From IMG/VR virus record IMGVR_UViG_3300025096_000060, positions 1-36,570 of that record: a DNA stretch of 36,570 bases; one strand, 5' to 3'. Each line of letters starts with the position of its first letter. Within the stretch, counting starts at the first letter, position 1. Source of the stretch: a virus. Of the stretch, positions 1 to 36,570 are shown one piece after another. The notes beneath the pieces were generated by a model that saw only the letters and a program-made list of their open reading frames with translations, was not told the origin of the DNA and did no database searches. A program made the translations under genes and the position numbers.

Positions 1-3000
1 ATAAGAGGAGCTTTAAGTTCGGCTGCTCAATCAGGTGGTGTAGAAGCCTTACAAGAAGTTACAGCAAGCTTGTCTCAAGATTTATTAGCTCGTGGTTTAT
101 ATAGTGATGAACTACCAATAGGTGAAAGTCTTTTTGATGAGTTTACTATAGGTGGTGCGGTTGGTGGGTTTGCTGATTTTGCTGTTAATGCAATGTCAGG
201 AAGAACCAAAAGCAGAGCTTATCTAAGAGAGTATGAAAAAACCGCTAGAGATAATGTAGCTTCTACCATTGAAGAAAACAAATTCCAAAAAGGTATAGAT
301 CAAGGAGATGTTGAAGTTGCTCAAGATCAACCGATAGGCGATAAGCCTAATGAAATAACACTGCCAGCAAATCCAGACATTATTCCATCATTAGAAGTTA
401 TTGAAGATGCAAATGGTGCATTTAATGTTATAGATGCAACCGATCCTGAAAATCCAATTGTTCAAACCTTTGCTCAAGAAACAGAGGCACTTGTTTTTAA
501 AGACAAACAAGAAAACAATTACCAAAGAAAGATAACAAAGAATGAAGTAGATCAAGCAAAGTTTAACTTAGGACTTCCTGAAAGCTCTACTGCTGATGTA
601 ATTGGCTCAACCATTCGTGACCCAAATATTGGAGAGGTTAATCTATCCAGTGTTATCGACCTTGATACAACCTTATCTGAAGAACAAAAGAAAGTTTTAC
701 AGAAAGAAAGAACAGATATCTTTGGACCAAACAAAAAAGCCTTTAGTCAAGCAAGAGTTGCAAGGCTCGGTCCAAAACTAAACAAGATTGGCAAATACGT
801 TCAATCAAAAGGTCTTGACCTAAAGAGTAATTACTCAATGGCTGAGACTCAAAAGATTCTTAATAAGAAAGATTACACTAATCTTTTAAAAGATCGTTCA
901 CAAGTAGTGTTTGAACAATCCGAGAAAGATGGCATTCCTTCTATTAGAGCTGACAAAGAACAAGTCAATACAAGCGTTAAGGCAATGAAAGATTTGGCTG
1001 CGTCAAAAAATATTGATTTAGACTTTAAATCACCTGCGGTTAGATACGCTGCATTACGCTGGACTGGTACTGAGAATATCACGAAAGCTGGAAAACCTGC
1101 TAAGGAACTCTTCTTGGCTCGCATACACTCCCTACCTACGTTTAGCACCGAAACAAAATTCCCAGACTTTAGACCCAGAGAATACACGGCAATAGATGTT
1201 GCCAATTTTGTTGCGTCTAAAGCCAGTCAAGATGCAGAGTTTACTGTTAAAGAACTTTTGTCAGAAGAAACCAGCCCAACATATAAAAACAAAACAGCCA
1301 CAGAACAATTTATTAGTGATCTTACTACCAGTGGTCGTGCCGAAAAGGTTGAAGGAACAAACAAATATAAAATTAGAAAGAACTTCCAGTACGATATTGC
1401 TAGAAGGTCTGAGGCTTTTAATGAAACTCCCGATGAATATGAAGCAAGACTAAGGCAAGAAAACAAAGTTCCTGAAGATGTTATTCAAACATTGGTAGAA
1501 AAAGCAAGAGAGAATCAAAAGGGAACGCTTCCACCAAAAGAAATAGAACCTAAGATTATTAACTTTGCCGAAGCCGTTGAGCAAGGAAAAATAAATAAGT
1601 TTGCACAAGAGGCTAAAAAAATATTAAACGAAAGAGGTTTAAAAGAAACAGCAGTTATCGTTAGTGATGACATTCTTTCTACAACGACCCTAGCAGAAGA
1701 TGCCTCTGGTAATATTATTTACGATCCAAGAATAACTAGAGCTACACCAACAGAGGGTGCTATTGAAGGCGAATATGATGTAAGCACAGATACTATTTTC
1801 TTATCTCTTAATGCGGTTAATCCTGATGGCACAGCCTCACAGGAAGAAATAGAAAATAGATTAATGCAAGCTTTAGACCATGAAATGATTCATGCTCTTC
1901 GTACAAAAGATTTAATTACAGAATCAGAATATCAATACCTTAGAAAGCAAGTTAAAAGAGCAAAGGTTCCAAAGAGTTATGATGCTCAATTTGAAGGTCA
2001 AACTTTTTACGATAGGGCTATTGCCTTAAACTCTGAGACAGTAGCGACTCGTGGAAGAGAGTTTCAAGAAGAGTTTTTTGTAGAAGAAGCTATTGCAGAA
2101 ATGTATAGAGCTAGAAACTTTAAAGTACAAATGCCACCTAAAGCTGAAGGCATCTTTAATAAAATGGTTGAGTTCTTTAGTTCTATGGGTCAAGCCATGC
2201 GTACTTCTGGATTTAAAAGAACATCACAAATCTTTAGTGAAATAGAAGCTGGCAAAGTAGGCAGTAGAGAAAGAGGTGTCATTAGAACACTGATGCAAAC
2301 AGACAGGCTTCCACCTTCTGCCTTTGATGAAGAACAAGCTGTAGAAATAGAAGATGAGATTGGCACAGAAGAAGATATAGATGCTGATGATGTAGTTACT
2401 GGCAGACCTGTAGTAATACCAAGAATAGAACCAACAAAACCATTTAGTGAAACTGATGCAGATACATCTCCGATCACTGGTGTTTTTATTGATGGTTCAA
2501 ACATTCCTAATCCACCTCCATCTAGCATTGTTCCATACAATAAAGAAAACCTAAGCACTGAAGAATATAACCAACAAAAAGAACAGATTGTAAATGGTTT
2601 GATATCAGCAGGAATTATTGAAAAAACTCCAAGAACAAGCGGTGGTTATAGAGGCGTTAATGATACGTCAACAGTTGAGGTTGCTAAGTGGCTTGCTGAT
2701 AATGCTCCTAGTGAAGACTATAGAATAATAGCTAGAAAATCTTTTGAGTCTTTAAAGCAATTACAAAAGAAAGGCATTAAATTTCCTTTTATTATTGACA
2801 GCAGCAATAAAGATTTAGCTGGTGCTAGTGGTCATATTTCATATAGAAGAAATAGCAGAAATAGATTTACATTACGATTAAATAATTCTAAAAACTACCA
2901 AAGCAGAATTAGTAATGGAGTAAATTTTGAAGTTGCTTTACATGAAGTTTTGCATTCTGCAACTGTAGCTCAAATGCTTAACCCAAACAAAACAGCAAAA

Positions 3001-6000
3001 GGAAAAAAAGCTTACAAAGAATTAACTTTATTACAAGACAAGGTTAATGATTATATTTCAGAAAAAGGAAAAGAATGGAAAAAATTAGCAGACGAAGGAA
3101 AGTTTGATGAATTAGATTCAATAGCAGAAAACGAATCTGAAACAATGTCTGATTATATTCAACGTATAAAATCTGGAAATAAATTTGCTATTACATCTTT
3201 CGAAAAACATAATTTTGCTTACAAAGTTAATGGCATTCAAAGCGGAAACGCAACAAAAGATGTTGCCGAGCTTATAACTTATGGTTTAACCAATAGACCC
3301 TTTCAAGAATTTTTAGAAAAAATACCTTATTCACCCAAAGGAAAGAAATCTTTATGGAATAGTTTTGTAGAAACCATGAGGGGCTTGTTGGGTGTTCCAG
3401 CTAAATTAGACACAGCTCTTTCGTCTTTCTTGCAAAACGCTTCTAATGCTTTAGAGGTTGGAGCTGAAGGAATAACTTTAGAAACAACTCTTCAACAACA
3501 GGAGGATGATACTACAACATCCTCATACGCCTCTCCAACGGATGAGCGAATTGAATCTTTGAATCAGGTTATCTATGGTCTACAAAGACAGCTTGATTTA
3601 GATACGATGTCTCCAAATACTAGGGATAAGATTTCTAGACAGATATACAAACTACAAGACGAAGTAATTAATTTAGAAAGATCACAAGAAGTAAGCGGTC
3701 AAGTGCCACTGTTTTCTAGAGCAACAATAAATAAAAATACTCCTGTAGATTTTCCCCCATATGAAGTGCTTTCTAAAATAAAAGGAAAGTCTTTAACTGA
3801 GGTTATGGATGTTATAGCAAAAGAAGATAAAAACTTATCAATCATTGCTAGAAAAACCAAAGAACAATTAATAAAGTTTGAAAAACAAGGTGTTAATTAT
3901 TCTATTAATGTTATACAGGGTGACAGCAAAGGAAATAAAGCTGTTAATAACAGTCATCTTACAGATGAAACTCTTGAATTAATTAGAAACAAAGAAGGAG
4001 CTAAAGAAGTTCTTACAGATCATTTTTTAAATGGACATGCAAAAGGTGTTGCAGTAACTTTTCCCTCAGTTCCAACGGATACAGGCGGTGCTACAAAAAA
4101 TATTGATATTTATTTAAACAATTTTAATACCGCCTCTGGATTAAGCTATAGAACAATATTGCATGAAGCAATACACGGGGCTACTGTGCCTTTGTTTAAA
4201 GCGGGTCGAAGGTCTTATTTGGGTACGCCTAAATCACAAAAAGCTTATGAGGGTTTTTCAAGATTAAGAGACAGACTAATAGATCATCAAAACAGTATTA
4301 AAGATGAAATGGATCAAGTTTATGAGGAAGGTCGAAAAGAATTAGGCTCAGATTTTGTTGGCACTCTAGATGAAATGCAATATTTAGTTTCTAAAGGATA
4401 CAATAAATATGAAATTGTTGGAAAAGACCATCCAGTTTTTGACAAAAAAGATATACATGAATTAATTACTTATGGTCTAACAGACTTAGATTTTCAACAA
4501 TATTTAGAAAAAATACCTTATGCCCCTCAAGGTAAAAAATCTGTGTGGGATGAGTTTGTTGAAATAATAAGAGAGTTGCTTGGAGTTCCAGCAAAACAAA
4601 ATACTGCTTTATCTGAGGTTCTTGGTCTTAGTCAAGATATGTTATCGGCTGACACAATAGAAATAAACAATGCTTTAATACAATCTCTTGGTGATAGTCG
4701 TGATATAAACCTTTTGCAAGAGTCATCTCGATTTGCTACCGAAGCAAACACAGGTGAGAACATAAAACTCAGGGAAGCCGTTGACAGGGCGGAGGAGATC
4801 GTCAAACAAACTCCTAGAGGTGAGATACCTATTTATAATATAAATGCCTCAGATGTCGCATTAAAGGCTGCTATAGAGTTTAATGAAGACATTACAGCGC
4901 CAATGCCATCAAAGAATGTTCCTTTATTTTCAAGGGCATCTATCCCATCAGAGTTTAATGATCTTGTTAAAAGAACAGGAAAGTCTCCAGAGCCAACACA
5001 ACCATACGGGGTTAGGCTTTTAGATGTCATTAACAATCCAGTAGAAAACATTAGGAAAGCATTTAAAGACACACGACAAAACTTTATAGATAAATTAGAT
5101 AAAGTAGATAAAAAAATCTTAGCTGGCAGTGAGTCTAATGAAGATGTAAGGCTTGCCAACAATGCTGCTTCTACATCAACAATGGCTGCTTTGAGAATGG
5201 GCGATAGAGCCAGAGGGGTTTTCCAATCCATGTTAATGATTGGCACTCCACAAAGTACAATAGAAGGCGAAGATGCTTTAACAAATGTGCAAGCCTTAGA
5301 AATTAGCACTCGTTACAATCCATTTATTGCTGGCAACAAAGGAACAGGTGGTCTTATGCAGATCATGGCTCCATTGTATGCAAACCCAAGTGTTAATTTA
5401 GAAGAAGTCTTTGGTATATATGCCAAGTTAAAACGGGTTCAAAAACTACAACAAGAAGGCAGAGAGTTTGAAACACCTATTACACCTAAAGATTTAGAGC
5501 AAATCAGAGTTATTGAAACAAAATACAAAAGTGTTGTTGAAGCTTGGAACAACTATCAAAAATGGAACAATGAATTAATAAGTTTTGCTGAGGACAAGGG
5601 GTTGTTGAATGCAGAACAAGCAGAGCTTTGGAGAGAACAATCCAGTTATTATCCTTTCTACAGAGAAATGGTAGACGATGAAGGAATCACAGCCCCTACT
5701 ATTGGTGGTGGCTCATTGCCTAATAACCCATTAAATATTGAGATGAAAGGCTCTCAACGAGAAATTAATGTTAATCCTGTAGAAGCAATTGCTAGAAACT
5801 CACTGTCAATCCTAACGGGCGCTATGAAAAATGATGGTACATCTAAACTGTTAAGAGATTTAGAGACAATGGGCGAGGCAAGAAGGGTTAGCCCTAGAGA
5901 AAAGAAAGAAGGAAACTTAAACACTATATTCTCTTTTGAAGATGGTCAGAAACAATATTGGGAAATAGATGATGTTGAATTGTTTCATGGAGTACAAGCC

Positions 6001-7662
6001 ATTGGTGGGGTCAAGACAGATGCGGTTACTCGTTTCTTGGCTTTCCCTTCAGCCATACTTAGAGACACAGTTACTCGTGATCCAGGATTTGTTGTTGTCA
6101 ACTTGCTTAGGGATACCCTATCAGCAGCAGTAACTTCAGGCGCTCCACTAGGCTTTAGAGAAGATGGTTTTACTCCCATAATTGATACAGTAAAAAATAT
6201 GTTTGCCGATATATCAGACTTAGAAAAGTTTGGTGTAATCGGTGGATATGATTTCCAAAATGATGAGGGAAGTGTTAAGCAGTTAATGGATAGGGCGAGA
6301 AGGCAAAAAGGATTATCACCTGATAATGGGATGAACGCTGAAAACGCTTTCTATAAACTTTGGGATGGCTTGGGTGCTTTGACCACTAAGTCTGATGGTG
6401 CAACTCGTTTGGCTGTATACAATGCGGTCTATAATGACATGAAGAAAAGAGGCTCATCTGAAGCTGAGGCACAATCTGAAGCTGCCTATCAAGCATTAGA
6501 GATTATTAACTTTGGTCGAAGGGGACTATCACCATTGTTTAGAGTTGTGACATCTGCCATACCATTTATGAACGCTAGGATTCAAGGTCTTGATGTCTTG
6601 TATCGCTCTGCTTCAGGACAATATTCAGCCACAGAAAGACTTCAAGAAGGCGAAACGCTAGATGATGTGAAGAATAGAATACAAAGAAAGTTTGCTTTAC
6701 GAGCTTCGGCAATGATCGCTGCGACAGCATTATATTATTTACTGGTATCAGATACCGATGAATACAAGGAAGTGAAGCGAGAAGTCAGAGATGACAATTG
6801 GATTATTCCAACTGGATTAGGATATGCAATTAAGATTCCTATTCCGTTTGAGGTCGGCATGTTGTTTAAAGCCATTCCTGAGAGACTAATAGATGCAACC
6901 ATTGGCAGAGGTGTTGAGAAAGACCCAGCTAAATCTATTTTCAGACAGCTAGGAACTTCTGCTGAAGTGCCATTCTTAGGCGGTGATATCAGCATACAAG
7001 CAATTAAACCTATCTTTGAGGTAGCGATAAACAGAAACAGCTTCACCAACTCAGAGATTGTTCCTTACTATCAACAAAAATCTTTGCCCGCTTATCAATC
7101 AAGAAAGTCTACTAATGAACTGGCTAGGATTATGGGAGAGTTTTTCAACATATCACCCATCAAAATAGAGCATGTCATCAATGGATACACAGGAACGCTT
7201 GGTGGATATGTCTTGGATATCATAGATGTATTTACAAGAAGCATGACTGGAACTCCACTCATTCCCCCAAACATAAACGATGTACCAGTATTAAAAAGAT
7301 TATTTATTGATCTGGATAAGTCTGGCGGTTTACAGCAACAATTCTATGAACTGAGATCAGAAGTAGAAAGAGCTACAATTACTTTGAACAAACTCAAAGA
7401 TCAAGGAAGGTATGACGAACTCACTGCTTACAGGGAACACAACAAAGGAATCTTCCAAGTTAAATCTCAGATTAATGCCATCAATAGATACATGGGTAAT
7501 TACAGAAAGAAAAGAGACAGGATCATGCAGAGAACAGATATCTCTATGTCTGCCAAGTCAGATATGATTAGAGAGCTAGAGTTGGATAGAGATAGACGAT
7601 TAGCGATTGTTCCCGCTTTGCGGGAGAAAGCTGACGTTCCAATGATCTCTTTGGGCAACTAA
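1..7662 (+). CDS. giant polyvalent virion protein, 5'-truncated
   Basis: The frame is open from base 1 (2,553 codons to the TAA at 7660), so the start lies outside the window; the TTG at 70 is not a convincing start. Three HExxH zinc-peptidase motifs are visible: HEMIH at nt 1879, HEVLH at 2941 and HEAIH at 4162. The last two lie in a tandemly duplicated module. From about 4940 onward there is a long helical region. The part around 5980-6330, with RDPGFVVVNLLRDTLSA, resembles the large polyvalent protein-associated domain LPD38, and a hydrophobic helix follows near 6700. Such proteins are large, are packaged in phage heads and are thought to enter the host with the DNA. The heptapeptide VPLFSRA occurs twice (3703, 4918). 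The end overlaps the convergent gene at 7600 by 63 nt. The family call is from memory; substrates are unknown. Confidence 0.85.
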   Translation: MRGALSSAAQSGGVEALQEVTASLSQDLLARGLYSDELPIGESLFDEFTIGGAVGGFADFAVNAMSGRTKSRAYLREYEKTARDNVASTIEENKFQKGIDQGDVEVAQDQPIGDKPNEITLPANPDIIPSLEVIEDANGAFNVIDATDPENPIVQTFAQETEALVFKDKQENNYQRKITKNEVDQAKFNLGLPESSTADVIGSTIRDPNIGEVNLSSVIDLDTTLSEEQKKVLQKERTDIFGPNKKAFSQARVARLGPKLNKIGKYVQSKGLDLKSNYSMAETQKILNKKDYTNLLKDRSQVVFEQSEKDGIPSIRADKEQVNTSVKAMKDLAASKNIDLDFKSPAVRYAALRWTGTENITKAGKPAKELFLARIHSLPTFSTETKFPDFRPREYTAIDVANFVASKASQDAEFTVKELLSEETSPTYKNKTATEQFISDLTTSGRAEKVEGTNKYKIRKNFQYDIARRSEAFNETPDEYEARLRQENKVPEDVIQTLVEKARENQKGTLPPKEIEPKIINFAEAVEQGKINKFAQEAKKILNERGLKETAVIVSDDILSTTTLAEDASGNIIYDPRITRATPTEGAIEGEYDVSTDTIFLSLNAVNPDGTASQEEIENRLMQALDHEMIHALRTKDLITESEYQYLRKQVKRAKVPKSYDAQFEGQTFYDRAIALNSETVATRGREFQEEFFVEEAIAEMYRARNFKVQMPPKAEGIFNKMVEFFSSMGQAMRTSGFKRTSQIFSEIEAGKVGSRERGVIRTLMQTDRLPPSAFDEEQAVEIEDEIGTEEDIDADDVVTGRPVVIPRIEPTKPFSETDADTSPITGVFIDGSNIPNPPPSSIVPYNKENLSTEEYNQQKEQIVNGLISAGIIEKTPRTSGGYRGVNDTSTVEVAKWLADNAPSEDYRIIARKSFESLKQLQKKGIKFPFIIDSSNKDLAGASGHISYRRNSRNRFTLRLNNSKNYQSRISNGVNFEVALHEVLHSATVAQMLNPNKTAKGKKAYKELTLLQDKVNDYISEKGKEWKKLADEGKFDELDSIAENESETMSDYIQRIKSGNKFAITSFEKHNFAYKVNGIQSGNATKDVAELITYGLTNRPFQEFLEKIPYSPKGKKSLWNSFVETMRGLLGVPAKLDTALSSFLQNASNALEVGAEGITLETTLQQQEDDTTTSSYASPTDERIESLNQVIYGLQRQLDLDTMSPNTRDKISRQIYKLQDEVINLERSQEVSGQVPLFSRATINKNTPVDFPPYEVLSKIKGKSLTEVMDVIAKEDKNLSIIARKTKEQLIKFEKQGVNYSINVIQGDSKGNKAVNNSHLTDETLELIRNKEGAKEVLTDHFLNGHAKGVAVTFPSVPTDTGGATKNIDIYLNNFNTASGLSYRTILHEAIHGATVPLFKAGRRSYLGTPKSQKAYEGFSRLRDRLIDHQNSIKDEMDQVYEEGRKELGSDFVGTLDEMQYLVSKGYNKYEIVGKDHPVFDKKDIHELITYGLTDLDFQQYLEKIPYAPQGKKSVWDEFVEIIRELLGVPAKQNTALSEVLGLSQDMLSADTIEINNALIQSLGDSRDINLLQESSRFATEANTGENIKLREAVDRAEEIVKQTPRGEIPIYNINASDVALKAAIEFNEDITAPMPSKNVPLFSRASIPSEFNDLVKRTGKSPEPTQPYGVRLLDVINNPVENIRKAFKDTRQNFIDKLDKVDKKILAGSESNEDVRLANNAASTSTMAALRMGDRARGVFQSMLMIGTPQSTIEGEDALTNVQALEISTRYNPFIAGNKGTGGLMQIMAPLYANPSVNLEEVFGIYAKLKRVQKLQQEGREFETPITPKDLEQIRVIETKYKSVVEAWNNYQKWNNELISFAEDKGLLNAEQAELWREQSSYYPFYREMVDDEGITAPTIGGGSLPNNPLNIEMKGSQREINVNPVEAIARNSLSILTGAMKNDGTSKLLRDLETMGEARRVSPREKKEGNLNTIFSFEDGQKQYWEIDDVELFHGVQAIGGVKTDAVTRFLAFPSAILRDTVTRDPGFVVVNLLRDTLSAAVTSGAPLGFREDGFTPIIDTVKNMFADISDLEKFGVIGGYDFQNDEGSVKQLMDRARRQKGLSPDNGMNAENAFYKLWDGLGALTTKSDGATRLAVYNAVYNDMKKRGSSEAEAQSEAAYQALEIINFGRRGLSPLFRVVTSAIPFMNARIQGLDVLYRSASGQYSATERLQEGETLDDVKNRIQRKFALRASAMIAATALYYLLVSDTDEYKEVKREVRDDNWIIPTGLGYAIKIPIPFEVGMLFKAIPERLIDATIGRGVEKDPAKSIFRQLGTSAEVPFLGGDISIQAIKPIFEVAINRNSFTNSEIVPYYQQKSLPAYQSRKSTNELARIMGEFFNISPIKIEHVINGYTGTLGGYVLDIIDVFTRSMTGTPLIPPNINDVPVLKRLFIDLDKSGGLQQQFYELRSEVERATITLNKLKDQGRYDELTAYREHNKGIFQVKSQINAINRYMGNYRKKRDRIMQRTDISMSAKSDMIRELELDRDRRLAIVPALREKADVPMISLGN
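2713..4620 (+). repeat. tandem intragenic duplication of a metallopeptidase module
   Basis: Two segments of the giant protein are clearly homologous. Copy 1 is about 2713-3435 and copy 2 about 3832-4620. Both start with IIARK followed by a lysine/glutamine-rich helix, carry LHExxH in the middle (HEVLH, HEAIH), and end with ELITYGL, LEKIPY, GKKS, LLGVPAK and TALS in the same order and spacing. DNA identity is low enough that the duplication is old. Copy 2 is longer before and after the HExxH. Confidence 0.85.
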
Positions 7663-7992
7663 GTCAGCAATTAGCTTTTCTTCTTTCAGGGGTTTTAATT
7701 TAAAAAACTCATTGTGTTCAGGATGCTTGGCATGAAACAGTCGAGCATAAAAACAAATGTAGTCATTACTAATCTTAAACTCACCACCCTTCGTTTCTAT
7801 TTCCCTGTTCCATCTAATACGATTTACTATAGCCCAATGTGAATAATGATTCCTACCTGTTGCTATAGCTTCCAGTGTATATTCCTCAAACTTTTCCCAC
7901 ACTTGAGGATTCTCTTTATGCCATCCCCACCACTTCTTTTTTCTTTCCTCTAGCTGTTCCTTTAATTGTTCTTCAAGCATCATCATCTTCAC
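7600..7992 (-). CDS. conserved phage protein of unknown function
   Basis: This 130-residue protein starts with a charged, coiled-coil-like segment (EEQLKEQLEERKKK). It is followed by an aromatic-rich core with the pattern F-E-x-Y-T-x-x-A-I-x-x-G-R-x-H-Y-S-H-W-x-I-x-N-R-I-R-W. The same core occurs in many phage hypothetical proteins with no assigned role. It is the last gene of the leftward replication cluster. Its start overlaps the end of the nuclease gene upstream by 20 nt, suggesting translational coupling, and its 3' end runs 63 nt into the convergent giant gene. No function can be assigned. Confidence 0.75.
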   Translation of the reverse strand: MKMMMLEEQLKEQLEERKKKWWGWHKENPQVWEKFEEYTLEAIATGRNHYSHWAIVNRIRWNREIETKGGEFKISNDYICFYARLFHAKHPEHNEFFKLKPLKEEKLIADLVAQRDHWNVSFLPQSGNNR

Positions 7993-8320
7993 CTTTAAAT
8001 AAACTTACAAAATGTTCAGCATCCATTACCACTAATGGCTTGCTTCTGTTTCTCTTAATGACCAACAATGGCTCATATCCCTTGCAGTTTTCCTTTGCTT
8101 GCTCATATGATTGCCAAACATTGACTCTCTCTTGATTCTTGCATTCTATTGAATAAGGGAAACGATCTCTTGATTGCTTACCCATAATAATGTCTTCACC
8201 TTGAGAACCCATCGGTCTACTTTCTAAATCATCCTCATCCAAACTTAAAACATCCACTAACAACCTAGTAAACCATTGTTGTAGTTTTCTACCTTTTGCT
8301 TTTGCGCTTTGTGTTTTCAT
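7973..8320 (-). CDS. PD-(D/E)XK nuclease, possible junction resolvase
   Basis: The 115-residue protein opens with a basic KAKGRKLQQW segment. It then shows SRPMGSQGEDI (about residues 35-45) and SIECKNQE (about 57-64). Together these give the D...E-x-K signature of the PD-(D/E)XK nuclease fold. Small phage enzymes of this type are often Holliday-junction resolvases or VRR-NUC-like nucleases. Its place beside an HNH nuclease, annealing protein and exonuclease fits DNA recombination or processing. The start ATG has GAGG seven bases upstream. The exact substrate is an inference; the fold call is moderately secure. Confidence 0.7.
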   Translation of the reverse strand: MKTQSAKAKGRKLQQWFTRLLVDVLSLDEDDLESRPMGSQGEDIIMGKQSRDRFPYSIECKNQERVNVWQSYEQAKENCKGYEPLLVIKRNRSKPLVVMDAEHFVSLFKGEDDDA

Positions 8321-8462
8321 CTATTACCTCAAGGTTAGTGTTATTTGTTTGTTTACGCCAATAATACTGCTGTCGGCTTTGTAGCCCAATAAATATAGTA
8401 GACTGGTAAATATTAATTTTTGCAGCAGGACATAACACAGGTGTTGGTAATACCGCAGTTGG

Positions 8463-8795
8463 TTAAAAGGGTATGTTGTCAAAAAACTCATCTTGTCTTT
8501 TATCCAGCATATCATCTACTTGCTTTAATAATTCTTTCTCAGTTCCGTAGGCTTCTTCAAATCTTTTTTTATAAGGATGTCGGCTAATGGGTTCTTTCCC
8601 ACTACCCATTCGGTGATGCTCAAAACAAAGGGGCAACACTTTTAGGTGCGCCCCTTCTTTTGTCTTGCCTTCGGTGTGATGTATTTCCGATGGTGAATAA
8701 AGACCTTTGTTTTTACAGACGATGCAACCAATCTCTGCAACCCTACCCATATGGTCTAGTTCCTCTCGGTTTGGCACTCTGCCTTTAAGCCCCAT
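8463..8795 (-). CDS. HNH nuclease, Ref-like, with SSB-type C-terminal tail
   Basis: From the ATG at 8795 (AGGA about 11 nt upstream; fits family length) this is 110 residues. C24 and C27 (GCIVC), H39-H40 (EIHH), and CFEHHR near 57-62 form the zinc and catalytic residues of an HNH/beta-beta-alpha-metal fold. The order GAHLKVLPLC, EHH, ISRHPYKKRFEEAYG matches the RecA-dependent nuclease family (Ref, RecA_dep_nuc). The last residues, EFFDNIPF, resemble the acidic tip of bacterial SSB. In-frame upstream starts at 8819 (ATG) and 8852 (TTG) are possible. It overlaps the upstream gene by about 11 nt. Role inferred: recombination-linked DNA cutting. Confidence 0.8.
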   Translation of the reverse strand: MGLKGRVPNREELDHMGRVAEIGCIVCKNKGLYSPSEIHHTEGKTKEGAHLKVLPLCFEHHRMGSGKEPISRHPYKKRFEEAYGTEKELLKQVDDMLDKRQDEFFDNIPF

Positions 8796-9123
8796 ATCTT
8801 TTTCTTTCCTCTCTAGCATTAACCATCTTGGTTCTCCATTCCTCAAATCCAATCTCTAATGACTTCAAGGTAATCTTTAAAGCAGACAGTGTGCCTTTGG
8901 CAACACCAACCCTTAGTCTTGCTAGATATAGCTCTTGCTGAGATTCAGCCCAAGTTTCTTGAGCAGAAGATGTTTTCATGCCATCTGCTAGGGCTTGCAT
9001 CTTTAGTGTCGCATGAAGCTTCTTAACCTCTGCATCACATCTAAACACTTCGTACTCGGTTTTCTCTATGACAGGTGCAATGTCTCTAATCCTTTGCATC
9101 CATGATTCTTCAATCTCAACCAT
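8785..9123 (-). CDS. helical phage protein of unknown function
   Basis: This 112-residue protein is predicted from sequence to be almost wholly alpha-helical. It is rich in E, K, A and L, with the YEVFRCDAEVKKL and EWRTKMVNAREE segments typical of coiled coils. Similar helical proteins sit beside annealing proteins and SSBs in other phages, but I cannot name a function. It has a good ribosome site (AGGAGG eight to nine nt before the ATG), and its end overlaps the HNH nuclease gene. Confidence 0.7.
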   Translation of the reverse strand: MVEIEESWMQRIRDIAPVIEKTEYEVFRCDAEVKKLHATLKMQALADGMKTSSAQETWAESQQELYLARLRVGVAKGTLSALKITLKSLEIGFEEWRTKMVNAREERKRYGA

Positions 9124-9140
9124 TGTTATACCTCCTTACC

Positions 9141-9386
9141 TTAAAATTTGATTAAGATGCTTCCGCTATAGCAAATGAAACATCCCATAATAATAAACAT
9201 CAAAGACATGAATGACTGAAAACTTGCGACAGTTGGGTCTAACGAAAACATATTGTTAAAGAAACCCAACACATCTAATGAATAAAGATCATTCTTCAAT
9301 GGCATAGATGCCAAATCTAAAAGCACCCAACCACTTGTGAATACAAACATTCCTAGTAAAAATATAAACAAACCTAACGCTTTCAT
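9141..9386 (-). CDS. small two-helix membrane protein
   Basis: The 81-residue product has a hydrophobic stretch at about residues 2-26 (LGLFIFLLGMFVFTSGWVLL). A second lies at about 56-78 (FMSLMFIIMGCFICYSGSIL). They are separated by a short polar loop, so it should span the inner membrane twice. No family is recognised. Phage proteins of this form can act in lysis, membrane takeover or exclusion, but nothing here decides between these. The start has TAGGAGA nine bases upstream. Confidence 0.7.
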   Translation of the reverse strand: MKALGLFIFLLGMFVFTSGWVLLDLASMPLKNDLYSLDVLGFFNNMFSLDPTVASFQSFMSLMFIIMGCFICYSGSILIKF

Positions 9387-9406
9387 TTTTGTCTCCTAGT
9401 TTTTAA

Positions 9407-9430
9407 GTTGGGGGGGTTATTCCCCCCAAC
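9407..9430 (-). other. G/C-rich hairpin without U-tract
   Basis: A perfect 9-bp stem (GTTGGGGGG at 9407-9415, CCCCCCAAC at 9422-9430) encloses a six-base loop. Read on the minus strand it is followed by AACTTAAAAACTAGG and not by a run of U, so it is not a typical intrinsic terminator. It spans the stop codon of the 21-codon reading frame and ends 21 nt before the membrane-protein start. It may attenuate, or protect mRNA ends. Confidence 0.6.
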
Positions 9431-9482
9431 CTACACATGAGTCGTTCCAACAACGCGCAAACATTTTTTCTTCTCGACTCAT
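9417..9482 (-). CDS. possible 21-residue micro-protein
   Basis: An ATG overlaps the stop of the upstream gene (TAATG) and opens a 21-codon frame with peptide MSREEKMFARCWNDSCVGWG plus E. The termination-reinitiation overlap is the same arrangement used by true genes in this cluster. The peptide has two cysteines five apart and two tryptophans. Against it: the length is tiny and an 8-bp inverted repeat (ATGAGTCG / CGACTCAT, 9437-9444 and 9475-9482) could equally explain conservation here. Confidence 0.35.
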   Translation of the reverse strand: MSREEKMFARCWNDSCVGWGE

Positions 9483-9718
9483 TATGTCTTTGAATTTCGC
9501 AACAGTTTTTCCAAGTACCACTTGGCTTTCATTAAATCTTGTTTGGGATTCTCTTTGTGTTTTGTTTTGTGCCTAAGAACATATTTAATGATGTTCCCTT
9601 CGCACCAACCGAGATCATTAGAAAGTATAAAATCAGTGACCTCTATCCCCTTCTTATAATAAGAGGGGCTAATCTTCTCAGCTTCTTCCCACTCTTTTTT
9701 TCTCCATATCTTAGTCAT
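9482..9718 (-). CDS. DUF3310 (SaV-like) family protein
   Basis: This 78-residue protein has the DUF3310 pattern: P-x-x-Y-x-x-G-I-E-V-T-D-F-I (residues 18-30), then GNIIKYVLRH (about 41-50) and DLMKAKWYLEKLL (about 61-73). The family is common in phages as a nucleotide-kinase-annotated or MazG-neighbouring small protein of uncertain role. The start overlaps the upstream gene by the ATGA tetranucleotide, showing translational coupling. The family call is from memory of the motif order. Confidence 0.75.
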   Translation of the reverse strand: MTKIWRKKEWEEAEKISPSYYKKGIEVTDFILSNDLGWCEGNIIKYVLRHKTKHKENPKQDLMKAKWYLEKLLRNSKT

Positions 9719-9942
9719 CGTAGTCTTATGCTCGTATTTTCACTATTGGCGACTCTGTTCTCTAAATGCTCTACATACATTTCAAGTTCTGCAACCCTTC
9801 CTGAAAGCATCTCGTCTAGCTCATCTTCAAAGTTATTGATCTTTGATAACAAGCTGTCTTTCTCCATTTCTGTTAATGGTTCTGCTTGTATCATCTGTTT
9901 TACGTTTCCTAGTATTTGCTTGTATCCTTCGTAATTAATCAT
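9715..9942 (-). CDS. coiled-coil hypothetical protein
   Basis: The 75-residue product is acidic and helical. Heptad-like leucines and hydrophobics run through LLSKINNFEDELDEM and VAELEMYVEHLENRV, suggesting a coiled coil that dimerises. No family recognised. It overlaps the DUF3310 gene by 4 nt. Its own ATG overlaps the end of the minus-strand frame at 9935-10108, which argues that this frame is the end of a real upstream gene. Confidence 0.65.
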   Translation of the reverse strand: MINYEGYKQILGNVKQMIQAEPLTEMEKDSLLSKINNFEDELDEMLSGRVAELEMYVEHLENRVANSENTSIRLR

Positions 9943-10108
9943 GGGTTCTCCCGTTCTTGCTTGGTTTATAAAATATTATTTTTTTAGACTGGTTAATAGT
10001 TTTCTTAGATTCTAATTCCTCTATTTCCTGTATCCTAAATAATGTATCTTGTGGAAAATTTGTTTCGCCATATCTTCTGTGTATGGCTTCTGACCTGAGT
10101 GGATTCTT
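9935..10108 (-). pseudogene. out-of-frame continuation of the upstream small gene
   Basis: In the frame shifted by -1 from the gene at 10021-10194 there are 57 codons without a start codon. They read like protein (for example NPLRSEAIHRRYGETNFPQD, then RIQEIEELESKK). This frame ends in TAA exactly overlapping the ATG of the next gene (9942), as coupled genes in this cluster do. The in-frame gene instead stops at 10021 and leaves a 78-nt gap. A frameshift mutation, an assembly indel or programmed -1 frameshifting would all explain it. No obvious X-XXY-YYZ slippery heptamer is visible. Confidence 0.5.
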
Positions 10109-10194
10109 TCATCATCTGACATAAGTTTCCACTGTGTATAGTTATAGTCGTAAGACTGTTCTTTATCGTATTCAAAAATTTCTAATGGTGTCAT
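10021..10194 (-). CDS. small acidic protein, probably frameshifted
   Basis: ATG at 10194 follows GAGGGG at good spacing and opens a 57-residue frame beginning MTPLEIFEYDKEQSYDYNY and containing WKLMSDDERIHSG. It is rich in aromatic and acidic residues. No family is recognised. The downstream half has a second, equally protein-like frame (see the entry at 9935-10108). The natural product may therefore be about 85 residues made from both frames. Confidence 0.6.
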   Translation of the reverse strand: MTPLEIFEYDKEQSYDYNYTQWKLMSDDERIHSGQKPYTEDMAKQIFHKIHYLGYRK

Positions 10195-10218
10195 TTTTAC
10201 CCCTCGTTGTTTATGTAT

Positions 10219-10246
10219 GTGGTTTCGCTTTTAAGACTTAAACCAC
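10219..10246 (-). other. leader hairpin before the small gene
   Basis: GTGGTTT (10219-10225) and AAACCAC (10240-10246) form a perfect 7-bp stem with a 14-nt loop in the gap between the SSB-like gene and the gene starting at 10194. There is no U-tract on the minus strand. On the minus strand GAAACCAC looks like half of a hammerhead core, but there is no CUGANGA, so it is not called a ribozyme. Confidence 0.4.
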
Positions 10247-10267
10247 AAAAGAGTCTTTGGTGGTTAT

Positions 10268-10573
10268 CTAGAAAGGTATATCATCATCATTGAAATCAGG
10301 CTCAGGCTCAGGTTGAGGCTCAGGTTTTTTCTGCTCTTGAGGTAAGTCAAGTCTTGCATACTTATACTCATTTCCATTCTTAGAGACTCTATTCCATAGA
10401 GCCACCCTCATTTCAACACTGTCAGCCTTGTCTTCTCTCAGTCGCCCCACTAAGGCTTTTAATAAGTCCTTTGTGAGAGTGACCTTTCCAGTCCAATCAG
10501 GCTGTTTGTCGTTTGCTTTATAGTTGTTTGTGTAAATCTGTCCATCAGATTGTAGTCTTTCTTCATATGCCAT
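10268..10573 (-). CDS. SSB-like single-stranded DNA-binding protein
   Basis: The 101-residue protein ends in DFNDDDIPF, nearly identical to the C-terminal tip of bacterial SSB that recruits repair and replication enzymes. A P/E/Q repeat linker (about residues 82-92) precedes it. The N-terminal part, with QPDWTGKVTLTKDLLKALV and RVALWNRVSKNGNEYKYARL, has the strand-rich pattern of a small OB-fold. It sits next to the annealing protein, a usual pairing. It is shorter than E. coli SSB (178). Role inferred: coat phage ssDNA and recruit partners by the tail. Confidence 0.75.
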   Translation of the reverse strand: MAYEERLQSDGQIYTNNYKANDKQPDWTGKVTLTKDLLKALVGRLREDKADSVEMRVALWNRVSKNGNEYKYARLDLPQEQKKPEPQPEPEPDFNDDDIPF

Positions 10574-10575
10574 TG

Positions 10576-11286
10576 TTATTCCTCCGTTTGGCTAATGGTT
10601 TTTTCAGGTAATGTATCTGCATATTTGCTGATAGCATCGTTTAATTTATCCCTATGCTCAGGGAAAAATATCTTTAGGTCAGAGAAGTCTTTTGCATTTG
10701 CTTTCATAAAAGATCGAAGTGCCTCTTTTGACTCATTCATAACCATTGTTTTCTCGGTTGCCTCTATGAAAGCATCAGCCCAAGCTTCGGTCTTCGTATC
10801 ATCTGCCTTTGGTTCAGGCTTTGATACTTCTTTGGGTTCTTCTTTCTTTGGTTGCTTCTTTGCTACAGGCTGTTTGTCTTTATCTTCATCGGGGAGGTGA
10901 TCTTCCCACACTGCAAAAACACTCATGCCTAAACCAAACATGGCTAAGTTTTTAACAAGGCATCTCATTCGGTTATCATTTACTTGTCTAGCATTCGGGT
11001 TGACTACAGCATTATTCTTATAGTCCATGATAGGAAGTGCCATGCTTCTAGTATGTCCTTCAATCTGCACTTGGGTTATTACCTCAGCAGTTCCATCGGG
11101 TAAAGTTCTATAGGGTAGTCCATCGTAATCAACAAAAGCATATTCTGCCTGTGGATAATGCTCCATTAAAAGCATCCACGCTCTCGCCCAAGAAAGATAA
11201 GTTAGGTTCATCTTTTCTTCTGTGTGTTTAGAAACATCCACATTGTAGAGTGTCTCCCATATATCTTTGAATTTTATTTCATCCAT
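10576..11286 (-). CDS. single-strand annealing protein, DUF1071 (Sak3-like) type
   Basis: The N-terminal 130 residues carry the marks of DUF1071 annealing proteins: NLTYLSWARAWMLLMEHYPQA (about 27-47), then a substrate-like segment with LPIMDYKNNAV, NPNARQVNDNRMRCLVKNLAMFGLG (about 94-119). This fold anneals complementary single strands in phage recombination. A charged K/P/E linker (about 135-165) leads to a separate helical C-terminal domain. Neighbours are the SSB-like protein and a PD-(D/E)XK exonuclease, the classic phage exonuclease/annealase set. The gene overlaps the one before it by 8 nt. Confidence 0.8.
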   Translation of the reverse strand: MDEIKFKDIWETLYNVDVSKHTEEKMNLTYLSWARAWMLLMEHYPQAEYAFVDYDGLPYRTLPDGTAEVITQVQIEGHTRSMALPIMDYKNNAVVNPNARQVNDNRMRCLVKNLAMFGLGMSVFAVWEDHLPDEDKDKQPVAKKQPKKEEPKEVSKPEPKADDTKTEAWADAFIEATEKTMVMNESKEALRSFMKANAKDFSDLKIFFPEHRDKLNDAISKYADTLPEKTISQTEE

Positions 11287-11473
11287 TTGTTCTCTCCATA
11301 TTTTTTACTTTGTTTATAAAATCTACTTGCTCATTCTTTATGTCTAAGGGGTTGCCCTCATTGAGTTCCTTTGCATGACCTTCGTAATATCTATCCTCTG
11401 CCTCACCCAAACTATCAGCCTCTACTTCATAGGCATATTCGCATGTTGCATATGTTCTAACGATAAACTTCAC
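11279..11473 (-). CDS. small hypothetical protein, DpnD/PcfM-like at best
   Basis: This 64-residue product reads VRTYATCEYAYEVEADSLGEAEDRY, a strand-strand-helix pattern seen in small DpnD/PcfM-like proteins, but the match is weak. The start is GTG at 11473 with AGGAGG ten nt upstream. It overlaps the exonuclease stop by GTGA. It lies between the exonuclease and annealing-protein genes and is probably an accessory of that recombination set (inference only). Confidence 0.6.
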   Translation of the reverse strand: MKFIVRTYATCEYAYEVEADSLGEAEDRYYEGHAKELNEGNPLDIKNEQVDFINKVKNMERTNG

Positions 11474-12357
11474 CCTTCTTCCTCCTTAAATTGATTACAA
11501 AACTGTGAAACACCGCAATAGCTTTCACACCTAGTTGAAACACCTTTAGCAATTTCAACACTTAAGCCTTTGGTATCCTTTTGTTTTTCTAGATACTCGT
11601 CTGCTTCTTCCTGTGAGTGCAACACCCTTACTGCTGACTTCCTTCCTTTCTTCATAACCCTGTATGTGTCACCCTTCTTCCATCTCTCAGCATCACTGCA
11701 TGGAGGTAAGATTTTATTGATTAAGAATTCTGTTTCAGACTTTTGATGTAAGTCCACCCTCTCCTCAATAAAAGCTTCTTGTTTGTCTTTATCCCAAAGG
11801 GGTATAGGTATAACTGAGACTGGTGATATTGGATAGTTGCCACCGCTTCTTTGATATTGAAACTTGCTCCAGTCTCTAGCAATAGCAATCACATTTAATC
11901 CCTTAACATGCACACCACGCTCCATTCTATTGAGCCAAGCATAACAGTTGAGTTGTTGCTCCCATTCGGGCTTGCCATCTGTAAGTGCCGAAACAATGCT
12001 CCATGCGGAAGTGACCTTATAGTCTTTTAGAATGCCCTCTGAGACTGAAATGCTGTCTGTCTGACCGCTTATCTTCCACCCTTTGATACTGGCATACATC
12101 CTCTGCTCTGTAATCGTGTCCTCGTTGTCCTCATTGGCTCGCTCTAATATCGTGTGAACACTTTGACCTAGAAGCTTCCATATCTCGTCAGAGACATCTA
12201 CTGTCATGTCTTCATAGTTCTTCTCTGTGAGTAATCTAATTTGAGGAGGTTGCAACAATCCAGTGACAGAGATAATAGACCGACCACGACTATAACTGTC
12301 GTTATGAACAGCCCTGATTATTTCTTCGGGTACGTTATGCTGATTGGTGTACTTCAT
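11470..12357 (-). CDS. PD-(D/E)XK exonuclease, Cas4/AddB-like, with Fe-S cysteines
   Basis: In this 295-residue protein, the core SGQTD (D101), LKDYK (D112, K114) and a helix with W and Q (EWEQQLNCYAWL) follows the Cas4/RecB exonuclease order of motifs. Four cysteines, C220 and then C277, C281 and C287 near the end (RCESYCGVSQFC), are placed as in the Fe-S cluster of Cas4 and AddB. Such enzymes resect DNA ends to make single strands for the annealing protein encoded downstream. The start overlaps its upstream neighbour by ATGA. Cas4-like is a fold statement; there is no CRISPR array here. Confidence 0.78.
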   Translation of the reverse strand: MKYTNQHNVPEEIIRAVHNDSYSRGRSIISVTGLLQPPQIRLLTEKNYEDMTVDVSDEIWKLLGQSVHTILERANEDNEDTITEQRMYASIKGWKISGQTDSISVSEGILKDYKVTSAWSIVSALTDGKPEWEQQLNCYAWLNRMERGVHVKGLNVIAIARDWSKFQYQRSGGNYPISPVSVIPIPLWDKDKQEAFIEERVDLHQKSETEFLINKILPPCSDAERWKKGDTYRVMKKGRKSAVRVLHSQEEADEYLEKQKDTKGLSVEIAKGVSTRCESYCGVSQFCNQFKEEEG

Positions 12358-12599
12358 TTAATTCTCCATATACCAACACCATCCTCAAGCTTTCTTACTG
12401 AAAACTTTTTGCTTGGGTTTTTATAAGTGTGACGTAAACAAAAGTTGCTAAGGATTTTCCTCTCTGCATCTATTTTTGTTTTTGGTAGTTCTATTTTTAT
12501 ATGATCCCCTACCTCCATTTCGTCTAATGGCAAATCATATTTTCTTGGTGTTCCTCCAGCTCTCGGTATCGGTATACCTTTCTCGATATTAAACTTCAT
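12354..12599 (-). CDS. small phage protein, DUF7303-like
   Basis: The ATG at 12599 is preferred. It has GGAG seven nt upstream and overlaps the upstream stop by ATGA, whereas the ATG at 12611 has no such site. The 81-residue product contains KYDLPLDEMEVGDHIKIELP followed by KILSNFCLRHTYKNPSKKF. This matches a small conserved phage family (DUF7303, from memory) with a strand-rich front and a basic helix, possibly nucleic-acid binding. Function unknown. Confidence 0.65.
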   Translation of the reverse strand: MKFNIEKGIPIPRAGGTPRKYDLPLDEMEVGDHIKIELPKTKIDAERKILSNFCLRHTYKNPSKKFSVRKLEDGVGIWRIK

Positions 12600-12916
12600 T
12601 TTTTTCTCCATTCATTCGGTGTTTTGTTTTCTTCTTCTTCTTGTTGTTGTTTCTGAATCCTGTATCGTATAAAGCCTTTTGTTGTCTTTGCTCTCTCTAG
12701 TGTTCCTTCAGCCGACATTTTATTTATCTCATCATTAAGTGCCACCACATCTTCATCTATAGCCTCAACTGAATTTTTGTTTTTGTAGTGTCTCTCGGTT
12801 TCAACTGCTTTCTTTATTGCTTCGGGATTGCACTTAGCAGTAGGTACAGAATAGTCATCATCGTATCCTCCACTGCTTCGTATTGTTGGTGCATACTCTT
12901 TTGTTTTTTTTGTCAT
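12596..12916 (-). CDS. hypothetical protein, first gene of the leftward cluster
   Basis: The 106-residue product is polar. It has an N-terminal low-complexity part (YAPTIRSSGGYDDDYSV), a middle helix (SVEAIDEDVVALNDEINKM) and a basic/acidic tail rich in Q, E and K. Its middle, with GTLERAKTTKGFIRYRIQKQ, resembles no family I know. Being first after the divergent promoter, it could be regulatory, but this is a guess from position only. AGGA lies directly before the ATG. Confidence 0.6.
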   Translation of the reverse strand: MTKKTKEYAPTIRSSGGYDDDYSVPTAKCNPEAIKKAVETERHYKNKNSVEAIDEDVVALNDEINKMSAEGTLERAKTTKGFIRYRIQKQQQEEEENKTPNEWRKK

Positions 12917-12949
12917 TCCTTTCTTCTTTTTGTTCTAGACGATGGGATG

Positions 12950-12978
12950 ATGATGCCCTTATTAAAGGGTGGTGTCAA
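12950..12978 (-). promoter_or_regulatory. leftward promoter of the replication cluster
   Basis: On the minus strand, a perfect -35 TTGACA (12978-12973) is followed by a 17-nt spacer and a -10-like CATCAT (12955-12950), four of six to consensus. The weak -10 suggests that it may need activation. The spacer contains the small palindrome CCCTT/AAGGG, a possible operator. Confidence 0.55.
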
Positions 12979-12985
12979 TAAATAT

Positions 12986-13014
12986 TTGACATAAGATAAT
13001 AAGCAAATTAGTAT
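12986..13014 (+). promoter_or_regulatory. strong rightward sigma-70-type promoter
   Basis: TTGACA (12986-12991), a 17-nt spacer and TAGTAT (13009-13014) make a near-consensus promoter. Transcription would start six to eight nt later, at or next to the ATG at 13022, so the message is probably leaderless. The two -35 boxes of the divergent pair face away from each other seven bases apart and form the inverted repeat TGTCAA / TTGACA. Confidence 0.75.
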
Positions 13015-13021
13015 CTTCTAC

Positions 13022-13297
13022 ATGGACAAAGACTTAGTGAAAATAGATAGCCTTATTATCAAGCAAGCTGTGAGAGACATAGCAAGTAAGGATCAAGATA
13101 GGTCACTAGAGGCACTAACATATTTCAAGTCCAAAGACTTTGTTGTTTTATGCGAAAGAAATAAAATTGATAGCGATAAGATCAAAGAGAGCGTAGACAA
13201 CATTGTTGAATACCCAATAATTTCACGGAAAAAGATATCCAATGAGATAGCAAAACTCATTGATAAATCTTTTGTGGAGGGAGTTCTTAGTAAGTAG
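13022..13297 (+). CDS. small hypothetical protein, first rightward gene
   Basis: This 91-residue helical product has the pattern IKQAVRDIASKDQDRSLEALTYFKSKDF, then ISRKKISNEIAKLID. It resembles small conserved phage proteins near replication genes that have no assigned role. No ribosome site precedes the ATG; the promoter placement suggests a leaderless mRNA. The two lysine/arginine-rich helices and the position beside operator-like repeats make a DNA-binding regulator possible, but that is an inference. Confidence 0.65.
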   Translation: MDKDLVKIDSLIIKQAVRDIASKDQDRSLEALTYFKSKDFVVLCERNKIDSDKIKESVDNIVEYPIISRKKISNEIAKLIDKSFVEGVLSK

Positions 13298-13356
13298 ACA
13301 CTTACTAAGTTTTTATAATAATAAGTATACACTTACTAGTAAGTATATACATACTA
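13288..13356. repeat. palindromic AGTAAGT repeat cluster upstream of primase-helicase
   Basis: This stretch holds TAGTAAGT, four bases, ACTTACTA (13288-13307), then the perfect 14-bp palindrome ACTTACTAGTAAGT (13331-13344), and degenerate copies including ATACTAAG before the ribosome site. A related cluster lies at 24783-24873 in front of the large terminase. A TATAAT (13314-13319) sits inside it. It looks like an operator array or iterons. Confidence 0.75.
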
Positions 13357-13367
13357 AGAGGATAACT

Positions 13368-15149
13368 ATGTTAAGTCAACAGGAAAATTTTAGGTCGAGT
13401 ATTGACCAAACAATCTATGCAGAAACTAATAGCAAGGGAACAGGGCAACACAAAATTTCATGCCCTAGTTGTCAGCACACACGGAAAAAGAATCGCAGAG
13501 ATAAGCCATTGAGTGTTAGTGTTGATAGCGAGAAAATAATTTATTATTGTCATCATTGCGGAGTTGAGGGGCTAATACAAACGAAAGGAAATGTAATACA
13601 AATGAATCAAAAAACCAATGGCACTAAGCCAAAGAAACCAGTACAAATTAAATCCAATGGCACATCTGATAAGGCGGTTCAGTGGTTGAATGATCGGGGC
13701 ATAAGTGTTGAAGTGGCGGATCGAGCTGGCGCAGTGCTGCTGCAGAAAAATAATAAACCAGTCATAGGTTTTACCTTCCCTCTAGCCGATTCGACAGATA
13801 AGTATGAAGCAGTAAAGTACAGAAGTGCCAACGGAACGAAAGACTTTTGGTGGGAGAACAACGCTACTAAGTTATGGGGTAGACAAGTTCACAATGACAG
13901 TTTAGAAACGATTGCAGATACGATAGTAATAACAGAAGGCGAGATGGATTGTTTAGCTATTTTGGAAAGCTTTTCTGATTATGCAAACATACAGGTTTAC
14001 TCAGTTCCAAATGGCGCACCTTCAAAGATTTCAGATTCCAAAGTTGATCCTTCAGAGGATGGTCGGTTCAAATACGTTTGGGAGGAGAGAGAGAAGTTTG
14101 AAAACGTGGGTCGAGTAATACTGGCTACCGATTCCGATACATCAGGTGATGTCTTAGCGGATGAATTAAGCAGAAGACTAAACAAAGCTAGGTGCTACAG
14201 AGTTGATTACAGGGGCAACAAAGATGCAAATGACTTGTTGCTCAACACAAACAAAGAAACTGTTAGGGATGCAATACTAAACGCACCCCCTATACCCCTT
14301 CATGGACTCAATGATATTGAACACTACACAGATGAGTTCCAGTCTTTATATGAACAGGGAGTTCCGAGTGGAGTCAGCACAGGATTTCCCTCAGTTGATG
14401 AGTTGTTTACAGTTCAGACTGGTATGCTCTATGTTGTATCAGGTCATGCTGGAGAGGGAAAGTCATGTTTCTTAGACCAGTTAATAGTTAATGTTGGAAA
14501 AAATTACGGATGGAAGACATGCTTTTGTTCATTCGAAAAACCCCCTTCATTGCATTCGGTTCAGCTCGCGCAAATCCTCACAGGGAGACCCTTCTTTGAA
14601 GGACAAAACAAAAGGATGAATCAACAAGAAAAAGATTACGCTGAAAACTGGATCAGAGAACACATCCTCTTTCAAGATTACATGGATGGTGGAATGCCTA
14701 CGATTGAGTCTATTCTTGAGAAGGCAAGTTCAGCAGTAATGAGAACAGGTTGTAGGATTCTAGTCATAGACCCCTTTAACTTTATCCACACTACTCATAA
14801 AGGATTAGAAACTGATATGGTCAGCGACATGCTCACAAAAGTTCAGTTGTTCTGCAAACAGCATGACATTGTTTGCTTCTTTGTGGCACATCCAACGAAG
14901 CCTTTTCAAAAGGATGGAAAGAAGAACATCGTCACAGGAATAGATATTGCAAAAAGTTATGCTTGGTTTTCTAAAGCAGACATGGGTTTGACAATTCACA
15001 GAGGAGAGGATAGTGTTGAGGTTCATTGTTGGAAGGCACGTTGGGGTTGGCAAAGTAAAACAGGGATGACAAAATTAACATTCAATCCTGTCAATGGTAG
15101 ATATAGTGAAGCAGAAGAAGTCGAAGACAATTTCGATTGGGAAATCTAA
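13368..15149 (+). CDS. primase-helicase, T7 gp4-like
   Basis: The start is ATG 13368 with AAGAGG seven nt before it, giving 593 residues. A zinc ribbon comes first (C32, C35, C61, C64). A TOPRIM primase domain follows, with ITEGEMD (E190) and ATDSDTSGD (D255, D257). A RecA-like helicase domain is next, with Walker A GHAGEGKS (359-366) and Walker B LVIDPFNF (about 465-472). This is the T7 gp4/Twinkle order, and its length fits. The enzyme primes and unwinds at the phage replication fork. Transcription may be controlled by the AGTAAGT repeats just upstream. No DNA polymerase gene is seen in this window. Confidence 0.92.
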   Translation: MLSQQENFRSSIDQTIYAETNSKGTGQHKISCPSCQHTRKKNRRDKPLSVSVDSEKIIYYCHHCGVEGLIQTKGNVIQMNQKTNGTKPKKPVQIKSNGTSDKAVQWLNDRGISVEVADRAGAVLLQKNNKPVIGFTFPLADSTDKYEAVKYRSANGTKDFWWENNATKLWGRQVHNDSLETIADTIVITEGEMDCLAILESFSDYANIQVYSVPNGAPSKISDSKVDPSEDGRFKYVWEEREKFENVGRVILATDSDTSGDVLADELSRRLNKARCYRVDYRGNKDANDLLLNTNKETVRDAILNAPPIPLHGLNDIEHYTDEFQSLYEQGVPSGVSTGFPSVDELFTVQTGMLYVVSGHAGEGKSCFLDQLIVNVGKNYGWKTCFCSFEKPPSLHSVQLAQILTGRPFFEGQNKRMNQQEKDYAENWIREHILFQDYMDGGMPTIESILEKASSAVMRTGCRILVIDPFNFIHTTHKGLETDMVSDMLTKVQLFCKQHDIVCFFVAHPTKPFQKDGKKNIVTGIDIAKSYAWFSKADMGLTIHRGEDSVEVHCWKARWGWQSKTGMTKLTFNPVNGRYSEAEEVEDNFDWEI

Positions 15150-15636
15150 GGTTCATGTCAATGATGTCGGCAATAGTCGATTGCATGATAAACACCTAGT
15201 AGGAATTGTTAAGTATGAAAACAGTAATACTGGTCGTGCCATTGTTTACGACCAACACCTCATTGATATTCTATTTCTACAGAAAGAATTGAACACTAGG
15301 CAACACAGCGTTTGTGACAAATATCTAGGCTTGGTTTCAAAGGGGATGCACCTGAATAGTAATTCATTTGATGAAAGAGTCTCTACTGGCAGATACTATA
15401 TTGCACCCACTCCTAGAAGTTGCATCCTTATTAAAGTTCAGAGATACCTAAGAGAGTCATGCGGTACAAAGCATGAAAATTGTTTTTGGAAGTTGATGGT
15501 CGAATCACCTAGAAGCCCGAAGCCTTTTCAAATAGAAGTAATGAAGAAGTGTGCAGAAGCCCTATCAAGCTATTACTATATTAGCTATGACTCTCCTGTT
15601 TCTTTGTTTGAAGAAGCCCTGTTAAACCAGTCTTAG
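15094..15636 (+). CDS. conserved phage protein of unknown function
   Basis: If the ATG at 15094 is used the product is 180 residues and overlaps the primase-helicase by 56 nt. No clear ribosome site precedes that ATG, and a TTG at 15181 is an alternative. The body, with RLHDKHLVGIVKYEN, GRAIVYDQHLID, TRQHSVCDKYLG and STGRYYIAPTPRSCILIKVQRYLRE, reads as a compact conserved domain found next to primase-helicases in other marine phages. Function unknown. The end overlaps the convergent gene at 15581 by 56 nt. Confidence 0.7.
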   Translation: MVDIVKQKKSKTISIGKSKVHVNDVGNSRLHDKHLVGIVKYENSNTGRAIVYDQHLIDILFLQKELNTRQHSVCDKYLGLVSKGMHLNSNSFDERVSTGRYYIAPTPRSCILIKVQRYLRESCGTKHENCFWKLMVESPRSPKPFQIEVMKKCAEALSSYYYISYDSPVSLFEEALLNQS

Positions 15637-15838
15637 CTTCCTCATCCACTGGACTACCATTCGCATCGTATGAGAAGTCATGCTTGGGTTCTTCCTTTTT
15701 GGTTTGAATGCCCTTGCTCTCAGCCTCATTCTGCACCATATGTATAATTTGTTTATTAAGAGATCGGCTCTCTTTTTTTGCCAGTGCATGAGCAAGTTCG
15801 TAAACCTCCTCCGAACACCTAATGAAAAGATTTTTCAT
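15581..15838 (-). CDS. Arc-like ribbon-helix-helix DNA-binding protein
   Basis: Start chosen at ATG 15838, with GGAG about seven nt before it; in-frame upstream ATGs lack this. The first 45 residues, KNLFIRCSEEVYELAHALAK then RSLNKQIIHMVQNEAE, give the strand-helix-helix of Arc/CopG repressors. The rest is a polar tail. Such proteins dimerise and bind palindromic operators. Candidate targets include the AGTAAGT palindromes or the TGTTCCA palindrome at 16172, but no link is shown. It overlaps the upstream gene by 20 nt. Confidence 0.7.
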   Translation of the reverse strand: MKNLFIRCSEEVYELAHALAKKESRSLNKQIIHMVQNEAESKGIQTKKEEPKHDFSYDANGSPVDEEAKTGLTGLLQTKKQESHS

Positions 15839-16130
15839 TATCATCTCCATAAATAATATCAGGGGCATCAAAGACCTCCCCGATTGCTACGCTTTCTCTC
15901 CCTGTCTGCCAATATCTACGTTCCTTCAAACTCTCTATGGCATGGGCTAAGTATTCTTCGTTTGCTTTTAATAAAGGATCATCTAGTAAAGTGATCGCAT
16001 AAGCCATAGCATCCACTTCCTCCTCAAAAACCCAAACATAATGCTTCCATTCCGCACTTATAAAATAAGCTGATGGTGCTTCATCTTTGGGTTTATCTAT
16101 CTCGTAGGTGTGTCTAATGACTGCAAACAT
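15819..16130 (-). CDS. hypothetical protein
   Basis: The first good start is ATG 16130 (MFAVIRHTYEIDKPKDE), giving 103 residues; the frame is open further upstream, but that part reads as non-coding. The product has a strand-rich front, then EEEVDAMAYAITLLDDP and a helical ESLKERRYWQTGRE. No family is recognised. It precedes and overlaps the ribbon-helix-helix gene, so the two are probably co-expressed. A TATACT seven nt upstream of the ATG could be a -10 element of a leaderless message. Confidence 0.6.
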   Translation of the reverse strand: MFAVIRHTYEIDKPKDEAPSAYFISAEWKHYVWVFEEEVDAMAYAITLLDDPLLKANEEYLAHAIESLKERRYWQTGRESVAIGEVFDAPDIIYGDDNEKSFH

Positions 16131-16171
16131 TCCAATAGTATAGGCATTATGCAAGCAAAAAGAAAGCTGTA

Positions 16172-16187
16172 TGTTCCATGTGGAACA
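16172..16187. promoter_or_regulatory. TGTTCCA palindrome, possible operator
   Basis: TGTTCCA (16172-16178), two bases, TGGAACA (16181-16187) form a perfect 7-bp-arm palindrome upstream of the gene starting at 16130. It is a reasonable binding site for a dimeric regulator, perhaps the ribbon-helix-helix protein encoded two genes downstream. Confidence 0.4.
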
Positions 16188-16313
16188 GTGTTGGCGGTAG
16201 TGTTGGTGCTTATATTTTTCCTCTTTCTGATAAGAATATTTACCAGTCATATATATTTGTTGACTCACAGACATTTTGATACAAAAAAACCATCAAGAAA
16301 CGTCATGTTGTGA

Positions 16314-16354
16314 CGCATAAAAAAACCCACACTAGATTTCTCCAATGTGGGTTT
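16314..16354 (-). terminator. intrinsic terminator after the 16363-17428 gene pair
   Basis: Arms AAACCCACA (16323-16331) and TGTGGGTTT (16346-16354) pair perfectly over 9 bp. On the minus strand the stem runs straight into seven U. It lies nine nt after the stop at 16363. A second small hairpin (CGTCA/TGACG, about 16301-16315) follows. Confidence 0.85.
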
Positions 16355-16362
16355 CTTGTTTC

Positions 16363-16710
16363 TTACTTCGAGTTATGAAGGTAATCTAAAGCAAATGGAA
16401 TAATCCATAGGTTCGTTTTTCCTTCTGAATCAAACCCTAAAGGTTGAAGCCTCAACTTTGTTAAGTAGTTTCTTGGATAGTATGTTTTTGGACTACCTCC
16501 GACAAAATAATTTTTGCCTTCACCTGTCTCTTTTGTAAGTTCATACTGTATGTCGTTTCCAAGAGGAGTATCTTCACCTTCAGAATAGATGTTTGTGATA
16601 ACACTTATATACCAAACATCTCTCCAAGTTTTATCCCTGTAACTATCGTAGTAGATGTTATGGTCAAAGCATAAAACTTTGTCGCCTATTTTTGGTTGTT
16701 GTTTACTCAT
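16363..16710 (-). CDS. hypothetical protein
   Basis: The 115-residue product begins with PKIGDKVLCFDH, a small beta-barrel-like (KOW/SH3-type) opening. It continues with WYISVITNIYSEG and a WIIPFALDYL end. No family is recognised. It overlaps the metallohydrolase gene by 8 nt and is the last gene before the terminator, so the two are one transcription unit. Confidence 0.65.
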   Translation of the reverse strand: MSKQQPKIGDKVLCFDHNIYYDSYRDKTWRDVWYISVITNIYSEGEDTPLGNDIQYELTKETGEGKNYFVGGSPKTYYPRNYLTKLRLQPLGFDSEGKTNLWIIPFALDYLHNSK

Positions 16711-17428
16711 GTTCCTTCTCCTTGATTAGTTTTAAGGCTTCTTCTTTTGCCTCTTTCCAACTATAGAACCGAAACTCTAAGCGATCATTGATGGTTTCTT
16801 CATCAACAAAAGTTTTATCATAAACCTCAATAGTCAATTCGTTATCGAACCAAGTATCGTGGTATATGTGCAACCAATCGTGTTCCTCTTTCAACATCTG
16901 ACATCTTTGTTTGGCTGAAATCCTTTTCTTCTTAGGTTTTTCAACCTCAACAATTGCAGTTTCAGGAACATCCTCTAAAGGCTTATGCCTTCTAGTGAGT
17001 TTATGTTTCCTTCTCCATTCATCAAAACAATCGTGGCTAACTCTAAACTGATACATTGTTTGGCACAGTTCATCAATGCTTGGTTGTTTGGGATGAAAGA
17101 TGTTAAGAAGATTACAATAGGCTGAAACAAATTCACGACCATGTATATCCTTTGTCAAAAGATGAGCGTATTCATGTAGGATCACTCCATAATTCAAAGC
17201 CCATTTTTTTCTAAGGTGTATCTCAGTGCTACCTCTAGCATAAGAACCACCATAACCACCTTTAAAAAAGATTTTGGTTTTGGTTTTTCTTTTAAAGACC
17301 TTATCTAATCTTTCGATTACTGATCTTACTTGTTGTTGAGTTAAATAGCTTACAAAAGGTTTAAACCATTCCTGAGATCGTTCCCAGTCATATACTCGTT
17401 GCCTTTGAAAGTCTCTTATTTTATTCAT
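16703..17428 (-). CDS. zinc metallohydrolase, TIGR04338/SprT-like
   Basis: This is a 241-residue protein. The start RDFQRQRVYDWE, then ILHEYAHLLTKDIHGREF with HEYAH at residues 85-89 and a third histidine at 96, matches the TIGR04338 putative metallohydrolase family, and more broadly SprT-like minimal proteases. The C-terminal 90 residues are charged and are an extra part. Family members occur in phages and plasmids; substrates are not known. It is the first gene after a 700-nt non-coding region with a plausible extended -10 promoter. The ATG has TGAGGATATC before it. Confidence 0.75.
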   Translation of the reverse strand: MNKIRDFQRQRVYDWERSQEWFKPFVSYLTQQQVRSVIERLDKVFKRKTKTKIFFKGGYGGSYARGSTEIHLRKKWALNYGVILHEYAHLLTKDIHGREFVSAYCNLLNIFHPKQPSIDELCQTMYQFRVSHDCFDEWRRKHKLTRRHKPLEDVPETAIVEVEKPKKKRISAKQRCQMLKEEHDWLHIYHDTWFDNELTIEVYDKTFVDEETINDRLEFRFYSWKEAKEEALKLIKEKEHE

Positions 17429-17520
17429 AATGATATCCTCAAATAAATTTGCATTTAATTTTTGCTCGTTGGCATCTGATTGTTAAAGATCGCTACTGTC
17501 ACTGTTCTAGCTACCCTTAT

Positions 17521-17529
17521 ATTATACCA
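17521..17529 (-). promoter_or_regulatory. extended -10 promoter for the metallohydrolase unit
   Basis: On the minus strand the sequence TGGTATAAT (17529-17521) is a consensus extended -10 (TG-N-TATAAT). No good -35 is seen, as is usual for this class. The leader to the ATG at 17428 would be about 85 nt. Confidence 0.55.
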
Positions 17530-18075
17530 CGACACCCCTAAGTTATTGATTTACAAAAGGATTTCGGAACATTCTAATTTGGAAAAATGGGTAAAAACGA
17601 TACAAAAACCATGCTTTTTTGCCTGTTTTTAAGAGCAAAGGATATGCAAGTGTTTGATTTTTAAAAGGAATTTTGTTGTTGCGCAACCACAGATGGGTTT
17701 GGAAAGGCAATCTCTAGGAAAAACATTGTAGGATAAAATATGAAAAAATTAACCTAAAGATTGCCAACCATTTATCTAACCATATATATATTAGATTGGA
17801 GGATAACCATTATGAAATGATTAACTAGAAATATAGGCTAGTTGATTGCATATTGCAAGAGAAACACCACTAGATGTTGTATCCCACAAAAGAACCAACC
17901 ACTATATGTTGTGTTTACGGCTAAAAAACTATCTGAATATAAATATTTTATTAAACCAGTTAATAAGGACAATCAAACGAAAGCCAACAAATATCATATA
18001 CCAGTAAATATTTATTATTTCCCAACAGGATGTTGCGCCCACCTGTAGTATTTGCACCACCATAAAGACACAGGC
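17530..18075. other. non-coding region with a long imperfect hairpin
   Basis: No convincing gene is seen here. It holds a 10-bp palindrome GTTGCGCAAC (17678-17687). An inverted repeat pairs GGCAATCTCTAGG (17706-17718) with CCTAAAGATTGCC (17753-17765), with 12 Watson-Crick pairs of 13. A rightward GGAGGAT ribosome site sits before a two-codon frame (ATG AAA TGA, about 17812-17820). Two near-identical 16-mers (CCACTA(G/T)ATGTTGT(A/G)T) lie at 17867 and 17899. It could hold an origin, a small RNA or the remains of a gene. Confidence 0.5.
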
Positions 18076-18124
18076 AAAAAAAAAGCACACCCCACCTGAT
18101 CTTTACGACCAAACAGGATGTGCT
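18076..18124 (-). terminator. intrinsic terminator closing the leftward operon
   Basis: On the minus strand AGCACA with an inner CCTG pairs with CAGG and TGTGCT across a 15-nt loop, then runs into nine U (plus-strand A run 18076-18084). It lies 16 nt after the stop of the last gene of the 18141-23653 operon. Confidence 0.85.
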
Positions 18125-18140
18125 ATTTATTATTTTCCGC

Positions 18141-18392
18141 TTACAGCCCTCCTTCTGCTATTTCATCTTCCCACTTTTTGATTTGATTGAGCAATGCAAC
18201 CGCACACTCATGCCTACCAACGATGATGTCGTCAGAACCATCGGTGCATTTCGGTCTTTGGTCATTTTCATATTCATCAATAACCTCTTTACTATCAACC
18301 GCCTCATCGTGCAACCATTCTAAAGCCCACCTATGCAGTCTTTCTTGAGTCCACAAGTAATTAAGGAGAGTGTCACTCTTTTTAACTGTCAT
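18141..18392 (-). CDS. hypothetical protein, last gene of the ribozyme operon
   Basis: The 83-residue acidic, helical product contains LLNYLWTQERLHRWALEWLHDEA and GRHECAVALLNQIKKWEDEI. No family is recognised. The start overlaps the upstream gene by 11 nt, so the two are translated together. They form the last of the four two-gene pieces that hammerhead cleavage would make, ending at the terminator. Confidence 0.65.
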   Translation of the reverse strand: MTVKKSDTLLNYLWTQERLHRWALEWLHDEAVDSKEVIDEYENDQRPKCTDGSDDIIVGRHECAVALLNQIKKWEDEIAEGGL

Positions 18393-18705
18393 CAGACACC
18401 TCCAACAAGACTTGCTTGCCTTTACGTTTCATTTTGACAGTATCCCCAACCTCAGCTTGAGCCTTGATTCCCTTAATAGAGATTCTTCTATCGCCTCTCG
18501 CATTGTTGGTTCGATACAGGTTTATTTTGGTTTCAGTGCCATCAATAAATTTAGCTTCAATGGTATGCTTTTCACCGCACTCCATGTCAGCAAAATCTAC
18601 ACCGCATGACAAGGCAAAATCTCTGACACTGTTATTGGCATCAATGATGGCTTTGTTAAGCATTGTAGAAGTAAGCTTGATGACTCCTTCTTTGTTTTTA
18701 CTCAT
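18382..18705 (-). CDS. hypothetical protein with possible EcoRII-N-like beta-barrel
   Basis: The 107-residue product has an N-terminal helix (TMLNKAIIDANNSVRDF) and a strand-rich second half: TKINLYRTNNARGDRRISIKGI, then EVGDTVKMKRKGK. That second half resembles the pseudobarrel of EcoRII-N and B3-type DNA-binding domains, where the loop with R and N touches DNA. The likeness is moderate and from memory. The ATG has GGAGG nine nt upstream, and a hammerhead ribozyme ends 32 nt before the ATG. Confidence 0.6.
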   Translation of the reverse strand: MSKNKEGVIKLTSTMLNKAIIDANNSVRDFALSCGVDFADMECGEKHTIEAKFIDGTETKINLYRTNNARGDRRISIKGIKAQAEVGDTVKMKRKGKQVLLEVSDDS

Positions 18706-18737
18706 AATGTTCCTCCATTTAAGTAAATTATTTAGTT

Positions 18738-18796
18738 AACTGATTTCGAGCATTTTTGCTCTCGTCAGAGGAAAACACACATTTTCCTTATCAGTT
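18738..18796 (-). ncRNA. hammerhead ribozyme, type III
   Basis: Read on the minus strand: stem III AACUGAU, H17 = A (18789) at the cleavage site, stem I AGGAAAA with loop UGUGUG and UUUUCCU, core CUGACGA (18768-18762), stem II GAGC with a six-base loop and GCUC, core GAA, stem III AUCAGUU. All three stems pair perfectly (7, 7 and 4 bp), and the 15.1-16.1 pair is A-U. It ends 32 nt before the ATG at 18705, just upstream of its GGAGG. Cleavage is predicted between 18789 and 18788. Activity has not been shown. Confidence 0.9.
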
Positions 18797-18825
18797 GGCT
18801 TCAGCATTTGAGCCTAGAGGCAATT

Positions 18826-18874
18826 CTAAGAGTAGGGTAAGGGCATAACATACCCCAAAATACCCTACCCTTAG
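18826..18874 (-). other. long hairpin after the VWA gene
   Basis: Arms at 18826-18839 and 18861-18874 pair over 13 of 14 positions (GTAGGGTA / TACCCTAC at the centre). The 21-nt loop has its own GGG/CCC pairing. It starts eight nt after the stop at 18883. No U-run follows on the minus strand, so it is more likely a 3'-end stabiliser or weak terminator, placed between that stop and the ribozyme at 18738-18796. Confidence 0.65.
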
Positions 18875-18882
18875 AAATCAAG

Positions 18883-20184
18883 CTATGAATACAAGCTTGA
18901 GGTGTCCACATAAATAACCTCTCCAAAAGGAAGCCTCTCGGAGTATCGGCTTTTATCGGTGACACACCATATTACAGGAACATCAGGCTCGACCTCTGCT
19001 TTGACTCTGCCCCACCCATCGGTGAAATAAATGAATGCTTTTACATTCTCTAGGTCATCGGTGTAATCATTGTAGAGATTGAAAGGAGGAGTAAAGTCAG
19101 TTCCACCTCCACCCCTTGCTATGAGTTTCACTTCATCACCTTGATCCAAGTCAAAGACATCCCACCATTCACCATCTCTATTCTTACGAACAGTGGTGTC
19201 ACAATAGCAGACCCGAACCCTCTCAAGCCCACAATCCTCAGCCATAGCTTGCACCTCAGTTGCATAGATGTTGAGTTCAGATTGAGAAACCGATCCCGAA
19301 GTATCCACAGCCATAACCAGTTCACCACCATAAGGTGATCTAGCTTTGCTCGGTAGACAGACTCCTCTCCATGAATGCCTTTTGTTCAGCCTTGACCATG
19401 TATTCACATTGGCAACAGTTGACTCTAAAAGGTCGCAGAGTTCATCTCTCCAGTTGATCTTGGCATCCTTCAGTTCTTTGATGCTATTACTGAAAGAATA
19501 AGAACCAGTCGTTCCCATAGCCTTCTGAAGTTTATCGGACATTGATACCGCCCTCTGAATTTCAGTTCTGAGTTCTGAGAGTTCAGTTGCAGTCAGTGGT
19601 TTCCCTGATTCTGACTTTGCATCCCATACCTCTCCTACAGTGTTGGGAATAGAATCTAAATCAATGTCTCCTACCTTCTGACCTGATTTACCTCCCTCTC
19701 CCTCAGTCGGAGTTCCTGAGCCTTCGCCTTCACCTTGACCCTCTCCCATCTGATCTAGGGCATCTTTCAATGCCTCCTCATCATTGATTAAGTCTCGGTA
19801 TATTTGCTCAGCAGTAAGCCTATGGTATTTCCTGTTCATTAAACCACCTTCAGGCAGTTCCATTCTCAGGTCATAAACCAAGTAGGTATTGATGGCATAG
19901 TCACAGGCAATGTTCCAAACTTTAGGATGTCTAGTGGCTCTCCTAAGCATATGTTCATAAACACAATGCAAGGCTTCATGAACCAAGACACCTTTAAGTT
20001 CTTGTTCTGAAATCTCAGCCACGAAAGAAGGATTATAAAAAATATTCCTTCCATCAGTGGCTAGGGTTTCACACTTACTGGCTTCCACCTCAACAAGGTT
20101 AAGATGCAGAAGCATACTTGCCATACCTACATGACCCTTCATTAACTTGGCTCTAGCCTTAATGATTTTATCTAGTTCAGTCAT
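18883..20184 (-). CDS. metallopeptidase-like/VWA protein, DUF2201 type
   Basis: ATG 20184 is chosen: GGAGG lies eight nt upstream, and the TTG at 20199 is inside that site. In 433 residues, an N-terminal domain has HEALH (69-73) and IACDYAINTYL (92-102), as in DUF2201 putative metallopeptidases. A G/E-rich linker (about 147-168) follows. The C-terminal von Willebrand A-like domain has an intact metal site: DTSGS (294-298), T362 in GGGGTDF and D389 in YFTDG. VWA partners of MoxR ATPases couple ATP hydrolysis to remodelling of a target. The MoxR and DUF3150-like genes lie directly upstream. Confidence 0.85.
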   Translation of the reverse strand: MTELDKIIKARAKLMKGHVGMASMLLHLNLVEVEASKCETLATDGRNIFYNPSFVAEISEQELKGVLVHEALHCVYEHMLRRATRHPKVWNIACDYAINTYLVYDLRMELPEGGLMNRKYHRLTAEQIYRDLINDEEALKDALDQMGEGQGEGEGSGTPTEGEGGKSGQKVGDIDLDSIPNTVGEVWDAKSESGKPLTATELSELRTEIQRAVSMSDKLQKAMGTTGSYSFSNSIKELKDAKINWRDELCDLLESTVANVNTWSRLNKRHSWRGVCLPSKARSPYGGELVMAVDTSGSVSQSELNIYATEVQAMAEDCGLERVRVCYCDTTVRKNRDGEWWDVFDLDQGDEVKLIARGGGGTDFTPPFNLYNDYTDDLENVKAFIYFTDGWGRVKAEVEPDVPVIWCVTDKSRYSERLPFGEVIYVDTSSLYS

Positions 20185-21142
20185 CCTTAGACCCTCCAAA
20201 GGCTTTATCTAAAAAGCCTCCTTTAAGTCCACCTACTGCACCCGATAAATCCTTAGCTACTTTCTTTCGCTTGGATGTATCACCTCTAAGAGTGTCTACA
20301 GAATCTATAGTAGAAAATACCGACACTAACTTTTGATGAGCCTTGTTTATTGTAGGATCATTGCCCAAGATATCAGAGTTGATAGAGGGCAATACTTCTA
20401 CTGCTTGTCTCAGCTTGTCAAAACTGCTCTTATTGAAAAAGCCTTTCTGCTTGTCATCAGGGTCATACTCATCTAACTTTCCTGAAACATGATCCACTTG
20501 CTCCACTAGAGCCTCCACAGTCGTCTTAAAGACACTTTTAATATTGTTGTTAGCCCTATTAACAGCATCGTTCTCTATCTTCTCTCTCAGTTCACTAGAA
20601 ACATTGAGTCGGATATCTTTTGACATCTGAGGCACTAGACCCAATTCAAAATCAAATTTGAATTTTCTCTCTAGGTCTTCAGTGTGAAGATAGTCATCTT
20701 CATTATAAGTATCCCCTAAGTTGGTCTTCGCACTTTCGACCATTTTAGGATAATTCTTCATAAAGCTTCTGACCTCTGTATCCCATTCGATCTTAGCCTT
20801 ATCCACCTGTTCCTGAAGGTGAGGTAAATTACTGTTGGGGCAAAGTCTCCACCCCGATACAGTATGACCCTCATCATCCGTAGAGTTGTCAGACCATGCC
20901 ACAGTCAAAGGATAATAAGAGTTGTTTCTAAACTGATTCAGAATACGTCTAAAATACTTATTAACATTCGTTCCGTAGATATGCTTTGACACATTAAGGA
21001 GTCTTGGGTCAACAACTTCATTGTCATTGGCTAATTCCTCCCTTAAATACTTATCCACTTTCAATCCGCTTGGATGTTTCGCAGTGAGGCGAACCAAAGT
21101 CGTATTTTCAGCTAAAGTATTATTTATTGCTTTCTTATCCAT
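20177..21142 (-). CDS. DUF3150-like protein, middle partner of the MoxR-VWA module
   Basis: The start is ATG 21142, with GGAGG about eight nt before it; the TTG at 21157 lies in that site. It has 321 residues. The order GWRLCPNSNLPHLQEQVDK, then FMKNYPKMVESAKTNLGDTY, YLHTEDLERKFKFDFEL and PQMSKDIRL matches the body of DUF3150 proteins as I remember them. A glycine-rich C-terminal end (GAVGGLKGGFLDKAFGG) could be a flexible interaction tail. DUF3150 genes often sit with MoxR and VWA genes. It overlaps the VWA gene by 8 nt, and a hammerhead lies 29 nt before its ATG. Confidence 0.65.
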   Translation of the reverse strand: MDKKAINNTLAENTTLVRLTAKHPSGLKVDKYLREELANDNEVVDPRLLNVSKHIYGTNVNKYFRRILNQFRNNSYYPLTVAWSDNSTDDEGHTVSGWRLCPNSNLPHLQEQVDKAKIEWDTEVRSFMKNYPKMVESAKTNLGDTYNEDDYLHTEDLERKFKFDFELGLVPQMSKDIRLNVSSELREKIENDAVNRANNNIKSVFKTTVEALVEQVDHVSGKLDEYDPDDKQKGFFNKSSFDKLRQAVEVLPSINSDILGNDPTINKAHQKLVSVFSTIDSVDTLRGDTSKRKKVAKDLSGAVGGLKGGFLDKAFGGSKDD

Positions 21143-21170
21143 AATTTTTTCCTCCAAAATATTAGATAAA

Positions 21171-21225
21171 TTACTGTTTCAAACTTTCGTTATCTTCAGG
21201 CGGGATACACATCCCACTACAGTAA
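21171..21225 (-). ncRNA. hammerhead ribozyme, type III
   Basis: On the minus strand: stem III UUACUGU (21225-21219), H17 = A (21218), stem I GUGGGAU with loop GUGU and AUCCCGC, core CUGAAGA (21199-21193), stem II UAAC with GAAA loop and GUUU, core GAA (21180-21178), stem III ACAGUAA. Stem III is a perfect 7 bp, and stem I is 7 bp with one U-G pair. Stem II has three pairs with a U-U at its base, a weak point. Cleavage is predicted between 21218 and 21217. It ends 28 nt before the ATG at 21142. Confidence 0.82.
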
Positions 21226-21295
21226 AAATGGGCAGAGGGCAGAAAACATATACCAGTAAATAATATTGTATTCTACCCCCCGTCACTTTTCAGGA

Positions 21296-22354
21296 TTAAA
21301 CCTCCAAGTCCTGATTGTCTACTTTGAATTTAGAGAAGGTCGCAGTATCCATCAATTCAGGTCTAGCCCCAATGACTGATCTGACAAAGAAAATCCCATA
21401 CTCAGGAGTCGGAAACTTCTCGACATACTTCAGACTATTCTTAAAGAAAGAACCAACCTGTTTTTTGTTGGCTTCTTTGAGAACAGTGACCAATGCAACA
21501 CAGGTTGCATACATCAATCCATTGTCATCTGACACCTCAACATCTTTGCCACCCACAATTGCATCTAAATCAGGCACTTTATCTTTAAGAGATAAGAAAG
21601 ACGTAAATTCAATTGAAGCCTCCTCTCCTACATCTGCCTCTGAGATCATTTGAAGCAAATCTCTAGATGGTTCAGTTTTCAAAGTGTCCGACAGCCTTAC
21701 CCATGATCTAGGTGAGGGCTGAGGAGTAATCACTTTTGGGTCAAAGACGTTCAAAAAGTTTGGCATGGCTTGTATAAAAGCCATCACATCTAAGTGAACA
21801 TCATTTTCCATAGCCCAATTCATCCAGTCATTAGTGTCATGCTCAAAGTTAATTAAGCTTGTCCTACCGATAACATGAGAAGGCAGTTTATTAGAGCCAG
21901 CCCTATCGGTTGCCCTGTTAGAAGCACAGACTATCTTCCACCCTTCAGGAAGCTGATACTCTCCTAATCTTCTTTCATAGATCAATTGCCCTACGACTGC
22001 CTGAACAGAAGGGGAGGCTTGACCATATTCATCAAAGAACAATAAGCCTTCACCACTAATGGGAAGATTGCCTAAAAACGCTCTCCTCTGAACAAAAGAA
22101 TCATCTACCTCTACAGGCACAGGAACACCGCCTAAGTCAACGCTCTCATATAGAGCCAACCTAAACGATATACTTCCATACTCATTCTTTTTAGGGTTAA
22201 TACAATCAGCAACAATCTTTCTATCATTGGCTAGATACTCAGTCAGTACATCAACCACTGCTGATTTACCGATTCCAGTTCCTCCAATTAAGAAAGGTGA
22301 GTTGCCACCTTTTATTACGGATTTCATAATCCGTAGTGCATCACTTGGTTTCAT
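21296..22354 (-). CDS. MoxR-family AAA+ ATPase
   Basis: The 352-residue protein has Walker A GGTGIGKS (24-31), Walker B LLFFDEYG (104-111), sensor 1 CASNR (143-147) and a following HVIGRT stretch with the arginine that senses the neighbouring subunit. This is the layout of MoxR/CobS-type AAA+ proteins, which form rings and act with VWA proteins. The module continues downstream with DUF3150-like and VWA genes. Start ATG 22354 follows GGAGG by nine nt. Its leader has hairpins but no hammerhead core. Confidence 0.85.
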   Translation of the reverse strand: MKPSDALRIMKSVIKGGNSPFLIGGTGIGKSAVVDVLTEYLANDRKIVADCINPKKNEYGSISFRLALYESVDLGGVPVPVEVDDSFVQRRAFLGNLPISGEGLLFFDEYGQASPSVQAVVGQLIYERRLGEYQLPEGWKIVCASNRATDRAGSNKLPSHVIGRTSLINFEHDTNDWMNWAMENDVHLDVMAFIQAMPNFLNVFDPKVITPQPSPRSWVRLSDTLKTEPSRDLLQMISEADVGEEASIEFTSFLSLKDKVPDLDAIVGGKDVEVSDDNGLMYATCVALVTVLKEANKKQVGSFFKNSLKYVEKFPTPEYGIFFVRSVIGARPELMDTATFSKFKVDNQDLEV

Positions 22355-22394
22355 AATTTTCCTCCAATTATTTACAAGTTAGTTTGGGTTAATT

Positions 22395-22456
22395 CCCATT
22401 AATCACACTCGTTATAAATATGATTAAGGGGAGTTGAGCAGTTTTAAATCTTGCTC
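22395..22456 (-). other. paired hairpins in the MoxR leader
   Basis: CCCATTAATCA (22395-22405) pairs with TGATTAAGGGG (22421-22431) over 10 of 11 positions, and GAGCA (22436-22440) pairs with TGCTC (22452-22456). CUGAGCA on the minus strand resembles the hammerhead CUGANGA but has C for G8 and no GAA partner. This is the only leader of this size in the operon without a hammerhead-like fold. Confidence 0.5.
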
Positions 22457-22467
22457 AGGATTAGAGA

Positions 22468-23088
22468 TTAACCTATGCCTTCCTCACCATCAAAGAGTTC
22501 ACATCGACAATGTTCCCACAGATCAAGGTGTATGCTGTCGCTATCCCTGTTCTTCTCAAAGACTTCAGGCAGACCGATAGAACACAATACCAATGGCATT
22601 ACATTAGGGATTGATCCAGTATCAATTATGATGCTATCTCTGAATGACCAGTAATCATAAAAATTATGAGGCTGAACCCAATTACCAATGATCTCCCCAT
22701 TCACAATATTTGCGAAAAAGATTATCGGAAAGTCGGTGTCGTAAACTCCCACATTGGATTCAATAAAGTGAGGCTTATCGTATTCCTCGTCATATGTAAA
22801 ATCACAATACTTAACGAAGCTTTCTCGTAGAGCCTCGTGATGATCTTTTAGACAAGAATTTAAAAGCCCTGTTGATTGCCTCCATTCAATCCAATTGTAG
22901 GGTTCGCCTAGACGTTTTTCGACCATACCCCAAAGAGCATTAAAAGAATCTACTTTCTTTACAGCAGAATCTATTTCATTGATCTCTGATTGGGTTAGTT
23001 TTTGCACATCTGCAATAGAGTCATTCCTTCCTAACTTATCCAGTTTTTCAAGAAGCTCATTTAATTGTTTTTCAGTTAATTTATTCAT
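22468..23088 (-). CDS. hypothetical protein upstream of MoxR ATPase
   Basis: The 206-residue acidic product has a helical front (LNELLEKLDKLGRND, INEIDSAVKKVDSFNALW) and a mixed domain with FPIIFFANIVNGEIIGNWV and VMPLVLCSIGLPEVF, resembling a SMI1/KNR4-like immunity fold only in general outline. I cannot assign it. With the MoxR gene it forms one of the two-gene pieces released by ribozyme cleavage. The ATG has GGAGG about 11 nt before it, with a type I hammerhead ending 30 nt upstream. Confidence 0.65.
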   Translation of the reverse strand: MNKLTEKQLNELLEKLDKLGRNDSIADVQKLTQSEINEIDSAVKKVDSFNALWGMVEKRLGEPYNWIEWRQSTGLLNSCLKDHHEALRESFVKYCDFTYDEEYDKPHFIESNVGVYDTDFPIIFFANIVNGEIIGNWVQPHNFYDYWSFRDSIIIDTGSIPNVMPLVLCSIGLPEVFEKNRDSDSIHLDLWEHCRCELFDGEEGIG

Positions 23089-23118
23089 GGTTATTAATCC
23101 TCCATATTTGTGTTAATT

Positions 23119-23179
23119 ACCAAGACCCAATCTTTCGATTGGGTTTCGCTCAGATTTTCACTGAGTCTCATCAGTTGGT
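23119..23179 (-). ncRNA. hammerhead ribozyme, type I, canonical
   Basis: On the minus strand: stem I ACCAA (23179-23175), core CUGAUGA (23174-23168), stem II CUCAG/CUGAG with a closing G-C and one bulged A, core GAA (23147-23145), stem III ACCCAAUC with GAAA tetraloop and GAUUGGGU (perfect 8 bp), cleavage nucleotide C (23124) giving the preferred GUC triplet, then stem I UUGGU (23123-23119). Every invariant core base is present. It starts ten nt after the previous stop and ends 30 nt before the ATG at 23088. Cleavage would leave a 35-nt leader with the GGAGG site. Confidence 0.95.
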
Positions 23180-23189
23180 TTAAAAGGTT

Positions 23190-23438
23190 TTAATAATATT
23201 CTTCCTCATACCAGCCTTCATCGTAGTCTTTAATGAGGGTTAGGTTTCCCTTGTTGTCAATGGCTTCAACAATGAGATAACCGAACTTATCGCACCTTTC
23301 GCAAGGGTGATCGGTTTGGTAGTGGTCGTTGTAGTTTTGGTTGTCCGTGGCTGGGGACATAGAGTAAAATCCTCTGCCACTGCATGATTTACATTTGATA
23401 GTGTCTCCAACCTCTACTTCTGCTTTAGTTAGTCTCAT
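23190..23438 (-). CDS. DnaJ-like zinc-ribbon small protein
   Basis: This 82-residue protein shows CKSCSGRGF (residues 16-24) and, about 30 residues later, CERCDKFGY. That is two C-x-x-C-x-G-x-G-type knuckles as in the zinc domain of DnaJ, and they should bind one zinc ion. The tail is acidic and aromatic (DYDEGWYEEEYY). Its role is unknown; such mini zinc ribbons are frequent in phage early regions. It overlaps the upstream gene by ATGA. Confidence 0.65.
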   Translation of the reverse strand: MRLTKAEVEVGDTIKCKSCSGRGFYSMSPATDNQNYNDHYQTDHPCERCDKFGYLIVEAIDNKGNLTLIKDYDEGWYEEEYY

Positions 23439-23653
23439 CTTGCACCTCCCATGATGATATGTGAAATATCAATTAACTGGTTTAGGTTAGATGTTTCAAT
23501 TCTTCTCTTATTAGAATCATTGACCTGTTCATAAGCTTGCACTAAAGCACTCGCTGTAAACATATCCACAAGCACTCCTTCTATCTCTTTGGCTTGCTTG
23601 TCTTTGACAATGGATTGCACTGTTTCAAATGCAGTTGTATTTAGTTCTTTCAT
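23435..23653 (-). CDS. conserved small phage protein, first gene of the ribozyme operon
   Basis: The 72-residue product has the central pattern VLVDMFTASALVQAYEQVNDSNKRRI, a motif repeated in many phage hypothetical proteins (VD-x-F-TA-S-A) of unknown role. It is helical throughout. It is the first gene after the promoter region near 23900. Its ATG has GGAGG ten nt upstream, and a hammerhead-like element ends 32 nt before the ATG. Confidence 0.7.
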   Translation of the reverse strand: MKELNTTAFETVQSIVKDKQAKEIEGVLVDMFTASALVQAYEQVNDSNKRRIETSNLNQLIDISHIIMGGAR

Positions 23654-23685
23654 AATTTAATCCTCCAAGATTAAATAGTTAGTTG

Positions 23686-23736
23686 CTGAATTCATCCTTT
23701 GGGAATCTTCAGTAGAGACACACATCTCTATTTCAG
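23686..23736 (-). ncRNA. hammerhead-like element, type III, variant core
   Basis: On the minus strand: CUGAA (23736-23732), A, stem I UAGAGA with loop UGUGUG and UCUCUA, core CUGAAGA (23712-23706), stem II UUCC with CAAA loop and GGAU, core GAA (23693-23691), UUCAG (23690-23686). Stems III and I are perfect (5 and 6 bp); stem II has three pairs and a U-U. The conserved A15.1-U16.1 pair is swapped to U-A, which is expected to lower or abolish cleavage. Layout and position otherwise match its sister elements. Confidence 0.65.
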
Positions 23737-23900
23737 ACTTACTTGGTGTTTCGTTTTCCACCTCTCCAGTATTAAGTTTTCACTGTGTCATTGGGTACGC
23801 TCTTTAGTTGAGTGATAGAGGGTAAAGAGTAAGCCTCCAGTCAGTTTTAAGGGGTCAGTTTTTCTGTTGTTCTCTCTCCTAAAAGTTAATTTATATACCC

Positions 23901-23928
23901 AATATAGACTACTGCAAGCAGATTGCAA
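23901..23928 (-). promoter_or_regulatory. probable promoter of the leftward ribozyme operon, with long leader
   Basis: Minus strand: -35 TTGCAA (23928-23923), 16-nt spacer, -10 TATATT (23906-23901). The message would carry a leader of about 240 nt before the ATG at 23653. It holds an inverted repeat CTCTTTA/TAAAGAG (23800-23806, 23823-23829) and the hammerhead-like element, with no convincing gene in between. The TTGCAA box is self-complementary and could also serve the rightward side. Confidence 0.45.
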
Positions 23929-23967
23929 GCATAGTAATGACTATCTTTAACTGGTAAATTATTATTT

Positions 23968-24456
23968 ATGAACAAGCCACCCAAGAAGCCCGACCTTAAA
24001 GTCGTAAAAAAAGACCCTGAATTAACCATCAAACAACGCTCCTTTGTGAATGAAATAGTCAGAGGTAAGTTAGGCAGTTATAAAGAAGCTTATGCAAAGG
24101 TTTATGACGTACAGCTAACCAAGACAGGAAAGATACCTAAATGGGTCGAAGTAGAAGCCTCTAAGCTTGTTGCAAACCCTAAGATAGCAATAAGCATACA
24201 AAAGGCTATAGAGCGTAAGGAAAGCAGTTTGATAGCCTCTAGCCTACGAACGAAGAACTATGTCATAGATCAGCTATACAAAGAGAGTCAAAGCAGTGAG
24301 AGTGATGCAAGCAGAGTTAGGGCATTGGAGCTACTAGGCAAATCGGTAGCACTGTTTTCAGACGTTGTAGAGACTAAGGAAGCTAGAGACACTAGCGACA
24401 TAGAGCAAGACATAGAGGAACGTCTTACAAGGCTCATAGATCAGTCTGAAGGGTAG
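23968..24456 (+). CDS. terminase small subunit
   Basis: The 162-residue protein begins with a basic tail. It then shows LTIKQRSFVNEIVRGKLGSYKEAYAKVY, the helix-turn-helix opening of small terminases. A helical oligomerisation part with RVRALELLGKSVALFSDVV follows, and then an acidic tail (SDIEQDIEERLTRLI). It binds the packaging site and hands DNA to the large subunit. It is the first gene of the rightward late region. No ribosome site is visible before the ATG. The large subunit lies 420 nt downstream, an unusually wide gap. Confidence 0.8.
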   Translation: MNKPPKKPDLKVVKKDPELTIKQRSFVNEIVRGKLGSYKEAYAKVYDVQLTKTGKIPKWVEVEASKLVANPKIAISIQKAIERKESSLIASSLRTKNYVIDQLYKESQSSESDASRVRALELLGKSVALFSDVVETKEARDTSDIEQDIEERLTRLIDQSEG

Positions 24457-24749
24457 TTTAGGGAACAAGCCTAAACCCGCATCGCCCCATCCCCTTTTAT
24501 ATACAAAACCCCAAACCACTCCAGACCCCCCACCCCCCTAAATATATCACAGTTACCTGACGATCATATATACATAGTAATCTGCACAGGATATGAGTAG
24601 TTTTTATGACCCCCCCCTATGTTTATTGCATTTTGCTAGCTTTGGTTGTATGGTATATGTAATTTCTATAGGAAAAGGTGTAGAGACTATATACCCCCCA
24701 TAGGGTTATTTCTAAATTTATGTTGATTTTTTTGTGAAGTCATGCAAAA

Positions 24750-24758
24750 TGATATAAT
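24750..24758 (+). promoter_or_regulatory. extended -10 promoter for late genes
   Basis: TGATATAAT (24750-24758) fits the extended -10 consensus TG-N-TATAAT; a weak TTGTGA lies 15 nt upstream. Transcripts would start before the AGTAAGT repeats, which would then lie in the leader of the large terminase gene. Confidence 0.55.
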
Positions 24759-24782
24759 CCAGAGGTAGATATACCCTAATAC

Positions 24783-24873
24783 TAGTAAGTATACACTTAT
24801 TAAGTTTATACCTAATGGTCTTAGTAAGTTTTTATTTTAGTAAGTTATCTACTTATTGGGTATATACTTACTA
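24783..24873. repeat. second AGTAAGT palindromic repeat cluster, upstream of large terminase
   Basis: TAGTAAGT, four bases, ACTTATTA (24783-24802), then TAGTAAGT at 24822 and 24838, and ACTTACTA (24866-24873) four bases before the ATG. The first 23 bases differ from those at 13288-13310 at two positions, and the match then decays. No other cluster like it is seen. The arrangement suggests one regulator acting on the primase-helicase and on late genes. Confidence 0.75.
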
Positions 24874-24876
24874 AGT

Positions 24877-26376
24877 ATGAATAAAAGTTTATTAAAACAG
24901 ATTCAAAGTTTACCCAGTTCACAGCAACAAGAGTTCATTGGCTTGATTGAGGAGTATGAGAAGTCAATCAACCGAGACAAGTGTAAAGATAGCTTTATGC
25001 ACTTTGTTGGAGAGATGTGGGCTGCGTTTATTCACGGAAAACACCACGAGATAATGGCTGAGGCGTTTGAAAGAGTCGCTAAAGGCGAACTAAAGCGTTT
25101 AATTATCAATATGCCCCCTCGTCATACCAAGAGTGAGTTTGCTTCTTATCTATTGCCTGCATGGTTTTTAGGTAAATACCCCGATAAGAAGATTATTCAG
25201 ACTGCACACACTGCCGAGTTAGCGGTTGGTTTTGGTAGAAAGGTTAGAAACCTAGTCAATAGCAAAGATTTTAAAGAAATATTTCCTGATGTTAGCTTGC
25301 AATCAGATAGCAAGGCAGCAGGAAGATGGAACACCAACAAAGGTGGAGAGTATTTTGCTATAGGGGTGGGTGGTGCGGTTACTGGTAAAGGTGCTGATCT
25401 GTTGGTGATTGATGATCCTCATTCAGAACAAGAGGGCGCAAGTGCCGACATCAATGTCTTTAATCGTACTTACGAATGGTACACTTCTGGTCCACGACAG
25501 CGTTTACAACCGAATGGTTCTATCGTTGTGGTTATGACAAGATGGCACAATAAAGACCTGACGGGTCAAGTAGTAGATGCCAGCATAAAGCGTGGCGGTG
25601 CAGATGAGTGGGAATTGATAGAGCTTCCAGCCATTATGCCTTCAGGCAATCCTTTGTGGGCAGAGTTTTGGAGTATGAAAGAACTCAATGCACTAAGATC
25701 AGAGCTTCCCAACAGTAAATGGATGGCTCAGTACCAACAAGACCCCACTTCAGAAGAAGGGGCGTTGGTTAAAAGAGAATGGTGGCAAGTGTGGGAAGGT
25801 ATTAGCCCTCCTGATTGTGAGTTTGTTATCCAGTCATGGGATACAGCCTTTATGAAGAATCAAAGAGCTGACTATTCAGCTTGCACTACATGGGGTGTTT
25901 TTTACCAAGAAGATAAAGATGAAGGAAAGTTTGCACCCAATATTATCCTTTTAGACGCATATAAAGAAAGATTAGAGTTTCCAGAGCTAAAAGTAAAAGC
26001 AATGGAAAAATACACAGATTATAAGCCCGATGCTTTTATTGTAGAGGCAAAGGCTGCGGGTATGCCATTGATTTTTGAATTGAGAGCAATGGGCATTCCA
26101 GTACAAGAGTACACACCTAGTAGAGGTAATGATAAGATATCAAGAGTCAATGCGGTGTCTGACTTGTTTGCTTCAGGGGTTGTGTGGTGTCCAGAAACCA
26201 GATGGGCTGAAGAAGTTGTAGAAGAGTTTGCTGGATTTCCAAATATGGAACACGATGATTTAGTTGATAGCAGTACGCAAGCTCTGTTAAGATACAGACA
26301 AGGTGGGTTCATTTCTTTGCAATCAGATGAAGAAGATGAGCCGTTAGAACATAATCGTATTGCAAATTATTATTAG
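24877..26376 (+). CDS. terL: terminase large subunit
   Basis: ATG 24877 gives 499 residues; an in-frame TTG at 24856 is also possible, and neither has a clear ribosome site. The ATPase half has the Walker A MPPRHTKS (79-86) and Walker B LLVIDD (175-180), followed by the catalytic acidic residues of the next segment. The nuclease half opens at QSWDTAF (D322) and has further acidic residues in IVEAKAAG and HDDLVDS, as in RNase H-like terminase nucleases. It pumps DNA into the prohead and cuts it. The portal gene follows after eight nt. Confidence 0.92.
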   Translation: MNKSLLKQIQSLPSSQQQEFIGLIEEYEKSINRDKCKDSFMHFVGEMWAAFIHGKHHEIMAEAFERVAKGELKRLIINMPPRHTKSEFASYLLPAWFLGKYPDKKIIQTAHTAELAVGFGRKVRNLVNSKDFKEIFPDVSLQSDSKAAGRWNTNKGGEYFAIGVGGAVTGKGADLLVIDDPHSEQEGASADINVFNRTYEWYTSGPRQRLQPNGSIVVVMTRWHNKDLTGQVVDASIKRGGADEWELIELPAIMPSGNPLWAEFWSMKELNALRSELPNSKWMAQYQQDPTSEEGALVKREWWQVWEGISPPDCEFVIQSWDTAFMKNQRADYSACTTWGVFYQEDKDEGKFAPNIILLDAYKERLEFPELKVKAMEKYTDYKPDAFIVEAKAAGMPLIFELRAMGIPVQEYTPSRGNDKISRVNAVSDLFASGVVWCPETRWAEEVVEEFAGFPNMEHDDLVDSSTQALLRYRQGGFISLQSDEEDEPLEHNRIANYY

Positions 26377-26384
26377 GAGTTACT

Positions 26385-28865
26385 TTGGCTATTGAGAGAC
26401 AACCTGCTACGCCTATTGAAGGTACAATTGAGCAGGAACCACAAGATTTAGACATTATCATTGAGAATCCAGAGTCGGTAGAAATTGCTACTGATGATGG
26501 GGGCATGATTATTGATTTTGATCCCAATGCTCAAAGCGTTGGAGATGAGGACTTTAATTCTAATCTAGCAGAGTACATTGATGAAGATGAATTACAGAAG
26601 CTGGGTAATGAGCTTATCAATGCTTACAGTGGAGACAAAGACTCAAGATCGGATTGGGAAGAGACTTACACAAAAGGTCTTGACCAGCTTGGATTAAAGA
26701 TAGAAGAACGAACTGAGCCTTGGGCGGGTGCTTGCGGGGTGTTTCACCCAATGTTAAGTGAAGCAGTCATTCGTTTTCAATCACAATCTATTTCTGAAAT
26801 GTTTCCAGCACAGGGTCCAGTAAGGACTAAGATTGTTGGCAAGATTACTGAAGATAAAGAAAAACAAGCGGAAAGAGTACAAGATTACTTAAATTATCTT
26901 CTTACTTATGAAATGACAGAGTATAGAACTGAAACAGAGAAGATGTTATTTTCTTTGCCTTTAGCGGGTTCTGCGTTTCGTAAGGTTTATTATGATCCTA
27001 GCTTAGGCAGACCCAGCTCTATATTTGTGCCAGCAGAAGAAGTGATTGTCAATTATGGTGCAAGTGATTTAGAAACGTGCCAAAGAGCAACTCACTTAAT
27101 GCGTAAGTCAACAAACGAAGTACGCAAAATGCAAGTCAGTGGTTTCTATAGAGACATAGAGTTGCCTGAATCAAATACTGATTATTCAGATGTTGCCAAG
27201 AAATATGATGACATCACGGGTGAATCTCCTACATTTAACTATGATGATAGGCAAACGATTCTTGAGATGCAGGTTGATTTAGACCTGATTGGTTACGAAG
27301 ACACAAATGATAGCGGAGAGCAAACAGGTATTGCTTTGCCTTATGTGGTTACAATGGATTACCCAAGCGGTATTGTCCTAAGCATTAGAAGAAATTATTA
27401 CGAAGATGATCCAGCCAAACTAAGAAGGATGCACTTTGTTCACTATCAATACCTGCCTGGAATAGGATTCTATGGCTTTGGTTTGATACACATGGTCGGT
27501 GGATTGGCTAAATCTGCAACATCAATACTTAGACAATTGGTTGATGCAGGTACTTTATCTAATTTGCCTGGTGGATTAAAGGCTAGAGGGCTTAGAATTA
27601 AAGGAGATGATACTCCAATAATGCCTGGAGAGTTTAGAGATGTAGATGTTCCTGGTGGTGCAATACGAGATAATATCACCTTTTTACCTTACAAAGAGCC
27701 GTCAGGAACACTCTATCAACTTTTGCAGAACATTGTAGAAGAGGGTAGGCGTTTTGCTAGCATTTCAGATATGAAAATATCCGATATGAATAATCAAGCA
27801 CCAGTTGGTACAACGCTTGCTTTGCTTGAGCGAAACATGAAAGTAATGAGTGCAGTACAAGCAAGGCTCCATGCTTCTATGCGGAGAGAGTTTGAAATAC
27901 TTGTAAACATCATTACAGACTTTACTGATCCAGCATATCCTTATGAAATGGATGAGGAAGAGTTTATTAAGGCAGAAGATTTTGATAAGAGAATAGATGT
28001 TCTTCCAGTGTCTGATCCCAATGCTTCTACAATGGCACAAAGGATTATGCAGTATCAGGCTGCAATGCAGTTGGCACAATCAGCTCCAGATATGTATAAC
28101 TTAAAAGAATTACATAGGCAGATGTTAGAAGTATTAGGAATAAGGAATGTAGAAGACATTGTTCCTATGGAAGAAGAAGTGCCTGCTGTTGATCCAGTGA
28201 CTGCGGTTCAGAACCTAATTAATGGTATTCCTGTTCAGGCACACATGACTCAAGATCACGAAGCGCATATACAAACAATTGTTTCTGCACAACAAAATCC
28301 AGAGATTATGGGATTGGTTGAGCAATCACCATCTGCCCCAGCTATTATGGCAGCAGCTTCTGCTTATATTAATGAGCATTTAACAATGCAATTTAGAAAA
28401 GAAGTTGAAATGGAAATGGGTGTTGAGTTGCCACCAGAGGGTGAACCATTGCCAGCAGATGTAGAAAAACGAATTTCTAGTCTTGTTGCAGAAGCAGCCA
28501 GACGAGTATCAGCAACCTCTCAAGCTCAGGCTGAACAAGAACGAATAGAAGAGCAGCAGCAAGACCCATTGATTCAAATGAAAGAAAGAGAGCTTGCAAT
28601 TAAAGAAGGTGAGTTGCAACGTAAAGCTCAGAACGATCAAGCTAGGCTAGAACTCGATGCAATGAAGGCTAGTGCCAATGTTGAGATAGAAAAGAAAAGA
28701 ATTGGGTCACAAGCAGAAATTGCAGGTGCAAACATAGGACAGCGTATTGCTAGCGATTTGCTAGAAGCCGAACAAATTAAAGACAAACAAGCCAGAGAAG
28801 ATTATCAAAAAGGTGTTGACATTGGGATAGAAATCGCAAAAGATAGCACTACGAATGAAAAATAA
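26385..28865 (+). CDS. portal protein, P22-like
   Basis: The 826-residue protein starts at a TTG (26385) with AGGAG six nt before it. The order EPWAGACGVFHPMLSEAVIRFQ, then PAEEVIVNYGA, the middle ring region with YYEDDPAKLRR, and MVGGLAKSATSILRQLVDAG is that of the large P22-type portals of podovirus-like marine phages. The last 230 residues are a long helical, Q/E/K-rich barrel. It forms the ring through which DNA enters and leaves, and to which the tail connectors bind. Length fits (P22 portal 725, with added tail). Confidence 0.85.
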   Translation: MAIERQPATPIEGTIEQEPQDLDIIIENPESVEIATDDGGMIIDFDPNAQSVGDEDFNSNLAEYIDEDELQKLGNELINAYSGDKDSRSDWEETYTKGLDQLGLKIEERTEPWAGACGVFHPMLSEAVIRFQSQSISEMFPAQGPVRTKIVGKITEDKEKQAERVQDYLNYLLTYEMTEYRTETEKMLFSLPLAGSAFRKVYYDPSLGRPSSIFVPAEEVIVNYGASDLETCQRATHLMRKSTNEVRKMQVSGFYRDIELPESNTDYSDVAKKYDDITGESPTFNYDDRQTILEMQVDLDLIGYEDTNDSGEQTGIALPYVVTMDYPSGIVLSIRRNYYEDDPAKLRRMHFVHYQYLPGIGFYGFGLIHMVGGLAKSATSILRQLVDAGTLSNLPGGLKARGLRIKGDDTPIMPGEFRDVDVPGGAIRDNITFLPYKEPSGTLYQLLQNIVEEGRRFASISDMKISDMNNQAPVGTTLALLERNMKVMSAVQARLHASMRREFEILVNIITDFTDPAYPYEMDEEEFIKAEDFDKRIDVLPVSDPNASTMAQRIMQYQAAMQLAQSAPDMYNLKELHRQMLEVLGIRNVEDIVPMEEEVPAVDPVTAVQNLINGIPVQAHMTQDHEAHIQTIVSAQQNPEIMGLVEQSPSAPAIMAAASAYINEHLTMQFRKEVEMEMGVELPPEGEPLPADVEKRISSLVAEAARRVSATSQAQAEQERIEEQQQDPLIQMKERELAIKEGELQRKAQNDQARLELDAMKASANVEIEKKRIGSQAEIAGANIGQRIASDLLEAEQIKDKQAREDYQKGVDIGIEIAKDSTTNEK

Positions 28866-29079
28866 TATCAAAGAGCAAGCACAAAACATGGAAGGGCTAT
28901 CTCTTTCTGGATTTTTAAAGAAAAGGCTTAGAGATATTATGAATGAACATGCCGATCATGTTTCGACAGGAGCTTGTAAAGATTACAGCGATTATCAAAA
29001 GATGGCTGGCATAATAGAGGGATTAGCCCTCGCAGAGCGTGAAGTTCTAGATTGGTTAGATAAGAACGCTTTAGAATAG
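28855..29079 (+). CDS. conserved small phage protein
   Basis: The 74-residue helical product has LSGFLKKRLRDIMNEHADHVSTGACKDYSDYQKMAG, then IIEGLALAEREVLDWLD. The pattern recurs in small proteins between portal and scaffold genes of other phages, with no assigned role. The start overlaps the portal gene by 11 nt, so it is translated with it. It may be an assembly accessory (inference). Confidence 0.65.
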   Translation: MKNNIKEQAQNMEGLSLSGFLKKRLRDIMNEHADHVSTGACKDYSDYQKMAGIIEGLALAEREVLDWLDKNALE

Positions 29080-29109
29080 GAACTCGACTCCCTATAAGTC
29101 GTGCAACAT

Positions 29110-29514
29110 ATGAAAGATGAAGCATTAAAAGATATACCCAAACCAGAAAGCATTGAAAGCCCTGTGGTTGATGAAGATGTTAAAAGTCAACTTCCCGAAC
29201 CTAAAGGCTGGAGAATACTTGTTGCAATGCCTAAACCTGAAGAAAAAACAGATGGTGGCATTATAAAAGCATCCTCAACTGTTAAAGATGAAGAGTTAAG
29301 CAATATATGCGGGTATGTTCTCAAACTTGGAGATGAATGCTATAACGACCCAAATAGATTTCCTTCTGGCGCTTGGTGTCAAAAAGGAGATTGGGTTTTG
29401 TTTCGTGCTTATTCAGGCACTCGTATCAAAATGTATGGACAAGAGTTTCGTTTAATTAACGATGACACTGTAGAAGCAGTTGTCGATGATCCTACAGGAG
29501 TAGTAAGAGCATGA
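29110..29514 (+). CDS. phage GroES-like co-chaperonin
   Basis: The ATG at 29110 is chosen; a GTG at 29101 is also possible, and neither has a good ribosome site. In 134 residues the Cpn10 barrel is seen as GWRILVAMPKPEEKTDGGIIKAS, then GYVLKLG, KGDWVLFRAYSGTRI and EFRLINDDTVEAVV, with the mobile-loop region around the TDGGI part. T4 gp31 and similar phage proteins replace GroES so that the host GroEL can fold the capsid protein. Its place between portal and scaffold fits this role. Confidence 0.8.
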   Translation: MKDEALKDIPKPESIESPVVDEDVKSQLPEPKGWRILVAMPKPEEKTDGGIIKASSTVKDEELSNICGYVLKLGDECYNDPNRFPSGAWCQKGDWVLFRAYSGTRIKMYGQEFRLINDDTVEAVVDDPTGVVRA

Positions 29515-30524
29515 GTAAGACTGAAATAATCAATGAAGAACCAGTAATGAATACTGAGCCTACTTCAAAGGAAGATAGTTTTTTTGGTAAAAGTACAGAG
29601 ATTGACTCGTCTGTTGATGAGAATTTAGAAGTACAAGTTATTGATGACACTCCTGAAGAAGATCGCAGACCTAAAAAATCTAAAGAATCCAATGAAAAAG
29701 TTGATAACGATGATTTAGATAAAGAAATTGCAGATTATAGCCAAAGAGCTGCTGATCGTATTAATCAAGTTAAATACGAATACCACGAAGAAAGAAGAGC
29801 AAAAGAAGCAGCATCAAGAGAATCAAAAGAAGCTGTTCAAAGACTTCAAACAGTTATGTCTGAGAATGCAAGACTGCAAAAGATGGTAGAGCAAGGCGGT
29901 GAAGCATTAAATAAAACGGCTCATAATAATGCTTTGTGGGCAAAACAAAATGCTCAAACAGAATTTAAAAAGGCTTATGAGGAAGGCGATGCCGATGCAA
30001 TGGCTAAGGCGCAAGAGCTTTTATCTAAAGCAACATTAGCAGAACAACAAGCTAATTCAACTGCCCAAAGAGTTCAGAATCATATTGTTGAAAATATGCC
30101 TCCTGAGCCACCACAAGTTCCACAGCGTCAACTTGACCCAGATATGGAACAATGGGCAAAAAGAAATACATGGTTTATGGGAGGAGAACCTTTCCAGCAG
30201 AAAATGACTTCTTACGCCATGTATCTCGATCAAAAGAGTGAACACGATCCAGCAAGCAATCCAAAGGATTATTATGCTGAGATTGATAGTGAAATGAAAA
30301 GAGAGTTTCCAGATTTTTTCGGTGTTTCTTCAGATAGCAATTCAGAAATGGTTGTAGAAGGAACTCCAAAACGACAGCCACAACAGGTTGTTGCAACCGC
30401 AACGAGGGATAGCGGTAACAAAAAACCCACGCAAATACGCCTAACCAAAACTCAAGTTAGCCTAGCTCGTCAACTTGGGATTTCACCTGAGCAGTATGCT
30501 AATCAATTACTAAAGGAGAGTTAA
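29511..30524 (+). CDS. scaffolding protein (putative)
   Basis: The 337-residue protein is very acidic at its N-terminus and has a long coiled-coil middle (about residues 75-200, rich in A, E, K and Q). A short folded C-terminal end follows, with RLTKTQVSLARQLGISPEQYANQL, a small helical hook that could touch the capsid protein. That layout, and its place between the portal and capsid genes, fits a head scaffold. It overlaps the GroES-like gene by ATGA. Confidence 0.7.
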   Translation: MSKTEIINEEPVMNTEPTSKEDSFFGKSTEIDSSVDENLEVQVIDDTPEEDRRPKKSKESNEKVDNDDLDKEIADYSQRAADRINQVKYEYHEERRAKEAASRESKEAVQRLQTVMSENARLQKMVEQGGEALNKTAHNNALWAKQNAQTEFKKAYEEGDADAMAKAQELLSKATLAEQQANSTAQRVQNHIVENMPPEPPQVPQRQLDPDMEQWAKRNTWFMGGEPFQQKMTSYAMYLDQKSEHDPASNPKDYYAEIDSEMKREFPDFFGVSSDSNSEMVVEGTPKRQPQQVVATATRDSGNKKPTQIRLTKTQVSLARQLGISPEQYANQLLKES

Positions 30525-30525
30525 G

Positions 30526-31044
30526 ATGGCGGAACAAGATAACACGAAAGACCAAGTGGAGGAAAGTTCTGTTGAGCAATCCGAAAACCAAGAGCGTACC
30601 CCTAGAGGGTTAGAAAGCCGAGAGGCTGTCCAGCGTAAAGTAAGCTGGGAAAATCCATCAAATCTACCTAATCCTGAACTTCAAGAAGGCATTGTCTTTA
30701 GATGGATCAGGACAGCTATTTTAGGAGAAACTGATAATCCAAATGTATCTAGAAGACTTAGAGAGGGATGGGAGCCATGTAAATTGGAAGATCATCCTGA
30801 GCTTCAAATACACATGATGGATTACAATTCTGAATGGGCTAAGAAAGGTCATGTAGAAATTGGTGGACAATTATTATGCAGAATGCCAAAAGAGATTGCG
30901 GAAGCAAGAGAGGCTCATTTTAACAATGAAGCACAAACTCAGATGGAAGCTGTTGATAATGTATATTTAAAAGAGAATGATCCTCGTATGCCTAAACAGG
31001 TATTTGAAAGAAAATCGAGGACCACTTTTGGTAAAGACTCTTAG
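30526..31044 (+). CDS. head-region protein of unknown function
   Basis: The 172-residue protein has a disordered acidic start and a compact second part (ELQEGIVFRWIRTAILGE, then RRLREGWEPCKLEDHPE). It lies two bases after the scaffold gene and before the decoration and capsid genes, so a head assembly role is likely. Homologues in marine phage contigs are hypothetical proteins. The ATG has AGGAGAG before it. Confidence 0.65.
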   Translation: MAEQDNTKDQVEESSVEQSENQERTPRGLESREAVQRKVSWENPSNLPNPELQEGIVFRWIRTAILGETDNPNVSRRLREGWEPCKLEDHPELQIHMMDYNSEWAKKGHVEIGGQLLCRMPKEIAEAREAHFNNEAQTQMEAVDNVYLKENDPRMPKQVFERKSRTTFGKDS

Positions 31045-31078
31045 GGTCTTAATTTTAACGATTAATTAGGAGACAATT

Positions 31079-31666
31079 ATGTCCACAAGTGCAACTCCTC
31101 ACGGAGCAATCACTACTGGTACTATTGTCGGTGCAGCCTTTAGTAATAAAGTAACACATTATAAAATTAAGAATGCTTATGGCACTTCAATTTTTTATGG
31201 TGACTTTGTGAAATGGGGTGACGATAATCCAAATACAACTATCCAAAAAGATACAGGCACAACTGCTTGTACTCCAATTGGTGTGTTTCTTGGATGTGCG
31301 TACACCGACCCTACTACTGGTCAATTTACGCCTAATCAATATTTCCCAGCTTCAACTGCTGCGGATGATATTGTGGCGTATGTTTCTACCGATCCATATG
31401 TAATCATGCAAATGCAATGCGATGGCGCAGCAGACCAAGACGATCTTGGAAAAAACTGTGCTATAGTGCAAACTGCTGGTTCAACTTCTATCGGGAGAAG
31501 CAAAAACTCGGTTGATATATCAACTGTAGCAACTACAGCCACACTACCTGTTAAGATTATCGCTTTTGTCGATGGTCCTGATAGTGCTGTTGGAGATGCG
31601 TACACAGATGTATTAGTAATGTTTAACGCTGGTCATCAGTTGCTAAATGCAACTGGAATAGGCTAA
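31079..31666 (+). CDS. head decoration or minor capsid protein (putative)
   Basis: The 195-residue protein is rich in T, A, G and V with beta-type segments (GTIVGAAFSNKVTHYKI, VMQMQCDG-like, TLPVKIIAFVDGP) and is low in charge. It sits directly before the capsid gene with AGGAG seven nt before the ATG. Such a product is usually a decoration or capsid-stabilising protein. The call is made from position and composition, not from a named family. Confidence 0.6.
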   Translation: MSTSATPHGAITTGTIVGAAFSNKVTHYKIKNAYGTSIFYGDFVKWGDDNPNTTIQKDTGTTACTPIGVFLGCAYTDPTTGQFTPNQYFPASTAADDIVAYVSTDPYVIMQMQCDGAADQDDLGKNCAIVQTAGSTSIGRSKNSVDISTVATTATLPVKIIAFVDGPDSAVGDAYTDVLVMFNAGHQLLNATGIG

Positions 31667-31682
31667 TTCTAGGAGATAAATC

Positions 31683-32597
31683 ATGGCAGCTATATCAAGA
31701 GCGCAAGAGCTACATCAACTCCTACCAGGACTTAATGCCCTATTCGGAGAAGAGTACAACAATTACGAAAACGAACATGCCGAAATCTATGCAACAGAGA
31801 ATTCTGAAAGATCATTTGAAGAAGAACTCAAGTTGTCAGGTTTTGGTGCAGCACCCGTAAAAGATGAGGGTTCAAGTATCAGTTACGATACCGCACAAGA
31901 ATCTTTTGTGGCTCGCTACACCCACGAAACAATTGCAATGGGATATTCAATCACAGAGGAAGCTATGGAAGATAATCTATACGTTTCTCTCTCTGGTAGA
32001 TACACCAAAGCACTTGCTCGTGCAATGGCTTACACAAAACAAGTAAAAGCAGCGTATCCATTAAACAATGGATTCTCGACTACTTTTTCTTCAGGTGATG
32101 GTGTTGCTTTATTTAGCACAGCTCACCCACTTGTAAGTGGTGGAACAAACAGCAATAGACCTAGTACAGGCGCTGACTTGAATGAAACATCTCTTGAAGA
32201 TGCAGTAATTCAAATTAGCAAATGGACTGATGAAAGAGGTCTTAAAATTGCAGCGAGACCAAGAAAGCTTATAGTACCAACTGATCTTCAGTTTGTTGCT
32301 ACAAGACTTCTGCAAAGTGACTATAAAGTCGGAAGTGCTGACAATGACATCAATGCAATCAAAACTAATGGTGTGATTCCAGAAGGTTATTCAGTTAATC
32401 ATTATTTAACTGATACTAATGCTTTCTTTATCACAACTGATGTTCCTGATGGCATGAAGCATTTTGTCAGAGCGCCAATGACTACATCTATGGATGGTGA
32501 CTTTGATACTGGTAATGTGAGATACAAAGCTAGAGAAAGATATTCCTTTGGAGTATCCGATCCACTAGGTATCTTCGGATCACCAGGTAGTTCGTAA
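31683..32597 (+). CDS. major capsid protein, gpT-like
   Basis: The 304-residue product has LKLSGFGAAPVKDEGSSISYDTAQE, then YTHETIAMGYSITEEAMEDNLY, LFSTAHPLVSGGTNSN, and the C-terminal KHFVRAPM...RYSFGVSDPLGIFGS. This is the layout of the Mu-like gpT/HK97-fold capsid proteins. Two terminators follow, which is usual after the most highly expressed phage gene. AGGAG lies seven nt before the ATG. No cleavage delta domain can be seen. Confidence 0.85.
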   Translation: MAAISRAQELHQLLPGLNALFGEEYNNYENEHAEIYATENSERSFEEELKLSGFGAAPVKDEGSSISYDTAQESFVARYTHETIAMGYSITEEAMEDNLYVSLSGRYTKALARAMAYTKQVKAAYPLNNGFSTTFSSGDGVALFSTAHPLVSGGTNSNRPSTGADLNETSLEDAVIQISKWTDERGLKIAARPRKLIVPTDLQFVATRLLQSDYKVGSADNDINAIKTNGVIPEGYSVNHYLTDTNAFFITTDVPDGMKHFVRAPMTTSMDGDFDTGNVRYKARERYSFGVSDPLGIFGSPGSS

Positions 32598-32604
32598 GCA
32601 CACT

Positions 32605-32635
32605 AAGGGAGGCTCTACGGGGTCTCCCTTTTTTT
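32605..32635 (+). terminator. intrinsic terminator after the capsid gene
   Basis: AAGGGAG (32605-32611) pairs with CTCCCTT (32624-32630), with a T-run to 32635. It lies seven nt after the capsid stop. Confidence 0.85.
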
Positions 32636-32659
32636 CATATCTAGGGGTATTTTTAATTT

Positions 32660-32705
32660 ATCTATCGACTGCCCTAGCAGACTTGCCAAGACGATAGATT
32701 TTTTT
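32660..32705 (+). terminator. second terminator-like hairpin in tandem
   Basis: ATCTATCG (32660-32667) pairs with CGATAGAT (32692-32699) over 8 bp and is followed by seven T. The 24-nt loop is long. It sits 16 nt before the next gene's start and directly upstream of its AGGAGG. It may instead fold as a leader element of the next gene. Confidence 0.65.
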
Positions 32706-32721
32706 CCTTTAGGAGGAAATT

Positions 32722-33279
32722 ATGGCTAACACAACTTTTAACGGACCAGTTAGATCGGAGAATGGTTTTGAACAAATCAGCATCGCATCTGGCACAGGAG
32801 CCGTAACAACCAATTTAGATGTTGACTCTAGCGGTAATATAACCACAACAGGTTATGTTTCTGCTTATTCAAATATCGAAAGTATTACAAGTGCTACTCA
32901 TTCAGTTGAGTCTACCGATTCAGGTACTGTTTATACTTTAAATAGAGCAGCAGGAATTGTTGTAACATTGCCTACAGCAGCAGCAGGTCTTAACTATACA
33001 TTTATAGTTGGAACAACCTTTAGTGGCGCAGGACAAATTAATACAGACAATTCCAGTGATTTATTCTCAGGTTTTGCTCAAATATTTGATCCAGCAACTG
33101 CTGGCGATACCAATACTTTTATTCCCGATGCAAGTGATGATGATACTATTGATCTAGGATCAGCAGCACAGGGTTGGCTCGTAGGTGGAGTAATTCGCTT
33201 AGTGGCAACCACAGCAGCAGTATGGCATTGTGAGGCTATGCTTCATGGTGATGGTACTCTAGCTACTCCATTCGAGTAA
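32722..33279 (+). CDS. virion structural protein (putative)
   Basis: The 185-residue low-charge, T/S/A/G-rich product has the beta-strand pattern of phage surface proteins (NTTFNGPVRSENGFEQISI at the start, then VTLPTAAAGLNYTFIVGTTF). That pattern occurs often in marine phage head or fibre-like proteins. The ATG has AGGAGG about nine nt upstream. No specific function can be assigned. Confidence 0.6.
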   Translation: MANTTFNGPVRSENGFEQISIASGTGAVTTNLDVDSSGNITTTGYVSAYSNIESITSATHSVESTDSGTVYTLNRAAGIVVTLPTAAAGLNYTFIVGTTFSGAGQINTDNSSDLFSGFAQIFDPATAGDTNTFIPDASDDDTIDLGSAAQGWLVGGVIRLVATTAAVWHCEAMLHGDGTLATPFE

Positions 33280-33290
33280 GGGGGTAACTA

Positions 33291-33698
33291 ATGGCTGATG
33301 CAGTAACTTCGCAAACCATCCAAGATGGTGAAAAAAATTGTATTATGAAGTTTACCAATGTCAGCGATGGCACTGGCGAATCCGCAGTAGCTAAAGTAGA
33401 CGTTTCTGCTTTATCGTCTAACTCAGCAGGTGTTTCCTGTTCTGAAGTTAGAGTTTTGCGGGTTAGCCATGCTATTGTAGGCATGTCTGTTCAGTTGTTT
33501 CTTGATGCTACCAGCAATGTTCTTTTAATGGAACTTGCTGAAAGCAGCAATGGACACATGGACTTTAAAGACTTTAGTGGTATTCCAAATAATGCAGGCA
33601 GTGGTAAAACTGGAGACATTCTTTTTACTACAAAAGGACACTCATCGGGAGATACTTATTCTGTTGTTTTAGAAATGACTAAAGTATATTCTGATTAA
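33291..33698 (+). CDS. virion structural protein (putative)
   Basis: The 135-residue product is again strand-rich and poor in helix (ADAVTSQTIQDGEKNCIMKF at the start, then VQLFLDATSNVLLMELAES). A domain of this form is common next to capsid genes. GGGGG lies about six nt before its ATG. No family name can be given. Confidence 0.6.
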   Translation: MADAVTSQTIQDGEKNCIMKFTNVSDGTGESAVAKVDVSALSSNSAGVSCSEVRVLRVSHAIVGMSVQLFLDATSNVLLMELAESSNGHMDFKDFSGIPNNAGSGKTGDILFTTKGHSSGDTYSVVLEMTKVYSD

Positions 33699-33710
33699 TC
33701 GGAGATAGTA

Positions 33711-34028
33711 ATGGCAAAAATTAAAAAGTATGTTATTTCTGAAACTGGAGAGTTCCCAGCTCAATACATGGTTCTAAGATCAGATAATGATGGTATCTAT
33801 CGACCTGTTTTTGGTCCTGATCCTGATTTAGAAGATGCAGAACGTAAGTGCGGGGAAATGAATGGAGACAGAGCTAAGGATGCGAAAGGGCATTATGTAG
33901 CTGATGATCCTTCTACGCCTGATGTTAATGAAGCTTATGTTGGTGGTAAAAAACCAACTAAGAAGAAAGCACCAGCTAAAAAGAAAGCTCCAGCTAAAAA
34001 GAAATCAACTGCTAAAAAGAAGAAGTAG
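33711..34028 (+). CDS. protein with histone H1-like lysine/alanine/proline tail
   Basis: The 105-residue protein has a small folded N-terminal half (KYVISETGEFPAQYMVLRSD). It ends in a repeat tail of KKAPAKK-type units (last about 25 residues), like bacterial and eukaryotic H1 tails. The tail should bind DNA or other polyanions. It comes between head genes, so it may help pack DNA in the virion, an inference from composition. The next gene is also strongly basic. Confidence 0.6.
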   Translation: MAKIKKYVISETGEFPAQYMVLRSDNDGIYRPVFGPDPDLEDAERKCGEMNGDRAKDAKGHYVADDPSTPDVNEAYVGGKKPTKKKAPAKKKAPAKKKSTAKKKK

Positions 34029-34042
34029 TTTAATGTAGTATG

Positions 34043-34076
34043 ATCCATATACTCTTGAAATACAGAGTATGTGGAT
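34043..34076. other. near-perfect hairpin between the two basic genes
   Basis: Arms 34043-34055 and 34064-34076 match at 12 of 13 positions with the odd one a G-U pair on the plus strand, and the loop is 8 nt. No T-run follows, so it is probably not a full terminator. It lies 22 nt upstream of the next start. Confidence 0.5.
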
Positions 34077-34097
34077 ATTTAATTTATGGAGGGCGAT

Positions 34098-34736
34098 ATG
34101 CCTAAAAAAAATATGGGTCTTAAAAGAAAGAATCTAACTGGTTATATGGGTGGTGGCGTTTTTAAATCAAATGCTCCAGTCAGTAGTTCATTTAGGGGTG
34201 GTGGTGCAACGGAAGTTGGCACTGAAAAAAAAGTACAGTCTTATAAAAAATACGCTAAAAAAATGTTTGGTGGTGGCGTTTCTTTAGCAAGTTCTATTGG
34301 TGGAAACCCAATTAGAGCAGGCGGTCGCGATCCTGCAACTCCTCTTAAAAAGGATAATAGACATCCTTATTTGCGTAAAGTTATTCCAAATAGAAACTAC
34401 GAAGACACGAGTAGAATGAGAATGACCAAAGCTGACGATAGAGGTTTTAATACTGGTGGCGGTACTGGAGTTGGAGTTCGATCTACTTCCACAAAGGTTG
34501 CAAAGGTGGGGGGTAAACCTAAAACTTTAAGGACACCTAAAAAAATTAGAAAGAGAAGACCTACTTTTACTCCAACTAAAGCTGACGATAGAGGATTATC
34601 TGGTGGCGGTTCATCAGCCTTAAAGAAAATGCGAAAGAAGGTAATCGGCATCAAGAAAGATAGGGGTCTTACAGCTAAAAGTGGTGCTAGAAAAGGTATG
34701 GCGAAAAAGAGAGTTACTCGAAGAGGGGGCGGATAG
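34098..34736 (+). CDS. strongly basic glycine-rich protein with internal repeats
   Basis: ATG 34098 is chosen because GGAGG lies five nt upstream, inside the codons that follow the ATG at 34086. The 212-residue product is rich in K, R and G. It has repeated units: KADDRGFNTGGG, KADDRGLSGGG and KKDRGLTAKSG, and the GGGVF / GGGVS pair near its start. No enzymatic motif is seen. It may be a virion DNA-binding or internal head protein. It lies between head and connector genes. Confidence 0.6.
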   Translation: MPKKNMGLKRKNLTGYMGGGVFKSNAPVSSSFRGGGATEVGTEKKVQSYKKYAKKMFGGGVSLASSIGGNPIRAGGRDPATPLKKDNRHPYLRKVIPNRNYEDTSRMRMTKADDRGFNTGGGTGVGVRSTSTKVAKVGGKPKTLRTPKKIRKRRPTFTPTKADDRGLSGGGSSALKKMRKKVIGIKKDRGLTAKSGARKGMAKKRVTRRGGG

Positions 34737-34742
34737 ATAACA

Positions 34743-35441
34743 ATGGCTACGAGTGGAACAACTACATTTAACTTAGATATAAGCGACATTATGGAAGAGG
34801 CTTATGATCTTTGTGGTTTAGAGTTACGCTCAGGTTATAGTTATCGTGGAGCCAAAAGAGCTTTAAATTTAGTTTTTTTAGAGTGGCAAAATAAGGGTTT
34901 AAATCTTTGGACTATAGAGCAAGGTTCTGCAACATTGGTTGCTGGAACAAGCAGTTATACTGCAGAATCTAGCACATTAGATATTGTAGATGTTTCTATC
35001 AGAACAAATGCAGGTGATATTGACGATCAATTTGACCAAAGATTAAATCGTATTTCTAGAACAGAATACAATCATCAAGCCAGCAAATTAACACAATCTA
35101 AGCCAACTCAATTTTATGTTGATAAAGACAATGATTCAGTAAAAATAGTTCTTTGGGCAACACCTGATTCTGCTGAAACATATACGCTTATCTATGATTA
35201 TGTTAAAAGAATTGAGGATGTCGGAACAGTTGCTAGCAATAATGCAGACGTTCCAACTAGATACTTACCATGTTTAACATATGCTTTGGCATATAATTTA
35301 GCTTGCAAATCTCCAGAAGCAATACAAAGAGTTCCTATGATTAGACAAAGATATATGGAGCTATGGGATGAAGTTAGTGATGCAGATAGAGAAAAAGCTG
35401 CTGTAAGATTTGTTCCTGATTTATCAATTAGTGGTTACTAA
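34743..35441 (+). CDS. head-tail connector protein (putative, P22 gp4-like position)
   Basis: The 232-residue protein opens with TTTFNLDISDIMEEAYDLCGLELRSGYSYRGAKRALNLVFLEWQNKGLNLW, a helical hairpin found in phage adaptor proteins that sit below the portal. A C-terminal helical part (YLPCLTYALAYNLACKSPE) follows. In P22-like podoviruses the gp4 tail accessory factor has this place. The match to gp4 itself is by position and general form. It overlaps the next gene by one base. Confidence 0.6.
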   Translation: MATSGTTTFNLDISDIMEEAYDLCGLELRSGYSYRGAKRALNLVFLEWQNKGLNLWTIEQGSATLVAGTSSYTAESSTLDIVDVSIRTNAGDIDDQFDQRLNRISRTEYNHQASKLTQSKPTQFYVDKDNDSVKIVLWATPDSAETYTLIYDYVKRIEDVGTVASNNADVPTRYLPCLTYALAYNLACKSPEAIQRVPMIRQRYMELWDEVSDADREKAAVRFVPDLSISGY

Positions 35442-35782
35442 TGTCATATGCAAAAGCAAGTAAAGCATTAGGTCAGTGTGATCGTTGTGGCTTTACATAC
35501 AAACTAAGTCTTTTAAAATATCAAATAGAAGACAGCAAAAGAAATGGGTTAAGAGTTTGCCCAACATGCTTGGATGAAGATCAACCACAGTTGAAATTAG
35601 GTCAAGTAAATACATCTGATCCACAAAGCCTTTACAATCCTAGAGTTGATACTGGAAAAAAATCATCCACAAGTTATTCAGCTTTTGACCCTATAGGCGG
35701 AGGAGTTACAGCATTTGGTTCTAGTACAATGGGTTTAAATATAAAAGGTGAAATAGGAAAACTAACAGTGAGTACAGAATGA
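35441..35782 (+). CDS. zinc-ribbon virion-region protein
   Basis: The 113-residue product has C-D-R-C near residue 13 and C-P-T-C near residue 40, a four-cysteine zinc ribbon, followed by a flexible part rich in G, S and T. Such proteins are found beside connector genes in many marine phages, with no known job. It overlaps the next gene by ATGA. Confidence 0.6.
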   Translation: MSYAKASKALGQCDRCGFTYKLSLLKYQIEDSKRNGLRVCPTCLDEDQPQLKLGQVNTSDPQSLYNPRVDTGKKSSTSYSAFDPIGGGVTAFGSSTMGLNIKGEIGKLTVSTE

Positions 35783-36423
35783 GTTGGACATATACAACAT
35801 TAAAATCAGCTATACAGGATTATACGCAAAATACTGAGTCAACCTTTGTTGCTGATCTGGGAACAATGATTCAACAAGCTGAAGACAGAATAGTAAAATC
35901 AGTTGAGTTACCTAATTTTAGGAAAAATGTTACTGGTTCACTGACATCTGGGAATCAATATTTAACTGCTCCTGATGATTATTTATATCCATTTTCTTTG
36001 GCTATTTTAGATAGTGACAGTGATTATAGTTATCTTTTAAGTACAGACGTAAGTTTTATTAGGGAGGCATATCCTTCTGCTTCAACAACTGGAGTTCCAA
36101 AACATTATGCACAGTTTGATGATAATTCTTTTATTGTTGGACCAACTCCTAATGCTAATTTAAACGTAGAGTTACATTATTATTATGTTCCAGAATCAAT
36201 AACAGCAGCATCAAGTGGAACAACTTGGCTTGGAACAAATGCACCAGAGCTTTTACTTTATGGAAGTTTAGTAGAAGCATATACTTTTATGAAAGGTGAG
36301 CCTGATATTCTTACTAATTATGAGAAAAGATTTCAAGAGTCTTTACAAAAATTAACTTTATTATCAGATGGTTATAATAGAAAAGATGCTTACAGGGATG
36401 GACAAAGAAAAATAGATGTTTGA
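35779..36423 (+). CDS. phage adaptor/connector-like protein
   Basis: The 214-residue protein starts with WTYTTLKSAIQDYTQNTES and IQQAEDRIVKSVELPNFRK. It has a strand-rich centre (YLTAPDDYLYPFSLAIL) and a C-terminal helical part with LLLYGSLVEAYTFMKGEPDIL, the layout of DUF-type phage adaptor proteins in marine podoviruses. It is probably part of the tail/connector complex. It overlaps the gene after it by 8 nt. Confidence 0.6.
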   Translation: MSWTYTTLKSAIQDYTQNTESTFVADLGTMIQQAEDRIVKSVELPNFRKNVTGSLTSGNQYLTAPDDYLYPFSLAILDSDSDYSYLLSTDVSFIREAYPSASTTGVPKHYAQFDDNSFIVGPTPNANLNVELHYYYVPESITAASSGTTWLGTNAPELLLYGSLVEAYTFMKGEPDILTNYEKRFQESLQKLTLLSDGYNRKDAYRDGQRKIDV

Positions 36424-36570
36424 TAGTCCTAAAAAGGAAAACAAAGATAAAAATATTGCAATAGTTGGTATGGGCAAAAGCCAAATTGATTTTCATTTGT
36501 CTCAAGCTCACAGTGTATCTTTTGATGAAATATGGGCAATAAATGCAATGATAGGTGTTTTGCCTCGTAT
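36416..36570 (+). CDS. conserved phage protein, 3'-truncated
   Basis: Only the first 51 codons are in the window. After a charged start, NIAIVGMGKSQIDFHLSQ followed by FDEIWAINAM is the Rossmann-like opening of a conserved phage protein found beside connector and tail genes. No catalytic role is known to me. The ATG overlaps the previous stop by 8 nt. Confidence 0.65.
   Translation, partial: MFDSPKKENKDKNIAIVGMGKSQIDFHLSQAHSVSFDEIWAINAMIGVLPR

Follow-up and report, generated by a model that had tools for sequence, protein, structure and literature searches.

Engineered insulators of the RiboJ type place a hammerhead ribozyme and a hairpin before the ribosome-binding site to obtain a uniform 5' leader, and they are single elements at the transcript start. 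Among natural systems, clustered hammerheads flank genes or short gene blocks in prophages, including the A. tumefaciens ardA array and arrays of C. scindens and A. caulinodans, and were proposed to cut long phage transcripts down to messages the length of an operon or a gene (Perreault et al. 2011, PMC3088659). Three tandem arrays were cleaved in vitro and one in E. coli (PMC3088659), and the cut of the HHphage hammerhead of haloviruses HF1/HF2 matches a mapped 5' end (PMC3088659). In 2023, the reason for the gene associations of hammerheads was still called unknown (PMC10085705). Here, we describe a phage gene block in which several hammerheads flank genes or blocks on the same strand as the genes, as in the prophage arrays. 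The initial annotation of this DNA knew of no described phage operon of this kind, a claim that has to be withdrawn given that the prophage arrays embody the same processing idea and were shown to cleave (PMC3088659).

A phage gene block with four hammerhead ribozymes

The stretch of DNA that we analysed as a whole (the window) is a 36,570-base IMG/VR record with terminase, head, recombination and primase/helicase genes. It also encodes a 2530-aa protein at 70-7662 with a large-polyvalent-protein-associated domain (LPD38). Eight minus-strand open reading frames (ORFs) run from 23653 to 18141 and are followed by a strong intrinsic terminator. This terminator had been noticed in the initial annotation, as had the DUF3150-like and VWA genes, and profile matches bear out both assignments. 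In order of transcription, the features of the block are as follows (^ marks the predicted cut):

23901-23928, minus strand: weak sigma-70-like promoter candidate at the unit start (TTGCAA-16-TATATT, 9/12 consensus positions; not above shuffle background)
23684-23738, minus strand: hammerhead 1, type III; predicted cut after 23731 (AAA^); R1 71.6 bits, E 1.7e-17; GUCUGAAA^UAGAGAUGUGUGUCUCUA CUGAAGA UUCCCAAAGGAU GAA UUCAGCA
23435-23653, minus strand: 72-aa ORF, no assigned function; Shine-Dalgarno sequence; conserved in L001, L002 and L015
23190-23438, minus strand: 82-aa ORF, zinc-ribbon-like (weak DnaJ_CXXCXGXG); overlaps the 72-aa ORF
23119-23179, minus strand: hammerhead 2, type I; predicted cut after 23124 (GUC^); R3 75.5 bits, E 1.9e-17; ACCAA CUGAUGA GACUCAGUGAAAAUCUGAGC GAAA CCCAAUCGAAAGAUUGGGUC^UUGGU
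22468-23088, minus strand: 206-aa ORF, no assigned function
22355-22467, minus strand: structured gap ahead of MoxR in the window's clade, with two conserved hairpins
21296-22354, minus strand: MoxR-like AAA+ ATPase (phrog_1297, E 7e-66)
21233-21283, minus strand: strong hairpin lying past the MoxR stop codon and ahead of hammerhead 3; apex formed by the palindrome TTTACTGGTATAT; the 75 nt upstream of the cut have z -4.8
21171-21225, minus strand: hammerhead 3, type III; predicted cut after 21218 (GUA^); R1 78.2 bits, E 2.3e-19; UUACUGUA^GUGGGAUGUGUAUCCCGC CUGAAGA UAACGAAAGUUU GAAA CAGUAA
20177-21142, minus strand: DUF3150 family protein (PF11348 matched by 7/7 family members, best E 6.5e-7)
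18883-20184, minus strand: VWA-like / putative metallopeptidase protein (DUF2201_N + DUF2201; phrog_1314); overlaps DUF3150
18822-18878, minus strand: long hairpin lying past the VWA stop codon and ahead of hammerhead 4 (from folding)
18738-18796, minus strand: hammerhead 4, type III; predicted cut after 18789 (AUA^); strict motif; R1 40.1 bits, E 1e-8; AACUGAUA^AGGAAAAUGUGUGUUUUCCU CUGACGA GAGCAAAAAUGCUC GAAA UCAGUU
18382-18705, minus strand: 107-aa ORF, no assigned function
18141-18392, minus strand: 83-aa ORF, no assigned function; overlaps the 107-aa ORF
18084-18124, minus strand: intrinsic terminator, 18-pair stem and then a T run

The four hammerheads called initially are all recovered on the minus strand as types III, I, III and III by two covariance models built from relatives, R1 (type III) and R3 (type I). 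Stem III is open in elements 1, 3 and 4 (type III). The 3' edges of elements 1 to 4 lie 30, 30, 28 and 32 nt before the ATGs at 23653, 23088, 21142 and 18705, matching the 28-32 nt first reported. Because type III elements are cut at their 5' side, the predicted cuts of elements 1, 3 and 4 fall 77, 75 and 83 nt before the ATG, compared with 35 nt for the type I element 2.

Run over 36.6 kb, R1 and R3 return exactly these four elements at 40-78 bits (for element 2 the R3 match spans 23116-23181), and the next match has E 0.36 or worse; element 4 was outside the R1 training set and still scored 40.1 bits. A first, stricter motif scan had caught element 4 alone, since a U-U mismatch and a bulged stem II hid the others, and was then relaxed. 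The resulting strict scan for the core plus three stems finds 3/4 elements on the minus strand, none on the plus strand and none in 200 shuffles or the reversed sequence. A chance origin of the four elements is excluded.

Pairing is well kept among related elements. In an alignment of 12 type III rows, standard pairs fill 96.9% of the pair cells, two-sided compensatory changes occur in 14/16 pairs, and the covariation score is 0.848 compared to 0.246 in shuffles and at most 0.123 with slid partners. The type I rows are 95.7% paired, with two-sided changes in 9/17 pairs. Larger sets give 93.4% pairing in 90 distinct type III rows and 97.6% in 38 type I rows, values biased towards the models to which these alignments were fitted. 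Sequence, structure and covariation thus support that helices I, II and III are kept by compensatory change and that these are genuine hammerheads.

The core CUGANGA ... GAA(A) at the three-helix junction is present in 4/4 elements, with GAAU in place of GAAA in element 1. Elements 2 (GUC), 3 (GUA) and 4 (AUA) combine an NUH site with A15.1-U16.1, and element 1 has the site AAA and the inverted pair U15.1-A16.1, a variant also found in L001, L002, L015 and L016. The 10.1-11.1 position closing stem II is G-C in elements 2 and 4 and a U-U mismatch in elements 1 and 3. In type III, loop I has a conserved UGUGU(A/G) and loop II NAAA, which may or may not reflect a tertiary contact of the two loops. 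The elements are therefore not equal: U15.1-A16.1 is a variant reported to cut inefficiently (PMC3088659), so element 1 is probably a slow cutter and trimming of the leader perhaps partial, and U10.1-U11.1 may slow the cutting of elements 1 and 3.

These departures from the consensus raise the question of whether the elements still cut at all. Hammerhead-derived leaders that have lost cleavage and are kept as insulators of the ribosome-binding site or as protein-binding hairpins would fit the A15.1-U16.1 rule being broken by element 1, as well as the frequency of U10.1-U11.1, which occurs in 68/85 parsed distinct type III elements (15/32 among those not picked by the search pattern). We judge this scenario improbable, as the rest of the core is intact, 89/89 other type III rows that have letters at 15.1-16.1 show A-U, no mismatch is better tolerated than U10.1-U11.1, which is found in natural hammerheads (PMC3088659), and permuted types sharing only the catalytic core replace one another at one gene border (see below).

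Rfam gave no match over the window at E up to 1. Over 6.2 kb it reported RAGATH-1-hammerhead alone, on element 2, at 27 bits with a gathering score of 56.3, and in 109 kb from ten related loci there was no match at gathering level. Together with the default rejection of hits mispaired at 10.1-11.1 by Perreault et al. (PMC3088659), this silence suggests that the U10.1-U11.1 form of type III has probably been under-counted.

Conserved borders and exchangeable ribozymes in related phages

We collected relatives (L001-L016) from IMG/VR with DUF3150 and MoxR queries. A covariance scan of relatives had been proposed as a check in the initial annotation. Hammerheads are present at the same borders in every relative testable. 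The MoxR-DUF3150 border carries one in 12/12 relative loci having this border, or 13/13 with the window (type III in 12/13, type I in L011). After VWA, a type III hammerhead is present in 10/10 relative loci having the border, or 11/11 with the window; that of L010 has the core CUGAAUGA, one base longer. A type I element lies directly ahead of MoxR in L005, L006, L007, L009, L010, L011 and L012, and one to four genes further upstream of MoxR in the window's clade. Protein identity among phages keeping a ribozyme at the same borders is about 50-100%. Hammerheads were found in the window and 11/11 related records searched, where they are concentrated in this gene block (larger records 34-60 kb). 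No hammerhead is present at this location in seven named phages that have MoxR and VWA genes (St11Ph5, Phosso, S-TIM5, CRP-7, D501, pYD6-A and PJN101), so the gene pair is not enough to predict the ribozymes. DNA of the region had no match among named phages, and the DUF3150 protein had zero matches in 50,697 records.

Each predicted piece of the window holds exactly two genes, as first described. This is no general rule, given that pieces in relatives hold one to five genes and that a further ribozyme splits DUF3150 from VWA in L011 and L012. The gap at 22355-22467 was checked as a possible fifth ribozyme and has no hammerhead core and no match to an Rfam family. Its second hairpin shows compensatory changes in L016, and its site is that of the type I hammerhead in other relatives; the double hairpin could be another processing element.

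Two pairs of close relatives suggest how such arrays change. In the sisters L011 and L012, identity is 95.3% as far as the MoxR stop codon and 97.0% from the DUF3150 leader onward. The border in between is filled by a 64-nt type I element in L011 and by a hairpin plus a type III element in L012, and the two ribozymes have the catalytic core in common but differ in sequence and topology. The simplest reading of this swap between near-identical phages argues that cleavage itself is selected, i.e., that the cut is what selection keeps at this border. In L006 and L007, a stretch of 98.7% identity starts exactly at a type I cut site (1115 in L006 and 1441 in L007). The ribozyme ahead of MoxR in L007 stands unchanged one gene upstream in L006. 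The shifted identical ribozyme and the break at its cut site suggest gain or loss of one gene-plus-ribozyme module. Homology breaks at ribozyme edges were not taken as proof of recombination, because the ribozyme is itself a conserved stretch. The type I ribozyme that L006 and L007 have in identical form, with a long stem III, lies at L006:483-597 and L007:1331-1445, at different gene borders.

Beyond these relatives, DNA patterns of the two forms matched 21 and >119 IMG/VR stretches. On 89 further loci, R1 and R3 found 160 hammerheads in 88, with one weak partial match left out. Two or more hammerheads are present in 41 loci and three or more in 16, counts in which one element per locus is present by selection and the extra elements are not, and mixed strands occur in none of the 88; a few survey loci stem from contigs already sampled (e.g., L119 from the contig of L011). 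The genes downstream include MoxR (17), DUF3150 (9), VWA (5) and several unknown families. As a tentative generalization, hammerheads might be standard message dividers in a large group of uncultivated phages, where any type would fit a border given hairpin-capped ends, modules of a gene and its ribozyme would be gained, lost and exchanged, and self-processing rather than promoters would set the expression of blocks; we see this as possible, at somewhat worse than even odds.

The survey also includes one-strand arrays of four to six hammerheads with mostly unknown phage genes downstream (L066, L097, L116, L073, L081 and L113), and type III hammerheads of the same form as in the window (L087, L112 and L091). 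In L087, outside the window's phage group, the genes behind them encode an AAA ATPase and a VWA protein, which by eye resemble CobS/CobT.

Predicted RNA ends and proposed division of the transcript

In our preferred reading, to which we assign a probability of roughly 75%, the block is a phage operon of ~5.8 kb, and four cis-acting hammerheads split its transcript into four translatable messages, with stability and translation of the blocks uncoupled. Self-processing of a polycistronic message would be the simplest reading of the array, and we infer that cleavage takes place in the infected cell and affects decay and translation. Each ribozyme would fold co-transcriptionally and cut once, so that the upstream piece would end in a 2',3'-cyclic phosphate and the downstream piece would begin with a 5'-hydroxyl. 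The resulting messages would comprise the genes starting at 23653 and 23438, that at 23088 with MoxR, DUF3150 with VWA, and those at 18705 and 18392, and a leader of about 160 nt would also be trimmed off.

The array seems arranged so that most new ends would be structured. With a type III element, cut at its 5' side, the downstream message would start with the stem I hairpin at its first base and the upstream message would end in a separate strong hairpin located before the ribozyme; with a type I element, cut at its 3' side, the stem III hairpin would become the 3' end of the upstream message. Folding agrees with this for each type III downstream product of the window, which opens at base 1 with a perfect hairpin, and for type I elements, where the stem III hairpin remains one base from the new 3' end. 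The hairpins at 21233-21283 and 18822-18878 are predicted to form the 3' ends of the MoxR and DUF3150-VWA messages, respectively. Over 45 distinct elements, the 75 nt before type III cuts have a mean fold z of -3.1 against shuffles, the exceptions being three type III elements of relatives, with values near 0, and the window's leader. The 3' edge lies a median of 30-32 nt before the ATG, and this short leader with a Shine-Dalgarno sequence would be what remains between ribozyme and gene. The likely purpose would be to let each block decay at its own rate, independent of the primary 5' end, and to provide a uniform leader for ribosome binding. Type I elements ahead of MoxR in relatives are followed by a GCTAGC-GCTAGC hairpin. 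Covariation of the spacer hairpins is not claimed, as their MAFFT alignment was poor.

What such ends would do to a message can be judged from E. coli, where a 5' stem-loop of ompA blocks 5'-end-dependent cleavage by RNase E (PMC4191395) and there seems to be no kinase that acts on the 5'-hydroxyl ends left by a hammerhead (unpublished data cited in PMC4191395). Hairpin-capped 5'-hydroxyl ends could therefore favour stability, an argument weakened by the many RNase E sites that are cut independently of the 5' end (PMC4191395).

Several observations fit poorly with a divided operon. The gap between the 23088 gene and MoxR has no hammerhead, element 1 has the U15.1-A16.1 pair of a poor cutter in the known example (PMC3088659), the downstream product of element 2 lacks a 5'-terminal hairpin on folding, some type III elements of relatives have no strong pre-cut hairpin, and internal promoters could still operate. 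Separate promoters before each pair, which the initial annotation had named as evidence against its model, would turn the ribozymes into trimmers of 5' leaders, a natural counterpart of RiboJ, rather than dividers of one message. Element 1 sits in the leader with no gene before it, and the spacers of 50-90 nt ahead of type III elements (median 70 nt from the upstream stop codon) offer enough room for a promoter; in one of them there is a conserved palindrome, TTTACYRGTAWAT, with a single further copy outside the array near 17995-18010. Type I elements begin at the upstream stop codon itself (median 0 nt), so that a promoter would have to be intragenic, promoter-like sites are fewer than in shuffles (11 observed vs 15.4) with no convincing internal promoter in the operon, and there is no clear terminator between blocks, the only one being at 18124-18084. 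We therefore regard leader trimming behind separate promoters as rather unlikely.

Because the hammerhead reaction yields both types of ends and the array pieces are ribozyme-cut at each end, the pieces could also be joined into circular messages by RtcB or by reverse cleavage. We consider this highly improbable: RtcB was not found in the window or in any of six large virus records related to it (the control was positive; a host RtcB is possible), and Perreault et al. sought spliced or circular products and found none (PMC3088659). Division of one transcript into linear messages remains our preferred reading, and what it retains of the initial interpretation are the genuine ribozymes, the conserved borders and the location on the strand of the genes, without the lack of precedent, the two-gene rule and the equality of the four elements.

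Separately, the palindrome TTTACTGGTATAT occurs twice on the minus strand, at 21247-21262 in the MoxR-DUF3150 spacer and at 17995-18010 just past the operon terminator. Both sites are conserved in relatives, and in L011 and L012 the palindrome forms the apex of hairpins ahead of type III ribozymes; it is a possible protein-binding or regulatory site.

Comparison with known systems

If self-processing holds true, RNA catalysis would take the place of promoters or host RNases in partitioning these operons, and the protection of ends would follow a simple rule. The gene block offers a clean test of the role of bacterial and phage hammerheads. Since its type III elements fall under Rfam thresholds, such ribozymes are probably under-counted in viral metagenomes.

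Compared to RiboJ-type insulators, the type I elements ahead of MoxR in relatives have the same order of hammerhead and then hairpin. Element 2 aligns over the whole RAGATH-1-hammerhead model (RF03152), including the core, the GUC site and the type I order, but stays under the gathering score, and elements 3 and 4 do not match. The HHphage hammerhead of HF1/HF2 likewise lies directly ahead of a gene in a phage polycistronic unit, but is a single ribozyme with a variant core and an archaeal host. The arrays of Perreault et al. share with ours that several hammerheads of different types lie around phage genes or blocks. However, their gene identities are not constant and they belong to integrated phages, whereas the array described here has fixed MoxR/DUF3150/VWA borders and type exchange at one border, and is found on contigs of uncultivated phages. 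As far as the literature shows, what appears new from these sequence comparisons are fixed borders that keep a ribozyme through deep divergence, the exchange of types in near-identical phages and the predicted capping of ends, all seemingly belonging to a conserved array with interchangeable ribozymes, which is present in many uncultivated phages and missed at Rfam thresholds.
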